Source of the DNA: Geothrix limicola
GTDB lineage: Bacteria; Acidobacteriota; Holophagae; Holophagales; Holophagaceae
Assembly (NCBI RefSeq): GCF_030268085.1
Contig: NZ_BSDE01000001.1
Location: forward strand, 372,001 to 436,000
Reading direction: 5' to 3'
Length of the DNA stretch: 64,000 nucleotides
Under the pieces are notes generated by a model that was not told where the DNA came from, made no database searches, and saw only the letters and a list, made by a program, of their open reading frames with translations. The translations under genes and the position numbers were made by a program. Positions within the stretch are counted from its first letter, which is position 1; every line of letters starts with the position of its first letter. Positions 1 to 64,000 of this stretch are shown here, piece by piece.

Positions 1-1
1 C

Positions 2-1798
2 CCCGGGTCGGTCGAATTCAGCCAGGAGACGGCCCACGCCCTGATGGCCGCCGACATCGCCGTGGTGGTCTGCGATCCCGACCCCAACCGCGCCCTCATG
101 GTGGCGCCCACCCTCAAGTTCCTCGACGATCACAAGGTGCCCCACGTGGTCTTCATCAACAAGATGGAGGCCGCCGGCAGCGCCGGGAAGCTGAAGGACG
201 TGCTCAACGCCCTGCAGGTGGTATCCGAGCGCCCCCTCGTGCTGGTGGAGATCCCCATCCGCGAAGGCGACCAGGTCACGGGCTACGTCGACCTCATCAG
301 CGAGCACGCCTACAAGTACGAAGCCGGCAAGGACGCGGACCTTATGCAGCTGCCGGAATCCGTCCTGCCCGAGGAGCACGAGGCCCGCCAGCTCATGCTG
401 GAAAAGCTCGCCGACTTCGACGATCACCTCATGGAGGAACTGCTCAGCGACGTGGTGCCGCCCCTGGAGGAGGTCAGCGAGGATCTCGCCAAGGATGTGC
501 AGGAGGACCTGCTGGTGCCCGTGCTCTTCGGCTCGGCCGACCGGGATTCCGGCGTGCGCCGCCTCTTCCAGGCCCTCTGTGACGAGGCGCCCCGTGTGGA
601 TGCCACGGCGGCCCGCCTCGGCATCCCCGAAGGCAAGGATGCCCTCGTGCAGGTCTTCAAGACGGTCCACGCGCAGCATGTGGGCAAGCTGAGCATCTCC
701 CGCGTGTGGCGCGGCGAGGTGGTGGACGGCGCCTCCATGGCCGGGAACCGCATCAGCGGCATCAACAAGCTCTTCGGCGCCCAGCAGATCAAGCAGCAGA
801 AGGCCACCGCGGGCGAGGTCGTGGCCCTGGGGCGCATGGATGAGGTGAAGACCAGCGAAGCGCTCACCCCGGCCGCGAAGGTTGAGCTGGCCTGGCCCGA
901 ACCGCTCCAGCCCATGCTGGCCCTCAGCCTGCACACCACCAAGAGCGGTGACGATGTGAAGCTCTCGCTGGCCCTGCAGAAGCTCTGCGAGGAGGACGCC
1001 TCCCTGCAGGTGGAGCAGAACGCCGAGACCCAGGAGCGCATCCTCTGGGGTCAGGGCGAGGTGCACCTCAAGTGTGCGCTGGACCGGCTCAAGAGCCGCT
1101 TCGGCCTCGATGTGCTGCAGCACCCGCCGATGGTTCCCTACCGGGAGACCTTCACGAAGGCCGCCAAGGTGCACGGCCGCCACAAGCATCAGACCGGCGG
1201 CCACGGCCAGTTCGGCGACGTGTGGCTGGAGGTGAAGCCGAGGCAGCGCGGTGAAGGCTTCGAATTCGAAGAGAAGATCGTGGGTGGCGTGGTGCCCAAG
1301 AACTTCTTCGGCGCCGTGGAGCACGGCATCGTGGACTGGATGAAGCGCGGCCCCCTGGGATTTCCCGTCGTCGACATCTACGTGGCCCTGGTGGACGGCA
1401 GCTACCACACGGTGGACAGCTCCGACATGGCCTTCAAGACCGCCGCCCGCATCGGCATGACCGAGGCCGGCAATGTCTGCCATCCGGTGCTGCTGGAACC
1501 CATCTGCGAGGTGAACATCTGCGTGCCCAGCGAGTTCACGCCCAAGGCCCAGCGCCTCGTCACCGGAAGGCGCGGCGGCCAGGTGCTCGGCTTTGACGCC
1601 AGGCCCGGCTGGACGGGCTGGGACGTGGTGTCGGCCTACATCCCCCAGGCCGAGATGGGGGACGTGGTGGTGGAACTCCGCAGCCTCACCATGGGTGTCG
1701 GTTCCTTCACCTGGGCGTTCCACCACCTGCAGGAGCTGATCGGGCGGGATGCCGACAAGGTGGTCGAGGCAAGGAAGCAGGCGAAGACCACGGCCTGA
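2..1798 (+). CDS. Elongation factor G-like translational GTPase, 5' truncated by window edge
   Basis: The reading frame is open from base 2, before the first ATG at 44. The codons there give PGSVEF, which matches the G3 box (DxPGHVDF) of EF-G, so the start, the P-loop and switch I lie outside the window. Visible parts in order are the rest of the G domain with the G4 motif NKME, domain II (about residues 195-285), domain III (about 300-375), domain IV with the TGGHGQFGDVW and VDSSDMAFK stretches, and domain V to the end. The protein belongs to the EF-G/FusA2-like superfamily. Divergences such as PGS for PGH suggest an EF-G paralogue rather than the main translocase. A strong terminator follows it, so it ends its transcription unit. 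Confidence 0.88.
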   Translation, partial: PGSVEFSQETAHALMAADIAVVVCDPDPNRALMVAPTLKFLDDHKVPHVVFINKMEAAGSAGKLKDVLNALQVVSERPLVLVEIPIREGDQVTGYVDLISEHAYKYEAGKDADLMQLPESVLPEEHEARQLMLEKLADFDDHLMEELLSDVVPPLEEVSEDLAKDVQEDLLVPVLFGSADRDSGVRRLFQALCDEAPRVDATAARLGIPEGKDALVQVFKTVHAQHVGKLSISRVWRGEVVDGASMAGNRISGINKLFGAQQIKQQKATAGEVVALGRMDEVKTSEALTPAAKVELAWPEPLQPMLALSLHTTKSGDDVKLSLALQKLCEEDASLQVEQNAETQERILWGQGEVHLKCALDRLKSRFGLDVLQHPPMVPYRETFTKAAKVHGRHKHQTGGHGQFGDVWLEVKPRQRGEGFEFEEKIVGGVVPKNFFGAVEHGIVDWMKRGPLGFPVVDIYVALVDGSYHTVDSSDMAFKTAARIGMTEAGNVCHPVLLEPICEVNICVPSEFTPKAQRLVTGRRGGQVLGFDARPGWTGWDVVSAYIPQAEMGDVVVELRSLTMGVGSFTWAFHHLQELIGRDADKVVEARKQAKTTA

Positions 1799-1804
1799 TG
1801 CTGT

Positions 1805-1910
1805 CCGGGGGTTCCCCTTGCAGCGCATGCGCCGCAAGGATCTAGTGGCGCGCTGCGCGCACACCCCCGGGCCCCCGCGAAGAAGCCCGGCTGAGCTGGG
1901 CTTCTTCTTA
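1805..1910 (+). repeat. Composite repeat after EF-G-like gene, copy 1
   Basis: Nine bases after the end of the stop codon lies CCGGGGGT (1805-1812), whose exact reverse complement is at 1863-1870. Between them is a smaller stem, CCTTGC/GCAAGG. The element leads directly into a GAAGAAGCCC-type terminator hairpin. The same order of parts occurs after secDF (10855-10991), so the two are copies of one composite 3' element with a variable middle. Confidence 0.6.
1879..1910 (+). terminator. Intrinsic terminator of EF-G-like gene
   Basis: GAAGAAGCCC and GGGCTTCTTC form a near-perfect hairpin (stem about 12 bp with one G.U/mismatch, tiny loop), followed by a short T-rich tail (TTATTA). It is nearly identical to the hairpin at 10956-10984. 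Confidence 0.8.
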
Positions 1911-1974
1911 TTAATCCCCGTCTTTGGGCTCTGGGCTGGGCTTGTTGTTCTAATCCTGACTTGCCCGGTCAACC

Positions 1975-2007
1975 AAATCCCCCCAGACTGGAAGGTCGGG
2001 GGGATTT
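1975..2007 (+). promoter_or_regulatory. Hairpin overlapping the ribosome binding site of the DUF512 gene
   Basis: AAATCCCCCC (1975-1984) is the exact reverse complement of GGGGGGATTT (1998-2007), with a 13-base loop. The right arm contains the only purine-rich Shine-Dalgarno candidate for the TTG start at 2011. If the RNA folds this way, the binding site would be hidden. The arm could also simply be a short hairpin between two genes. Confidence 0.5.
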
Positions 2008-2010
2008 GCC

Positions 2011-3489
2011 TTGGCCCAGAAAGGCGTTCAGATCATTGCGGTCGAACCCGGCAGTCTCGCCGAGGAGGCGGGGATCCGCCCCGGCGACACACTGCTGGAG
2101 ATCCACGGCGAGGCGGTGCTGGACCAGCTGAACTACCAGTACCTGATCACCCGCGAGGATGAGGCCGACCTCGTCCTGCAGCGGCCGGACGGCAGCACCT
2201 TCGAGGCCTTCGTGGAGAACGGCGGCGAGGGCATCGGCGTGGACCTGGCCCAGGATGAGGTGAAGGTCTGCAAGCAGAACTGCGTGTTCTGCTTTGTGCA
2301 CCAGATGCCCAAGGGCTTCCGCAAGTCGCTCTACCTCAAGGACGAGGACGTCCGCCTGTCCTTCCTCTACGGGCACTTCACGACGCTCTCGAGCAGCGAC
2401 GACGCCGAGCTGGACCGCATCGTGCGCGAGCGGCTGAGCCCCATCCACGTGTCCGTGCACGCCACGGATCCGGTGGCTCGGGTGAAGGTGGTCGGCAATC
2501 CCCGCGAGGGCGACATCCTCCGCAAGATCGACCGCCTCCTGGCGGGCGGCATCGATGTCCACACCCAGGCGGTGGTGGCGCCGGGCCTCAACGATGGCGA
2601 GATCTGGCAGCGCACGCTGGACGATCTCTGGGCCCGCCGCAGGGAAGGGCGGGGCAGCGTGCTGAGCCTGTCCTGCGTGCCCGTGGGCCTCACGGCTCAT
2701 CGCGAGAACCTGCCCAGCGTGCAGGACGTGGGCCCCGAATTCGCCCGCGATTGGGTGGCCCACTGGACACCGCAAGTGCGGCGCCTTGCCCAGGCGAACG
2801 ACGGTGAGCCCTGGCTGCTGCTGGCGGACGAGTGGTTCACCCGGGCGGGCATCGAGGTGCCGGGCCGGGCCTTCTATTCGCGCTCCTGGGCCCAGCTGGA
2901 AAATGGTGTGGGCCTGGTGCGGCGCTTCCTCGAGCACAGCCGCCGCTTCATCAAGAGCCCGCGCGCCAAGGGCTTCGCAGGCCGTCGCGTACTGCTGCTG
3001 ACGGGCTCGAGCTTCGCGCCCACCCTCAGCCGCGTGGCGGCGGAGCTGAACCGCGCCGTGGGCAGCCAGCTGCGCGTCGTTCCGGCGAAGAACTTCAGCT
3101 TCGGGGAGAGCGTCACCGTGGCGGGCCTGCTCTGCGGCGAGGATCTGAAATACGCCGCCCACGCCGACCGGGATGCCAAGGGCGGAAGGGGCGACTGGGT
3201 GGACGCCGTCGTGGTACCTTCCGCCAGCCTGCGCACGACCACGGGGCCCACGGACCAGTACACGCTGCGGGGTGCCGTGGTGCGCGAGGAAGGCACTTTC
3301 CTGGATGATCTGACCCTGCCCCAGCTGGCCTCGGACCTGGGCGTGCCCACGGTGCCCAGCGGCGCCAACCTGTCCCATCTGCTGGACCACCTGGAGGCGG
3401 CGGACCGCGGTGCCTTCCGCGGTGGGGCCCTGCAGTCGGCCTTCCACACGGCGGGCCTGAACCTGCCCCAGGGCGCCTACAACCCCTGA
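2011..3489 (+). CDS. DUF512 family protein: PDZ plus radical SAM-type iron-sulfur protein
   Basis: This 492-residue protein has an N-terminal PDZ-like segment (about residues 5-65, PGSLAEEAGIRPGD) and a radical-SAM type cysteine motif CKQNCVFC (CX3CX2C) near residue 88. It continues with the typical DUF512 sequence around FVHQMPKGFRKSLYLKD and RLSFLYGHF. The family is widespread and its chemistry is not established, so the substrate is unknown. The start is TTG at 2011; no ATG or GTG in frame would keep the PDZ segment intact. The possible ribosome binding site lies in a hairpin arm. The gene stands alone between two terminators. Confidence 0.85.
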   Translation: MAQKGVQIIAVEPGSLAEEAGIRPGDTLLEIHGEAVLDQLNYQYLITREDEADLVLQRPDGSTFEAFVENGGEGIGVDLAQDEVKVCKQNCVFCFVHQMPKGFRKSLYLKDEDVRLSFLYGHFTTLSSSDDAELDRIVRERLSPIHVSVHATDPVARVKVVGNPREGDILRKIDRLLAGGIDVHTQAVVAPGLNDGEIWQRTLDDLWARRREGRGSVLSLSCVPVGLTAHRENLPSVQDVGPEFARDWVAHWTPQVRRLAQANDGEPWLLLADEWFTRAGIEVPGRAFYSRSWAQLENGVGLVRRFLEHSRRFIKSPRAKGFAGRRVLLLTGSSFAPTLSRVAAELNRAVGSQLRVVPAKNFSFGESVTVAGLLCGEDLKYAAHADRDAKGGRGDWVDAVVVPSASLRTTTGPTDQYTLRGAVVREEGTFLDDLTLPQLASDLGVPTVPSGANLSHLLDHLEAADRGAFRGGALQSAFHTAGLNLPQGAYNP

Positions 3490-3518
3490 AATCGGCTCCG
3501 ACGTGTATTTGAAGATAT

Positions 3519-3546
3519 GAAAAAGGGCCCCGTGAGGGGCCCTTTT
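3519..3546. terminator. Bidirectional terminator between convergent genes
   Basis: AAAAGGGCCCC GTGA GGGGCCCTTTT is a perfect 11-bp stem with A- and T-runs on either side, so it can end transcription of both the DUF512 gene (+) and the exbD operon (-). Confidence 0.88.
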
Positions 3547-3562
3547 CGTGAAACGGATAAAC

Positions 3563-4060
3563 CTAGCTGACCGGAGCGACCGCGCCAGCGCGCTTCCGGA
3601 GGGAGACGGCCACTTTCACGTCGCCACCATCCTGGCCCTGGAACTTGTCGACCTGCTCGAGGGACTTCTTCTTCGCCGTTTCCGAGGCGACCCGGACGGC
3701 GTCGAGGACGTCGACCATGGACTGGAACTGGACGTCCTCATCCACCTTCAGGAAGACCTTGCGGTAGCCCAAGGGCTGCAGCAGGACGGCGTCCGGCAGC
3801 TTGTCCTTGAGGCCCTGGGCGTCGACCTTGTCCTGCTGGAGGGTGATCGTCCCATCCTGCTCGATCTGGATCAGGATGTTGTTCGGATCGGGCTTCTGGG
3901 GGGCGCTGGTCTGAACGACCTGGGGCACCACCACCTTCATCGCCTTGCTGAGGCCAGGCACCATCACGATGAAGACGATGAGCAGCACCAGCACGATGTC
4001 GATCAGCGGGGTGACGTTAATATCGGATTTTTGCTTGCCTTTGGCGCCACCGGCATCCAT
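3563..4060 (-). CDS. exbD: ExbD/TolR-type biopolymer transport protein (second copy)
   Basis: This is a 165-residue inner-membrane protein. It has a short cytoplasmic N-terminus, one membrane segment (about residues 18-38) with the conserved NVTPLIDIVLVLLI motif, whose Asp carries protons in this family, and a periplasmic domain with the ExbD fold. Its ATG overlaps the TGA of the upstream exbD by one base (TGATG), so translation is probably coupled. It is the last gene of the tonB-exbB-exbD-exbD operon. Two different exbD genes in series suggest a mixed ExbD pair or separate partners for ExbB. Confidence 0.92.
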   Translation of the reverse strand: MDAGGAKGKQKSDINVTPLIDIVLVLLIVFIVMVPGLSKAMKVVVPQVVQTSAPQKPDPNNILIQIEQDGTITLQQDKVDAQGLKDKLPDAVLLQPLGYRKVFLKVDEDVQFQSMVDVLDAVRVASETAKKKSLEQVDKFQGQDGGDVKVAVSLRKRAGAVAPVS

Positions 4061-4563
4061 CAGTTACCCCCTTCCTTCTTCTCGCTCTTGTCTTCGCTGG
4101 TGACGATGGACGCCTCGTCGGCGCCACCTTTCCGGCAGGACTGGAAGAGCTCGTTGATGTACCGGAACGGGAGCTGGGCGTCAGCCTTGATGAACACCCG
4201 CTTGTCCATGTGGGCGCTCACGTTGCGGTTGATGAAGTCCTCCAGCTTCTGGCGCTGGGCATCGTTGTCGATGAAGAACCGGAGGTCCTTGGCATCCTTG
4301 TCGTCGATGAGCACGGGGCCCGGGCCGATGACTTCGTACTTGTCGTTGCGCTTGGACGTCAGCATCAGGGTGAGGTACTTCTCGCCACCCTCATTCTGCT
4401 GTTCGACCTTGGGCGCGTGCTTGGACAACGGCAGCTTCACGGCGTCATTCACCGCGGGCGTGATCACGATGAAGATGATCAGCAGCACCAGCACGATGTC
4501 CACAAGGGGCGTGACGTTAATGTCGGACTTAACGCCACCCTTCTTGCCACCACCTGCATCCAT
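4060..4563 (-). CDS. exbD: ExbD/TolR-type biopolymer transport protein (first copy)
   Basis: This 167-residue protein has the same layout as its downstream neighbour: a Gly/Lys-rich N-terminus, a single membrane helix carrying NVTPLVDIVLVLLI with the proton-carrying Asp, and a periplasmic domain. It differs clearly from the second copy after the helix, so this is not a recent duplication. It probably works with ExbB and the TonB-like protein encoded upstream to energise outer-membrane transport. Confidence 0.93.
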   Translation of the reverse strand: MDAGGGKKGGVKSDINVTPLVDIVLVLLIIFIVITPAVNDAVKLPLSKHAPKVEQQNEGGEKYLTLMLTSKRNDKYEVIGPGPVLIDDKDAKDLRFFIDNDAQRQKLEDFINRNVSAHMDKRVFIKADAQLPFRYINELFQSCRKGGADEASIVTSEDKSEKKEGGN

Positions 4564-4623
4564 GGTGTGTTCTCCTCTGAATGGCCCGGGGGCTTGCGCC
4601 CCCGGACGGGGTGGAAAGTCTGC

Positions 4624-5352
4624 TTAGCTCTGGCTTTCGCGACGGATGAACTCGTCGATCATCTGGGAAGCGGCATTGTTGATGTTGGTGACGACCACGT
4701 CCTGCTTGTTGGTGAGCAGGTTGTAGATCCACACGGCGGGGATGGCGACGATCAGGCCGAGAGCGGTGGTGGCGAGGGCCTCACCGATGGAGCCGGCCAG
4801 CGCGTTGATGTCGCCAGCGCCCTTGGTCTTCAGATCAGAGAAGACCTTGATGATGCCGATCACGGTGCCGAGCAGGCCGATGAAGGGGGCCAGGGCGCCG
4901 ATGGTGGCCAGGCCGCTCATGCCCTTCTTGAGGAGCTCGAGGACTTCGGCGGTGCCGCGCTGGATGGCGCGCTCCACGGGCTGGATGGCGTCGTGGTTGG
5001 GGTTCATGGTCTTGAGCTGCTTCTCGTACTGGAAGATGTCCAGGCCGTGCTTGAGGACGAGGGCGACGTGGCTCTTGTTGTGGGTGGTGGCGGCGCGCTT
5101 GGCGGCTTCGAAATCACCGCGGCGGAGGGTGTCCATGAAGAGCTTGAGGAACTTGTCGGAGGCGGCGTTGCTCTGCGCGTAGGTGACGAAGCGCTCGACG
5201 GTCACGTAGATCTGATAGGCCAGCAGGATGAAGAGGATGATGATGATCCCCTTGTTCGCGGGGGAAGCGGCCTTGAAGAGCTCGACGGGAGAGAAGCTGT
5301 CGTGGCCGCCTTCGGCGAGAGCGAGCACCAGGGGAGAGGAAAGCAGGTTCAT
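4624..5352 (-). CDS. exbB: ExbB/TolQ/MotA-type proton channel
   Basis: This 242-residue inner-membrane protein has three predicted helices: one near residues 30-50 (IIIILFILLAYQIYV) and two in the C-terminal half (around 145-170 and 190-215). The conserved MotA/TolQ/ExbB segments LATIGALAPFIGLLGTVIGI and EALATTALGLIVAIPAV are both present. It forms the proton channel with ExbD and drives TonB. The gene lies between the tonB-like gene and two exbD genes on the minus strand. Confidence 0.94.
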   Translation of the reverse strand: MNLLSSPLVLALAEGGHDSFSPVELFKAASPANKGIIIILFILLAYQIYVTVERFVTYAQSNAASDKFLKLFMDTLRRGDFEAAKRAATTHNKSHVALVLKHGLDIFQYEKQLKTMNPNHDAIQPVERAIQRGTAEVLELLKKGMSGLATIGALAPFIGLLGTVIGIIKVFSDLKTKGAGDINALAGSIGEALATTALGLIVAIPAVWIYNLLTNKQDVVVTNINNAASQMIDEFIRRESQS

Positions 5353-5405
5353 GAGATTTCCTTATGAGGGAAGAAAGATGGTGGATGACAGGGTGAGGGT
5401 GAAGT

Positions 5406-6206
<801 letters not shown>

Positions 6207-6468
6207 GCGACTCCCTTGAAAGATCCAGGAAGAAAAAAATCAAGCCGAGCCAGCGGGAACACTGGTTCGGCCACAACGATTGGGGTAAAGAACTGGGGCG
6301 AGCCCAGCGGCTAAGATGGCAAAGGGGAAGCGGTTGGTCAAGCCTTGTTGCTGGTTGCAAGCCCCCGTGGATACGGCATTCCACTGTTTTTTCATGAATA
6401 CCGCAACATCCTTTGAGCCGGCAAAAGGGTGGAATTGTTAAATCTTGTTAAGAAAGTCAGGTTGGCCC

Positions 6469-7617
6469 ATGCTCCAAATCACAACTTCGGATTTCACATT
6501 CAGGTGCGAGTCCGGAGGCCAGGCAGAACCCGCCCGTGCAGGGCATTTTCGGACCGGCCACGGGGAGGTGTTGACCCCGGCTTTTATGCCCGTGGGCACT
6601 CAAGGCACGGTGAAAGGCATCACGCCCGTGCAGCTGCGCGACATCGGTCCGCAGGTGATCCTCGGCAACACCTACCACCTGGGGCTGAGGCCGGGCGATG
6701 AATTGGTCGCCAGGCTGGGAGGCCTGCACCGGTTCATGGGTTGGGACGGACCCATCCTCACGGATTCGGGGGGGTTCCAGGTGTTCTCCCTGGCTTCCAT
6801 GCGGAAGATGACCGAGGACGGAGTCACCTTCCAAAGCCACGTGGATGGCAGCCCCCAGTTCCTGTCGCCGGAACGCAGCATGGAGATCCAGCGCAACCTG
6901 GGTTCGGACATCTGCATGGCGCTGGATGAATGCCCGCCGGGGCGCATGGAGCGCACGAAGCTGGAATTCAGCATGGCCCGCACCACCCGCTGGCTGGCGC
7001 GCAGCCGGGCCGTGCCCCTGCAGCCCTACCAGGGGCTCTTCGCCATCAACCAGGGCGGCACCCATCTGGATCTGCGCCGGCGCCACCTGGCGGAGGCCCT
7101 GGAACTCGACGCCAGGACGCCCTTCCAAGGCTTTGCGGTGGGCGGGCTCAGCGTGGGCGAGCCCAAGGAGGAGATGAACGCCGTGCTGGCGGAATTCGTG
7201 AAGGAGCTGCCCGCGGACCGGCCCCGCTACCTCATGGGCGTGGGCACGCCGGAAGACCTGATCTTCGGCATCGAGCACGGGGTGGACCTCTTCGACTGCG
7301 TCCTGCCGACTCGTGAGGCCCGCCACGGGCGGATCCTCACGAGCAAGGGCAGACTCAACCTCAAGAACGCCCGGCATCGCGAGGCCGACCGGCCCCTCGA
7401 CCCCGACTGCGCCTGCTACACCTGCCGCACCTTTTCAAGGGCCTACCTCCACCACCTGTTCCGCTGCGGGGAGCTGCTGGGCTTCACGCTGAACACGATC
7501 CATAACCTGAGCTACACTGTGGAACTCACCCGAGCCGCGAGGCAGGCCCTGCTGGAGAACCGGTTTCCGGCCTTCGCCCAGTCCACACGCGCCGGATGGT
7601 TGACCGAGGAGCCTTGA
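6469..7617 (+). CDS. tgt: Queuine tRNA-ribosyltransferase (Tgt)
   Basis: This enzyme exchanges guanine-34 for preQ1 in GUN-anticodon tRNAs. Family motifs seen include TPAFMPVGT, DSGGFQVFSL, DECPPG, GGLSVGEPKEEM, a TREARHGRILTS segment and the C-terminal zinc site CACYTC plus a downstream Cys/His. The ATG at 6469 gives 382 residues, the usual size; a TTG at 6445 would add eight residues and is less likely. It is followed without a gap by yajC and then secDF, the common tgt-yajC-secD-secF order. The 262 bases upstream are shared with the divergent tonB operon and should hold both promoters, but I cannot place them. Confidence 0.96.
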   Translation: MLQITTSDFTFRCESGGQAEPARAGHFRTGHGEVLTPAFMPVGTQGTVKGITPVQLRDIGPQVILGNTYHLGLRPGDELVARLGGLHRFMGWDGPILTDSGGFQVFSLASMRKMTEDGVTFQSHVDGSPQFLSPERSMEIQRNLGSDICMALDECPPGRMERTKLEFSMARTTRWLARSRAVPLQPYQGLFAINQGGTHLDLRRRHLAEALELDARTPFQGFAVGGLSVGEPKEEMNAVLAEFVKELPADRPRYLMGVGTPEDLIFGIEHGVDLFDCVLPTREARHGRILTSKGRLNLKNARHREADRPLDPDCACYTCRTFSRAYLHHLFRCGELLGFTLNTIHNLSYTVELTRAARQALLENRFPAFAQSTRAGWLTEEP

Positions 7618-7932
7618 ATGACTTTCGCCCTGTTTCAGCAGACCCCCGCAGCCGGCCCTCCGGGCTGGACCCAGTTCATCTTCATCGGCGGCATGGGCCT
7701 CATGTTCTACTTCCTCCTCATCCGGCCCCAGAGCAAGGCCCGCAAGGAGATGGAGGCCCGCCTGTCCAAGCTCAAGGCCGGCGACGAAGTGGTGCTCAGC
7801 TCCGGCCTCTACGCCACCATCGACCGCGTCGAGGACAAGCACATCTGGGTCAAGCTGGGCAGCTCCGTGGTGAAGGCCCGTCGCACGGCCGTCGCTGCGC
7901 TGGCCACCGAGCCCGAAACCGAGAAGAACTGA
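7618..7932 (+). CDS. yajC: YajC, preprotein translocase accessory subunit
   Basis: This 104-residue protein has one membrane helix (about residues 18-38, FIFIGGMGLMFYFLLIRPQ). The diagnostic RPQSKARKEMEA sequence follows, then a small cytoplasmic domain. YajC associates with SecDF at the Sec translocon. Its ATG directly follows the tgt stop codon, so the two are co-translated. Confidence 0.95.
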   Translation: MTFALFQQTPAAGPPGWTQFIFIGGMGLMFYFLLIRPQSKARKEMEARLSKLKAGDEVVLSSGLYATIDRVEDKHIWVKLGSSVVKARRTAVAALATEPETEKN

Positions 7933-8001
7933 TCTCCCTGGACCTTCCGGGCCGGCGCCCTTGTTCGTCCGATGCCAGCCCGCTTCCTTAAGGAGCGCCC
8001 C

Positions 8002-10848
8002 GTGACCAAACGGAGCCTCTGGCGCCTCGTCATCGTCCTGGCCGTGCTGTTCGGCTGTGGATACTTCTTCCTGCCCCTTTCCAAAGTGAAGCTCGGCCTC
8101 GATCTTCGGGGCGGCGTCCACTTCGAGCTGGAGGTCCAGGGCCAGGAGGCCCTCGCCGCCGATCTGCGCGATGGCAAGGACCGCCTGGCCTCCCGCCTCC
8201 GCGAGAAGGGCCTCCCCACCGCCACGGTGCGCGTGGATGGCGCTTCCCTGCGCGTGGAAGGCACCGGTCCCGACCAGAAGGCGACGGTGGAGAAGGTAGC
8301 CAAGGACTTCTTCCCCGGCTACGTCGTCGCGGTGGATGGGGACGGTTTCCGCCTCACCCAGAAGGAGACCTACCAGAAGCAGCTGAAGGACGACGCCAAC
8401 AAGCGGGCCCTGGAAGTCATCGAGAAGCGCATCCGCGACATCGACCCCGCCAACGTGCTCGAGCCCGAGATCACCGCCAGCGGCACCGAAGGCAACCGCA
8501 TCGTCGTCGAGATCCCCGGCATCGAGGAAGGTGACCGCGAGCGCATCAAGGCCCTGCTGTCCACGCCGGGCCGGCTCGAACAGCGCCTGCTCGCGAAGGC
8601 GCCCCAGATCTACTTCGCGTCGAAGGACGAGGCGCTCGCCGCCTACAAGGGACAGATCCCCCAGGAATTCGAACTGCTGCCCGAGATCGAAAGCGAGCGC
8701 CAGGCCCGCCGCGCGGGCCAGCCCGTGGTCAAGGCCAAGGCCGGCGAAGAGAAGATCAGCCGCTGGGTGCTGCTGGAAAGCCGCGTCGCGGTGGACGGCG
8801 CCGACATCATCGATTCGCACCGCGCCTCCAATTCGCAGACCGAAGCCAACGAAGTCAACTTCACCCTCAACAAGAAGGGCGATGACGACTTCGCGCGCCT
8901 GACCGGCACCGCGGCCGAAGAGAACCGCCTCATCGCCATCGTGCTGGACCGCAAGATCGTCACCGAACTCAGCGCCAAGGAAAAGATCATCGGCGGTGCC
9001 GTGCGCATCAGCGGCAGCTTCTCCGCGCAGGAGGCCGACGATCTCGCCAGCCAGCTGCGCAGCGGCGCTCTGCGCGCGCCCATGAAGTTCCTCGAAGAGG
9101 GCGTCGTGGGCCCCGGCCTCGGCCAGGATTCGATCCGCTCGGGCGTGACCTCGGCCCTGGTGGGCTTCATCACCATCATCGGCTTCATGGTCTTCTTCTA
9201 CCGCTGGTCCGGCGCCAACGCCATCGTCGCGCTGACGGTGAACGTCATCGTGATGATGGGCCTGCTGGGCTCCTTCCGCGCCACCCTGACCCTGCCCGGC
9301 ATCGCCGGCTTCGTGCTGACCCTGGGCATGGCCGTGGACGCCAACATCCTCATCTTCGAGCGCATCAAGGAAGAGTTGGCCCTGGGCAAGAGTGTGCCCG
9401 GCGCCATCGACGCGGGCTTCGACCGCGTGTTCTGGACCATCGTGGACAGCCACGTGACCCAGCTCTTCGCGGCGCTGCTGCTCTTCATCTTCGGCACGGG
9501 CCCCGTGAAGGGCTTCGCTGTGACCCTCACCGTGGGCGTCGTGGCCTCGCTGTTCACCAGCATCTACATCAGCCGCTTCATCTACGACTGGGTGCTGGAG
9601 CAGCATCCCGGCACCAAGACCCTGTCTGTGGGCATCCACACCTTCTTCAAGGGTGCCTCCTTCGACTTCATGAAGTACAAGGGACAGGCGCTGGCCATCA
9701 GCTGGGGCATCATCGTCCTCAGCCTGCTCTTCGTGCAGCCCTGGAACCTCACGCACAACAAGCGGATCCATCTGGGCATGCAGTTCGTGGGCGGCAATGA
9801 CATGACGGTGCGCTTCCGCGGCGCCATGGAACCCGAGACCATCCGGGCGGCCCTGGCCAAGAACGGCTTCGCCGATGCCACCGTGGTGCCCTATGAAAAC
9901 TCGGACAAGTCTGTCCGCGACTTCTCCGTGAAGGTGAAGGCGGCCAAGGACAGCGATCAGAAGGACAGCACCATCCAGGCCAACATCCTGCGCGGCATCT
10001 TCAAGCAGCTGGATCCCGAGGCCGCCGGCAGCCCGCTGCCCGCCCTCAACCTCGAAGGTTCGAAGACCCTGGCGGACGCCCTGACCAAGGCCAACCCGCT
10101 GCACGTCGCCAACGACGAGGCCGTCCTCACCGCGACCTACGGGCCCCTGGCCGACAAGGTCATCGCCACCCGCGATCGCCTGCCTTCGGGCCTTTACCAC
10201 GCCTACAGCGAGCTGCCCCAGGATCTGCCCCAGGCCGTGAAGGACACGGTGCAGACGACCTACCGCCTCGGCGCCGTGGGCATCCGCAAGAACGAAAGCT
10301 TCTCGCCGAGCATTTCGGGCGAGTGGACCACCAAGACCCTCACCGCCGTCGGCCTCGCCATGCTGGCCATCCTGGCCTACGTGATCTTCCGGTTCACCGC
10401 GAGCTTCGCCGTGGGCGGCATCGTCGCTCTCGTCCACGATCTGCTCATGGCCCTGGGGCTCTTCGCGGCCTTCGGCTATGAGTTCAACGTCCCCGTGGTG
10501 GCGAGCTTCCTCACCTTGATGGGCTACTCCATGGCCGACACCATCGTGGTGTTCGATCGAATCCGCGAGAACAGCCACCGCCAGGATTACCGCCGCGTCA
10601 GCGTCACCAAGCTGGTGAACGATTCCATCAACCAGACCCTGGGCCGGACGATCCTCACCTCGCTGTCCGTGCTGTTCGTCTCGGTCTGCCTCTGGCTCTT
10701 CGGCGGTCCGGCCCTCCGAGACCTGGCTTTCCCGCTGGTCATCGGCGTCATCACCGGCACCTACTCGTCCATCTACATCGCCGCGCCCGTGGTGGTGTAC
10801 TGGGACCAGTGGTTCGGCGGCAAGGACAAGTTGAAACAACACGCTTGA
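8002..10848 (+). CDS. secDF: SecDF, fused SecD-SecF protein export membrane protein
   Basis: One frame encodes both SecD and SecF (948 residues). The SecD half has the N-terminal helix, LGLDLRGGVHFELEV, a large periplasmic domain, and the helix block with GFVLTLGMAVDANILIFERIKEE cut here to its key DANILIFERI. The SecF half starts near residue 560 with a new helix and ends with GYSMADTIVVFDRIREN and the final helices. SecDF uses the proton gradient to pull secreted proteins across the inner membrane. I chose GTG at 8002 because TAAGGAG lies six bases upstream; the ATG at 7972 would put this ribosome site inside the gene. A terminator follows. Confidence 0.95.
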   Translation: MTKRSLWRLVIVLAVLFGCGYFFLPLSKVKLGLDLRGGVHFELEVQGQEALAADLRDGKDRLASRLREKGLPTATVRVDGASLRVEGTGPDQKATVEKVAKDFFPGYVVAVDGDGFRLTQKETYQKQLKDDANKRALEVIEKRIRDIDPANVLEPEITASGTEGNRIVVEIPGIEEGDRERIKALLSTPGRLEQRLLAKAPQIYFASKDEALAAYKGQIPQEFELLPEIESERQARRAGQPVVKAKAGEEKISRWVLLESRVAVDGADIIDSHRASNSQTEANEVNFTLNKKGDDDFARLTGTAAEENRLIAIVLDRKIVTELSAKEKIIGGAVRISGSFSAQEADDLASQLRSGALRAPMKFLEEGVVGPGLGQDSIRSGVTSALVGFITIIGFMVFFYRWSGANAIVALTVNVIVMMGLLGSFRATLTLPGIAGFVLTLGMAVDANILIFERIKEELALGKSVPGAIDAGFDRVFWTIVDSHVTQLFAALLLFIFGTGPVKGFAVTLTVGVVASLFTSIYISRFIYDWVLEQHPGTKTLSVGIHTFFKGASFDFMKYKGQALAISWGIIVLSLLFVQPWNLTHNKRIHLGMQFVGGNDMTVRFRGAMEPETIRAALAKNGFADATVVPYENSDKSVRDFSVKVKAAKDSDQKDSTIQANILRGIFKQLDPEAAGSPLPALNLEGSKTLADALTKANPLHVANDEAVLTATYGPLADKVIATRDRLPSGLYHAYSELPQDLPQAVKDTVQTTYRLGAVGIRKNESFSPSISGEWTTKTLTAVGLAMLAILAYVIFRFTASFAVGGIVALVHDLLMALGLFAAFGYEFNVPVVASFLTLMGYSMADTIVVFDRIRENSHRQDYRRVSVTKLVNDSINQTLGRTILTSLSVLFVSVCLWLFGGPALRDLAFPLVIGVITGTYSSIYIAAPVVVYWDQWFGGKDKLKQHA

Positions 10849-10854
10849 TGTTCT

Positions 10855-10954
10855 CCGGGGGTTCCGCGCTGCGCGCCTCCATCTGACGCCACGCTGTGCG
10901 TGGCTCCCACTCGCCCGATGGCTCGTGGAGATGGAGCCTCCCCCCAGACCCCCG
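10855..10954 (+). repeat. Composite repeat after secDF, copy 2
   Basis: CCGGGGGTTCC begins eight bases after the secDF stop codon (CGGGGGT at 10856-10862 pairs with ACCCCCG at 10948-10954). The interior holds smaller GC-rich stems. It has the same ends as the element at 1805-1870 but a longer middle, and it also runs into a GAAGAAGCCCGG hairpin. Confidence 0.6.
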
Positions 10955-10955
10955 C

Positions 10956-10991
10956 GAAGAAGCCCGGCTGAGCCGGGCTTCTTCTTTTTTT
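10956..10991 (+). terminator. Intrinsic terminator of tgt-yajC-secDF
   Basis: GAAGAAGCCCGGCT GA GCCGGGCTTCTTC folds into a near-perfect 13-bp stem and is followed by seven T residues, a textbook rho-independent terminator. Confidence 0.93.
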
Positions 10992-11019
10992 CTGAACAAG
11001 CCATTCGGATGCTCGAAGG

Positions 11020-11910
11020 CTAGCCTTCCCAACTCACCCAGCCGGCTCGACCGGGGATCTCTCTGCGGGTGATCTCCTTGGCGGGGGGATTCGCGGCCAG
11101 CAGTTCGGGCAGCCAGTCGGCGTGGGTGCGGGCCTGGACGCCGCGGGCATTGAGGCCGGTAAGGAAGGCGTCGAAGGTTTCGAAGAGGGCGCCGCCTTCC
11201 ACTTCGGTGTGGAGGGCGTAGACGTTGAGGGCGTCCTCGCGCACCAGATCCCACACTTCGCGGTTCACCTGATCGGGGGTGCGGCCGTCCAGGCCCAGCA
11301 GCTCGTCCAGGGTGGGCAGGGTGGTGGGGATCTGGAGGGTGCGCAGTGTCTGTCCCTTCACGATGGGGTAGAAGGGCGCGAAGCCGCGGCAGTCGCCGGC
11401 GTAGGTGAGGCCGTAGACGTCCTGCAGCTCCAGGGTGGTGTCGTTGCAGCGCCAGGCGGGGCTGACGGCGCCCAGGGGCTTTTCGCCGAAGACGGTGCTG
11501 AAGGCCTCATGGGCGTTCGCGTACCAATCCGACAGCCAGCGGCGGGATTTCCGGTCCAGCAGATCGTGGTACTGCACGTGGTCCCAGCCGTGGATGCCCA
11601 CCTCGTGGCCCGCTTCTTTGGCGGCTCGCATCTCGGCGGCGGCGCGCTTCCAGATGATGGGGGCTGGCAGCAGCACGCCGTACATCATGGTCTTGAAGCC
11701 GTAGAGCTTGGGGGCATTGGTGCGCCGCATCTTGGCGAGGAAGCCCTTGCGGAAGATGCGCCGGATGGCCTTGCCGCTGTTGTCCGGCCCGAAGCTGAAG
11801 TAGAAGCTGGCGCGCATCTGGTGCTTGTCCAGCAGGCGCAGCAGGGTCGGAATGCCCTTGATCGAGCCTTCGAGGGTGTCGACGTCCACGCGGAGGGAGA
11901 TGGCTTTCAT
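11020..11910 (-). CDS. ArnD-like polysaccharide deacetylase family protein
   Basis: This 296-residue protein matches ArnD (PmrJ), which removes the formyl group from undecaprenyl-phosphate 4-formamido-arabinose during lipid A modification. Evidence is the N-terminal LRVDVDTLEGSIKGIPTLL, the SFYFSFGPDNSGKAIRR segment, the HEVGIHGWDHVQYHD motif with family metal/catalytic residues, and SPAWRCND. ATG at 11910 has AAGGAC upstream and gives the same length as E. coli ArnD. No other arn genes lie nearby, so the substrate is uncertain and could be another polyprenyl-linked or LPS sugar. Confidence 0.8.
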   Translation of the reverse strand: MKAISLRVDVDTLEGSIKGIPTLLRLLDKHQMRASFYFSFGPDNSGKAIRRIFRKGFLAKMRRTNAPKLYGFKTMMYGVLLPAPIIWKRAAAEMRAAKEAGHEVGIHGWDHVQYHDLLDRKSRRWLSDWYANAHEAFSTVFGEKPLGAVSPAWRCNDTTLELQDVYGLTYAGDCRGFAPFYPIVKGQTLRTLQIPTTLPTLDELLGLDGRTPDQVNREVWDLVREDALNVYALHTEVEGGALFETFDAFLTGLNARGVQARTHADWLPELLAANPPAKEITRREIPGRAGWVSWEG

Positions 11911-12180
11911 GGGGTGTCCTTGAAGCTTCCATTGCACCCGCGAATAACCGCCGCCACAAGCGTTTCGGGCCGTGGAGCGGTCTGATGGAGGTGGCTAGGT
12001 GGCTCGAAATGCGACGGAGACTCTTGTGCTTAAGCTTCTAAAAACGCCTTGTTTCCTGCGTTTCCAGCGCCTGAAAAAAGCCGATGGAAAAGGGGCTGCG
12101 CACCCCGTTATCCGATCTATGATCATCGCCGCACACCACCCCACACCGTTGACAGGCTTCAGTTCAGAGGAGGTTCCGCC

Positions 12181-12657
12181 ATGCAGAAGTCCCTCCACCT
12201 CGATCCCAACAAGTGCACGGGCTGCCTGCAGTGCGAGATGGCCTGCGCCTGGGAGAACTACCGCAGCTTCACGGTCGCCAAGTCGCGCATCAAGGTCTTC
12301 ACGTTCCATCGTGAAGGCCGCTTCGTGCCCTACACCTGCACCCAGTGCGACGAAGCCTGGTGCATGACGGCCTGTCCCGTGGACGCGATCCGCCTCGATC
12401 CCGAGACGGGCGCGAAGATCGTGCTGGAACCCACCTGTGTCGGCTGCAAGGTCTGCACCATCGCCTGCCCCTTCGGGACCATCAACTATGTGGCCCAGAC
12501 CGGCAAGGTGCAGAAGTGCGACCTCTGCGGCGGCGCGCCCGCCTGTGCGAAGGCCTGTCCCACGGGGGCCATCACCTACGTGGATTCGGATTGGACGGGA
12601 TTCGGGAAGATGCGCCAGTGGGCCGGCAAGACCGACACCAACCCGGCGACGGTGTGA
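12181..12657 (+). CDS. aorA: Four-cluster ferredoxin subunit of aldehyde oxidoreductase
   Basis: This 158-residue protein has four cysteine groups: CTGCLQCEMAC (residues 12-22), CTQCDEAWCMTACP (53-66), CVGCKVCTIACP and CDLCGGAPACAKACP. That is enough for four [4Fe-4S] clusters, as in DmsB/HycB-type subunits. It starts at ATG 12181 behind GAGGAGG. It lies 12 bases before the AOR gene, and the FAD protein follows, so it probably carries electrons between the two. The order matches AorA of the AorABC complexes described in Aromatoleum; the symbol is given on that basis. Confidence 0.88.
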   Translation: MQKSLHLDPNKCTGCLQCEMACAWENYRSFTVAKSRIKVFTFHREGRFVPYTCTQCDEAWCMTACPVDAIRLDPETGAKIVLEPTCVGCKVCTIACPFGTINYVAQTGKVQKCDLCGGAPACAKACPTGAITYVDSDWTGFGKMRQWAGKTDTNPATV

Positions 12658-12669
12658 GGAGCGACTGCC

Positions 12670-14520
12670 ATGGCATGGACCAAGAACGTCCTTCGCGTGA
12701 ACCTTGAAACCGGCTCCTGCACCACGGAACCGCTGAATCTGGCCTGGGCCCAGGACTACCTGGGCCAGCGGGGCCTCGCCACCAAATACCTCGTGTCGGA
12801 GATCGACCCGAAGGTCGATCCCTTCTCCCCGAAGAACAAGCTCATCTTCGTGACGGGCCCGCTCACGGGAACCATGGCCGCCACCGGCGGGCGCTACTCC
12901 GTGGTCACCAAGGGCCCGCTCACGGGCGCCATCGCCTGTTCCAATTCCGGCGGCTACTTCGGCGCCGAGCTGAAGTTCGCCGGTTGGGACATGGTGATCT
13001 TCGAAGGTGCGTCGCCCAAGCCCGTTTATCTGCTCATCCAGGACGGGAAGGCCGAGCTGGTGGACGCCGCCCACCTGTGGGGCAAGACCGTCTGGGAGAC
13101 GGAAGAGATGCTCAAGCGCTTCCATCAGGATCCCCAGATCCGTGTGGCGGCCATCGGTCGGGCCGGCGAGAACCGGGTGCTCTACGCCGGCATCGTCAAC
13201 GACCTGCACCGGGCCGCGGGGCGATCCGGCGTGGGCGCGGTGATGGGCTCGAAGAACCTCAAGGCGGTGGCCGTGCGCGGCACCCGCACCGACGCCTATA
13301 CCATGGCCGATCCCGAGGCCTTCATGCGCGCCACGGAAGCCGGAAAGCAGGTACTGGCGGCCAATGGCGTGACAGGGCAGGGGCTCCCGACCTACGGCAC
13401 CCAGGTGCTCATGAACGTCATCAACGAACTGGGCGCGCTGCCGACGCGCAACCACCGCGACATCCAGTTCGAGGGAGCCCAGGCCATTTCCGGCGAGGCC
13501 ATGCACACGAAGCGGCCCACTGACGGCAAGGCCAACCTGGTCACCAACGGCGCCTGCTTCGGCTGCACCATCGCCTGTGGCCGCATCTCCCGCATGGATC
13601 CAAGCCACTTCAGCATCCAGGACAAGCCGCAGTACCAGGGGGCTTCCGGTGGGGTCGAGTACGAGGCCGCCTGGGCCCTGGGCGCCGCCAACGGCGTCTC
13701 GGATCTGGAGACCCTCACCTACGCCAACTTCCTTTGCAACGAGGATGGCTTCGATCCCATCTCCTTCGGCGCCACGGTGGGCGCGGCGATGGAGCTCTAC
13801 GAACTGGGCCTGCTGACCAAGGAGCAGGTGGGTTTCGAGCTGCCCTTCGGCTCCACCGAGGCCATGGTCAAGCTGGCGGAACTGACGGCCCGGGGCGAAG
13901 GGTTCGGGAAGGAGATCGGCCTGGGTTCGAAGCGGCTCTGCGCGAAGTACGGGCGGCCCGAGTTGTCCATGACCGTCAAGGGCCAGGAGTTCCCGGCCTA
14001 CGACGGGCGCGGCCTGCAGGGCATGGGTCTCGCCTACGCCACCAGCAACCGCGGCGCCTGCCACCTCCGCGGCTACATGGTGTCTCCAGAGGTGCTCGGC
14101 ATCCCCGTGAAGATGGAGCCCCAGGCCACCGAGGGGAAGCCCGCCATGCTGAAGGCCTTCCAAGACCTTACGGCCGTGGTGGATTCCAGCGGCCTCTGCC
14201 TCTTCACCACCTTCGCCTGGGGGCTTTCGGACATCCAGCCGCAGATCCAGGCCGCCTGCGAAGGCGACTGGTCCGAGGAGCGCCTGCTCCTGGTCGGGGA
14301 GCGCATCTGGAACCTGGAGCGCGAATTCAACCTCGCCGCCGGCCTCACGGGCAAGGACGACACCCTGCCGCCCCGCCTCCTGAAGGAGCCCGCGAAGACG
14401 GGGCCCCAGAAGGGCGCGGTCTCGAAGCTGCCCCAGATGCTGCCGGAGTACTACCGGGTCCGGGGTTGGACGCCTGAGGGCGTTCCTACCGCCGAGACGC
14501 GAACGCGTCTCGGCGTGTGA
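12670..14520 (+). CDS. aorB: Tungsten-dependent aldehyde ferredoxin oxidoreductase, catalytic subunit
   Basis: The 616-residue protein is a full-length member of the AOR family, which binds a bis-pterin tungsten cofactor and one [4Fe-4S] cluster and oxidises aldehydes to acids. The N-terminal domain includes FVTGPLTGTMAATGGRYS and SNSGGYFGAELKFAGWD. The cluster cysteines are seen as CFGCTIAC (C296, C299, C303) with the distant C510 in SSGLCLF. The domain arrangement (N-terminal beta domain, then two helical domains) follows from family length. Substrate range cannot be read from sequence. Neighbouring genes supply ferredoxin, FAD reductase and MoaD-like functions. Confidence 0.95.
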   Translation: MAWTKNVLRVNLETGSCTTEPLNLAWAQDYLGQRGLATKYLVSEIDPKVDPFSPKNKLIFVTGPLTGTMAATGGRYSVVTKGPLTGAIACSNSGGYFGAELKFAGWDMVIFEGASPKPVYLLIQDGKAELVDAAHLWGKTVWETEEMLKRFHQDPQIRVAAIGRAGENRVLYAGIVNDLHRAAGRSGVGAVMGSKNLKAVAVRGTRTDAYTMADPEAFMRATEAGKQVLAANGVTGQGLPTYGTQVLMNVINELGALPTRNHRDIQFEGAQAISGEAMHTKRPTDGKANLVTNGACFGCTIACGRISRMDPSHFSIQDKPQYQGASGGVEYEAAWALGAANGVSDLETLTYANFLCNEDGFDPISFGATVGAAMELYELGLLTKEQVGFELPFGSTEAMVKLAELTARGEGFGKEIGLGSKRLCAKYGRPELSMTVKGQEFPAYDGRGLQGMGLAYATSNRGACHLRGYMVSPEVLGIPVKMEPQATEGKPAMLKAFQDLTAVVDSSGLCLFTTFAWGLSDIQPQIQAACEGDWSEERLLLVGERIWNLEREFNLAAGLTGKDDTLPPRLLKEPAKTGPQKGAVSKLPQMLPEYYRVRGWTPEGVPTAETRTRLGV

Positions 14521-14535
14521 ACGGCGCTGATCCCC

Positions 14536-15804
14536 ATGCGACACCTCATCATCGGAAGCGGGCCCGCCGGCGTCGTGGCTGCGGAAACCCTGCGCAAGGC
14601 CGACCCCGCCGCAGAGATCACGCTGCTCTGCGGCGAGGCCGGCCCCCCCTATGCCCGCATGGCCATCCCCTACCTGCTGAAGGGTGAGATCGACGAAGAG
14701 GGCACTCACATCCGGAAGGACGCGGACCACTACGCGCGCCTGCGCATCCAGCTGGTGCAGGCCCGCGCGGTAGGCCTCGACACGGCCCTCGACACGGCCC
14801 TCGACGCGGCCCAGGGCCAGGTCCGCCTGGAGGATGGTCGGCGCCTGCCCTACGACCGTCTGCTCATCGCCACGGGATCCCGCCCCAGCCATGAGCAGAT
14901 CCCGGGCATGGACCTGCCGGGGGTGCACAGCTGCTGGACCCTCGAGGATGCCCGCACCATCCTGGCCCAGGCCCGGCCGGGCACCCGCATCGTGCAGATG
15001 GGTGCGGGCTTCGTGGGCTGCATCATCATGGAGGGCCTGCTGTCGCGCGGGGTCGAGCTCACCATCCTCGTCCGCAGCGGCTACATGGTGCGGCGGATGA
15101 TGAATCCCACGGCCAGCGGGCTGATCCGCCGCTGGTGCGAGGGCAAGGGCGTGCGTATCCTCACGCACACCCAGCCCCTGGGGATCTCGGCGGCGGAGGG
15201 CGCCCTTCGGGTCGCCCTGCCGGAGGGACGGTCCTTGCCCGCGGACCTCTACCTCAGCGTCGTCGGCGTCGATCCGAACCTCGGCTTCCTGGAGGGCAGC
15301 GGCATCGAGATCGGTCACGGGATCCTCGTGGATGCCACGATGCAGAGCAGCGTGCCGGGCATCTACGCCGCTGGCGACGTGGCTGAGGCCGCGGACTGCC
15401 TGACCGGGCAGCGGCGGATCAACGCCATCCAGCCCAACGCCGTGGAGCAGGGCCGCATCGCGGCGCTGAACATGGCCGGGCTGCCCGCCCGGTTCAAGGG
15501 CGGTTTCGTGTTCAACGTGCTCACCACCCTCGGCCTGATGTCCTCGTCCTTCGGCGAGTGGCAGGGCGTGGCGGGCGGGGAATCCACGGAGGTGCTGGAT
15601 GAGGCACGCTTCCGCTACCTGAATCTCCAGTTCGAAGGAGAGCGCCTGATCGGGGCCAACTGCGTGGGCTTTTCCGATCACATCGGCGCCCTGCGGGGTC
15701 TCATCGAGGGGCGGGTGCGGCTGGGCGTGTGGAAGCAGCGCCTGATGGAGGATCCCGCCCAGATCATGCAGGCCTACCTCGCGGCCGGGCCCCGCGTGGC
15801 ATGA
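14536..15804 (+). CDS. aorC: FAD/NAD(P)-dependent oxidoreductase of the AOR cluster
   Basis: This 422-residue pyridine nucleotide-disulfide oxidoreductase family protein has the FAD motif IIGSGPAGVVAAETL at the N-terminus. A second nucleotide-binding motif MGAGFVGCIIMEGLL lies near residue 155, and the late FAD motif IYAAGDVAEAAD near 275. No redox-active CxxC pair is visible, so it resembles ferredoxin/rubredoxin reductases and NirB-type reductases. In AorABC complexes this subunit transfers electrons to or from NAD(P). It starts 15 bases after the AOR gene and its stop overlaps the next ATG. Confidence 0.88.
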   Translation: MRHLIIGSGPAGVVAAETLRKADPAAEITLLCGEAGPPYARMAIPYLLKGEIDEEGTHIRKDADHYARLRIQLVQARAVGLDTALDTALDAAQGQVRLEDGRRLPYDRLLIATGSRPSHEQIPGMDLPGVHSCWTLEDARTILAQARPGTRIVQMGAGFVGCIIMEGLLSRGVELTILVRSGYMVRRMMNPTASGLIRRWCEGKGVRILTHTQPLGISAAEGALRVALPEGRSLPADLYLSVVGVDPNLGFLEGSGIEIGHGILVDATMQSSVPGIYAAGDVAEAADCLTGQRRINAIQPNAVEQGRIAALNMAGLPARFKGGFVFNVLTTLGLMSSSFGEWQGVAGGESTEVLDEARFRYLNLQFEGERLIGANCVGFSDHIGALRGLIEGRVRLGVWKQRLMEDPAQIMQAYLAAGPRVA

Positions 15805-16055
15805 GGATCACGCTCAAGCTGTTCGCCAGCCTGGCGACTCACTTGCCCGTCGAGGCGCGCGTCCAGCACCGCGTGGAGTTGGAACTGGAGCCTGGCACCA
15901 CCGTGCAGGAGGTCATCCGCCGCCAGGGCATTCCCGAGGCCCAATGCGCCATGGTGCTGGTGGATGGGGTGTGGGTGGGACCGACCGAGCGTTCCGGCCG
16001 GGTGCTGGTCGAGGGGGAGGCCCTGGCCATCTGGCCCCCGGTGGCGGGCGGATAG
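15801..16055 (+). CDS. MoaD/ThiS-like sulfur carrier protein of the AOR cluster
   Basis: This 84-residue beta-grasp protein has a typical MoaD N-terminus (MRITLKLFASLATHLP) and ends in Gly-Gly after PPVA, the tail that is adenylated and thiocarboxylated in MoaD. ATG overlaps the previous stop (ATGA), so translation is coupled. A dedicated MoaD beside a tungsten AOR gene probably supplies dithiolene sulfur to the pterin cofactor; that link is inferred from position. Confidence 0.87.
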   Translation: MRITLKLFASLATHLPVEARVQHRVELELEPGTTVQEVIRRQGIPEAQCAMVLVDGVWVGPTERSGRVLVEGEALAIWPPVAGG

Positions 16056-16340
16056 ATGGCGCATCTGGAGATCCTGGAGATGAGCCTCAGCCGCGCGGAG
16101 TTCCTGCGCCTGCTGCCCGGGGCCGTGGGATCCGTGCCGATCGAGGAGGCCGGGACCTTCGGCGCATCCGATGGAAGACGATGCTGGACGCTGCGCCTCT
16201 GTCCCCTCGCCGATCAGCACGTGGGCAGCGTGAACTTGCCGCGCCACCGCGTGGAACTTCGTCTGGAGGGTTATTCCGACGAAGAGGCCGCGGCCTTCAT
16301 GGTCCGTTTCCATCGGGGCTTCCTCCGTGGGGGCGGATAG
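16056..16340 (+). CDS. Small protein of unknown function in the AOR operon
   Basis: The 94-residue protein starts on the base after the MoaD-like stop codon and is clearly part of the same unit. It is soluble with no signal peptide. It has two cysteines (in RRCWTLRLCPL), a central basic-hydrophobic stretch LPRHRVELRLEGYS, and a C-terminal amphipathic segment ending in RGGG. I do not recognise the family. Position suggests a role in cofactor insertion or AOR assembly, like the accessory gene (aorE) reported in some AOR clusters, but the sequence alone does not prove this. Confidence 0.75.
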   Translation: MAHLEILEMSLSRAEFLRLLPGAVGSVPIEEAGTFGASDGRRCWTLRLCPLADQHVGSVNLPRHRVELRLEGYSDEEAAAFMVRFHRGFLRGGG

Positions 16341-16384
16341 GCCCCGACGGTTTCTCTAGGGGCATGGATGACCGCTTCGTCCTG

Positions 16385-16390
16385 TATAAT
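16385..16390 (+). promoter_or_regulatory. TATAAT -10 element immediately upstream of POT transporter ATG
   Basis: A perfect TATAAT ends six bases before the ATG at 16397. Transcription would then begin at or very near the start codon, giving a leaderless mRNA. No good -35 hexamer is visible about 17 bases upstream, so the call is tentative. Confidence 0.45.
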
Positions 16391-16396
16391 CGGCGG

Positions 16397-17872
16397 ATGT
16401 CGACGTCACGCTCCTCCGGAATGCTGCGCTCCTTCCCGCCCGTCTTCTGGCTGGCGAACGTCATGGAGCTCTTCGAGCGGGCCGCCTACTACGGCCTCAA
16501 TTCGGTGCTCGCCGTCTACCTCACCAACAAGATCTCCGAGGGCGGCCTGGGCTTCACTGAGCAGTCGGTGGGCTTCCTGCAGAGCCTGATCTACGCCTTC
16601 ACCTACGTCATCCCCATCGCCGGCGGCGCCCTGGCGGACCGCTACGGCTACCGGCGGATGCTGCTCTTCGCCTTCTCCATCATGACGGCGGGCTACTTCA
16701 TCGCCGGCAGCGTCACGGTCTACGGGGCGGTCTTCGCGTCCCTGCTGCTGATGGCGACGGGCGCCGGCCTCTTCAAGCCCATCATCTCGGGCACCCTGGC
16801 GCGCACCACCACTGAAGAGAATTCCGGATTCGGCTTCGGCATCTACTACTGGATGATCAACATCGGCGCCTTCCTCGCGCCCCTCGCCGTCAGCGTGCTG
16901 AAGGGCTTCTCCTGGCGCTACGTCTTCATCGCCTCGGCCACCTACTGCGCGGCGATGATGCTGCCGGCGATCTTCCTCTTCAAGGATCCGCCGCGGCCCG
17001 AGAACACGAAGCGCTTCCGCGAAGTCGTGCACGGCGCGGCCATGGTGCTGGGCGACGCGCGCTTCATGCTGATGATCGTCGTCTACTCGGGCTTCTGGAT
17101 CCTCTACTTCCAGACCTTCGGATCCGTCCTCTGGTACCTGCGCGACTTCGTGGACACGGCCCCGGTGAACGCCTTCTTCGCCTCCTTCGGCGTGCCCCTG
17201 AAGTTCGACGCCGAGCACGTCACGGTGATCAGCGGTGGCACCATCATCCTGCTGCAGGTGCTCGTGAGCCGGATCGTGAAGAACCTGCGCCCCCTGCCGA
17301 CCATGGTGGCGGGCATCGTCATCGGCACGCTGGGCTTCCTCTGTCTCGCCGCGTCCACGCACATCTGGGTGTTCATCCTGGGCCTCTCGGTCTTCGCCAT
17401 CGGCGAGATGACCGCCCACCCGAAGTACTACAGCTATGTGGGCCTGGTGGCGCCCGCGGACAAGAAGGCCGTCTACATGGGCTACGCCTTCCTCTACGGC
17501 GTGATCGGCAGCCTCATCGGTTCGAGCCTCGGCGGCACGCTCTACGGCGCCATGCTCAAGCCCGTGGTGGGGCAGCCCGGCGCGGCCGCGGTGGCGCGGA
17601 CCTTCTGGCTGATCTTCGTGGCCCTCAACATCGCCGCGGCCGTGGGCCTGATCGTCTACGACCGCATCTTCGCCCAGGACACGCCGGCGACGAACGAGAA
17701 GGCGCGGAAGGTCATGCTCGGGATCTACGCCCTGCTGCTCGTGGCGGGCCTGCTCTTCCTGCGTTCTTCCATCTGGGGCGGCGCCGAGGTCTCGTACAAG
17801 ACCATGGTGCAGGCGGTGATCATGCTGATCCTGGGGGCGGGTGGAACGCTGGTCAGCCTGCGGAAGGCCTGA
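16397..17872 (+). CDS. POT-family (PTR2-like) MFS transporter
   Basis: This 491-residue integral membrane protein has about 12-14 helices. The first helix carries ELFERAAYYGLNSVLAVYL, the family hallmark of proton-dependent oligopeptide transporters (E-x-x-E-R-x-x-Y-Y-G). Other signatures are GGALADRYGYRR at the first cytoplasmic loop, GAGLFKPIISGTLA and YYWMINIGAFLAPL. Likely substrates are di- and tripeptides or related compounds taken up with protons. The M28 and M14 peptidases elsewhere in the window would fit peptide use, but no operon link exists. It converges on the PilZ gene with only five bases between them. Confidence 0.85.
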   Translation: MSTSRSSGMLRSFPPVFWLANVMELFERAAYYGLNSVLAVYLTNKISEGGLGFTEQSVGFLQSLIYAFTYVIPIAGGALADRYGYRRMLLFAFSIMTAGYFIAGSVTVYGAVFASLLLMATGAGLFKPIISGTLARTTTEENSGFGFGIYYWMINIGAFLAPLAVSVLKGFSWRYVFIASATYCAAMMLPAIFLFKDPPRPENTKRFREVVHGAAMVLGDARFMLMIVVYSGFWILYFQTFGSVLWYLRDFVDTAPVNAFFASFGVPLKFDAEHVTVISGGTIILLQVLVSRIVKNLRPLPTMVAGIVIGTLGFLCLAASTHIWVFILGLSVFAIGEMTAHPKYYSYVGLVAPADKKAVYMGYAFLYGVIGSLIGSSLGGTLYGAMLKPVVGQPGAAAVARTFWLIFVALNIAAAVGLIVYDRIFAQDTPATNEKARKVMLGIYALLLVAGLLFLRSSIWGGAEVSYKTMVQAVIMLILGAGGTLVSLRKA

Positions 17873-17877
17873 CCCGG

Positions 17878-18576
17878 TCAATTCTTCCGGAAACTCTGAG
17901 AGCGATCGGTGCGCCGCGCCTGGATGAAGCGGTGCACGGATTCCATATCCGTATCCTCCTGGGGCTGGAGCACGACGCCCAGGCGCGTGGGATAGTCCTG
18001 CCCTTCGAGGTAGGTCAGGTGGCGCACCTCGCCGGGGCAGTGCAGGATGGCGCCATCGGGCAGTTCGGCGTCGATGTCGACGGTGGCGTGCAGGTCCACG
18101 ATCAGGGGCTTGTCGAAGGCGAGCCCCACGCCGGTTTCCGTGAGGTTCACCAGGAGGGCGTCCAGCTGCTGGCCTTCGAGGCCCACCCGCACTTTCAGCG
18201 GCGACTGGTCGGGCGCGGCCACGCGCACGTCCCGGCGGCGGTGAAGGCGCGCGGGTTCCTGCGGCCAGGCGAGGCGGAGCAGGGTGGCTCCGGTCTCGTC
18301 GGTGGCCGGCGAGAGCAGGGTCGATTCCAGGGTGAGGACCTCTTCGCCCAGCAGGAGGGTCAAGGTCACGGGCGTGCCGCCGGGGGGCACCGAATCCCGC
18401 ACGTGGAGGCCCGCCAGTTCCAGCACCGCGCCCATGCGGAAGGCCAGGATGTGCAGGTCGCCCAGCAGGCGCGAATTGGGGCCCTGCAGCCGGAGGCTCG
18501 CCACGGCCTTCGTGAGCCGGGCCTGGATGAGGAACTGCTCCAGGACGGAAGCGGATAGTTGCGATGCGTGACCCAT
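17878..18576 (-). CDS. PilZ-domain protein, YcgR-like
   Basis: The 232-residue protein has an N-terminal domain of about 115 residues and then a PilZ domain. The PilZ marks are the RRRDVRV arginine motif (about residues 112-118) and NLTETGVGL, standing in for the D/NxSxxG motif with T for S. PilZ domains bind cyclic di-GMP, so it may adjust motility or surface behaviour. ATG at 18576 has GAAAGG upstream; a TTG at 18594 is an alternative start that would overlap the previous gene. Confidence 0.8.
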   Translation of the reverse strand: MGHASQLSASVLEQFLIQARLTKAVASLRLQGPNSRLLGDLHILAFRMGAVLELAGLHVRDSVPPGGTPVTLTLLLGEEVLTLESTLLSPATDETGATLLRLAWPQEPARLHRRRDVRVAAPDQSPLKVRVGLEGQQLDALLVNLTETGVGLAFDKPLIVDLHATVDIDAELPDGAILHCPGEVRHLTYLEGQDYPTRLGVVLQPQEDTDMESVHRFIQARRTDRSQSFRKN

Positions 18577-18590
18577 GGAGAAACTGCCTT

Positions 18591-19331
18591 TCAAATGCCC
18601 TGGCTCAGTCGATCCGCCAGATTGTGGTGCAGGCCCGCGGCCAGGATGGCCTTGGCCGCGCCCTTGATGTCGTATTCAAGCCGGTGCAGACGGATGCACC
18701 GGCGCTTGGGATCGAAGGTCATGAAGGATACGCGCGGATCCCGGTCCCGGGGCTGGCCCACGGAGCCCGGGTTCACGAGGTATCGGCAGTGGGGCTGGAG
18801 CTGGAACCATTCGCCCGGCTCGAGGCAGATCCAGTTCAGCTGGCCCGCGGATTCATCCAGTTCGAAGCAGCCCGGCAGATGGGTGTGTCCGAAGAAGCAG
18901 AGCTGGCCCTCGAAGGCGTCGAAGGCCTGGCTGATCTCACGCATGTGGAGCAGGTAGGCATCCTCGTCCATGGGCGACCCGTGGGAGATCTGATAGTCCT
19001 CGCCCACCCAGAGGGGCCCCACCGGAAGCTCGGCGAGGAAGCGCCAGTTGTCCTGGCGCAGCCGCTCCCGGGTCCAGTCCGCCGCCTGCCGGGCAGGCAG
19101 GCTGAAGGTGCCGTCAGGCTCCAGCCCGGCGCAGACCTTGTCGTGGTTGCCGCGCACCATGAAGCGGGGCCGCAGCTCGCGCACCTTGTCCAGCATCTGG
19201 TTGGGGTTGGCGCCGTAGCCCACGAGATCGCCCAGCAGCACGAAGCGGTGGATGGCACGGCGGCGCGCGAACCTCAGCACGGCCCTGAGGGCGTGCAAAT
19301 TCGAATGCAGATCGGAAAGGATGAGGTCCAA
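18591..19331 (-). CDS. Calcineurin-like metallophosphoesterase
   Basis: This 246-residue protein has the metallophosphatase motifs: SDLHSNLHAL (D-x-H), GDLVGYGANP (GDxxGxG), RGNHD (GNHD), and the later SHGSP and GHTHLP histidines. These bind two metal ions. Similar proteins cleave phosphodiesters or act as diadenosine/serine-threonine phosphatases. The start appears to be TTG at 19331, because the motif begins immediately (MDLILSDLHSN); the ribosome site is weak. It lies between the PilZ gene and thiE-aroK on the same strand. Confidence 0.87.
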   Translation of the reverse strand: MDLILSDLHSNLHALRAVLRFARRRAIHRFVLLGDLVGYGANPNQMLDKVRELRPRFMVRGNHDKVCAGLEPDGTFSLPARQAADWTRERLRQDNWRFLAELPVGPLWVGEDYQISHGSPMDEDAYLLHMREISQAFDAFEGQLCFFGHTHLPGCFELDESAGQLNWICLEPGEWFQLQPHCRYLVNPGSVGQPRDRDPRVSFMTFDPKRRCIRLHRLEYDIKGAAKAILAAGLHHNLADRLSQGI

Positions 19332-19351
19332 TGGGAGTCCGGGGAGTGGCC

Positions 19352-20497
19352 CTAGTCTAGCAAGGCCGACACCAGCTCCGCGGAACTGTGACCGAAGGCG
19401 AGCAGCATCGGCGCCTGCGACCAGGCCGCCATCCGGGAGGCGGTACGGGCCATGAAGGCCTCACGGCTCTGGGCCAGGGGGCGGTTGGGATCGCGGCCCG
19501 CGCGTTCCCAGGCGCGGGCCGGCGCTTCGGCGAGCCAGAGGGGTACGAAGCCCGCGGCCCGCACGGCCGCCCGATTGCCGGGCGATTCCCAGGCTCCGCC
19601 GCCCAGGGCCACCACGGCGGGGCGACCCAGGAGCGTGGGCAGGTGGGACGCTTCCAGCGCCCGGAAGGCCGCCTCGCCCGAAGCCGCGAAGATCTCCGCC
19701 ACGGGGCGCCCCTCGCCGTCCTCGATGACGGCGTCCAGATCGTGGAAGGGTAGGGAGAGGGCGAAGGCGAGCTGCCGGCCGAAGGTGGATTTCCCCGCGC
19801 CGCTGCCGCCGATGATGGCGAGGCCCTGACCGCGGGCGAACGGAGGGCGCACGCGCCAGCGCCGGCGCTGGATTTCCCAGCCCAGGGCGGCGGGATCGGC
19901 GGCGCGGTGGATCTCCCCCACCATGGCCAGGGATTCGGCGCCCGCCTCGAAGCAGGCTTCCGCATCGGCGAGACCGAGGCCCCCGATGGCGATGGGCGCG
20001 ATGTCCCGGGCCCGCAGGGCCGTGCAGCCCGCGCGAAGCCCCTCCAGCCCGATGGGCGCGGCGTGATCGGCCTTCGTGGCGGTGCCGCGGAAGGGGCCGA
20101 CACCCGCGTGATCGCAGGCCGTATCCAGGGCTTCGAACTCGCCGGCCTCGTGGGTGGAGGCGCCGATGTGGACCTGTGCGAGGCCCGGCAGACGGCGCGC
20201 CTCGATGGCGGGCAGGTCCTCCTGGCCCAGGTGCAGGCCCCAGGGTGCGAGCCCTTCCCGGGCCGCGAGCATGGCGAGGTCGGCGCGGTCATTGACGCAG
20301 ATGAAGGGCCAGCCGCCGTTGGCGGCGGCTTCCATCAAGGCCTGGCGCAGCTCCGCCCACTGCGTCTGTGTGTCGAGGGGCTTGCCCCGGAACTGGACCA
20401 GCGGAAAACCGGCCTCGCCCAGTCGCCGGATCTGCGCCGACAGCGGTTCTGCGAGCGTGGCATCAGTGATGGGATAGAGGGGCGGCAGGTGGAGCAT
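19352..20497 (-). CDS. Fusion protein: thiamine-phosphate synthase (ThiE) plus shikimate kinase (AroK)
   Basis: Residues 1-205 form a ThiE domain: YPITD, QFRGK, VNDRADLA, GLHLGQEDLP, and GVGPFRGTATK, which binds phosphate and pyrimidine pyrophosphate. After a short basic linker (206-222), residues 224-381 form a shikimate kinase: P-loop GGSGAGKST (230-238), DLDAVIE, GEAAFRALE and VALGGGA. Both sets of catalytic residues look intact. ThiE joins the thiazole and pyrimidine halves of thiamine; AroK phosphorylates shikimate. ATG at 20497 was chosen because the upstream extension has no domain match. aroB lies 4.8 kb away on the other strand. I know of no metabolic link explaining the pairing. Confidence 0.88.
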   Translation of the reverse strand: MLHLPPLYPITDATLAEPLSAQIRRLGEAGFPLVQFRGKPLDTQTQWAELRQALMEAAANGGWPFICVNDRADLAMLAAREGLAPWGLHLGQEDLPAIEARRLPGLAQVHIGASTHEAGEFEALDTACDHAGVGPFRGTATKADHAAPIGLEGLRAGCTALRARDIAPIAIGGLGLADAEACFEAGAESLAMVGEIHRAADPAALGWEIQRRRWRVRPPFARGQGLAIIGGSGAGKSTFGRQLAFALSLPFHDLDAVIEDGEGRPVAEIFAASGEAAFRALEASHLPTLLGRPAVVALGGGAWESPGNRAAVRAAGFVPLWLAEAPARAWERAGRDPNRPLAQSREAFMARTASRMAAWSQAPMLLAFGHSSAELVSALLD

Positions 20498-20751
20498 GAC
20501 CCTAGTCTGCCAGCCTGGCGGAGGTATCCACGATCGCGGAAAGGCCAGAAACGCCCCGAGCCGTTCAAATGGAAGGGGATGGTCCATCAATCTGATGACT
20601 CTTCCACCTTCAAAAGCTTGAATGCCCTTTGAAGTGTTTCACGTCACGCGCTTTCCAGACTGGCGCGAATCATGCGACTGGTGGATGTTTAAGTTCGAGC
20701 GGCCTGAGTCGTTCCAACCTTGTTTACAGTTATTCTCGCTTGAGGTGTTCG

Positions 20752-21366
20752 ATGACCTTCTTCCCCAACTGGCGAAACCTGGGGTACCTCGTCAGCGTCC
20801 TCCTGGTCGCCCTGATGCTTTCCTGCGGTGGGGGTGGGAGCACTCCTCCTCCCCCTCCCGAAGGCAATCTGCGGGTCTACAACGGCGGCAACCTCGCCAT
20901 GTGGAACCTCCATGTCACGCGCAGCGTCAGCTCCACGTGGGGCGTGGACCAGCTCGCTCCCGCCACCTTGTTCCCGGGAGAATCCCTGACCCTGACCGGC
21001 CTGTACCCAGACACCTACGACGTGGAGGCGCGGTTCTCCGACGGCAGCCTCGACAGGGTCTACGATGTGCAGATTCAGGATGGGGTGACCACCGTACTCA
21101 CCATGATGGACACGGGCAATGGCTCGGTGGCCGTGTTCAATAACTCAGGCCTGACCATCACCGGGATCTATCTCACGCTGTCCACCGCCAGCACCTGGGG
21201 TCCCAACCAGGCAGACCAGCCCCTTTACGATCTCCAGACCCTGACCTTGACCGGAGTCTCCCCGGGCACCTACGACCTCAAGGTGGTGTTCTCGAACGGG
21301 AACCTGGCGTACCCCCCGGCCTTCAGCGTGACCTCCGGGGCCGTGACCACCCTCCAAGTGAATTAG
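20752..21366 (+). CDS. Secreted lipoprotein with an internal duplicated beta domain
   Basis: The 204-residue product has a signal peptide ending in a lipobox (LMLS then Cys, near residue 25), a Gly/Pro spacer, and two similar units of about 75 residues. Each unit has a V-Y/F-N opening, STWGxxQ, and a LTLTGxxPxTYDxxxxFSNGx ending with one or two positions changed. It is probably anchored in the outer membrane with two small beta-sandwich domains. ATG at 20752 has GAGG upstream. No known function. The next small secreted gene is nine bases downstream. Confidence 0.75.
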   Translation: MTFFPNWRNLGYLVSVLLVALMLSCGGGGSTPPPPPEGNLRVYNGGNLAMWNLHVTRSVSSTWGVDQLAPATLFPGESLTLTGLYPDTYDVEARFSDGSLDRVYDVQIQDGVTTVLTMMDTGNGSVAVFNNSGLTITGIYLTLSTASTWGPNQADQPLYDLQTLTLTGVSPGTYDLKVVFSNGNLAYPPAFSVTSGAVTTLQVN

Positions 21367-21375
21367 GAGTCCACC

Positions 21376-21636
21376 ATGCGACTGGTTTTGAATGTGGTGC
21401 CCACGCTCCTCCTGCTGGCGGGAAACCTGTCAGCCCTTGCGGTCCAACCCGAGCCTCCGCGGTCTGTCGCCACGCACCGCATTCAGGTCATCCGGCCGGG
21501 CAAAGGCGAGCCTCGAACACGAGAGGCCGTGGCTGCCCGGACGGCTTCCCCGCAGACTCCAACGACCGACGGAGGCATGAGGCGCACTCGCCCTTATCAG
21601 CCCGCCAAGCCCGGCGAAGGCGCACCCAAGGGGTGA
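21376..21636 (+). CDS. Small secreted protein, unknown
   Basis: This 86-residue product has a signal peptide (about residues 1-23, ending LSALA) and a basic, Pro/Arg/Thr-rich mature part with no recognisable fold, likely disordered. TAGGAG lies before its ATG. It is co-directional with the lipoprotein gene and 9 bases away, so they are probably one unit. Confidence 0.6.
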   Translation: MRLVLNVVPTLLLLAGNLSALAVQPEPPRSVATHRIQVIRPGKGEPRTREAVAARTASPQTPTTDGGMRRTRPYQPAKPGEGAPKG

Positions 21637-21667
21637 GGCCAGCTGCTCCATTCCCCACCTGAGGGAT

Positions 21668-23455
21668 TCAGGCCGCGTCCTCCTCGGCGAACTGCAGGCG
21701 GACGAGCTTGGCGTAGACGCCGTCCTGGGCGATGAGGCTGTCGTGGTTGCCGCGTTCCACGAGCACACCCTGGTCCATCACCCAGATCTCGTCGGCCTCG
21801 CGGATGGTGGAGAGCCGGTGGGCGATGGTGAAGGTGGTGAGGCGGTGGCTCACGCGCTCGATGACGGTCTGGATCTTGGATTCGGTTTCGGAATCGATGT
21901 TGGCCGTGGCCTCGTCCAGCAGCAGCACCGCCGGTTCGAGGTAGAGCATGCGGGCGAAGGCCAGCAGCTGCCGCTCGCCGGCGCTGAGCTTCTGGCCGCG
22001 TTCGCCCACCTGGGTTTCCAGGCCCTCGGGCAGGCGGCCCACCAGATCCTTGAGCTGGCTCTGTTCCAGCACCGAGGCGATGCGGGCCTCATCCAGGGGG
22101 CGGTCCAGCACGATGTTGTCGCGCAGGCTGCCGGAGAAGACGAAGACATCCTGCAGCACCAGGCCGAAGAGGCTGCGCAGGCTGCGGATCTGCAGGTTCC
22201 GCACGTCCACGCCATCCACCGTGATGCGCCCTTCGTTCACATCGTAGAAGCGCATGAGCAGGTTGATGAGGGTGCTCTTGCCGGCGCCCGTATGGCCCAC
22301 CACGGCCACGCGCTTGCCCTTGGGGATCACACCGCTGAGGCCGCGCACCACCTGGCGGCCACCCTCCTCGTAGGCGAAGGTGGCGTCCTCGAAACGGATC
22401 TCGTGCGCGAAGGAAGCCGGCTGGGCCCCGGGGGCCTCGTGGATCTCCTCGCGGTTGTCCAGCAGGCGGAAGATGCGCTCGCTGGAGGCGAGGGCCGTCT
22501 GCATCACGTTGTAGCGCTCGGCCAGTTCGCGGATGGGACGGAAGAAGCGGCTGGACTGCTGGATGAAGGCCAGCAGCAGGCCCCAGGTGATGGCCCCCGC
22601 CTTGAGCTTGAAGCCCGCGTAGAAGATGAGCGCGGCCAGGGTGCCCGAGGTGATGAACTCCACCACGGGGAAGAACACGGCGTAGGCGAAGATGGTGCGC
22701 AGGAAGGCCTGGAAGTAGTCCTCGTTGAGCACGCGGAACTGCCGGTTGCTGCTCGCCTCCTGGGCGTTGATCTGCACCAGGCCCATGCCCGAGATCTGTT
22801 CCTGCAGGAAGGCGTTGATGGAGGCGTAGCGGCGCTGCGTTTCGCGGAAGGCCTCGCCGGCGCGGCGGCGGAAGATCTCGGTGGCCACCAGCAGGAAGGG
22901 CAGGATGCCGAGGGCCACCAGGGCCATGCCGGCGTGGGTCCAGAACATCCAGACGACGATGGCCAGCAGGGACAGCGCGTCGCCCACGATGGCGACGAAG
23001 CCCGAGGCGAACATCTCGTTCAGGTTCTGCACGTCGCTGGTCACGCGGGTCATGAGGCGGCCCACGGGATTGCGGTGGAAGAAGTCCGTGCTGCGTCCCA
23101 TGAGGTGCTCGAAGAGCTGCACCCGCAGGTCGAGCATGGCCTTCTGGCCCACCTTGGCCAGCAGGAAGTAGCGGGCGAAGCTGACGAGGAAGCCCGCCAC
23201 CAGCACGCCGACGAATCCGGCGATGAGCGGCGCGGCGCCCCTCAGGCTACCTTGGCCCATGAAGCGGTTGATGAGGCGCAGCGTCAGCTCGGAGGGCATC
23301 ACCTCGAGGAAGGCGCCCAGCGCCATCAGGGCGAGCAGGGCCAGCAGGGCCACCCACTGGGGGCGGAGGTAGCTCGCCAGGCGCCAGAGCAGCGCGTGGC
23401 GCATGGGGCGCTCGTCCACGCGATCGGGTTGGAAGAAGGCTCCCTGTTCGGACAT
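21668..23455 (-). CDS. ABC exporter, fused membrane and ATPase domains (MsbA/MdlB-like)
   Basis: The 595-residue half-transporter has six helices (about residues 25-330) and a nucleotide-binding domain. The ATPase carries Walker A GHTGAGKSTL, the signature LSAGERQLLAFAR (LSAGE instead of LSGGQ, as in many MdlB/LmrA-type proteins), Walker B VLLLDEATANID and the H-loop IAHRLST. Such proteins act as homo- or heterodimers that export lipids, peptides or drugs. ATG at 23455 has GGGAGA upstream. It converges with the small secreted gene to its left. Confidence 0.9.
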   Translation of the reverse strand: MSEQGAFFQPDRVDERPMRHALLWRLASYLRPQWVALLALLALMALGAFLEVMPSELTLRLINRFMGQGSLRGAAPLIAGFVGVLVAGFLVSFARYFLLAKVGQKAMLDLRVQLFEHLMGRSTDFFHRNPVGRLMTRVTSDVQNLNEMFASGFVAIVGDALSLLAIVVWMFWTHAGMALVALGILPFLLVATEIFRRRAGEAFRETQRRYASINAFLQEQISGMGLVQINAQEASSNRQFRVLNEDYFQAFLRTIFAYAVFFPVVEFITSGTLAALIFYAGFKLKAGAITWGLLLAFIQQSSRFFRPIRELAERYNVMQTALASSERIFRLLDNREEIHEAPGAQPASFAHEIRFEDATFAYEEGGRQVVRGLSGVIPKGKRVAVVGHTGAGKSTLINLLMRFYDVNEGRITVDGVDVRNLQIRSLRSLFGLVLQDVFVFSGSLRDNIVLDRPLDEARIASVLEQSQLKDLVGRLPEGLETQVGERGQKLSAGERQLLAFARMLYLEPAVLLLDEATANIDSETESKIQTVIERVSHRLTTFTIAHRLSTIREADEIWVMDQGVLVERGNHDSLIAQDGVYAKLVRLQFAEEDAA

Positions 23456-23584
23456 GGGGCCATTCTCCCACACTGCGTGGATTATCCCGCGGCTTCTGCG
23501 CAAGTGGCCCAGGATCCGGCGTCAGAACGGGGCCGGGAGTTGCCCGCCGGCCTCATGTAAACTGGAGGATCCCCCGGAGACCTG

Positions 23585-25345
23585 ATGCGTTCCAGGCTGC
23601 CTGTCCTCTTTGCCGCCGCCCTCGTGGCCCAGGCTCAGGTTCCGGCGTCCAAGGCTGAGGCTACGGCCGCCGTGGAGACGCGGCTGAGGAAGGATGTGAG
23701 CTTCCTCGCCTCGCCCGAGCTGAAGGGCCGCGGCAACGGCTATCCGGAACTCGACGCGGCCGCCCGGCATATCGAAGGCGAATTGAAGACCCTCGGCCTC
23801 AAGACGCAGGTCCAGCGCTTCCCCTTCATCGCCCAGGTGGTGCGGGAGCGGCAGCAGGCCGTGTTGACGCAGGATGGTGCCCCGCGTCCCCTCGCCTGGG
23901 GCCGGGACATCGAAGCCCTGGGCCTGAGCGGTGATGCGGATCTCAAGGCCAAGCCCATTCTGTTTCTCGGGTACGGTCTCCAGATCCCCGGCGGCTATGA
24001 CGATGCCGCGGGCCTCGACCTGAAGGACCGCGTGGTGGTGATCGCGCGCACCGTGCCCGACCTGGATGCCTTCGCCCACCTGCCGCGGGGGGAGCGGAGC
24101 CTCCTGGCCCGCCTGAAGAAACTCGAATCCGCCAAGGTCGCCGCCGTCCTCGTGCTGGAGGATGCGGGGCTCCGTCCCCTGCAGCGCGAAGAGGGTCCGG
24201 TGAAGGTGGACCTTCCCGTGCTCGGCATCACGGAATCAGCCCTGGGCGGGGTCTTCGGTGACCTGCCCGCCCGCTTCAAGGCCATCCGGGAATCGGGCCG
24301 GCCCGCCAGTCAGGAAGCGGGCCAGGCCACGCTGTCTCTGGAGCTGGGCCTGCGCCGCATCGAGGCCCGGATGCCCAATGTCGTGGCCGAGATCCCGGGC
24401 CGCGATCCCAAGCTGCGCAAGGAATTCATCGTGCTCGGCGCGCACATGGATCATCTGGGCCTGGGCGAACGCCACAGCCTGGGTGGCGCGGAGGCGCGCG
24501 GGCAGGTGCATCCGGGGGCCGACGACAACGCCTCGGGCACGGCGATGGTGGTGGAATTGGCGCGGGAACTGAAGCGGTCGCGGCCCCGGCGATCCATCCT
24601 CCTGCTGCATTTCGCCGGCGAGGAAGAGGGCCTACTGGGCTCCCAGTACTGGGTGCAGCATCCGACCCACCCACTGGAATCCGTCAAGTTCATGCTCAAT
24701 TTCGACATGGTGGGCCGGCTCGATCCGCGCGCCCCCAAGCTGCTGATGGGTGGTCTGGGCGCGCCGAAAACCGCGCTGGAAGCGGCCCGGAAATTCGCAC
24801 CGGCGGACTTCTCCGTCAGTGCCGACGTGGGCGCCAGCGTGGGTGGCTCCGATCACATGAGCTTCTCCCAGGCGAAGATCCCCACCTTCTTCTTCTTCAC
24901 GGGCCTCCACGGCGAGTACCACCGCCCAAGCGACACGGCGGACCGAATCAACTACGCCGGCATGGCCCGGCTCGCGGCCTTCAGCAGGGCCGTGGCGCTC
25001 GATCTGGCCAACGCGGACCAGGTGCCCGCCTTCGATCCCGAGACCGCCAAGCTGCCGCCCATGGGCGACCGCGGGCCCATGCGCATCGCCTTTGGCACCA
25101 TTCCCGACTACGCCGACAATCCGAAGGGCTTCCGCATCAACGGCGTGTCCAGGGGCTCCACGGCCGAAAGCATCGGCCTGCAGGCCGGCGACATCCTCAT
25201 CCAGTTCGGCGACAAGCCCGTGAAGAACATCTACGACTTCATGGGCGCGCTCGGGGCCTTCAAGCCCGGAGACAAGGCCGTGATCCAATGGCTTCGGGGC
25301 GATGCGTTGATGAAAGCCGAAGCGATTCTGAAAGGCCGTCCATGA
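23585..25345 (+). CDS. Secreted M28 zinc aminopeptidase with C-terminal PDZ domain
   Basis: This 586-residue protein has a signal peptide (about residues 1-19). A protease-associated insertion comes next, then the M28 catalytic core: AHMDHLG (metal His), GADDNASG (bridging Asp), EEEGLLGS (catalytic Glu and metal Glu), NFDMVG and SDHMSF. A C-terminal PDZ domain (about 495-580) includes GSTAESIGLQAGDILIQFGD, 20 residues that fit the binding loop. It probably acts in the periplasm or outside the cell on peptides. Its stop overlaps the aroB start (ATGA), so the two are translationally coupled. Confidence 0.9.
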   Translation: MRSRLPVLFAAALVAQAQVPASKAEATAAVETRLRKDVSFLASPELKGRGNGYPELDAAARHIEGELKTLGLKTQVQRFPFIAQVVRERQQAVLTQDGAPRPLAWGRDIEALGLSGDADLKAKPILFLGYGLQIPGGYDDAAGLDLKDRVVVIARTVPDLDAFAHLPRGERSLLARLKKLESAKVAAVLVLEDAGLRPLQREEGPVKVDLPVLGITESALGGVFGDLPARFKAIRESGRPASQEAGQATLSLELGLRRIEARMPNVVAEIPGRDPKLRKEFIVLGAHMDHLGLGERHSLGGAEARGQVHPGADDNASGTAMVVELARELKRSRPRRSILLLHFAGEEEGLLGSQYWVQHPTHPLESVKFMLNFDMVGRLDPRAPKLLMGGLGAPKTALEAARKFAPADFSVSADVGASVGGSDHMSFSQAKIPTFFFFTGLHGEYHRPSDTADRINYAGMARLAAFSRAVALDLANADQVPAFDPETAKLPPMGDRGPMRIAFGTIPDYADNPKGFRINGVSRGSTAESIGLQAGDILIQFGDKPVKNIYDFMGALGAFKPGDKAVIQWLRGDALMKAEAILKGRP

Positions 25346-26406
25346 GGCTCGCCACACCATCCGGATTCGCCACCGAGGTCTTCCTCCTCGAAAAGCCCGA
25401 TCAGACGCTGCTTCCCGAAGGCGCCTGGACCCTGGTGGGTGACGAGCGTCTGCGCGAGGCCTGGACCCGGGCCGGCATGCCCGAGCCCGAGCACGCGCTC
25501 TGGGTGTCGGTGCCCGAAGAGGAAAAGCGGCTGCGCACGGTGATCCCCTGGCTGGAGCACTGGGCCCGTGTGCCCCTGCATCGCGACGCCACGGTGGTCG
25601 CGCTGGGCGGCGGTGTGCTGACGGACCTCACGGGGCTTGCGGCCTCGCTCTTCCTGCGGGGCGTGGCCTGGCAGGTCTGGCCCACCTCCCTCCTGGCCAT
25701 GGCGGACGCGGCGCTGGGAGGCAAGACCGGTGCGGATCTCGCCGCGGGCAAGAACCTGGTGGGTGCCTTCCATCCGCCCCGCCGCCTCGTGGCCTGCACG
25801 GATTTCCTGACCAGCCTGCCGGAGCGCCACCTCGAAAATGGCCGTTGGGAGCTCATCAAGACCGCCCTCATCATGGGCGAGATGGGCTGGGCCATGGAGA
25901 TGCTGCAGGAGGGCCCCGTCAAGTTCGCCTGGGTGGAACGCGCGCTCGCTTTCAAGGCCGGCGTCGTGCACCGGGATCCGCGGGAGTCCGGCGAACGGCG
26001 CCTGCTCAACCTGGGCCACACGCTGGGCCACGCTTTGGAGGCGGCCTCGGGCTACCAGCTCCTCCATGGCGAATCGGTGGGCCTGGGCCTGCTGGGATCC
26101 TGTTTCCTCGCGGAGGAACAGGGGTTGAAGTCCTATCCTGCGGGCCTCCTCGACCTGCTGGCCCGCCGGCTGACGCACCTGGCGCCGCTGGTGGCGCCCT
26201 GGGCCGACTGCCTGCCGCTGCTGGCCCGGGACAAGAAGGCCGTGCGCGCCGCCCATGCGGACGGCGAAACGGCCGTCACGCAGATCCAATGCGTCCTCCC
26301 GCGCCCCGGCGAACCCGCCGTGCAGCGGGCCCTGCCGCCCCAGGCCTGGGAATCCGCCCACGCCCGGCTTCTGTCCACGCTCCACCAGGAGGGTGTCCGT
26401 GCCTGA
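25342..26406 (+). CDS. aroB: 3-dehydroquinate synthase
   Basis: AroB forms 3-dehydroquinate from DAHP in the shikimate pathway using NAD and a divalent metal. The 354-residue protein shows VALGGGVLTDLTGLAAS (NAD binding), WPTSLLAMADAALGGKTG, GKNLVGAFHPP, and NLGHTLGHALEA and HGESV metal ligands. A few positions differ from the consensus (PTSLLAMADAALGG for PTTLLAQVDASVGG). It is coupled to the M28 gene by ATGA and overlaps the TPR gene at its end. Its partner aroK appears in a ThiE fusion at 19352-20497. Confidence 0.93.
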   Translation: MRLATPSGFATEVFLLEKPDQTLLPEGAWTLVGDERLREAWTRAGMPEPEHALWVSVPEEEKRLRTVIPWLEHWARVPLHRDATVVALGGGVLTDLTGLAASLFLRGVAWQVWPTSLLAMADAALGGKTGADLAAGKNLVGAFHPPRRLVACTDFLTSLPERHLENGRWELIKTALIMGEMGWAMEMLQEGPVKFAWVERALAFKAGVVHRDPRESGERRLLNLGHTLGHALEAASGYQLLHGESVGLGLLGSCFLAEEQGLKSYPAGLLDLLARRLTHLAPLVAPWADCLPLLARDKKAVRAAHADGETAVTQIQCVLPRPGEPAVQRALPPQAWESAHARLLSTLHQEGVRA

Positions 26407-28285
26407 TCGCCGATTCCCCATGCGCGCTGCCATGCTGCTTCCCCTGTTTGCGCTGTCGCTCGCGGCGGCGCCCCTTGCCGCCGAGGATGTGCGCGCCCTC
26501 ATGCTGCAGGCGAGGGCCCTCCAGTTGCGGGGCGGAGGCGCCGATCCGGCAGCCGCCGCGGCGCTCTACCGTCGTGTGCTGGCCCAGGTTCCCGAAAGCG
26601 CCGAAGCGAATCTCCGCCTCTCCGAATCGCTGCAGGAAGCGCAGGATGCGGATGCGGCCGTGGCTCCGGCGCGCAAGGCCGTGGAACTGGCGCCGCAGAA
26701 CGCCGAAGCCCAGGCGCACCTGGCCCTGCTTCAGTACCAGCGTGCGCAGAAGGACGCCAGCCTCGCCCCCGAAGCCGTGCGGGAACTGCGGACCGCGACG
26801 CTGCGGCTGCCCCAGGATCCCGAATTATGGGCCCGCCTCGGCGAGGTCTCCGAACAGACCAAGGACAACGAAGGGGCGCTGCGGGCCTGGCTCCGGCTGG
26901 GCCGCCTGCGGCCCAGCTTCGCCCCAGCCTGGGAGCGCGCCTTGATTCATGCCCGGGCCACCCAGGATTACGAGGGCAAGCGCGAAGCGCTGCTGGCGTT
27001 GAATGCGCGGAACCCCGAAGACCGGCACCTGCGGATGCTGGAGGAACTGGCGCGCGAGCAGATCCAGCTGGGCTACCTCGCCCATGCCGAAGAAAGCTTC
27101 CTCCTGCTGGCCAGCCATCTGCCCCAGGAGGCGGGGCTCTGGGAGAACGTGTCCCTCGTGCGTCTCCAGACCTCCCGGTTCTCGGAAGCGCTTGAAACCC
27201 TGGCCAAGGCCGAGGCGCTGAAACCCAGTCCGGCCCTGACGTTCAACACGGCGAGCGCCCTGATGAACCTGGGGCGGTTCGAAGAAGCGGAAAAGCGCCT
27301 CAAGACCATCGTGAATCAGGAGGTCGAGCCGCAGCGGGTCGCGGACGGTGCGCCGATGCTGTACGCGGAATCCCTGCTGCTGCAGGGCAAGGGGAAGGCG
27401 CTGCTGGCCTTCCTGAAGGAGCGGCGCCCGCGCCCCGCCACCGATGGCGAAGCGCAGGTCTTCAAGACCCAGGCTCTCATCAGCCTCAACGACTGGAAGA
27501 GCGGACTCGAAGCCCTGAAGGAGGGCATCGCCCTCTATCCGAAGGTGCCCTTCTTCCAGCAGGCCGCCAAGCTGCCGCCCAAGTATCTGGAGTATTCCTT
27601 CTTCCATCGGAAGGAGACCCGCGCCGCCCTGGAGCAGCTGCATCTGGAAGGCATGGCGGCCCTGTGGCAGGAGTTCCAACGCTGGGACAAGTGCCTCGAA
27701 GCCCTCGAAAAATCCCGCAGCCTTTCGCCGGTGCGCCGCGTGGACATGCTGATCACCCTGAGCCAGGCCTACGATCAGCTGGGCCATCAGGTGGAATCCC
27801 TGGCGGTGCTGCGCGAGGCCCAGGCCCTGGAGCCCACCAACCCCCTCGTCCAGAACAACCTCGGCTACTCGCTGCTCGAACAGGGCCGCGATCTCGAAGA
27901 GGCCGCGAGCCTCATCGAGGCCAGCGCCAAGGCCACCCCGGACAACGGCAACGTGGTGGACAGCCTGGGCTGGGCGCAGTTCAAGCTGGGCCGCCTCGCC
28001 GAGGCCGAAGCCACCCTTCGTCGTGCCGCGGAGCTGAATCCCTTCAGTCCCGAAGTGCGCAAGCACCTCGGCGAAGTCCTGGTGAAACAGGGCAAGCTCA
28101 CCGAGGCCGCCGAGCAGTGGGACCGAGCCCTCGCCTTCGTCTTCCCCGATCGGACGGCCCTGGAAAAGCGCCTGGGCGATCTTCGCGTGCGCATCGCCAA
28201 GGAGCAGGCCCGGAAGCTGGAGATGGTCGCGCCTCCTCCATCGGCGCCCACCTTGAAGCCCGACGATGAGGAGGATGACCTGTGA
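26399..28285 (+). CDS. Exported TPR-repeat protein
   Basis: This is a 628-residue tetratricopeptide protein. It has a signal peptide (AMLLPLFALSLAAAPLAA) and many TPR-like helix pairs, for example around LYRRVLAQVPESAEANLRLSE and NNLGYSLLEQGRDLEEAASL. It looks like a periplasmic or outer-membrane-attached scaffold. GTG at 26399 is preceded by AGGAGG six bases away, and the aroB stop overlaps the start of this gene; an ATG at 26420 is the alternative. The next gene overlaps its stop (GTGA). No enzymatic motif is visible. Confidence 0.85.
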   Translation: MPDRRFPMRAAMLLPLFALSLAAAPLAAEDVRALMLQARALQLRGGGADPAAAAALYRRVLAQVPESAEANLRLSESLQEAQDADAAVAPARKAVELAPQNAEAQAHLALLQYQRAQKDASLAPEAVRELRTATLRLPQDPELWARLGEVSEQTKDNEGALRAWLRLGRLRPSFAPAWERALIHARATQDYEGKREALLALNARNPEDRHLRMLEELAREQIQLGYLAHAEESFLLLASHLPQEAGLWENVSLVRLQTSRFSEALETLAKAEALKPSPALTFNTASALMNLGRFEEAEKRLKTIVNQEVEPQRVADGAPMLYAESLLLQGKGKALLAFLKERRPRPATDGEAQVFKTQALISLNDWKSGLEALKEGIALYPKVPFFQQAAKLPPKYLEYSFFHRKETRAALEQLHLEGMAALWQEFQRWDKCLEALEKSRSLSPVRRVDMLITLSQAYDQLGHQVESLAVLREAQALEPTNPLVQNNLGYSLLEQGRDLEEAASLIEASAKATPDNGNVVDSLGWAQFKLGRLAEAEATLRRAAELNPFSPEVRKHLGEVLVKQGKLTEAAEQWDRALAFVFPDRTALEKRLGDLRVRIAKEQARKLEMVAPPPSAPTLKPDDEEDDL

Positions 28286-28752
28286 TCTTCCTGCAGGCGC
28301 CGCCCGCCCTGTCCACCCCCGCTCCCATGACCCCGGCGCCCATCCGGGCCCAGTACGGCTGGGGCTACGCAGGCCCCGACGGCGAGGGCGTCGGCACCCT
28401 GAGCCTGCTCATGGAGCCCGTCAGCGGCCGCCTCGTCATCGAACTGCACGCGCCCGGCGAACGGCTGCTCCTGCTCGAAGGAGACGCTGCCTCGGGCTAC
28501 CGCCTGCAGGTGCCGCGGCAGAAGGTGGATCAGCGGGCCGCCTCGCTGTCCCAGCTGCCGCTGCCCTTCCTGCCCCAGATCCCCAGCGTGGAGGCCCTGC
28601 TGAAGCTCCTGCGCACGGGGGAAGGCGCGGGCGTCTCCGTGACGAAGAAGGACGCCCAGGGCCCCCTGAAGCTCCACTGGCGGGGCAAGGATCCGCGAGG
28701 CAAGGACGAGCAGGTCTGGCTGGACCGGCGGCGTTGGGAAACCGCGCCCTGA
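28282..28752 (+). CDS. Unknown protein coupled to the TPR gene
   Basis: The 156-residue product starts at GTG overlapping the TPR stop codon. The N-terminus is hydrophobic-Pro-rich but is not a convincing signal peptide. The body is beta-rich with charged turns, for example GEGVGTLSLLMEP and GRLVIELHAPGERLLLLEG. This shape, beside a TPR protein, recalls LolB-like proteins or the outer-membrane partner of a TPR protein, but similarity is too weak to name it. Co-translation suggests the pair works together. Confidence 0.7.
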   Translation: MIFLQAPPALSTPAPMTPAPIRAQYGWGYAGPDGEGVGTLSLLMEPVSGRLVIELHAPGERLLLLEGDAASGYRLQVPRQKVDQRAASLSQLPLPFLPQIPSVEALLKLLRTGEGAGVSVTKKDAQGPLKLHWRGKDPRGKDEQVWLDRRRWETAP

Positions 28753-28780
28753 GCTTGACTGGGCGCTTGCCTGGGCGGTT

Positions 28781-29644
28781 TCAGTGGACCGGTTTCACCC
28801 GGGGGGCGGGCCGGCCCGCCTGAATCCACGCGCTGAGGATGGCGTCGCCGAGGTGTTGGCCCGCGGTCTGTAGCTGCTGCTTCACGACGGCCCGCTGCTT
28901 GGTCCAGAAGATCGCCCAGTAGGCGTCGGTGCGCTGTTTCCCGCGCCCACCCACGGGCGTGGTGCGGTCGGCGGCGCGGTCATCTTCCAGGAGCTGGGGC
29001 ACCAGGGCATGGGAGGCGCGCAGCCAGGCCCAGGGGCGGACGAGCAGGGCCGCATCGGGTTGGGCCGGGAGGGCGGCCAGGTCATCCTCGACGATGAAGC
29101 GTTCCACCAGGCCGGTCTCCCAGCGCTTGTGCACACCCTTCTGGCCAGTGAGTTCTCCGTCGTGGTTCACGGTGGTGTGCAGGGGTACGTGGGCATCGGC
29201 GATGTAGTGGCCCAGGATGGCGGTGGCCATCGCGACCTCGGCGGGATCGCCGCCGCGAAAGGCATCCACCAGATCCCGCCAGCGGTCCTGGATGATCCAG
29301 GGCACCACGCCCTGGCGGTAGAAGTCGCCGCCGAGCTTGACCTGCGCCTCATCCAGCGAGAGGGAGATCTGATCCGGACTGCCGTAGGCTTCCATATCCA
29401 GGAAGTGACGAGGCCCTTCTTTGTGATCCTGCTTCCAATGATCGGGATCGGAGGCGTGGTCGGCCACCTCCGCTTCGCGGCCCGCGAACCAGGCCTGCGG
29501 CCCCGCGGGCAGCGACCGGAGCGCCAGGGAAGACACGATGCGGTGGCCCTTGTCGCCCCAGGCTTGGAGGGGGGTGCCCAAACTCAGCGTCGTGGCGAGG
29601 AGGGCTCCCGCCAGGTACCGAGGCCAAAGAAACGAACGGGGCAC
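28781..29644 (-). CDS. S1/P1-type zinc nuclease, secreted
   Basis: The 287-residue protein has a signal peptide (about 1-28) followed by the mature N-terminus AWGDKGHRIV, where the first Trp ligates zinc in this family. Other ligands appear as a His/Asp set at DHASDPDHW, the HFLDMEAY segment and GHYIADAHVPLHT. The S1/P1 group cleaves single-stranded nucleic acids and 3'-nucleotides and may scavenge phosphate or nucleotides. GTG at 29644 overlaps the TAG of the lipoprotein gene, so the genes are coupled. Confidence 0.88.
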   Translation of the reverse strand: MPRSFLWPRYLAGALLATTLSLGTPLQAWGDKGHRIVSSLALRSLPAGPQAWFAGREAEVADHASDPDHWKQDHKEGPRHFLDMEAYGSPDQISLSLDEAQVKLGGDFYRQGVVPWIIQDRWRDLVDAFRGGDPAEVAMATAILGHYIADAHVPLHTTVNHDGELTGQKGVHKRWETGLVERFIVEDDLAALPAQPDAALLVRPWAWLRASHALVPQLLEDDRAADRTTPVGGRGKQRTDAYWAIFWTKQRAVVKQQLQTAGQHLGDAILSAWIQAGRPAPRVKPVH

Positions 29645-30564
29645 TACAGCGCCACTTCCAGGGCGGGGCCCACCACCCCGGTGCGGAAGAAGGAGGTCTT
29701 GATCTCGGCCTCCTTGGGCACGCTGATGAGCACCGCACCTCGCACTTCCTCACCGGGCTTGAGGGTCTTCAGTTCCAGAGCATGGCCGTAGCCCAACTGG
29801 AGGCCGCCCATGCTGTAGCGGCGGCCCTGGGCATCCAGGACTTCCACATTCAGGGGGTTCACCTGGAACCCGGCGGCCACGCTGGCGTTGCGCACGCTGA
29901 CTTCCAGCTGGCACAGCTTCTGGCCGGGCTTGGGGCTGGACTTCCAGAGGCCATCGGAGACGGCCTCCGGGAAGGCCACCTTGTGAACGGTGTACTGGAG
30001 CCCGCTCGCCTCGGTCGGTTCGCCAATCCTAGGCATGGGCCTCCGGGGTGGAGCCTGGGCCGGGAGGTCCAGGCGCACCCGCAGCGCATGCGGGAGGGGA
30101 CCCTGGAACTGGACGAGGCGCTTCCCCTTGGGAACGACGAAGAGTGCGGAGGCTTCCCTGGTTTCACCGGGATTCAGGCGCAGCTGGAGCATGCGGTTGA
30201 TGAGCATGGGCCAGGCGGGCATGTTGGCGGCCTTCAGGGGCTGATCCTGGCCCTCAACCTCGAGACGAAGGTCGAACTCATTGGCGGTGAGGGGGGAGGG
30301 GGACAGGTTTTCCAACCGGAGCTTCACCACTGCAAAGAGGGCTCCGGACTGGGCTGGCGTGAGCCGGGCTCCCAGGTCGCTGGTCATCTCCTCGCAGAAC
30401 TGGAGCTCCTGCAGAGTGAGGGCGAGTTGATCGTTGGCGGCCCGCTCGCCCATCTGCACGGGCCTGGGGCCCGAAAAGCGCCGGCAGGCGAGGCCACCGG
30501 AGAGGATGAGGGCGGTCGTGAAGGCCAGGGCCGCTCGTTTCAAGAGGTGCTGGTGGACGGGCAT
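29644..30564 (-). CDS. Lipoprotein with two beta-sandwich domains, unknown function
   Basis: This 306-residue protein has a signal peptide ending in LSGGLAC (lipobox) and two domains of about 120 residues. Each resembles a DUF4352/telokin-like immunoglobulin fold (LRLENLSPSPLTANEFDLRL and VSVRNASVAAGFQVNPLN). The gene overlaps the S1/P1 nuclease gene by one base and follows lepB in the same direction. It is probably anchored in a membrane facing the periplasm. Function unknown. Confidence 0.75.
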   Translation of the reverse strand: MPVHQHLLKRAALAFTTALILSGGLACRRFSGPRPVQMGERAANDQLALTLQELQFCEEMTSDLGARLTPAQSGALFAVVKLRLENLSPSPLTANEFDLRLEVEGQDQPLKAANMPAWPMLINRMLQLRLNPGETREASALFVVPKGKRLVQFQGPLPHALRVRLDLPAQAPPRRPMPRIGEPTEASGLQYTVHKVAFPEAVSDGLWKSSPKPGQKLCQLEVSVRNASVAAGFQVNPLNVEVLDAQGRRYSMGGLQLGYGHALELKTLKPGEEVRGAVLISVPKEAEIKTSFFRTGVVGPALEVAL

Positions 30565-30615
30565 TCACGGCTCCGGTGGGCGGGGCTGGGGACGGGCAGA
30601 GGAGATTCGACGGGT

Positions 30616-31494
30616 CTATTCGGGGATGGTCCCCGTGCGGTCCCAGCGGGTGCGGGTGAAGAAGTGGCGGGCGGCGTCGATGAAGTCGGCGGCCACGTCC
30701 GTGGGGCCGTCGGGCACGCGGCCGTTGTCATTGTCTGTGTCGCCTTCTCGGAAGCTCCACCACACGATGAAGGGCCGGCCCCGCAGGTGGTCCATGGGGA
30801 GGAAGCCCCAGTAGCGGCTGTCCATGCTGTTGTCGCGGTTGTCGCCCATAGCGAAGATGTGGCCCGGCGGCACGGTGACGGGGCCCAGGTTGTCCTTGAA
30901 TCCGTTCTGGATGAGGCTTTCCATGGACTGCATCTGGTTGCGGTCGTGCAGGGCGAGCACCTCGGGATCGGCGTGACGCCAGAGCCCGACAGGGCTCTCG
31001 GCTTCGCCGGCGTTGCGCGTGAGGGGCCAGGGGCCCGGCGTCGGTCCATCGGGCGTGCGGCCGAACATGTGCTCGAAGGGGCCCGTGACCTGCTTCCCAT
31101 TTACGTAGAGCCGCTTGTTGCGCATCTCCACCGTGTCGCCGGGCAGGGCCACGCAGCGCTTCACGTAGTCCTGGTCGCGATCGATGGGATAGCGGAAGAC
31201 GATGATGTCGCCGCGCTTCACGCCGCGCATGGGGAAGAGCTTCTCCTCCCAGGCCCACTGGGGCTGGGCGAAGATGAACTTGTTGGCCAGCAGGTGGTCC
31301 CCGATCATCAGCGTGTTCCGCATGGAGGCGGAAGGGATCTTGAACTGCTGCCCGACGAAGGCCTTGAAGAAGAGGATCAGCACCATGGCGAAGCAGATCA
31401 CTTCGAGGTTGTCGCGCACCATGCCCTTCTCGGCGCCCGGAGGCACCGCGATCTCGAGATCCTCGGCGGGGGCAGGGTGGGTGGATTCGGTCAT
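30616..31494 (-). CDS. lepB: Signal peptidase I
   Basis: LepB cleaves signal peptides after export. The 292-residue protein has one membrane helix (about residues 30-50), the catalytic Ser in PSASM and the general base Lys in YVKRCVALPGDTV. The later GDNRDNSMDSRYWG box is also complete. A long insertion is present between the KRCVALPGD and GDNRDNS boxes, so it is larger than a minimal enzyme. The gene belongs to the tex-lipoprotein-lepB-lipoprotein-nuclease minus-strand group. Confidence 0.95.
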   Translation of the reverse strand: MTESTHPAPAEDLEIAVPPGAEKGMVRDNLEVICFAMVLILFFKAFVGQQFKIPSASMRNTLMIGDHLLANKFIFAQPQWAWEEKLFPMRGVKRGDIIVFRYPIDRDQDYVKRCVALPGDTVEMRNKRLYVNGKQVTGPFEHMFGRTPDGPTPGPWPLTRNAGEAESPVGLWRHADPEVLALHDRNQMQSMESLIQNGFKDNLGPVTVPPGHIFAMGDNRDNSMDSRYWGFLPMDHLRGRPFIVWWSFREGDTDNDNGRVPDGPTDVAADFIDAARHFFTRTRWDRTGTIPE

Positions 31495-31514
31495 GTCAGC
31501 TCCGGTTCGGGGCT

Positions 31515-32116
31515 TCAGGAGCGCTTGGAGGTGGGGAGGTCCGTGAAGCCACGGGCCACGAGTCGATTCACGGCCACCCAGGCGCCGTCGCGGTAGATGC
31601 GGGATTCCACCTCACCGAGATTGGGCAGGAAGAGGGTCCGGCGCTGGATGCCATCGGGTGTGCGGGTCTCGATCCAGAGGCCCACGGGGTCCGAGGTCTC
31701 AGGCAGGATCGAGGCCCCTTCCCAGGTGGAGCGGCCGATGACGCGGTATTCGATGCCACGGTCCGTCCAGCGGGAAAGGTTCTGGAATCCCGCGGGCAGG
31801 GGCTGGGCGACGACATTGCCCTGGTCGTCGAGCATGGCGATGCCGCCGCCTTCGTGCTTGAACAGCAGGTTCTGCTGGCCGTGGGCGTTGGACAAGGTCA
31901 ACCGGACGAGGGTGGGGCCGCTGGGACTCAGGGAGGCCCGGGCCACGCGGAATTGCAACCGTTCCGCCGTGCGGAGGGGCTGGGGCAGGGAGGGGTTCTC
32001 GTAGGTGAGGGTGAGGCCCTCCTCCCATGGGCCGTAGACCGGCGCGGCGCTGCGAGGCTGGCAGGCCAGGAGCAGCAGGAGCGCCGCGGGCGCGAGCCGG
32101 TTCAGCCGGGCCTGCA

Positions 32117-32117
<1 letters not shown>
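31515..32117 (-). CDS. Small lipoprotein, unknown function
   Basis: This 200-residue product has a signal peptide and lipobox (LLLLLAC near residue 19). The mature region is beta-rich, with LTLTYENPSLPQPLRTAERL and an FLPNLGEVESRIYRDGAWVAVNRL segment near the C-terminus. No named domain is recognised. Its ATG overlaps the tex stop codon (TGATG), so its translation depends on tex. It ends 20 bases before lepB. Confidence 0.72.
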
Positions 32118-34597
<2,480 letters not shown>

Positions 34598-34759
34598 ACT
34601 TGCTCCTTGCGAACTTTCCCAGAGGGACCTGCGATCATACCAAGGACCGGCCTCGGCTGCTTGGTTCAGCCCCCGAGGGGCCGCAACCATGACCTCCTTT
34701 CTTCGCACCGCGACGGGGATGCACGGTGTGGGGACCTTCGGGAAGATCCAACCGGTCTG

Positions 34760-34878
34760 CCTTTATCACCGTCCATCACCGTTTATCACCGGCTTCATGG
34801 CCTTGTCTTTTTCGCTGGGAAGCCGCGGCGAAAGAAAAAAGGGCAACCGGTGATGGACAGTGATGAACGGTGATAAGG
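34760..34878. repeat. Iterated inverted repeat of ATCACCG units
   Basis: The 337-base gap between the tex start (34597) and the CobW gene (stop at 34935) holds little else. The left arm (34760-34792) has three units of ATCACCG separated by two or three bases; the right arm (34847-34878) is its near-exact reverse complement. The 54-base loop contains a second weak pairing between a TTTTTCGC stretch and a GCGAAAG/A-run stretch. It resembles a foldback or REP-like element, or a multi-site protein-binding region. Confidence 0.7.
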
Positions 34879-34934
34879 AGGGCCTTCATCGGTCGATCGC
34901 GTGACTCAGGCCAGATGGGAAGACAGAAGCGATC

Positions 34935-35951
34935 TCAGTTCCGGAGGGTGACCTTGCGGCGGGCGCCTTCGGGTGCCACTTCGAGGCCGCGCAGATCCTT
35001 CTTCCATTGCGTGTGATCCAGGTTCGTGCCGATGGCCACAGCTACGCAGGCCGCTGCGGTGCCGTCGGCCAGAAGGGGCAGGGGCGAGATCTCCAGGCGC
35101 CCGTCCGCCAGTTGGAAGGCCCAGCGGTCGCTGCCGTCGTTGCGCGCGGCCCAGCCGGCGAAGGCGCAGACACCCTTGGCGCGCAGGAGCTCGCCCTGGG
35201 TGGGCGACGCGAGGAGGAGGGCCTCCAGGGCCGCCGGATCCACCGGATGATCCCAGTGCAGGCTGAGCGAACGGGCCTCGGCGAAGCTGGTGCTGTCGCT
35301 GGCTTCCCAACCCTCGGGCAGGGGCCGCACATCGCCCAGCCAGGGATCGGGGCTGCCTTCGGGCGCGACGCCCTGGCGCGTCGCCACCAGCGGAATATGG
35401 CGGAAGGCCGCGTGCAGTTCACTTTCCCAGGCCACCGCGCCCGAGGGATCGAGGTCGGCCTTGCTGAGGTGGATGAGGCTGGCCAGGGCCGCCTGGCGGT
35501 GGAGCAGGGGCTTGGTCTTCAGATGGTCCACGGGGGCCAGGCAGGAGATCACCGTCAGCAGGCCCGCCAGGCGCAACCGCCCCGCCAGCGCGGGCTCCTG
35601 TTCCAGATCCAGCAGGTCCGTGGGATCGGCCAGGCCCGTCGTCTCCAGCACGACGCGCTGGGGGCGCTGGGCCTCGGGTTGATCGCACCAGGCCTTGAGG
35701 GTGGTGATGACATCGTCGCGCAGGCTGCAGCAGACGCAGCCGTTCACCAGGTTCTCCACGCCCGCCAGCTCGGGCCGCTCGGTGTCCACCAGGGTGCCGT
35801 CCACGCTGACGGCGCCGAATTCGTTGATGAGCACGGCCACCCGGCGGGAGGCGGCCACCTCGGCCTTCAGCAGCCGGTTGACGACGGTGGTTTTGCCCGC
35901 GCCCAGGGGGCCGGTGACGATGAGGATGTCGAGGGGGGCGGGTCCGTCCAT
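34935..35951 (-). CDS. CobW/COG0523 G3E-family GTPase, metal chaperone type
   Basis: The 338-residue protein has a P-loop GPLGAGKTTVV, the COG0523 metal-binding motif GCVCCSL, an ETTGLADP segment (Walker B region), and HLSKADLD as the NKxD-like G4 region. The C-terminal CobW domain occupies about 220-330. Such proteins hand zinc, nickel or cobalt to target enzymes. The start is ATG at 35951; a GGAGGG touches the ATG and leaves poor spacing, and a TTG at 35990 is the alternative. No obvious target gene is beside it. Confidence 0.85.
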   Translation of the reverse strand: MDGPAPLDILIVTGPLGAGKTTVVNRLLKAEVAASRRVAVLINEFGAVSVDGTLVDTERPELAGVENLVNGCVCCSLRDDVITTLKAWCDQPEAQRPQRVVLETTGLADPTDLLDLEQEPALAGRLRLAGLLTVISCLAPVDHLKTKPLLHRQAALASLIHLSKADLDPSGAVAWESELHAAFRHIPLVATRQGVAPEGSPDPWLGDVRPLPEGWEASDSTSFAEARSLSLHWDHPVDPAALEALLLASPTQGELLRAKGVCAFAGWAARNDGSDRWAFQLADGRLEISPLPLLADGTAAACVAVAIGTNLDHTQWKKDLRGLEVAPEGARRKVTLRN

Positions 35952-36021
35952 CCCTCCATGATGCCGCCCAAGTCGGCCCTGTTCCAACAACGGGTTGAGG
36001 CGTCAGCGAGGAAGGAATTCA

Positions 36022-36122
36022 AAAGCGGAGGGTAGCCGAGGCGCTGAGGATAGCTGAGAAAATCGGGTGCAACGCTACCCCATGCCTCCGCTTTCCTCTC
36101 CCCTTCCGCTTTCCTCCGCTTT
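36022..36122. repeat. Foldback and short tandem CCGCTTT repeat upstream of waaA
   Basis: The 316-base gap from 35952 to 36267 holds this. AAAGCGGAGGGTAGC (36022-36036) matches, in reverse complement, GCTACCC (36074-36080) and CCTCCGCTTT (36085-36094), with four extra bases between the halves. CCGCTTT then repeats at 36106-36112 and 36116-36122. A short AATTCC/GGAATT stem (36230-36251) lies nearer to waaA. I cannot assign a promoter. Confidence 0.5.
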
Positions 36123-36267
36123 AAATATTCCTTTCGCCCTTGTGAATCGGTTATCGCTGAAATCGCGGGATTGGCTGAAAACACCATCGCCAAGGTTGGT
36201 CCACGTCTCGCCTGCTTTTTCGATTCCAAAATTCCGCACAAGCCTGGAATTGTGAGAGCGTTGAGGC

Positions 36268-37518
36268 GTGGATTCACTCGACCTCAGCTACCGACTGGCC
36301 GTTTCTCTGGCCGGGGCCGCGGCCCGGGCCTGTGCCCGGGGCCTGCCCCAGGGCTGGCGGGTGCGCCTGGAGGCGGAGGCCCCGGATCTGCCGGCGGGTC
36401 GCTGGGTCTGGCTCCATGCGGTGAGCGTGGGTGAACTCCTGCTGGCGGATGGCCTGGTGGGCCGTCTGCGGGAATCGGGCCACCGCGTCCACCTGAGCAC
36501 GGGCACGCCCGCGGGGCTGGATCTGCTGGCGCGGCGCCTGCCGGAATGGGATGGCGGCACGGGCCGCATCACGGGCGGGGCCTTCCCGCTGGACGATCCC
36601 GCCGGACTGGAATCCTTCCTCCTTCATCCGCCCGGAACCTTCCTCGCATTGGAAACAGAACTCTGGCCGGGGCTGCTGGAGGCCCTGGAGATCCGCGGCG
36701 TGCCGCGCCTGGTGGTGAACGGGCGCCTGACTGAGAAGTCCCTTCATCGCGGCGGCCCCTGGCTGCGGCGGGCCGCGTCGCGCCTGACGCGGGTGGCGGC
36801 CCGGGACCGGGCCAGCGCCGGGGCCTTCCAACGCCTGGGCGCCCCGGACGTGCAACTGGGCGGCAACCTCAAGGCGGACCTGCCTCCGCCCCGTCCCCTG
36901 CATGCAGGCTGGGACGGGCTTCGGACGGCCTGGGCGAAGCACCCCGTGCTGGTAGTGGGCAACACCCTGGCGGGCGAGGAGGACCTGGCCCTCGAGGCCT
37001 GGATGGGCGCGAAGGCCCGTGTGCCCGGACTGCGCCTGATCCTCGCGCCGAGGCAGCCCAGGCGCTTCGAGGCCGTGGCCGAGGGGTTCACCGCGCGTGG
37101 GCTGGCCTTCCGACGGGCCTCTGGGCCCTGGCCGGAGACGGCGGCCTGGCGCGAGGTGGAGGTGCTGCTGCTGGACACCCTGGGAGAGCTGCCCTCCGCC
37201 TATGCCGAAGGCACCGTGGCCCTCGTGGCGGGCGGCTGGACCGCCGGCGGCGGGCACAATCCCCTGGAGCCCGTCCGCGCGGGTCTGCCGACGCTGCTCG
37301 GGCTCGGCTATGCCAACTTCGAGGATCTGGTGCCGCCCCTCCTGCAGGCGGGGCGCCTTCAGGTGGTCGAGGCCGAACACCTCGAACGCGAGGTTCTCGC
37401 CACCTTGGCGGAAGCTCCGCTGAGGCCGACCCCGGGACGCGCGCTGCCGGAAGAGCTGGCGGGAGCCCTCGATCGGACCTGGGCATTGATTGCACCCTAT
37501 CTGCCGCCGGTTGGATAG
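36268..37518 (+). CDS. waaA: 3-deoxy-D-manno-octulosonic acid transferase (Kdo transferase)
   Basis: WaaA/KdtA adds Kdo to lipid A precursors, so this protein implies Kdo-containing LPS. The 416 residues show WLHAVSVGE, the catalytic ETELWPGLLE, VNGRLTEKS, GNLKADL (start of domain two), and GHNPLEPVRAGLP near the C-terminus, all family hallmarks. The N-terminal membrane anchor is short. GTG at 36268 was taken as the start, with GAGG just upstream. It lies 21 bases before a REC-HATPase gene. Confidence 0.93.
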   Translation: MDSLDLSYRLAVSLAGAAARACARGLPQGWRVRLEAEAPDLPAGRWVWLHAVSVGELLLADGLVGRLRESGHRVHLSTGTPAGLDLLARRLPEWDGGTGRITGGAFPLDDPAGLESFLLHPPGTFLALETELWPGLLEALEIRGVPRLVVNGRLTEKSLHRGGPWLRRAASRLTRVAARDRASAGAFQRLGAPDVQLGGNLKADLPPPRPLHAGWDGLRTAWAKHPVLVVGNTLAGEEDLALEAWMGAKARVPGLRLILAPRQPRRFEAVAEGFTARGLAFRRASGPWPETAAWREVEVLLLDTLGELPSAYAEGTVALVAGGWTAGGGHNPLEPVRAGLPTLLGLGYANFEDLVPPLLQAGRLQVVEAEHLEREVLATLAEAPLRPTPGRALPEELAGALDRTWALIAPYLPPVG

Positions 37519-37539
37519 AATCGGCCAGACGGAGCTTCC

Positions 37540-38451
37540 ATGATTCGACGGGCCGCCCACATTCTGCTGATCGATGACGACCCGGCGGTGCTGGACATGG
37601 TGCAGTCCGCGCTGGCGCACTACGGCATGGAGGTGCACGCCTACCCGGACGCCGCCCAGGCCCTCGAGCTGATCCAGAATCCCTCGGCCCCCCAGTTCGA
37701 TCTGGTCATCACCGACATCAACATGGAAGGCCTCGATGGCTTCGACGTCATCCACAAGGTGAAGACCCTGCAGCCGCGCCTCCCCGTGGTGCTGATGACC
37801 GGCCAGGCCTCGGTGGACTACGCCATCCGCGCCATGCGCATGGGGGCCTCGAACCTCTTCATGAAGCCCATCGCCATCCGGGACATGGTGCAGAGCGTCT
37901 TCCACCTCGTGGACCTGCACCGGGACATCCGCCTGGCGGACGACGGCCTGCGCGGCCTGGTGAACGAGCGGCGCCACTTCCTCTTCCGCTCGGACGAACT
38001 GGACGTGCCCATCCTCGTGCGTCACCTGACGGACCGCCTGGTGCCCATGGGCTTCGCCTCCACGAGCAACCTGGACGTCATCGCCATGGCTTTCCACGAG
38101 GCCCTGGTGAACTCACTGGAACACGGCAACCTCGAGCTGGAATCGAGTCTCAAGGGCGACCTCTTCGCGAAGGAGGATCCCTACGTCCAGCTGCGCGATC
38201 AGCGGATGGCCGATCCGCACTATGCGGGCCGCCTCATCGAAGTGCGCCTGGCCATGGATACGGAGCGCTTCGAACTGGAGATCAGTGACGAGGGCCGGGG
38301 TTTCGACGCCAGCCGCATCTCGCCGCTGCCCGGGGACTCAGACATGGCGCCCCACTGCGGCCGGGGCCTGCCGCTCATCATGCTGGTGATGGACGAGGTC
38401 CATTTCAACGACAAGGGCAACCAGATCCGGCTGGTGCTCCGGAGAAAATAG
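37540..38451 (+). CDS. Response-regulator receiver fused to RsbW-type HATPase
   Basis: Residues 1-115 form a receiver domain with acidic pocket DDD (12-14), phospho-acceptor D59 in VITDIN, T87 and K109. Residues 165-300 form a HATPase_c_2 domain of the RsbW/SpoIIAB kind: HEALVNSLEHGN (Glu187/Asn191), SDEGRGFD and GRGLPLIMLVMD. This design couples a phosphorylated receiver to a serine-kinase or anti-sigma-like ATPase. No sigma factor or anti-anti-sigma gene is next to it. ATG at 37540 follows CGGAGC with four bases of spacing. Confidence 0.9.
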   Translation: MIRRAAHILLIDDDPAVLDMVQSALAHYGMEVHAYPDAAQALELIQNPSAPQFDLVITDINMEGLDGFDVIHKVKTLQPRLPVVLMTGQASVDYAIRAMRMGASNLFMKPIAIRDMVQSVFHLVDLHRDIRLADDGLRGLVNERRHFLFRSDELDVPILVRHLTDRLVPMGFASTSNLDVIAMAFHEALVNSLEHGNLELESSLKGDLFAKEDPYVQLRDQRMADPHYAGRLIEVRLAMDTERFELEISDEGRGFDASRISPLPGDSDMAPHCGRGLPLIMLVMDEVHFNDKGNQIRLVLRRK

Positions 38452-38512
38452 AGGCCGATTCTTTACCCGCCACCTCCAGGAACCGAAGGGTTCTCCAGAG
38501 GGATGAAGGCGC

Positions 38513-39394
38513 ATGTCGGGAGCCTCGGAAACCACCCGGGAAGGCCTGCCGGATGTCGGCGAGGAGGCCGTCGCGCCGCCCATTCTGGTTGAACGGGTTT
38601 CGGACGAGTGGGAGGAGCAGGTGCTCCGCGCCTACGAAAGCGTGGCCCTGTGGTTGGGGCACTTCTTCCTGTTCCTGACCCTCTGGCGCCTGGAGCGGTA
38701 CAGCGCGACGCCTCTGAAGCGGACCCTGGTCCTGGAATCCCTGGCCGAGATGGCGCTCTTCTACCTGGCCGGCTACTTCATCAAGCCCCTCAACCGCCTG
38801 CTGCGGGACGTGGAGAACGTGGGCTTCCTCCTGGTGGCCCTCGCCAGCGCCAACGGGATCTTCCTCGTGGCGGTGCTGCCGGGCGCCGTGCAGATATCGA
38901 CCTTCATGCTCATCCAGATGGGGGCGGCGGTGGCCTTCCGGTCGCGCTGGCGCTTCCTGCTGGTGCAGGGCACCACACTGGGACTCTGCGCCGGGGCCTT
39001 CTGGTTCTGGACGGGGCTGGACGTTTTGTTGGGCGAGGTCTTCACCCTGCTTTCCAGCCTGCTGGTCAGCGTGGCCATCTGGGTCTTCATCAACCGCCTG
39101 CTCTTCAAGCTCGCGGTGATGCGCGCCAAGGACCGTGTCCTGCTGCGGCAGCGGTCGCGCTTGTTGGCCGAGCTTCGAGGCGCCCTCAAGAACGTGAGGG
39201 CCCTGCGGGGGCTTATCCCCACCTGCGACTACTGCAAGCGGGTCCGGGACGACCACGGCACCTGGCAACACGTGGAGGCTTTCATCCACCAGCGGAGCGA
39301 AGCCCGGTTCAGTCACATGGTCTGCCCCTCCTGCCATTCGGAGCTGGAAGGCGAGGTCCGCCGGCTCCGCAGCCCCGACAAGGGCCAGCCCTGA
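38513..39394 (+). CDS. Multi-helix membrane protein with C-terminal cysteine (zinc-ribbon-like) module
   Basis: The 293-residue protein has an N-terminal cytoplasmic region, about five or six helices (residues about 42-205), a coiled-coil-like stretch (MRAKDRVLLRQRSRLLAELRG) and a C-terminal module GLIPTCDYCKRVRDDHGTW...FSHMVCPSCHSELEGE. In many Geobacter/Acidobacteria-type proteins the same LIPxCxxCKxIR module follows REC, PAS or GGDEF domains. The two CxxC pairs could bind zinc or another metal. A sensory role for the membrane part is inferred. It is not an operon with trxA, which is convergent. Confidence 0.8.
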   Translation: MSGASETTREGLPDVGEEAVAPPILVERVSDEWEEQVLRAYESVALWLGHFFLFLTLWRLERYSATPLKRTLVLESLAEMALFYLAGYFIKPLNRLLRDVENVGFLLVALASANGIFLVAVLPGAVQISTFMLIQMGAAVAFRSRWRFLLVQGTTLGLCAGAFWFWTGLDVLLGEVFTLLSSLLVSVAIWVFINRLLFKLAVMRAKDRVLLRQRSRLLAELRGALKNVRALRGLIPTCDYCKRVRDDHGTWQHVEAFIHQRSEARFSHMVCPSCHSELEGEVRRLRSPDKGQP

Positions 39395-39425
39395 AACGAA
39401 GAACGACGCCTTTCGGCGCCGTTTC
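39393..39425. terminator. Possible bidirectional terminator
   Basis: GAAACG (39393-39398) pairs with CGTTTC (39420-39425), and CGCC/GGCG pair inside, in the 49-base gap between two convergent genes. No clear T-run follows, so this is only a possibility. Confidence 0.4.
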
Positions 39426-39443
39426 ATCGAGGATCGGGCTGGC

Positions 39444-39764
39444 TCAGAAGGCGCCTTCGACAAAGGCCTTGAGCTGGGGCTTGGGCTGGCCACCGACGAG
39501 CTTGTTCACGGGCTTGCCGTCCTTGAAGACGATGAGGGTGGGGATGCTCATGATGCCGAACTGGCCGGCCACCTGGGGGTTCTCGTCCACGTTCATCTTC
39601 ACGAACTTGGCCTGGCCCTTCATTTCGGAGGCCAGTTCATCGAGCACGGGGGCGATCATCTTGCAGGGGCCACACCAGGGGGCCCAGAAATCCACGAGGG
39701 TGACACCCTGGGCGACGGCCTGGGGGAATTCGGCGTCGGTGATGTGGGCGACGAGGTCGGACAT
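39444..39764 (-). CDS. trxA: Thioredoxin
   Basis: This 106-residue protein has the thioredoxin active site FWAPWCGPCKMIAPVLDELA and the cis-Pro loop IPTLIVFKDG. It is a general protein disulfide reductase of the cytoplasm. ATG at 39764 has AAGGAG six bases upstream, so the 20-residue upstream extension was rejected. The cNMP-binding gene is 17 bases upstream in the same direction. Confidence 0.97.
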   Translation of the reverse strand: MSDLVAHITDAEFPQAVAQGVTLVDFWAPWCGPCKMIAPVLDELASEMKGQAKFVKMNVDENPQVAGQFGIMSIPTLIVFKDGKPVNKLVGGQPKPQLKAFVEGAF

Positions 39765-39781
39765 GGGAACTCCTTTCAAGT

Positions 39782-40276
39782 TCAGGGGACGGGAAGGGGG
39801 CCGTCGGGGTTGGCGCCCCCCCACTGGGCAATGGTGAAGATGTTCATGTAGCGTTCATTGGTTTCCCGCAACCGCTGGGCGAGCACCTCGCACAAGGCGT
39901 AGAGAATCTTCAGGGCGATCCGGTGCTGGGCTTCGATCAGGGAGCGGAGGCCCTGGAGCGGCACGAAGAATAGCACTGAATCCTCGTTGACGATGGCATC
40001 CGCTGCCCGGGCCGCACTATCGATGAGGGCCATCTCGCCGAAAAAGGCAGGGGGCTCCAGCACCGCCAGGGCCTCTTCACCGGTCACGCTCTGCTTGGAG
40101 ATGCGCACCGACCCCTTCACCACCAGGTAGAGTCCGTCCCCCGGATCCCCTTCCCGGAAGAGCACCTGTCCGGCCGGATAGGAACGCACGTCCCCGATGA
40201 TGAGGATCTGGGCCCGTTCCATCTCGTCCAGGTTCCTGAACAAGGGGGACTGGGTCAGGAAAGCGGCATCGATCAA
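39782..40276 (-). CDS. Cyclic-nucleotide-binding domain protein, no DNA-binding domain
   Basis: The 164-residue protein is almost entirely one cNMP-binding beta-barrel of the CRP/FNR class (YPAGQVLFREGDPGDGLYLV, FFGEMALIDSAARAADAI) followed by a helix. No helix-turn-helix follows, so it is not a transcription factor by itself. The pattern FGEMALIDSxxRxA is the phosphate-binding cassette, with the Arg of the classic RTA motif displaced. TTG at 40276 overlaps the ribBA stop codon. Confidence 0.85.
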   Translation of the reverse strand: MIDAAFLTQSPLFRNLDEMERAQILIIGDVRSYPAGQVLFREGDPGDGLYLVVKGSVRISKQSVTGEEALAVLEPPAFFGEMALIDSAARAADAIVNEDSVLFFVPLQGLRSLIEAQHRIALKILYALCEVLAQRLRETNERYMNIFTIAQWGGANPDGPLPVP

Positions 40277-41415
40277 TGCTGTTCCGTGGAGGGGTGGGCC
40301 GCGGGGGGTTCCAGTGGCACGTGGGCGCAGAGGTCGAGGCCGAAGCCACGTAGGCCAATGTACTTGGTTTCATGCCGGCTGAGGAGGCGCATTTTACCAA
40401 TGCCCAGCTGCCGCAGGATCTGGGCTCCCACGCCGAAATCCCGGTCGCTCATGACCTGGGGCTGGGCGTGATCCTCCTCGGCCACGCCGGGGGTGTGGAT
40501 GTGCCGGCGCAGGTAGACGAGGGCCCCGCGGCCCTCCTTGGCGAGGACGCCCATGGCCTTCTGGAAGAGGCCGGATTCGAAGCCGTGCAGGTCGTCGGGC
40601 AGCGTTTCCACGTGCACGCGGACGAGGGGCGGTTCGCCGTCGCCCGACAGATCCCCCAGCACGAAGGCCAGGTGGCTGCCGCCATCCAGCAGGCTCTGGA
40701 AGCGGTGGACCTTCAACTGCCCCCAGATGCTGCTCATGGCGCGGACTTCGAGGGGCTTCACCAGGGGTTCCTGGCGCAGCCGGTAGGCCACGAGATCAGC
40801 CACGGTCACGAGGAGGAGGTTGTGCTGCTTGCAGAAGGGAACGAGGTCGGGCACCCGGGCCATGGTGCCGTCATCCTTCATGATTTCGCAGATGACGCCG
40901 CTGGGGTGCAGGCCCGCCAGGCGCGCCAGGTCCACGCTGGCCTCGGTCTGGCCCGTGCGTGTGAGCACGCCTCCGGGGCGTGCGCGCAGGGGGAAGACGT
41001 GGCCGGGTTTCACGAAGTGCTGGGGCTTGGCCTCGGGATCGATGAGGGCCTGGATGGTGCGCGAGCGGTCCTGGGCGCTGATGCCCGTGGTGGTGCCTTC
41101 CCGCGCCTCGACGGAGACGCAGAAGGCTGTTTCGAAGGGGCTGGTGTTGTCGCGCACCATGAGGGGGATCTGGAGCTTGTCGAGGACCGGGCCCTCGAGC
41201 GCGGCGCAGATCAGGCCGCGCCCATAGGTGGCCATGAAGGCGATGGCTTCGGGGCTCACGTGCTCGGCGGCGAGGGTGAGGTCCCCCTCGTTTTCTCGAT
41301 CCTCGTCATCGACCACCACGACCATGCGGCCCTGGCGGATGGCGTCGATGGCTTCCTCGATGGGGGCGAAGGGGGAGTCGGGGCGGGGGCTCATAGGACC
41401 CCCAGCATCGCTCAT
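40273..41415 (-). CDS. ribB: RibBA: 3,4-dihydroxy-2-butanone-4-phosphate synthase with degenerate GTP cyclohydrolase II domain
   Basis: The 380-residue protein has an intact RibB half (about 1-205; [49 protein letters not shown]). The C-terminal half follows the GCH II fold. It lacks the zinc-binding cysteines and SxRCDC motif: at that place I read [18 protein letters not shown]. The bifunctional family normally uses this half to open GTP, so this copy probably supplies only the RibB step. A separate active RibA should exist elsewhere. ATG at 41415 follows AGGAAGG. Tail [19 protein letters not shown] fits the GCH II end. Confidence 0.9.
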
Positions 41416-41508
41416 GAGACCTTCCTGGGGAAGGGCGCACTCCAAGGTATGGGCGCACTCCGTGGTATGGTTGGGCATCCGATTTCATTTTCCCGAGAGG
41501 AACAGCCC

Positions 41509-42588
41509 ATGTCCCAGGGTGTGATCCAAGGCTCTATGCGCGAGGCTCCGCTGCCCGACATCATCCAGCTCGTGAGCCAGGGCGGGAAATCGGGCTGCTT
41601 CCACGTGCAGCAGGAAGCCTCCAAGGCGCGCATCTACCTGAAGGATGGCCGAATCATCCACGCGGTCACCCATGCCGGGGAAGGCTTCGAGGCGCTGATG
41701 GAAGTGGCGCTCTGGCTCGAGGGCAGCTACCGCTTCGAGGAAGTGGTGCCGGATGTGCCCGCCACCATCACCAAGCCCAACGCCTCCATCCTGATGGAAC
41801 TGGGGCGGCGCATGGACGAATGGCGCGTCATCAGCCAGAAGGTGCCCTCGGTGGACCTCTATCCGGCCTCCACGCTCCTGCCCGGGGAGACCCCTCAGGG
41901 CGTCAACCCCCGCGAGATCAAGCTGCTGGCGCTGGCCACGGGCTACTACACCGTGTCCGAGCTGGCCGAGGTGATGCAGAAGCCCGTACTCACCGTGGCG
42001 AAGGACCTCTACGGCCTGGTCATGGCCGGCCACGTGGTGATGAAGGGCATCCGCTCGGGCAAGCCCGCCAAGATCGACGCCCCGGCCGCCGAGCCCGCCA
42101 AGGAGAAGGAACTGGTTCCCGTGTCCACGCTGCTGGGATCCTCCTCCGGCCCGGTGATGCCCGAATCGACCGCCGAGGAAACGGCCATCGTGCGTCTCCA
42201 GGCCCCCCGTCCGCTCCCGAGGATGCAGGGCTTTCCCGAGAACGAAGAACCGCTTCCCGAAACGGTTGGCGGTGGCGTGGTGGGCGGCGAGCCGCCCGTG
42301 TCGGCTCCCAAACCCGCGCCCATGGACGATCCCCAGCGCATGGTCAAGCTCATGAACTTCACCCAGCGCATCGCCCAGGCCGCCAAAATGGTGCTGCCCG
42401 AGGCGCAGCACGAGATGGTGAACCGGCTGCAGGCGCGGGCCACCCAGCAGATCATTTCAGGCGACGGGCCTGAAGCCGTGAAGGGGCTCGCCCTGGCCAT
42501 CAGCCGAGGCGCGGTGGATGCGGGCTGCGACGCCGACATGGTGCGCACCCTGAACACCCACCTGAAGGCCCTCTTCTCCACCAAATAG
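41509..42588 (+). CDS. DUF4388 (PATAN-like) regulatory protein
   Basis: The 359-residue protein begins with a DUF4388 domain ([24 protein letters not shown] and [14 protein letters not shown]). Such domains occur in signalling proteins of Acidobacteriota, Myxococcota and Deinococcota and are linked to cell-surface behaviour. A winged-helix-like middle stretch ([25 protein letters not shown]) may bind DNA or protein; the next 100 residues are Pro-rich linker, then a helical C-terminal segment. Its ATG at 41509 has GAGAGGA upstream. It lies 7 bases before a lipoprotein gene. Confidence 0.8.
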
Positions 42589-42595
42589 GGTTCCC

Positions 42596-43663
42596 ATGAC
42601 ATCGCGCGTTCTGACCGGCCTCCTGGCCTCCCTCCTTCTGCTCGTTTCGGGATGCAAGGAGCCGGACGGCACCTCCGGCGGCACGAGCGGCGTGGCCCTG
42701 TACACCTTCGACTCCACCACCAGCGAGGTGTTCGTTTGGAAGGATCTGAACACCGTCTACGACAGCACGACCACGCCCGCCCCCAGCTACCAGATCACGT
42801 CCAGCCTCTTCAGCAAGGTCACGAACCTGGCCTGGGGCGGTCTGGCCTTCGATAGTCAGCGGGGCACGCTCTACCTCGTTTCGGATGCGGGCACCATCGT
42901 GCGGGTGAGCAACATCCGCGCCCAGTCCGGCACGGTGCCTAACGGCGAGGTGGTCTCCTTCAGCCTGTCCAGCACGGGCCGCCTGACCAACGGGAAGTTC
43001 GGCCAGATCGCCCTGGACGCTTCGAACGACACCCTCTTCATCACGGAAAACGGGGACAACAGCACCCAGATCTGGGTGGTGGCGGGCGCCAGCGCCCAGA
43101 CCCAGGACGCCACCGTGACCCTCCAGGCGCTCACCATGAGTGGCGACACGGGCGGAACCGGTGTGGCCGCGGCCTCGGGATCGGTCTACGCCTTCTTCAA
43201 GGATGGGGGCACCGTGGGCATCGACGCCTTGACGGGGCCCCGCCTGCGCAAGGGCACCGCCTCCACCTTCGATCCCACCCGGGTCATCCTCGGCGACAAG
43301 ACCACCCTCGGCGTCTACGGGGCCCTGGCATTTGATTACGGTAACGGCAACCTGTACGTGGCCCGCCACAACACCGATGCCTCCAGCACGGCCCAGCCGA
43401 TCCAGGTCTTCACCGCGGGCATGTTCGGCAGCACCTACAATGTGGCCCCCTACAAGACCCTGGGCAGCGCCGCGAGCCAGGCGGATCTGCGGGTCCTCGC
43501 CCATCCCGGTACGAAGGATTGGCTGGTGGGCCTCGGGACCACCGCCTCCAGCACGATCTACATCTGGAAATCCCCCCTCGGCGGCACGGACGCCAAGGTC
43601 GTCGTGGTCTCGCCCACCGCGTCGGTCTTCAAGGGCATCGCCGTGGACGGGAACGCCTCGTGA
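42596..43663 (+). CDS. Lipoprotein, probable beta-propeller
   Basis: This 355-residue product has a signal peptide with lipobox LLVSGC (Cys near residue 20) and a mature part of repeated beta segments rich in Ser, Thr and Gly, such as LAFDSQRGTLYLVSDAG, LALDASNDTLFITENGD and LAFDYGNGNLYVARHNT. These look like blades of a six- or seven-bladed NHL-type propeller. It follows the DUF4388 gene and its stop overlaps the ftsX start (GTGA). Function unknown. Confidence 0.78.
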   Translation: MTSRVLTGLLASLLLLVSGCKEPDGTSGGTSGVALYTFDSTTSEVFVWKDLNTVYDSTTTPAPSYQITSSLFSKVTNLAWGGLAFDSQRGTLYLVSDAGTIVRVSNIRAQSGTVPNGEVVSFSLSSTGRLTNGKFGQIALDASNDTLFITENGDNSTQIWVVAGASAQTQDATVTLQALTMSGDTGGTGVAAASGSVYAFFKDGGTVGIDALTGPRLRKGTASTFDPTRVILGDKTTLGVYGALAFDYGNGNLYVARHNTDASSTAQPIQVFTAGMFGSTYNVAPYKTLGSAASQADLRVLAHPGTKDWLVGLGTTASSTIYIWKSPLGGTDAKVVVVSPTASVFKGIAVDGNAS

Positions 43664-44589
43664 CCAGCCTGCGCCTGCTGGGACTGCTGCTCCAGGACGT
43701 GCTCCGCGACCTCTTCCGTCATCGGGGCCAGTACGTCCTGGCGGTACTCACCCTGGCCTCGGGCCTGCTGCTGGCGGGTGGCGGCCTGCTACTGGTGGAA
43801 AGCCTGGACCGCTTCGTCGGACGCCTCGAGGGCATGGCCAAGGTGGTGGTCTATGCGGCCGAAGGCCGGACGCTGGATGAAACCGCGGTCCGTCTGAAGC
43901 GCGATCCGCGCTTCCGGGAGGTCCGCCGCCTGTCGGCCGAGGAGAACCGCAGGCAGTTCCAGACAGCCACCCGAGAGGCGGGCCTGTTGCTGGAAAGCGC
44001 CGGCAAGGACGCCCTGCCCGAAAGCCTGGAGCTGACGCTGCGCCAGGATCTGGCCACGGGGGGCCGGGCCGTGGGCGTGGGCGAGAGCCTGAAGGGGATG
44101 CCCGGCGTGGGCGATGTCCTCGTGGATCAGGAACGCCTGGAAAACCTCCAGCGCATGGCGCGCATGCTGCGTTCGGCCCTGGCCACCCTGGGCGTGCTGC
44201 TGCTGCTGGCGGCGGGATTTGCCACGGGCAACGTGATCCGCATGAGCATCCTCGCCCGCGAAGAAGAAATCACGATCATGCGACTGGTCGGCGCTTCCGA
44301 AGGCTTCATCCGCACCCCGCTGCTGCTGGAAGGGGCCTTCCTCGGCCTGGGCGGAAGCGTGCTGGCCATGCTCGGCCTCTTCGGCCTCTGGCTGCCCCTG
44401 TCCCGCGGCGTCGGCGGCCTGTCGCCCATGCTGGTGGAACTGGCCCGCCTCGGTTTCTTTTCCATGGGCAGCATGCTCCTGCTCGCCTTCGTCGGTGCAA
44501 CCACCGGGGCGCTGGGCGCCCTCTGGGCCTTCTGGTCCACCCGCAAGGCCCAGCGCGAGGAAGAGGCGCTGATGGAAGGCGCGGGCTGA
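43660..44589 (+). CDS. ftsX: FtsX-like cell-division permease
   Basis: The 309-residue protein has the FtsX layout: an N-terminal helix (about 25-48), an extracytoplasmic domain (about 50-165), and three helices at about 175-200, 230-255 and 270-300. The FtsX landmarks ARMLRSALATLGVLLLLAAG and ILAREEEITIMRLVGASEGFIRTP are clear. FtsX couples the ATPase FtsE to cell-wall hydrolases. The start is GTG overlapping the lipoprotein stop. No ftsE is in this window, which is unusual because ftsE usually lies directly upstream. Confidence 0.88.
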   Translation: MTSLRLLGLLLQDVLRDLFRHRGQYVLAVLTLASGLLLAGGGLLLVESLDRFVGRLEGMAKVVVYAAEGRTLDETAVRLKRDPRFREVRRLSAEENRRQFQTATREAGLLLESAGKDALPESLELTLRQDLATGGRAVGVGESLKGMPGVGDVLVDQERLENLQRMARMLRSALATLGVLLLLAAGFATGNVIRMSILAREEEITIMRLVGASEGFIRTPLLLEGAFLGLGGSVLAMLGLFGLWLPLSRGVGGLSPMLVELARLGFFSMGSMLLLAFVGATTGALGALWAFWSTRKAQREEEALMEGAG

Positions 44590-44598
44590 TCGTCCAAG

Positions 44599-44697
44599 AT
44601 TCACCACGGAGGCACCGAGGGCACTGAGAACGACACGGAGAAAAACAGGACCTCTTCTCGGAGTCCCTTCCGTGTTTTCCGTGTCTCCGTGGTGAAT
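44599..44697. repeat. Foldback repeat of ACGGAG type
   Basis: ATTCACCACGGAG (44599-44611) is the exact reverse complement of CTCCGTGGTGAAT (44685-44697). Inside are more copies of CACGGAG/CTCCGTG-like units. This belongs to the common family of ACGGAGACACGGAG intergenic repeats found in many bacteria. It fills the gap between convergent ftsX and ubiX and overlaps the ubiX stop codon at 44697. Confidence 0.7.
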
Positions 44698-45266
44698 CAG
44701 TCCTTCCACCGCCGGGTATCGGATTCGCTGAGTCCCAACTGATCCAGCACGCGGGTGGCGAAGGTGTCGAAGAGATCGTCGAGGCTCTTCGGGCCGCTGT
44801 AGAAGCCGGGCATGATCGGCATGACGACGGCGCCCGCATCGTGAACGCGCAGCATGTTCTCGAGGTGGATGCGGTTCAGCGGCGTTTCGCGCAGGCAGAG
44901 CACGAGGGGACGGCGCTCCTTCAGGCAGACATCTGCCGCGCGGCTCACCAGCGTTTCGCTTACGCCCGAGGCGATGCGGCCCAGGGCGCCCGCACTGCAG
45001 GGGACGATGGCCATGCCGTCATGGCGGTGGGATCCGGAGGAAATGTCGGCGCCGAGGTCGCGCTCGTCGCGCAGGCTCACCTTGGGCAGTGCCGCGAGAT
45101 CCTTGGGCGTCAGCCCCGTTTCATCGAGAAGGCAGCGCTTCCCGGTGGGGGACAGCAGCAGGGCGACCTGCTCCACCTCCGGATTCGCGGAGAGGCGCTT
45201 CAAGGCCGCCACGCCGAAGGCGGAGCCCGAGGCTCCGGTGATGGCGAGGGTGAATCGAAGGCCCAT
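44697..45266 (-). CDS. ubiX: UbiX-like flavin prenyltransferase
   Basis: UbiX makes prenylated FMN, the cofactor for UbiD-type decarboxylases. The 189-residue protein has AITGASGSAFG at the N-terminus, SGSHRHDGMAIVPCSAGALGRIASG, the RPLVLCLRETPLNRIHLENM segment and a C-terminal RVLDQLGL, all family features. It ends a minus-strand group murC-M14 peptidase-ubiX with 6 bases before the peptidase. No ubiD lies nearby, so the partner is elsewhere. Confidence 0.95.
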   Translation of the reverse strand: MGLRFTLAITGASGSAFGVAALKRLSANPEVEQVALLLSPTGKRCLLDETGLTPKDLAALPKVSLRDERDLGADISSGSHRHDGMAIVPCSAGALGRIASGVSETLVSRAADVCLKERRPLVLCLRETPLNRIHLENMLRVHDAGAVVMPIMPGFYSGPKSLDDLFDTFATRVLDQLGLSESDTRRWKD

Positions 45267-45272
45267 GATCGC

Positions 45273-47891
45273 TCAGTCGTTGGTGGGTCGGTAGGCGCCG
45301 AAGAAGATGGCGTTGAACAGGATACGGCGCGTGAACGGCGTCTGGGCCCGGAACACCGGATCGCCGGCCAGGAGGATGATGGCGCCCTGGCCTGATTTCT
45401 CGCGGATGGCGTAGGCGCTCTGCTGCAGCTTGGCTTCCATGGCCCTGGGCAACAGCCCGGAGACCCTGAGCTCCTCCTTCGCGTAGTAGAGCGGATTCTC
45501 GCCGCCCGCGCTCAGGTGGAGCACCGGGTCGCTGGTGTCGAGCACGGCGGCGCCCTGCTCGGCGTGAAGGCCCCAGGCCAGCGGATGGGTGCCGTCCACG
45601 CGCACCTTCAGGAAGGCGCCGGGGATGCTCTCCTCTAGGCTGCGTTCCTCCCGTTTGTCCCAGGGACGCACCAGGTCGGCGGGGTCGACCTTGGGCGCCT
45701 CACGCTTGGGATCCTTTTCCTTCAGGCGCGCTTCCTCGGCGCCCTTCGCCAGCAGGTGGTACCCCGTCGCCGTCAGCCCCGCGCGCGACGCGTAGGCTGC
45801 GCCGCCCTGGAAGGCCAGGAGGCTGCCGCCCTCCGCGACCCAGGCCTTCAGCTTGGCTGCGCCGCCTTCACCGAGGGCCTGCTGCCAGCCCTTGCCCTGG
45901 GCTTCGTCGTCGACGAGCACCAGGTGCGTGTACCGCTGCAGGGGGGCCGCCGCGAGCCGATCCGCCCGCAGCTGCACGAAGGCGAGGCCCGCCTCCGTGA
46001 GGGTGTGCGCCAGGGCGCCGAAGGCCGTCGGACTGGCGGGCCGGTCCATGAGCACGGCGATGCGCGGGGTCTTGAGGATCAGGGCGCGGTTCGATCCGAG
46101 GTCGGGCCCCAGGCCCATCTGGGCCGTGTCCGTGGGCAGCACGGGATGCTGGTTCTGGCGGGCCAGGGCGTGAAGGCGTGCCTTGAGCGTGGGTGGATTG
46201 CCGCGCAGGGGCAGGACGATGGTGCCTGCGGGAAGGCGTTGATCCAGGTGCCGCGCCGGTTCCGCCAGGGCCGTGGCCTTGAATCCCTCCTGCAGCAGGG
46301 CGGCCAGGGTCTTTTCGGCGCCCTCGTGTCCCGCGGGGATCAGGTAGCCCCAGGCGGCGTCCGGAAGCCCGGTTTCTGCCGGTGGGACCAGGGTTGCCGC
46401 GTCGACCTTGGGCCGGACTTTCGCGCGCCAGGCGGGCACGTGGAAGGCGATGGGCAGGCTCCAGGCCGTGGTGTCGTAGGTGGGCTTGGGGCCCATGTGG
46501 GCCTCGGCTTCGAGCAGGGCCTGGGCCAGGGCGCCCTTCGCCTGGTCGAGGGGCACGAGATAGCTTCCCGCGGGCAGGCCGGCGCCCTGCGCGAGGCCGA
46601 TGGGTTCGAGGCCGGCCGTGGCCAGTTCCCGAGTGGTGCGGAGCACGTCGATCCCGTTGCGCTGGAGCAGGGCCACGAGGGCCCGGGTGCGGGAGGGATC
46701 CTCGCCTTCGCCGAGGAGGAAGGCTCCGGCGCGATCTCCGAGGGCCGCGCGATCCCGTCGCGCCTGCTGGAAGTCCCAGAGCAGGGCCTGGCGCTCAGCA
46801 GCAGCGGTGGCCACCACGGCGAGGCAGGAAGCCGTGTGGCGCTGGATGCGGCCCTCCAGGGTGAGGATGTCCTCGTCCTGGCGGCGGTAGGCCACGCCGC
46901 CCTGGCCGGCCGTTTCGAAGGTCATGCCCACGGCTCCCTGGAAGGTAGGCCAGGAATCGCCGTAGCCGGGGTAGAAGAGGTCGAAGACATCGCGGCTGAA
47001 ATAGGCCCAGCCGCGGGCGTCGAAGGCCCGCGCCACGCCCTTGCCGAAGGTCGCCTGCCAGCGCCCCGAGAAGGCCTCGGGCAGGCCCTCGTGGATGGGC
47101 TGCATGGTGGGCGGGAAGTAGTACGAGGATTCAGGCGTCATCTCGTGGACATCCACGGCCACCTGGGGATTCCACTGCAGGAAGGCCGCGGTCTCGGCGC
47201 GGATCTCGCCCTGGGTCTGCCAGACCCAGTCGCGGTTCAGGTCGAAGAGGCGGTGGTTGAAGCGTCCGCCGGGCCACTGGGCGGTGTTCTGCGCGTCGAG
47301 CGGATCGTTGGCCTTGAAGGGTGTGCTGGCTTCAGCCACACCCTGCAGGTGCCGGGCGCGGCCGTCAGGATTCTGCGTGAGGTCCATGAGGAGCACGACG
47401 CGGTCCAACTGCTTGAGCACCTCGGGACTGCGGGCCGAGGCGAAATGGTAGGCCACCGCCAGGGCCGCCTCCGATCCCGCGGCTTCGGAACCATGCACCG
47501 AATAGCCGAGCCAGACGAACACGGGGCTCGTTTCGGTGATGCGGCGGGCCTCCTCCTCCGGGCAGGTTCTGGGATCCGCCAGCTTCGCGTTGAGGGCCTT
47601 CCATTCGTCCAGGCGACGCAGGTTCTCAGGTGAGCTGATGACGAGGAAGGGCTGCTCGTATCCCTCTTCGGTGACGTTCAGGATCGACATCCGCACGCGC
47701 TCGGGCGCTGCGGCGGCCAGCGCGCGCGCGTAGGCCAGCAGGGCGTGGTGAGGCGTGTAGCGGGTGCCGAGGTCGGGCTGGGGCACGTCCGGGCGGTGAT
47801 CCGCGGCAGGCAGCAGCCCCGGCGGCAGGCCCGCCATAAGCGGCGCGGCGCACAGCAGAGCGAGGAGGGCCGGCCGCGAAGGCATCCGCAT
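45273..47891 (-). CDS. Secreted M14-family zinc carboxypeptidase-like protein
   Basis: This 872-residue protein has a signal peptide (about 1-20) and an M14 domain in the N-terminal third. The metal site is seen as YSVHGSEAAGSE (HxxE), a LMDLTQNPDGR segment with the Arg and Asn substrate ligands, and a later VDVHEMTPES with the third His. The C-terminal two thirds contain a Rossmann-like region (LMDRPASPTAFGALAHTL, LVLVDDEA, LLAFQGGAAYASRAG) resembling a glutamine-amidotransferase-like fold. It is probably a periplasmic or extracellular peptidase. It starts two bases after the murC stop. Confidence 0.88.
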   Translation of the reverse strand: MRMPSRPALLALLCAAPLMAGLPPGLLPAADHRPDVPQPDLGTRYTPHHALLAYARALAAAAPERVRMSILNVTEEGYEQPFLVISSPENLRRLDEWKALNAKLADPRTCPEEEARRITETSPVFVWLGYSVHGSEAAGSEAALAVAYHFASARSPEVLKQLDRVVLLMDLTQNPDGRARHLQGVAEASTPFKANDPLDAQNTAQWPGGRFNHRLFDLNRDWVWQTQGEIRAETAAFLQWNPQVAVDVHEMTPESSYYFPPTMQPIHEGLPEAFSGRWQATFGKGVARAFDARGWAYFSRDVFDLFYPGYGDSWPTFQGAVGMTFETAGQGGVAYRRQDEDILTLEGRIQRHTASCLAVVATAAAERQALLWDFQQARRDRAALGDRAGAFLLGEGEDPSRTRALVALLQRNGIDVLRTTRELATAGLEPIGLAQGAGLPAGSYLVPLDQAKGALAQALLEAEAHMGPKPTYDTTAWSLPIAFHVPAWRAKVRPKVDAATLVPPAETGLPDAAWGYLIPAGHEGAEKTLAALLQEGFKATALAEPARHLDQRLPAGTIVLPLRGNPPTLKARLHALARQNQHPVLPTDTAQMGLGPDLGSNRALILKTPRIAVLMDRPASPTAFGALAHTLTEAGLAFVQLRADRLAAAPLQRYTHLVLVDDEAQGKGWQQALGEGGAAKLKAWVAEGGSLLAFQGGAAYASRAGLTATGYHLLAKGAEEARLKEKDPKREAPKVDPADLVRPWDKREERSLEESIPGAFLKVRVDGTHPLAWGLHAEQGAAVLDTSDPVLHLSAGGENPLYYAKEELRVSGLLPRAMEAKLQQSAYAIREKSGQGAIILLAGDPVFRAQTPFTRRILFNAIFFGAYRPTND

Positions 47892-47893
47892 GG

Positions 47894-49261
47894 TCAGTCC
47901 AGATCGAGGAAGGCGGGGCCTGCGTGGGTGATGGAACCGGCCCCGAAGGTGATGAGCAGATCACCGTTGCGGGTCAGGCGCTTCATGGCGAGGGGGAGAT
48001 CCTCCACCCGGTTCACGAGGTGGACATCCTTCTGCCCGTGGGCGCGCAGGGCCTCTGCGACGGCGGCGCCATCCACGCCCTGGATGGGCTGCTCGCCCGC
48101 GGGATAGATGTCGGTGACCAGCACGGAATCAGCCTCGAAGAAGGCGGTGCCGAACTCGTCGAGCAGGGCCTTGGTGCGGCTGTAGCGGTGCGGCTGGAAG
48201 GCGGCTACGAGGCGCCGCTCGGGGAAGCCCGCACGGGCCGCGGCCAGGGTGGCGGCGATCTCCGTGGGGTGGTGGCCGTAGTCGTCGACCACCAGGACGC
48301 CGCCCTTTTCGCCCTTGAGGTGGAAGCGGCGGTCGGCGCCCGTGAAGCTGGAGAGGCTGGCGCGGATCACCTCGGGTTCGACGTCCAGTTCCAGCGCGAT
48401 GCCGATGGCCGCCAGGGCGTTGAGGACCATGTGGTGCCCGGGAACGCCGAGGCTGAAGGATCCCAGGTCCGCGCCGTGGGCCGTGACCTTGAAATGGGTT
48501 CGGAAGCCCTCTTGGCGGATCTCGCGGGCGCGGATGTCCACCTGGGGGTGGGTGCCGTAGGTGCGCACCTGCCGCTTCAGGCGCGGTCGCACGGCGGCGG
48601 CGTGGGGATCGTCCATGCAGAGGAAGACGGATCCGTAGAAAGGCACCTTGTTGGCGAAGGTCACGAAGGCGTCCTGGATTTCTTCGAGATCCTTGTAGTG
48701 GTCGAGATGCTCGCGATCGATGTTCGTGATGACCGCCAGCGTGGGGTTCAGCATGAGGAAGCTGCCGTCGCTTTCGTCGGCTTCGGCCACGAGGAAGGGG
48801 CCCTTGCCGAGCTTGGCGTTGCTGCCGATGGTGCCGAGCTTGCCGCCGATGACGATGGTGGGATCGATGCCGCCCTGGCTGAGCACCTGGGCGACCATGC
48901 TGGTGGTCGTCGTCTTGCCGTGGGAGCCCGCCATGGCGATGCCGTACTTCATGCGCATGAGTTCCGCCAGCATCTCGCCGCGCGGGATCACGGGGATCTT
49001 GCTGGCGTGGGCGGCGACCACCTCGGGGTTATCGCCCTTCACGGCGGAGCTGATGACCACCACCTGGGCGCCCTCGATGGCCTTGCCGTGATGGCCGAGA
49101 TGCACCGTGATACCGAGGCTGCGCAGCCGCTGCGTGACGGCGCTCTCCTTGAGGTCCGAGCCGGAGACCTGGTAGCCCAGGTTGGCAAGGACTTCGGCGA
49201 TGCCCGACATGCCGATGCCGCCGATGCCCACGAAATGGATGTGCTGAATCTTGCCAAACAC
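47894..49261 (-). CDS. murC: UDP-N-acetylmuramate-L-alanine ligase
   Basis: MurC adds the first alanine to UDP-MurNAc in peptidoglycan synthesis. The 455-residue protein has [17 protein letters not shown] (nucleotide site), [17 protein letters not shown] (ATP site), [20 protein letters not shown] and a [10 protein letters not shown] segment. I chose GTG at 49261 ([10 protein letters not shown]); the upstream ATG at 49366 would add 35 residues with no family match and would run across the gene to the right. The usual mur/fts neighbours are absent; here it leads the M14 peptidase and ubiX. Confidence 0.94.
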
Positions 49262-49383
49262 CTGGGAGCCCCCATCATGGAATCCGCCAGGATACCGCCA
49301 AGACGCCCTTTGGGAGGGTTCATGGCACGGGTGGCACGGGTCTGGCATCATAAGATCTGCACCCACCCAAAGGAGGTGTTTCG

Positions 49384-50187
49384 ATGCGACTTCGGTTCTC
49401 GCAACATCATTCCATTAATGCCTTTACCTGTCTGGCCCTGGCCACGACCATCTGTGGCGCTTCGCGACCCGAGGGCAAAACGCCTCGTCCCGAGCCTTCG
49501 GCTATGACCTCATCCGTGGCTCAGGCGCCTTCCCGCGCCGTCCAGGCTCCTTCTCCCTCCCGCATCCAGGGTGGCTTTCAGACCCGGGCGAACTTCGTGG
49601 CCCGCTACCCCGGCACACACATCGTCGTGCCCCGCCCCTGGGACCGCTGCATGATGCTGCCCGATTCCTTCTATTGGCGCACCCGGGACCTGTCGACGGA
49701 GATCCAGTGGATGGCCCGCCGGGGCTTCATCCCGGTGAGCCCGGTCGGTGACAGCGTGGAGGTGCTCAGCGACTACACCATGCAGCCCGCGGGATGGCGC
49801 GCCTACGGCATTTCCGTGCCTGCCGGCGGCACCGTGCAGGTGGAGGTCAAGCATCCGAACCTGGCCTGGTTCCGCCTGATGCTCGTGGACAAGTGGGGCG
49901 TTCCGGGCCCTGGCATGCTCCAGGCGGCCATCGCGCACCAGCCGGTGATGGTCACCTACAAGAATCCGAACAAGGACGACCGGGCCATCTACGTCATCGT
50001 GGACGATCCGGCCTGGTGGTCCGACGCGAAGTCCCCCTACACCCTGGAAGTGCGCCGTGACTGGGATCCCGCCAAGACCGACCTCAGCAAGGTCCAGATG
50101 GTTGCGGGCCTGTGGGGCGCGAGCCCCAGTGTCAGCGCCGAGTTCAGGCATTCGAGCCTGACGGGCCCGGCGGTCTATCCTCACTGA
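49384..50187 (+). CDS. Exported protein of unknown function
   Basis: The 267-residue product has an N-terminal signal peptide-like region (about 1-27, [10 protein letters not shown]), a Pro/Ser-rich linker to about residue 58, and a mature domain with no family I recognise. The mature part is Trp-rich with [15 protein letters not shown] and [20 protein letters not shown] lies before ATG 49384, a very strong ribosome binding site. A bidirectional terminator follows at 50217. Confidence 0.75.
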
Positions 50188-50216
50188 ATTCTCGCCTCAC
50201 TGAAGTCTCGATCTTC

Positions 50217-50249
50217 GAAGAAGCGGCCTCGGGGAGGCCGCTTCTTCGT
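50217..50249. terminator. Bidirectional terminator between convergent genes
   Basis: GAAGAAGCGGCCT (50217-50229) and AGGCCGCTTCTTC (50235-50247) pair perfectly with a five-base loop and short A/T-rich edges. It separates the exported protein gene (+) from ridA (-). Confidence 0.85.
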
Positions 50250-50268
50250 TCTGGCCGGACCTGCGGCT

Positions 50269-50646
50269 TCAGCCCCGGGCGACCATTTCGATCTCGATCC
50301 GCGCACCCAGGGGCAGGGAGGCCACGCCGATGGTCGTGCGGGCCGGGAAGGGCTGATTGAACTGCCGCGCATAGACCTCGTTCATGGCGGGGAAGTCGCG
50401 CATGTCCGTGAGGAAGACGTTCACCTTCACCACCTGGTCCGGGCCCAGCCCGGCGGCTTCGAGCACCTTGAACAGGTTCCGGAAGCATTGCTCCGTCTGG
50501 GCCTCCACCCGATCTTCCAGCAGTCTGCCGGTGGCGGGATCGAGGGGCGTCTGCCCCGACAGGTAGATGAATTCCCCGGCGCGGATCCCTTGGGAATAGG
50601 GGCCGACGATGACGGCTTCCGGGGTGGTGATGGCTTGACGAGACAT
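50269..50646 (-). CDS. ridA: RidA-family enamine/imine deaminase
   Basis: RidA hydrolyses reactive enamine and imine intermediates from PLP enzymes. The 125-residue protein has GPYSQGIRAGEFIYLSGQTP, the NVFLTDMRDFPAMNEVY segment and the catalytic Arg in FPARTTIGVASLPLGARIEIE. ATG at 50646 follows GAAGGAG; the longer upstream reading is not used. It is a single gene beside the lipid kinase. Confidence 0.95.
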   Translation of the reverse strand: MSRQAITTPEAVIVGPYSQGIRAGEFIYLSGQTPLDPATGRLLEDRVEAQTEQCFRNLFKVLEAAGLGPDQVVKVNVFLTDMRDFPAMNEVYARQFNQPFPARTTIGVASLPLGARIEIEMVARG

Positions 50647-50784
50647 GGCGGCTCCTTCACGTGAACGGGATGGGGTAGGTGGCTCAGGCTGGGAGGGGCG
50701 ATCGATCGCAGGCTCCCTGGCCGTCACTGATCCAGATTGGATGCGCGGATCATCCTCCATGAGGTTGTGGAACGGAGCGTCGGT

Positions 50785-51732
50785 TCAATTCCAGGGACAG
50801 GCGCCGGTCACCTGCATCCGGAAGCCTCTGGGTTCCACGGTCAGTTCGGCGCGGTCCCGCTCGGGTGCCGGTTCGCCGTCCAGATGCCAGGGCAGGGGGC
50901 GATCCAGGCGCAGGGTGGCGGCGCGAAGGCTGCCTTCGTGACGCAGGGGCGTGCGCCCGCCTTCACGGAACAGCTGGGGTACGTCCACCAGGAGTTCGAC
51001 CAGGGAAGGGCGCGCCAGGGTGGCCCACTGGAGCGCCCCATCGGTGGGATCGGCCCCGGGGGCGATCCAAAGGCCCGATCCGTACTGGGGCAGGTTCGCG
51101 AAACAGAGGCTCCAGGCGGAGGCCGGAAGGGCTGGCGCCGAGGCGTGGAAGGCCGCGCGGAGGCGCTCGAGGCGGCCCGCATCATGGGGGGTGGAGGCGA
51201 TGTCCGCATCCCAGCTGAGTGCCGTGTCCGGCCAGGTCCGCCAGAGCTGCCAGCAGGCCTTCGCATAGGTGCGGAAACCGCGGCCGGGAAGGTCGTGGAA
51301 TCGGTGGGCCACGGCGGCCTCGAAGCCCGTGCCGGCGAGGTTCAGGAAGGGGACGCCGTCGAGGCGCGGCAGGTCCATGCGCAGCTCCCGGCCCTCCAGC
51401 AGGCGCTGCAGGGCGCCGGCGGGTTCCAGCGGCGTGCGTAGGCTGCGCACGAGTCCGTTGCCGCTGCCGCCGGGAATGGCGGCCAAGGGGACAGGACAGC
51501 CCTTCTCGATCAGGGCCCGGGCGGCGTGATGGATGGTGCCGTCACCGCCCCACACGAACAGCGGCCCGCCGGCGCGGCTGGCCTGCGCGATGTGCGGCTC
51601 GAAATCCCAGGGAGGACCGAAGGGCCGGGGCTCTACGCGCGTCCGCAGGTCCTTGGGGAGGGCCCGCAGAAGGACGTCGGGATCCTTCGCGGTGCTGCCG
51701 GAGGCGGGATTGAAGAGGAGGGGCAGGGCCAT
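50785..51732 (-). CDS. Diacylglycerol/sphingosine kinase-type lipid kinase (DagK/YegS family)
   Basis: This 315-residue protein has the lipid-kinase motifs NPASGS (residues 8-13), VWGGDGTIHHAARAL and AIPGGSGNGLVRSL, followed by the beta-rich C-terminal domain (LNLAGTGFEAAV, CFANLPQYGSGLWIAPGADPTDG). Such enzymes phosphorylate diacylglycerol or undecaprenol using ATP. ATG at 51732 is chosen because the kinase fold begins at once, although the ribosome site is weak; other starts up to 51882 add unmatched sequence. Confidence 0.88.
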   Translation of the reverse strand: MALPLLFNPASGSTAKDPDVLLRALPKDLRTRVEPRPFGPPWDFEPHIAQASRAGGPLFVWGGDGTIHHAARALIEKGCPVPLAAIPGGSGNGLVRSLRTPLEPAGALQRLLEGRELRMDLPRLDGVPFLNLAGTGFEAAVAHRFHDLPGRGFRTYAKACWQLWRTWPDTALSWDADIASTPHDAGRLERLRAAFHASAPALPASAWSLCFANLPQYGSGLWIAPGADPTDGALQWATLARPSLVELLVDVPQLFREGGRTPLRHEGSLRAATLRLDRPLPWHLDGEPAPERDRAELTVEPRGFRMQVTGACPWN

Positions 51733-51782
51733 GGGGCGAGGATAGCCGTGCGGCGGCCAGGGTGGGAATCTGGATATGGTGG

Positions 51783-51810
51783 TTGCAATTGCCTGGGGCC
51801 TGCGTAAGAT
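51783..51810 (+). promoter_or_regulatory. Predicted promoter of the LiuR-type regulator
   Basis: TTGCAA (51783-51788) and TAAGAT (51805-51810) have a 16-base spacer, and the next ATG is 7 bases past the -10 box. If this is the start signal, the mRNA would begin at or next to the ATG at 51818 and lack a normal ribosome site. Confidence 0.5.
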
Positions 51811-51817
51811 CGCCCCG

Positions 51818-52198
51818 ATGATCGAACGGACCTTCACCATCTCTGAACTCGCCGCGGAATTCGGCCTCACGCCCCGCGCCATCCGCCACTACGAGGAGCA
51901 GGGGCTGGTGTCGCCCCGGCGTGTGGGCCTCCAACGGATCTACACCCGGCGGGACCGCACCCGGCTGAAGCTGACCCTGCGGGGCAAGCGCCTCGGGCTG
52001 TCCCTGACCGATATCCGCGAGTTGATCGACATGTACGACAACCAGCCGGACGAGACCCCACAGCTTCTGAAGCTGGTCGGCGTGCTGGGACACCGCCGGG
52101 CCACCCTCGAGCAGCAGCGCCGGGACATCGAGGAGATCCTGGCGGAGATCGGCGCCTTCGAGCGCCAGTGCCGGGAGATCCTCGCGGCCCGCAAGTAG
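51818..52198 (+). CDS. liuR: MerR-family regulator, LiuR-like
   Basis: The 126-residue protein has a MerR winged helix (FTISELAAEFGLTPRAIRHYEEQGLVSP), then an effector-poor coiled-coil region (LEQQRRDIEEILAEIGAFERQC). LiuR regulates leucine and isovalerate catabolism in many proteobacteria, and the downstream genes here are the liu genes. The gene is upstream of and in the same direction as the operon. A perfect palindrome lies in the 126-base gap after it. Little space remains in this protein for a separate ligand-binding domain. Confidence 0.87.
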   Translation: MIERTFTISELAAEFGLTPRAIRHYEEQGLVSPRRVGLQRIYTRRDRTRLKLTLRGKRLGLSLTDIRELIDMYDNQPDETPQLLKLVGVLGHRRATLEQQRRDIEEILAEIGAFERQCREILAARK

Positions 52199-52255
52199 GA
52201 GGGTGCTGGGCCACGCCTGCACCCGCCCGGGCTGAGGGACGGCCTCAGAATGAGC

Positions 52256-52277
52256 TTTACGTTTACGTAAACGTAAA
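52256..52277. promoter_or_regulatory. Probable LiuR operator, perfect 22-bp palindrome
   Basis: TTTACGTTTAC is followed by its exact reverse complement GTAAACGTAAA, with no interruption. It lies 47 bases upstream of the isovaleryl-CoA dehydrogenase ATG and downstream of the liuR gene. MerR-family regulators bind symmetric sites of this type. The first half overlaps a weak -35-like TTTACG, with a TACTCT 17 bases further on as possible -10. Confidence 0.8.
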
Positions 52278-52324
52278 CTACTCTGAACGGCACCCACCCA
52301 ACCCGCTCAAACCAGGAGGCGCCC

Positions 52325-53503
52325 ATGCCCGGACTCGACTTCCAGCTCGGGGAGACCATCGCCATGCTGCGCGCCAGCGTGGCCGAATTCGCGTCGCGGG
52401 AGATCGCCCCCAGGGCCGCGGAAATCGACCGCGCCAACGCCTTTCCTACGGATCTCTGGCGCCGCCTGGGCGATCTGGGCGTGCTGGGCATGACTGTCTC
52501 CGAGGAATACGGTGGGACCGACATGGGCTACCTGGCCCACATCGTGGCCATGGAGGAGATCTCCCGCGCTTCGGCCTCCGTGGGCCTTTCCTATGGCGCC
52601 CACTCCAACCTCTGCGTCAACCAGATCCACCGGAACGGGAGCGCCGAGCAGAAGGCGAGGCTCCTGCCGAAGCTCGTCTCGGGCGAACATGTGGGCGCCC
52701 TGGCCATTTCTGAGCCCGATGCGGGTTCGGACGTGATGGCCATGCAGCTCCGCGCGGAACGGCGCGGCGACCGCTATGTCCTGAACGGCAGCAAGATGTG
52801 GATCACCAACGGCGGGGACGCCGATGTGCTGGTGGTCTACGCCAAGACGGATCCCTCGGATGGCGGGGGCCGGGGCAGCGGAGCCCTCTCCGCCTTCATC
52901 GTGGAGAAGACCATGAAGGGTCTCAGCCACGGCTCGCACCTGGACAAGCTCGGCATGCGCGGATCCAACACCTACCCCATGTTCTTCGACGATGTGGAGG
53001 TGCCGGTGGAGAACCTCCTTGGCGGCCTGGGCTGCGGCGTGAAGGTGATGATGAGCGGCCTCGACTACGAGCGGGCCGTGCTCGCTGGCGGGCCCCTGGG
53101 CATCATGGCCGCCTGCATGGACGTGGTGCTCCCCTACATCCACCAGCGCAGCCAGTTCGGCTCGGCCATCGGGCAGTTCCAGCTGATGCAGGGGAAGGTG
53201 GCGGACCTCTACACCACGTGGCAGGCGACGCGGGCCTACGTCTACGCCGTGGGGCAGGCCTGCGACCGTGCCGATCATTCGCGCGCCCTCCGGAAGGAGG
53301 CCGCCGGTGCCATCCTCTACGCCGCCGAGAAGGCCACCTGGATGGCGGGCGAGGCCATCCAGGCCCTGGGCGGAGCCGGCTACACGAACGAATACCCGGT
53401 CGCGCGCATGTGGCGGGATGCCAAGCTGTATGAAATCGGCGCCGGAACCTCCGAGATCCGACGCATGCTGATCGGGCGGGAATTGTTCGAGGAAACGGCC
53501 TGA
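52325..53503 (+). CDS. liuA: Isovaleryl-CoA dehydrogenase
   Basis: This 392-residue FAD acyl-CoA dehydrogenase oxidises isovaleryl-CoA to 3-methylcrotonyl-CoA in leucine breakdown. The sequence follows isovaleryl-CoA dehydrogenases closely: [53 protein letters not shown], and the catalytic Glu249 in [14 protein letters not shown], in the IVD-specific position. AGGAGG precedes ATG 52325. First of four liu genes under the palindromic operator. Confidence 0.95.
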
Positions 53504-53531
53504 GACTTCTACTGTTCAATCGGGAGGGGGC

Positions 53532-55139
53532 ATGAGTCTCATCCAGTCGAAGATCGATCCGAAGAGCGAGGAGTTTCGCGCCAACGCCGAGGCCATGCGG
53601 GCCCAGGTGGAGGATCTGCGGGAGAAGACCGCCCAGGTGACCCGCGGCGGCTCGGAGGAAGCCCGGCAGAAGCACCTGTCGCGAGGCAAGCTGCTCGTGC
53701 GGGATCGCCTGGAAGGCCTGCTGGATCCGGGCTCACCCTTCCTTGAAATCGGGACCCTGGCGGCCTGGGGGCTCTACGGCGGGGATGTCCCCGGCGCGGG
53801 CCTCGTGGCGGGCATCGGCAGGGTCTCGGGCACCGAATGCGTGATCGTGGCCAACGACGCCACGGTGAAGGGCGGAACCTACTATCCCCTGACGGTGAAG
53901 AAGCACCTCCGGGCCCAGGAGATCGCCCTCCAGAACCGCCTGCCATGCATCTACCTCGTGGATTCGGGCGGCGCCTTCCTGCCCTTGCAGGACGAGGTGT
54001 TCCCGGACCGCGACCACTTCGGGCGGATCTTCTACAACCAGGCGAATATGAGCGCCCTGGGCATCCCCCAGATCGCTGTCGTCATGGGCTCCTGCACGGC
54101 CGGCGGGGCCTACGTACCGGCCATGAGCGACGAGACCGTCATCGTGCGGAACCAGGGCACCATCTTCCTGGGTGGCCCGCCCCTGGTGAAGGCGGCCACC
54201 GGCGAGGTGGTGAGCGCCGAGGACCTGGGCGGCGGGGACGTCCACACCCGTCTCTCCGGGGTGGCGGACCATCTGGCCGAGAACGACCTCCATGCCCTGG
54301 CCATCACCCGCGACATCGTCGCCAGCCTCAACCGCCGCAAGCAGATCTCCCTGCAGCTGGCGGCGGCGGAGGAGCCTGCCTACGATCCTGCCGAACTCTA
54401 CGGCATCATCCCCACGGATACGAGGAGGCCCTACGACGTGCGCGAAGTGATCGCCCGCCTCGTGGACGGTTCCAGGTTCCACGAGTTCAAGGCGCGCTAC
54501 GGATCGACCCTGGTGACCGGCTTCGCCCACCTTCACGGCTATCCCGTGGGGATCGTGGCCAACAACGGCATCCTCTTCTCGGAATCGGCGCTGAAGGGCG
54601 CGCACTTCATCGAGCTCTGCGCCCAGCGGGGCGTTCCCTTGGTCTTCCTGCAGAACATCTCGGGCTTCATGGTGGGCCGGAAGTATGAGAACCAGGGCAT
54701 CGCCCGCGACGGCGCCAAGCTCGTCACCGCCGTGGCCACGGCGGCGGTGCCGAAGTTCACCGTGCTGATCGGCGGCAGTTTCGGCGCGGGGAACTACGGC
54801 ATGTGCGGCCGGGCCTACAGCCCGCGCCTGCTCTGGATGTGGCCCAACGCGCGCATCTCCGTGATGGGCGGCGAGCAGGCGGCCTCGGTGCTTTCCACCA
54901 TCCGACGCGATGCCCTCGAGACGGCCGGGAAGGCCTGGAGCGCCGAGGAGGAGGAAGCCTTCAAGGCGCCGCTCCGGAGCCAGTACGAGCAGCAGGGGCA
55001 TCCCTACTTCGCCACCGCCCGGCTGTGGGATGACGGGGTGCTGGATCCGGCCCAGACGCGGCGGGCCCTGGGCCTGGGGATTTCAGCGGCGCTCAACGCA
55101 CCGGCGGCGGAAACGCGGTTCGGCCTGTTCCGGATGTAG
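53532..55139 (+). CDS. liuB: Methylcrotonyl-CoA carboxylase, carboxyltransferase (beta) subunit
   Basis: The 535-residue carboxyltransferase has two crotonase-like domains. Motifs include [35 protein letters not shown] and [19 protein letters not shown]. With the LiuD biotin subunit it carboxylates 3-methylcrotonyl-CoA to 3-methylglutaconyl-CoA. GGGAGG lies before ATG. It starts 28 bases after liuA. Confidence 0.95.
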
Positions 55140-55164
55140 GTCACACGGGGTTCTGGGGGGCGGC

Positions 55165-57168
55165 ATGTTCGAAAAGATCCTCATCGCGAACCGGGGCGAG
55201 ATCGCCTGCCGGATCATCCGCACGGCGCGGCGCCTGGGCGTGCGCACGGTGGCCGTCTACTCCGAAGCGGATGCGGGCAGCCGCCACGTGCGCCTTGCCG
55301 ACGAGGCGGTGCCCATCGGTCCTTCCGAGGCCCGTTTTTCCTATCTTTCGGCGGAGCGTATCCTCGATGCGGCCCGTCGCTCCGGAGCCCAGGCGGTGCA
55401 TCCGGGTTACGGCTTCCTCTCGGAGAATGCTGCCTTCGCCGAGGCCTGCGCCGAGGCCGGCCTCGTCTTCATCGGTCCGCCCGCGGCGGCCATCCGCGCC
55501 ATGGGTTCCAAGGCCGAAGCCAAGAAGCTCATGGACCAGGCCGGCGTACCCCTCGTTCCCGGCTACCACGGAGATGACCAGGACGCGGCCCGCCTGGCCC
55601 GGGAAGCCGAGGCCATCGGCTGGCCCGTGATGATCAAGGCCTCGGCGGGCGGCGGCGGGAAGGGCATGCGGGCGGTACAGGAGGCCGCGGCCTTCGGCGC
55701 GGCCCTGGAGGCCGTGAAGCGCGAGGCCGCCGCCAGCTTCGGATCCGATCACGTCCTGCTGGAGAAGTACCTCCAACGCCCGCGACACATCGAGGTCCAG
55801 GTGTTCGGCGACACCCAGGGCCACGTGCTGCACCTGTTCGAGCGCGACTGCTCGGTGCAGCGCCGGCACCAGAAGGTGCTGGAGGAATCACCGGCTCCGG
55901 GCCTGGATCCGACCCGCCGCGAGGCCCTGGGAAAGGCCGCGGTGGCGGCCGCGCGAGCCGTCGGTTACGTCGGGGCTGGGACCGTGGAGTTCATCGTCGA
56001 CCAGGATTTCGCGCAGACGGGGGCCTTCTACTTCATGGAGATGAACACCCGCCTGCAGGTGGAACATCCGGTGACCGAGATGGTCACGGGGCTGGACCTG
56101 GTGGAGTGGCAGTTGAGGGTGGCCGCGGGTGAGCCGCTCCCGCTGGTGCAAGAACAAGTGAGCCTGAACGGGCACGCGCTGGAAGCGCGGATCTACGCAG
56201 AGGATCCCGAGCGGGGATTCCTGCCCTCCACCGGGCGGCTGCATCACCTCTCGGCGCCGACGGAATCCGCGCACCTGAGGGTGGACACGGGTGTCGAGCA
56301 GGGCGACGAGATCACGCCCTACTACGACCCCATGATCGCCAAGCTCATCGTCTGGGACGAGGATCGCGGGCGCGCCCTGGCGCGGATGCGGCAGGCCCTG
56401 GCCTCGTACCGGGTGGCGGGCGTCGCCAGCAACATCGCCTTCCTTTCACGGCTCGTGGCTTGCCCATCCTTCGACCGGGCCGACCTGGACACGGCACTGA
56501 TCGAACGTGAAGGCGCGGTGCTCTTCCCCGATCCGATCCCGACGCCAGCGGAGGCCTGGATGGCCGCCGCGCTGGCGGAGCTGCTGCGTGAAGAAGCCAG
56601 GACCCTGCCGACGGCGGACGACCCCGGATCACCCTGGAACCTGCGCGACGGATGGCGCGCCAACGCCGCCGGGAGCCGGGTCCTGCACTTCCGGCGGGGC
56701 GACGAGGCCGAGGCGGTGACGGGCCGCCGCCAGGGTGACGGCTGGAGGCTGGAGGTCGCGGGTCGATCGGCTTTCGGGCGCGGCCAGATCCTGGACGGTG
56801 ACGACCTGCGGCTGGAACTGGACGGTCGGGTCCACGGCGCGACCCTCGTGGCCGCCGGAGCCCGGCGCCACCTCTTCCTCGACGGGCACCACCATGTCCT
56901 GGACCATGTGGATCCACTTCATCACGCCGGAGGCGCGGCAGCCTCCGACGGCAGTCTCCTGGCCCCCATGCCGGGAAAGGTCATCGCTCTGCTGGTGGCG
57001 GCTGGAGCGGAGGTTGACAAGGGGGCGCCGCTGTTGATCCTGGAGGCCATGAAGATGGAGCACACCATCGCGGCGCCCGCGGCAGGCCTGGTGAAGGCCT
57101 TCCGCTTCGCCGTGGGCGACCAGGTGGAGGAAGGCCGCGAGCTCGTGGACTTCGAGGCGCGACCATGA
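55165..57168 (+). CDS. liuD: Methylcrotonyl-CoA carboxylase, biotin carboxylase (alpha) subunit
   Basis: The 667-residue protein has a biotin carboxylase domain (KILIANRGEIACRIIRTARR, GGGGKGMRAV, FMEMNTRLQVEHPVTEMVTG) and a C-terminal biotinyl domain with LEAMKMEH, where biotin joins Lys630. It supplies carboxybiotin to LiuB. ATG at 55165 is preceded by GGGGGG. Its stop overlaps the next ATG (ATGA). Confidence 0.95.
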   Translation: MFEKILIANRGEIACRIIRTARRLGVRTVAVYSEADAGSRHVRLADEAVPIGPSEARFSYLSAERILDAARRSGAQAVHPGYGFLSENAAFAEACAEAGLVFIGPPAAAIRAMGSKAEAKKLMDQAGVPLVPGYHGDDQDAARLAREAEAIGWPVMIKASAGGGGKGMRAVQEAAAFGAALEAVKREAAASFGSDHVLLEKYLQRPRHIEVQVFGDTQGHVLHLFERDCSVQRRHQKVLEESPAPGLDPTRREALGKAAVAAARAVGYVGAGTVEFIVDQDFAQTGAFYFMEMNTRLQVEHPVTEMVTGLDLVEWQLRVAAGEPLPLVQEQVSLNGHALEARIYAEDPERGFLPSTGRLHHLSAPTESAHLRVDTGVEQGDEITPYYDPMIAKLIVWDEDRGRALARMRQALASYRVAGVASNIAFLSRLVACPSFDRADLDTALIEREGAVLFPDPIPTPAEAWMAAALAELLREEARTLPTADDPGSPWNLRDGWRANAAGSRVLHFRRGDEAEAVTGRRQGDGWRLEVAGRSAFGRGQILDGDDLRLELDGRVHGATLVAAGARRHLFLDGHHHVLDHVDPLHHAGGAAASDGSLLAPMPGKVIALLVAAGAEVDKGAPLLILEAMKMEHTIAAPAAGLVKAFRFAVGDQVEEGRELVDFEARP

Positions 57169-58202
57169 AAGGGGGGACCGCCCGCTCGCGAAAGCTCGCT
57201 CTGCGTCCCCCCTCGGACCCATACGCGGTGCCTGAGCAAAGCTCAAGCACCGCGTCTGTGAAGGACGCCCACGCGCTGCCCAAAAGCATCAAGCTGGTGG
57301 AGGTCGGGCCCCGCGACGGCCTGCAGAACGAGGCGGGCCAAGTGCCGACGGCCGTCAAGGTGGAGCTCGTGGAGCGCCTTGCCGAGGCCGGTCTCCGGAC
57401 AGTGGAGGTGACATCCTTCGTCTCGGCCCGTTGGGTTCCCCAGATGGCGGATCATGCCGAGGTGCTGCGGGCCATCCGTCGGAAGGATGGCGTGGCCTAT
57501 CCCGTGTTGACGCCCAACCTCCAGGGCCTCGAAGCCGCCGTGGCCGCGGGCGCGAAGGAGGTGGCGATCTTCGGGGCGGCCTCGGAGACCTTCTCCAGGC
57601 GCAACATCAACTGCTCCATTGAAGAAAGCCTGGCTCGGTTCGTCCCGGTCCTGCGGGCCGCCGAAGCCCTCGGCATTCCTGTGCGGGGCTACGCGTCCTG
57701 CGTGGTGGATTGTCCCTTCGAGGGACACATCCAGCCCGAGGCTGCCGCCGATCTGGCCCGCCGCCTCTTCGACCTCGGCTGTTGCGAAATCTCATTGGGC
57801 GACACCACCGGGCGCGGCCATCCGGCGAGTATCGCGCGCATGGTCGAAGCCTGCGCGAGGGTCGTCCCCATGGATCGCCTGGCGGGCCACTACCACGACA
57901 CCTACGGCATGGCCGTGGCCAACATTCACGCCTCGCTCCGCCTGGGGATGCGCGTGTTCGATAGCTCCGTCGCCGGGCTTGGCGGATGTCCCTATGCCCC
58001 CGGCGCTACGGGCAACGTGGCCACGGAGGATGTCGTCTGGCTGATGCGAGGCCTGGGCGTGGAGACGGGAGTGGACCTGGAGGCCCTGGTTTCCGTCAGC
58101 GCCTGGATCTCGGCCTGCCTGGGGCGGCCTCCGGCCTCGCGGGTGGCGCGGGCGCTCCTGGCGAAAGGCGGGGGTGGAGAGGCCTGCGCTGGCCCCGCCT
58201 GA
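57165..58202 (+). CDS. liuE: Hydroxymethylglutaryl-CoA lyase with 31-residue extension
   Basis: HMG-CoA lyase splits HMG-CoA to acetyl-CoA and acetoacetate, the last step here. Motifs are VEVGPRDGLQNEAG, the TSFVSARWVPQMAD segment, GHYHDTYGMAVAN metal ligands and SVAGLGGCPYAPGATGN with the active Cys. The ATG at 57165 overlaps the liuD stop and gives 345 residues. The first 31 residues are low-complexity and are encoded by two inverted repeats; the family fold begins at about residue 40. A GTG at 57258 is an alternative, shorter start, but it has no ribosome site. Confidence 0.93.
   Translation: MKGGTARSRKLALRPPSDPYAVPEQSSSTASVKDAHALPKSIKLVEVGPRDGLQNEAGQVPTAVKVELVERLAEAGLRTVEVTSFVSARWVPQMADHAEVLRAIRRKDGVAYPVLTPNLQGLEAAVAAGAKEVAIFGAASETFSRRNINCSIEESLARFVPVLRAAEALGIPVRGYASCVVDCPFEGHIQPEAAADLARRLFDLGCCEISLGDTTGRGHPASIARMVEACARVVPMDRLAGHYHDTYGMAVANIHASLRLGMRVFDSSVAGLGGCPYAPGATGNVATEDVVWLMRGLGVETGVDLEALVSVSAWISACLGRPPASRVARALLAKGGGGEACAGPA
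57171..57254. repeat. Two inverted repeats inside the 5' end of liuE
   Basis: GGGGGGAC (57171-57178) pairs exactly with GTCCCCCC (57205-57212). A second stem, CGCGGTGCCTGAGC (57224-57237) and GCTCAAGCACCGCG (57241-57254), pairs at 13 of 14 positions around a three-base AAA loop. Together they look like an inserted palindromic element that stayed in frame. Confidence 0.7.
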
Positions 58203-58406
58203 TAGCCTTCCGGCTGATTCGATAGGGGAAGGATCAAAATTTCAGTGTGAATTTGATGATGATCATTGGATCAAAAATGGATTAGCCTGTTTTCAAATAC
58301 ATAATCCTGGATTGCCGCAGACACGGCTCTGAAAATGCCAATGAACGTCACGTTCCGCCCTGCAGGTTGACCACCTTTTCCGCCCACCCATCCAAAGGAG
58401 CACCTC

Positions 58407-58853
58407 GTGTTCAAACGGACCCTCTTCTTCAGCTCGATGCTGATGTCCGCGGCTGGCCTATGGGCCCAGGCACCTGCGGCGCCAGCCGCCAAGGAACTGA
58501 ATGGCAACGAAGCGGTCCCTTTTCCCACCAAGGATCACCCCACAGTCTGCCGCGGGCATGTCACAGGGCGAAACGCCGTCTCCGTGCCACTGGTCGTACC
58601 TCCGGGCAAGCAGGTCAAGGCCCAGTTAGGAGGGCGCTTCGCCGGGGAGTTGAAAGTTCGTTTCGTGAACAACATTCGGTCACACAAGGATCCGGGCCTC
58701 ATGGTGGATGCCACGAATTTCCGCAACGACGTGAGCTACTACAAGAACGTGACGAACGAACCCCAGACCATCTTCTGCACGGTGCGGAGCATCGAAACCG
58801 ACGTGCCGCAGATCATGCCCGAATTCACGATCACCTTCACGGAAGGGGCCTAG
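58407..58853 (+). CDS. Small exported protein, unknown
   Basis: The 148-residue product has a signal peptide (about 1-21, LMSAAGLWA) and a mature, mostly beta, part with two cysteines (CRGHV near residue 49 and IFCTV near 126) that could form one disulfide. GTG at 58407 has AAAGGAG seven bases upstream. The 204 bases before it are AT-rich compared with the region and likely hold its promoter, though no hexamers are certain. No family match. Confidence 0.7.
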   Translation: MFKRTLFFSSMLMSAAGLWAQAPAAPAAKELNGNEAVPFPTKDHPTVCRGHVTGRNAVSVPLVVPPGKQVKAQLGGRFAGELKVRFVNNIRSHKDPGLMVDATNFRNDVSYYKNVTNEPQTIFCTVRSIETDVPQIMPEFTITFTEGA

Positions 58854-58855
58854 TT

Positions 58856-59731
58856 CTAGCCCTCTGCTCGAAACCGCAGGGGAGGGGCCTCCAGCATCAG
58901 GTCCTTCCCCGTTACCGGGTGCTTGAGCCCCAGGCGCCAGGCGTGGAGCCAGATGCGATCTGATGGCGCGCCTCCGTAGAGCGCGTCGCCGAGGATGGGC
59001 CGGCCCAGGTGGGCGAGGTGCACCCGGATCTGATGGGTGCGGCCCGTGTGGATGCGCGCCACCACCCAGTGTCCGGGCACGAGCCCGGCCGTTTCCTCGG
59101 CGGTGGCGGGCCTGAAGTCCGTGCGGGCGGACTTGGGATCCATGAGATCTCCCGAGCATCCGAAGCGGCCGGGATCGGCGCCCCGCAGGCGGCCGATGGG
59201 GGCCTCCACCGTGCAGGCCTCCAGGGGTTCGGAGATGCGGGCGAGGTAGAGCTTTTCCAGATCGCGATCGGCGAAGGCCGAAGCCAGGCCCTTGTTGGCC
59301 TTCGGGTCTTTGGCCAGCACCAGCAGGCCTGAGGTGCCCTGGTCCAGCCGGTGGTGCAGGAACAGGCCCAGATCCGGTCGCTGCGTCTTGAGAAGGGCCA
59401 GCAGGTCGTGGCGGTCCGTGGCCCAGGTGCCCTGGGTGGCGATGCCCGCGGGCTTGTCCACGGCCAGGATCCAGGCGTCTTCGAACACGATGGGGATGGC
59501 CGTGGTCGGCACGGCGGGCAGATCGGGGTCGTAGGCCACGCGTACCTCAAGACCGGGCTTCACCAGCTTGCCCGCCACCTTCACCCGCTTGCGGTCCACC
59601 TGCACCCCGCCCAGCTTCAGGGCTTCCCGGGCCGCCCGCCGGGACAGCTCCGTCCGCTTGGCGATGAGCTGGTCCAGGCGCAGTTCAGCGTCCTCGGGAG
59701 CCACGGTGAAGGTCCATTTGCGAAGCGTCAT
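58856..59731 (-). CDS. RluA-family pseudouridine synthase
   Basis: The 291-residue protein has an N-terminal S4-like domain (about residues 10-80, AELRLDQLIAKRTELSRRAAREALKLGGVQ) and the RluA catalytic domain. The key motif HRLDQGTSGLLVLAKD has the catalytic Asp, and later motifs are RTHQIRVHLAHLGRPILGD and AWRLGLKHPVTG. It makes pseudouridine in rRNA or tRNA; which position cannot be told. It ends two bases after the convergent small exported gene. Confidence 0.92.
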   Translation of the reverse strand: MTLRKWTFTVAPEDAELRLDQLIAKRTELSRRAAREALKLGGVQVDRKRVKVAGKLVKPGLEVRVAYDPDLPAVPTTAIPIVFEDAWILAVDKPAGIATQGTWATDRHDLLALLKTQRPDLGLFLHHRLDQGTSGLLVLAKDPKANKGLASAFADRDLEKLYLARISEPLEACTVEAPIGRLRGADPGRFGCSGDLMDPKSARTDFRPATAEETAGLVPGHWVVARIHTGRTHQIRVHLAHLGRPILGDALYGGAPSDRIWLHAWRLGLKHPVTGKDLMLEAPPLRFRAEG

Positions 59732-59818
59732 GCCTCCAGGGTAGCCGGGGCGCTGTGTTGCCTCAAAAAGCGAGGCAATTCGGGGCCAGGTTTGGCATGC
59801 TTGGGGATGGAGGCTTCC

Positions 59819-62800
59819 ATGATCCGATCGCTTCGAGTTGGGCTGCTGATGGCCATGGCGGTGCTCGCCAGCGCCGCCGATCTTCCCGTGTCGGGCTGGG
59901 CGCTGAAGCCCGGTTCCACGGTGACGGTCGCGGACCTGCGCCTCGTGGCGGCGACGGCGGGATCCGAGGCGACGCTTGCTTCGGCCCCCGTCTCCCTGAA
60001 AGTCGGCGAGCTGTACCGGCTGAGCGCCACCATCCGCACCGAGAACGTGAGGGCGGACGCGCTGGCCCGCTACCCCACGGCCCTTGGCGCGTGCCTGTCC
60101 ATGGAGAGCTTCCCCTTCACCAATGCCTCCCAGAGCGTGGCGGGAACTTCCGAGCGTCAGATCTCGATGCTCTTCCTCGCCACGAGCCCCAGCGACCGCG
60201 TGCAGCTGCACCTGGGCCGCAACGGCAAGGCCACGGGCACTGCCGCCTTCAGCCACGTGAAGCTGGAAAAGGTGGACGACGTCACGGCCTTCATCCCCAT
60301 GCAGACCGTGCGCTGGGCCGGTAAGGGCTTCCGCTACGAGATGGGCGGCTGGACCTTCCTGCACATCGAGGGCGCGCCTTACGCGCGCGGGCGCCAGCAC
60401 GGAGAGCTGATGGCCGACGAGATCGTGCGCTACATCACCAAACTCGGCGTGCAGAAGAACGCGGCGGATCCCGCGCGGGGCTGGGCCGACCAGCGCCAGA
60501 CGGCGGATGCGCTCTTCTTCCGGAAGTACGACGTGGAATTCCTCGAAGAGATGAAGGGCATCGCCGATGGTGCCGCCAAGGCCGGCGCGACGTTCAAGGG
60601 GCGCGCCATCGACCTGCTGGACATCGTGACGCTGAACAGCGCCGTGGACATGAGCTCGCTGCAGGATGGCCTCACCCACGCCGCGAATCCGCTCACGGGC
60701 CGCACCTTCATGACCGGTGACGACGAGCTGGAGAAGGGCGGGAAGGGCGATCACTGCAACTCCTTCGTGGCCACCAAGGGCGCCACGAAGAGCGGGCGCT
60801 TCATCCTCACCCAGATGTTCATGTGGAACGGCTACACCGGCACCGAGTGGAACGTGATGCTCGACATCGTGCCCGAGAAGGGCCACCGGCTCGTCCTGCA
60901 GACCTTCGCGGGCGGCATCCACAGCGGCACGGACTGGTACCTGAACACCGCCGGCCTCGTCATGGGCGAGACCACCGTGGGGCAGACGCCCTTCAACGTC
61001 GATGGCACACCCCAGAGCAACCGCATCCGCAAGGCCGCCCAGTACGCAGCCAGCATCGACGAGGCCGCCGAGATCCTCTTCAAGCAGAACAACGGCCTCT
61101 ACACCAATGACTGGACCATGGCCGACACCAAGACCGATGAGGGCGCCTGCTTCCTGCTGGGCACGGAGAAGGCGAAGATGTGGCGCACGGGAACGAAGGG
61201 CAAGGCCGCCGATACGCCGGGCCAGCTCCAGGATTTCATCTGGGCCAACAACAACAACCGCGACCTCGACGTGCGCGGCGAGTACGTCGCCAATCCGGAG
61301 AACGCGCCCGCGGATCTCGCCTTCAACACGTGGAACCGCGACATCGCCTGGCAGGAGGCCTTCAGGACCTACGGCCGCACCGGCTTCGACATCGACATCG
61401 CCACCCGCGTGATGGCCACCAGCCCCATCAACCGGCCCCACGCCTGCGACGCCAAGCTCACCACCTCGGAGATGGCCGAGAAGCTCGTCTTCATCGCGCA
61501 CCAGGGCAAAACCACCCTGCGCGAAAAGATGGTGGGCGGCCGCTGGATCCCCGACCTGCCGGGCGCCACGCCGCACCTCACCCAGGGTTACACGGCCTTC
61601 AGCCCCATCTGGATCACCGAAAAGCTCCAGGCGGCCAAGGCCGCATGGCATGAGGGCAAGCCCGCGAAGGCCACGCCCACGCCCAATGTGGAGGGCGTGA
61701 AGGAGGCCTTCGGTTTCGAGGCCAGGCGCCTGTGGACCGGGACGGTACTGCCCGCCTCGGACGCGGAAAACTGGTTCGTCAGCGCCTCGGCGGCCTACTG
61801 GCAGCAGCTCAAGCACCTGCCCGCCGATCCCGCCAAGGCCTTCGAGTCCCAGGGCGCCGCCCTGGCGGATCTGAACACCCGCCACCTCTGGCTGGACGCC
61901 CGGGAAGGCGCCAAGGCGCCCCTGGCCACCCGCACGGAGTACGACAGCTACGGCGCCTACCAGATCCCCCGCATCCGCGGCGTCTTCGCCCTGCACCAGC
62001 TGCGCCTGCACCTGGGCAACGCGGCCTTCGCCAAGGCCATGCAGGCCGTTCACGCACGCTTCGGCGGCAAGCCCGCCCGCACGGCCGATATCCTGAAGAC
62101 CCTCTCGGAGGCCGCGGGACAGGACGTGTCGCCGATCCTGAAGCCCTGGCTCGAGCGCGCCGACCTGCCCACGCCCGCAGTCAAAGCTCGCATCGAAAAG
62201 GCGGGGACCGGCTTCGACGTGAAACTCGACGTCGAACAGAAGGGCTTCGCCTATCCCTTCGTGGCCTTCGCCAGTCTCGAAACCGAGAAGGGCGCGAAGC
62301 TGGAACGCGTCGCCGTGAAGGGCGCGAAATCGACCTTCACGTTCCACAGCGAAACCCGACCCACGCGCCTCGCCTTCAATGCGGGGCACGACGTCCCCGT
62401 GGCCCGCGCCAACTTCTGGGTGCCGGGCAACGTGCTGGATGATTGGAGCGCCACGCTGCTGATCTACGGCACGGGCCGCGAGGTGGAGGCCCAGCGTACC
62501 CTGGCCCTGAACTACCGCGAGGCCCTGGCCGACGCCATGACCGAAGTGCTGCTGCCCGTGAAGAGCGATGCGGAAATCGGCGACGCCGAGCTGGCGGCCA
62601 GCGACCTGCTCGTCTTCGGTGGCGCCGCCGAGAACGGCCTCGTGGCGCGGCTCCAGGCCGAAGGCAAGCTGCCTCTGGATACCGGGTCCGGCTGGTTCAA
62701 GTGGCAGGGACGGACCTACGGGCGTCCCGACGACGGACTCGTCGTCTCGCTGCCCAATCCCTGGAACCCCAAGCGGATGCTGCTGCTCGTGCTTTCCAAC

Positions 62801-62929
62801 AGCCGCGTCCAACAGTGGGCGATGACGAAGACCGTCTCCCGCGGCCTACCCGGCTGGGCGCTCTACCGTGGCTCCGACGTTCAGCAGAAGGGGCACGCGG
62901 AGGCTGAAGGGATGGGAATCGCCTTCTAG
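59819..62929 (+). CDS. Exported Ntn-hydrolase (C45/AAT-like) fused to M1-like helical domain
   Basis: This 1036-residue protein has a signal peptide (MIRSLRVGLLMAMAVLASA). After an N-terminal beta domain, an acyltransferase-like Ntn-hydrolase (C45/AAT, phospholipase-B-like) domain runs about 175-600. GARxHGELMADEI-type sequence (GRQHGELMADEI) is seen, then DHCNSFVATKG, with Cys313 in the place of the autoproteolytic nucleophile. From about 630 the sequence matches the C-terminal part of M1 peptidases (FALHQLRLHLGNAAF, ILKPWLERADLP), without a HExxH motif. A further 250 residues follow. Substrate unknown. GGAGG precedes ATG 59819 by six bases. Confidence 0.8.
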   Translation: MIRSLRVGLLMAMAVLASAADLPVSGWALKPGSTVTVADLRLVAATAGSEATLASAPVSLKVGELYRLSATIRTENVRADALARYPTALGACLSMESFPFTNASQSVAGTSERQISMLFLATSPSDRVQLHLGRNGKATGTAAFSHVKLEKVDDVTAFIPMQTVRWAGKGFRYEMGGWTFLHIEGAPYARGRQHGELMADEIVRYITKLGVQKNAADPARGWADQRQTADALFFRKYDVEFLEEMKGIADGAAKAGATFKGRAIDLLDIVTLNSAVDMSSLQDGLTHAANPLTGRTFMTGDDELEKGGKGDHCNSFVATKGATKSGRFILTQMFMWNGYTGTEWNVMLDIVPEKGHRLVLQTFAGGIHSGTDWYLNTAGLVMGETTVGQTPFNVDGTPQSNRIRKAAQYAASIDEAAEILFKQNNGLYTNDWTMADTKTDEGACFLLGTEKAKMWRTGTKGKAADTPGQLQDFIWANNNNRDLDVRGEYVANPENAPADLAFNTWNRDIAWQEAFRTYGRTGFDIDIATRVMATSPINRPHACDAKLTTSEMAEKLVFIAHQGKTTLREKMVGGRWIPDLPGATPHLTQGYTAFSPIWITEKLQAAKAAWHEGKPAKATPTPNVEGVKEAFGFEARRLWTGTVLPASDAENWFVSASAAYWQQLKHLPADPAKAFESQGAALADLNTRHLWLDAREGAKAPLATRTEYDSYGAYQIPRIRGVFALHQLRLHLGNAAFAKAMQAVHARFGGKPARTADILKTLSEAAGQDVSPILKPWLERADLPTPAVKARIEKAGTGFDVKLDVEQKGFAYPFVAFASLETEKGAKLERVAVKGAKSTFTFHSETRPTRLAFNAGHDVPVARANFWVPGNVLDDWSATLLIYGTGREVEAQRTLALNYREALADAMTEVLLPVKSDAEIGDAELAASDLLVFGGAAENGLVARLQAEGKLPLDTGSGWFKWQGRTYGRPDDGLVVSLPNPWNPKRMLLLVLSNSRVQQWAMTKTVSRGLPGWALYRGSDVQQKGHAEAEGMGIAF

Positions 62930-63095
62930 CTCCGCGCCCGAAGAAGGTCCGTGTCTGATCTTCCGGCCTCGTTCCGCACCTCCGCGGGGCGAGGCCGGAT
63001 CGCTTGTCGCAGTCTCAGGCAGTCCGCGCAAGGAATCCTCCCCGGCCTGTTCCGAAGACGTACACTTCAGGACGCCAACGCCTCTGGAGGCGCCC

Positions 63096-64000
63096 ATGGG
63101 ACCCATGGAGCTGCTCAAGATCGCGATCCACGCCATCCTGCGGAACAAGATCAGGGCGCTGCTGACCATGCTCGGCATCATCGTGGGTGTGGGGGCGGTC
63201 ATCGCCATGATCGGCATCGGCGAGGGCTCCAAGCGCGCCTCCATCGCGATCATCCGGAACATGGGCTCCAACATGCTGACCATCTTCCCGGGGACGCACA
63301 CCCATCACGGGCCCCAAGCCATGGGTTCCGCCGAGATCCTGCAGCCGGATGACGCCGATCTCATCCAGGAGGAACTGGCCCTGTCCACGGTCCATGCGGC
63401 CACACCCCAGGTTCAGACCACGCGTCCGGTGGTCTACCAGAACGCCAACTACCTCACCCAACTCCAGGGCACGGGCCCGGAATTCCTGTGGATCCGGGGC
63501 TGGGAACTCCAGGCGGGCCGCTTCTTCACCAGGAGCGAAGTGCGGGGGATGTCCAAGGTCTGCGTCATCGGCCAGACGGTGAAGGACAACCTCTTCCCCG
63601 GGGGTGAAGACCCGCTCGGCCAGGTCATCCGCGTGAACCACCTCCCCTTCGAGGTGGTGGGGGTCCTCGAAAAGAAGGGGGCGGGCATGTGGGGGGATCA
63701 GGACGATCTGATCGTGGGTCCCTACACCACCGTGATGCGGATGGTCATGGGGCGGACCACCATCCAGCGCATCCTTGTGAGCGCCCACGAGGATGAGGCC
63801 GAACTCGCCGAAGCCGAGATCACGGCCCTGCTGCGCCAGCACCTGAAGGTCCCGCCCCAGGACGTGAACCCCTTTCAGATCCGCAAGCAGGACGACATCG
63901 TGCGGATGCAGAACGAGCAGGCCGGCATCCTGACGACGCTCCTGGCCGTGGCGGCCAGCATCTCCCTGGTGGTGGGCGGAATCGGGATCGCCAACATCAT
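63096..64000 (+). CDS. MacB-like ABC transporter permease, 3' end beyond window
   Basis: The first 301 residues are visible. A short cytoplasmic start, one membrane helix (about 19-42, LLTMLGIIVGVGAVIAMIG) and a large periplasmic domain (MacB-PCD type, about 43-270) are seen. The second helix begins near residue 283 (ILTTLLAVAASISLVVGGIG) and the frame runs off the edge. Such permeases work with an ATPase and a membrane-fusion protein in lipoprotein sorting, toxin or drug export. ATG at 63096 follows TGGAGG. No ATPase gene precedes it here. Confidence 0.9.
   Translation, partial: MGPMELLKIAIHAILRNKIRALLTMLGIIVGVGAVIAMIGIGEGSKRASIAIIRNMGSNMLTIFPGTHTHHGPQAMGSAEILQPDDADLIQEELALSTVHAATPQVQTTRPVVYQNANYLTQLQGTGPEFLWIRGWELQAGRFFTRSEVRGMSKVCVIGQTVKDNLFPGGEDPLGQVIRVNHLPFEVVGVLEKKGAGMWGDQDDLIVGPYTTVMRMVMGRTTIQRILVSAHEDEAELAEAEITALLRQHLKVPPQDVNPFQIRKQDDIVRMQNEQAGILTTLLAVAASISLVVGGIGIANI

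Follow-up and report, generated by a model that had tools for sequence, protein, structure and literature searches.

A ThiE-shikimate kinase fusion in the Holophagaceae, a probable bifunctional enzyme from the joining of adjacent genes

Gene fusions are commonly taken as a sign that two proteins work together. Known fusions of ThiE, the thiamine-phosphate synthase of vitamin B1 synthesis, which forms TMP out of HMP-PP and THZ-P, such as yeast THI6 (ThiE-ThiM), join it to other thiamine enzymes, and those of the shikimate kinase (SK) AroK normally join it to pathway neighbours, as in fungal AROM, in the AroK-AroB proteins of NF010556 and NF010627, and in AroE-AroK; AroD-AroE and AroE-AroK fusions have been reported in a fusion survey (PMC11237513). 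An SK-like domain is likewise found on a non-pathway domain in the BoxR-type HTH-shikimate kinase-like regulators (NF006015). The N-terminal domain of BoxR binds DNA, whereas the protein described here has no DNA-binding domain and its SK catalytic residues are intact.

In the Geothrix limicola gene that is the subject of this study, located in a window by which we mean the whole stretch of 64,000 nucleotides analysed (Table 1), ThiE is joined to a kinase of the shikimate pathway, the route to aromatic amino acids. The partner of the SK is thus a TMP-TENI domain from outside that pathway, rather than another shikimate-pathway enzyme as in fusions of the AroK-AroB, AroE-AroK or AROM type. What makes this two-enzyme fusion notable is that its partners belong to unrelated pathways, a view already taken in the sequence-only reading and supported here. 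That reading also knew of no standard fusion of the two; a literature search of incomplete coverage returned no papers on the pairing, giving no support to the opposite case of an already well-known fusion, and the ThiE-SK fusion is apparently undescribed so far.

Table 1. Position of the fusion gene, its parts and its neighbours in the window
Feature	Position	Strand	Basis and remarks
thiE-aroK fusion gene	19352..20497	-	381 aa, ATG at 20497, stop at 19352, one open frame; full length in 67/77 genomes of the order
ThiE domain, residues 7-196	19910..20479	-	PF02581 E 1.7e-30 and catalytic positions as in B. subtilis ThiE
Interdomain helix, residues 202-216, W207-x-x-Q210-x-x-R213-W214	19850..19894	-	residue conservation and predicted model
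AroK (SK) domain, residues 226-381	19355..19822	-	PF01202 E 9.5e-29 and invariant catalytic positions
Metallophosphoesterase, downstream of the fusion	18591..19331	-	PF12850; in other members of the phylum it adjoins thiE, aroK or both
PilZ-domain protein, third gene of a probable operon	17878..18594	-	PF07238; synteny in most Holophagaceae
MsbA-like ABC exporter, upstream neighbour	21668..23503	-	same strand as the fusion in most relatives

The N-terminal half is like B. subtilis ThiE (2TPS/1G4T) in fold and catalytic residues. PF02581 (TMP-TENI) aligns over its full profile (positions 1-180 of 180; 106 bits against a cut-off of 27), and in an alignment to solved structures and relatives R37, K39, N69, D70, D94, S114 and K142 correspond to R59, K61, N92, D93, D112, S130 and K159 of the B. 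subtilis enzyme. The C-terminal half shares with M. tuberculosis AroK (MtSK; 1L4U/2IYQ) its fold, Walker A, shikimate-binding arginines and GGG motif. Here PF01202 (SKI) covers residues 233-347 (profile positions 2-116 of 159; 101 bits, cut-off 22.1), and although this alignment stops short of the last third of the SK, the invariant R355, at the position of MtSK R136, and the predicted fold are nonetheless present. Among the aligned fused proteins of the family, K236, D255, R279, G299, G301, R339 and R355 are invariant (58/58). In MtSK numbering, K15, D34, R58, G79, G81, R117 and R136 are found in all 58 and D32 in 57; Ala stands in place of G80 in 11. The roles of the aligned residues we take to be those established for both enzymes. 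The proposal of a whole ThiE domain followed by an SK in a single frame of 381 residues, with the key motifs of each, is thus borne out by Pfam and by residue alignment. With Foldseek, each half matches structures of its own enzyme: the ThiE half 1XI3/2TPS, the SK half MtSK structures with a TM-score by target of up to 0.85; the top match is the THI6 structure 3NL6, via the ThiE half of THI6. Both halves are divergent, lying above the Pfam cut-offs and below the stricter NCBI equivalog cut-offs. The fused ThiE reaches 103.3 bits with the NCBIfam ThiE equivalog TIGR00693 (cut-off 145.1) and the SK 95.8 bits with its best AroK equivalog model, NF010552 (cut-off 186). As a divergent member below the equivalog score, the first domain takes the name ThiE from its residues and genome context.

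Does the cell rely on this gene? ThiC and chorismate synthase (AroC) are found in the Geothrix genome, and DHQ synthase (AroB) lies inside the window; both pathways appear to exist in Geothrix, and with ThiC and chorismate synthase present they therefore need the ThiE and AroK steps. The fused SK is the only PF01202 match in the Geothrix genome and in 27 of the 28 family genomes tested, the remaining genome (G092) having one extra. Apart from the fusion, the only TMP-TENI match in the Geothrix genome is a weak one, a 185-aa frame of 36.6 bits without the NDR, HLGQ and TxTK motifs, and the fused ThiE is the sole one with intact motifs there. For both steps, this genome offers no good candidate other than the fusion gene. 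A motif-less TMP-TENI-like protein is encoded beside an aldo/keto-reductase-like frame at G000 contig C6:97911-98360 (L002:1450-2007), and comparable weak matches occur in most Holophagaceae.

In a protein search of 77 genomes sampled from the order, 67 have the fused frame at full length and free of internal stops; eight of the other ten yield partial matches, mostly on short draft contigs, and two drafts yield none. This order-wide sample spans 11 genera, among them a genus whose genomes measure 0.9-1.2 Mb, with an identity of about 40-42%; Geothrix fuzhouensis SG12 and other Holophagaceae are among the named relatives, which places the window in this family of soil and sediment bacteria. 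In that strongly reduced genus (L055, L056 and L057) the fusion, both active sites and ThiC are retained.

The segment between the two domains had been described as a short and basic linker. Its basic character holds; it is no loose linker, however, being a conserved predicted helix in which W207 and Q210 are invariant among the family fusions (58/58), with R213 kept in 56 and W214 in 55 of the 58. AlphaFold predicts the whole chain with a pLDDT of 93 and a pTM of 0.91, and in the model helix 202-216 runs into the first SK strand, which suggests that the junction is a fixed interface instead of a loose tether. The Acidobacteriota fusions from outside the family are without the W207/Q210 motif. 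An internal start that would release a free SK finds no support, since the in-frame ATG, GTG or TTG codons that 39 of the 58 genes have in their linker do not share a conserved position.

Around the fusion, the Holophagaceae for the most part share the order aroB / M28 peptidase / ABC exporter / fusion / metallophosphoesterase / PilZ. Between ABC exporter and fusion, the window carries two plus-strand frames (20629-21636) of 245 and 86 aa, the longer of which has no Pfam match; this segment looks like a local insertion, because the gap between the two genes measures only tens of bases in several close relatives. A search of 396 Acidobacteriota genomes returned three further fusions outside the family (G340, G265 and G193). 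In another locus, L107 (G158), thiE and aroK are unfused neighbours that share a frame and have one TGA between them; aroK has a separate GTG start and a GGGAG site resembling a ribosome-binding site. The same metallophosphoesterase gene as in the window lies downstream in G340, G265, G193 and G158, and it adjoins thiE in L139 and aroK in L138. An ancestral thiE-aroK-metallophosphoesterase cluster and the loss of one stop codon are the simplest account. Phylogenetic trees set the Holophagaceae fusions apart from the other Acidobacteriota fusions; a single clade for all fusions is weakly rejected by the SK (p-AU 0.029) and not rejected by ThiE (p-AU 0.173), so that there was one joining or possibly two separate ones in the phylum. 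At E 1e-28 and with no positive control in either phylum, no fusion turned up in the phylum to which a Limnohabitans locus belongs (398 genomes) or in that of a Nitrospiraceae locus (395 genomes); no place on plasmids covered at least 80% of it. Two other Acidobacteriota families, one of them a sister family within the class, have the SK fused behind an AroE (shikimate dehydrogenase) domain instead (L122:4636-5958, L112:3736-5298, and probably L124 and L131), and it appears that in Acidobacteriota the SK is a module prone to fusion.

We consider it probable that the fusion is a bifunctional housekeeping enzyme with two independent active sites, which arose by stop-codon loss in a thiE-aroK cluster. 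Judged by their residues, the N-terminal half would make thiamine monophosphate and the C-terminal half would phosphorylate shikimate, the two sites probably working independently on a rigid two-domain body with a conserved helix. The stop codon between the adjacent, in-frame thiE and aroK of the ancestral thiE-aroK-metallophosphoesterase cluster would have been lost, and the fusion would then have become fixed in the Holophagaceae by descent, since the cell was left with no other SK and, as a rule, no other ThiE. We infer that the joining had no selective reason. The sequence-only reading had left this point between shared regulation and simple gene joining; the one-stop arrangement of L107 favours the joining of adjacent genes. 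A search for TPP riboswitches in the window and in ten loci, five ThiC genes among those, returned none; with no such element near the fusion gene, shared regulation by it is rejected.

Is the ThiE site in use? The kept frame alone is no evidence of ThiE function, because the SK sits downstream. The catalytic positions of ThiE are intact in 56 of the 58 family fusions, and the two exceptions, L054 and L052, have lost most of these residues. L054 belongs to a single-contig genome (G074) with two other TMP-TENI genes that carry the motifs; in the genome of L052 (G095), an 89% complete draft, neither ThiC nor a second TMP-TENI gene was found. Decay of the ThiE site is thus confined to cells that have no need of it, an indication that the other lineages do use theirs. 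Several genera show a pattern not expected from simple redundancy: G073, G083, G086, G088, G089, G092 and G093 have a second canonical ThiE, yet keep the catalytic residues of the fused one. A second canonical ThiE of separate ancestry, forming its own clade, is found in three genera (L066-L073, from G083, G085, G088, G089, G092, G093, G073 and G074), in which nearly all fused ThiE sites are intact despite its presence. These intact sites, the divergence of both halves and a linker helix conserved beyond the need of a passive tether count against the reading as a bifunctional enzyme with independent sites.

The two lineages with a lost site also bear on a further role of the ThiE fold, which besides catalysis might be a scaffold that the SK needs for folding or assembly, the domain hence being kept after its catalytic residues go. 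Both L054 and L052 still have near-full ThiE length, the helix with W207, Q210 and R213-W214, and an intact SK. The ThiE end branch of L054 measures 1.13, against 0.089 for L034 of the same genus (SK 0.29 against 0.17), and in a simple NG86 estimate the pairwise dN/dS of L054 and L034 is still about 0.5 for ThiE, with 0.33 for the SK. The confident prediction of the domain arrangement also fits such a role. However, there are two cases only; stops or frameshifts in a dead upstream domain would kill the SK, an in-frame deletion may simply not have occurred yet, and SKs that are unfused elsewhere need no ThiE. A scaffold role of ThiE is plausible and compatible with bifunctionality, while as the explanation of the fusion we hold it to be unlikely. 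Somewhat more doubtful still is the stronger form, in which the ThiE fold is obligatory for SK function and turns into a dead scaffold in some lineages, possibly with an allosteric link between thiamine and aromatics.

A coupling of the two pathways, in which the ThiE site, through its ligands or its state, would regulate the SK or the reverse, and aromatic synthesis would be linked to thiamine supply, is improbable. The TPP-dependent transketolase makes erythrose 4-phosphate, a precursor of the shikimate pathway, and thereby offers a link between TPP and that pathway; retention throughout the family, the rigidity of the predicted arrangement, the invariant interdomain helix and the possibility of two separate joinings in the phylum also speak for coupling. 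It would be dispensable, however, in the two lineages in which the ThiE site is gone while the SK stays, and no TPP riboswitch is near the gene. Finally, while L107 does carry both genes one stop codon apart, a sequencing or assembly artefact, frameshift or read error joining neighbours, the doubt raised with the sequence-only reading, is ruled out to the point of near certainty, because the same fused frame is conserved across 11 genera, in 67 genomes of the order that include complete single-contig ones.

The probable bifunctional enzyme of the Holophagaceae, with its family-wide fusion of enzymes from unrelated pathways, a relative that is one stop codon away and two lineages that have lost one site, makes a testable case of how an accidental fusion is fixed and of whether a scaffold can evolve from a catalytic domain. 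For annotation, a single gene with both functions may receive one name only. For pathway reconstruction in Geothrix and its relatives, disruption of the fusion gene should, judging from the gene content, block thiamine and aromatic synthesis alike.
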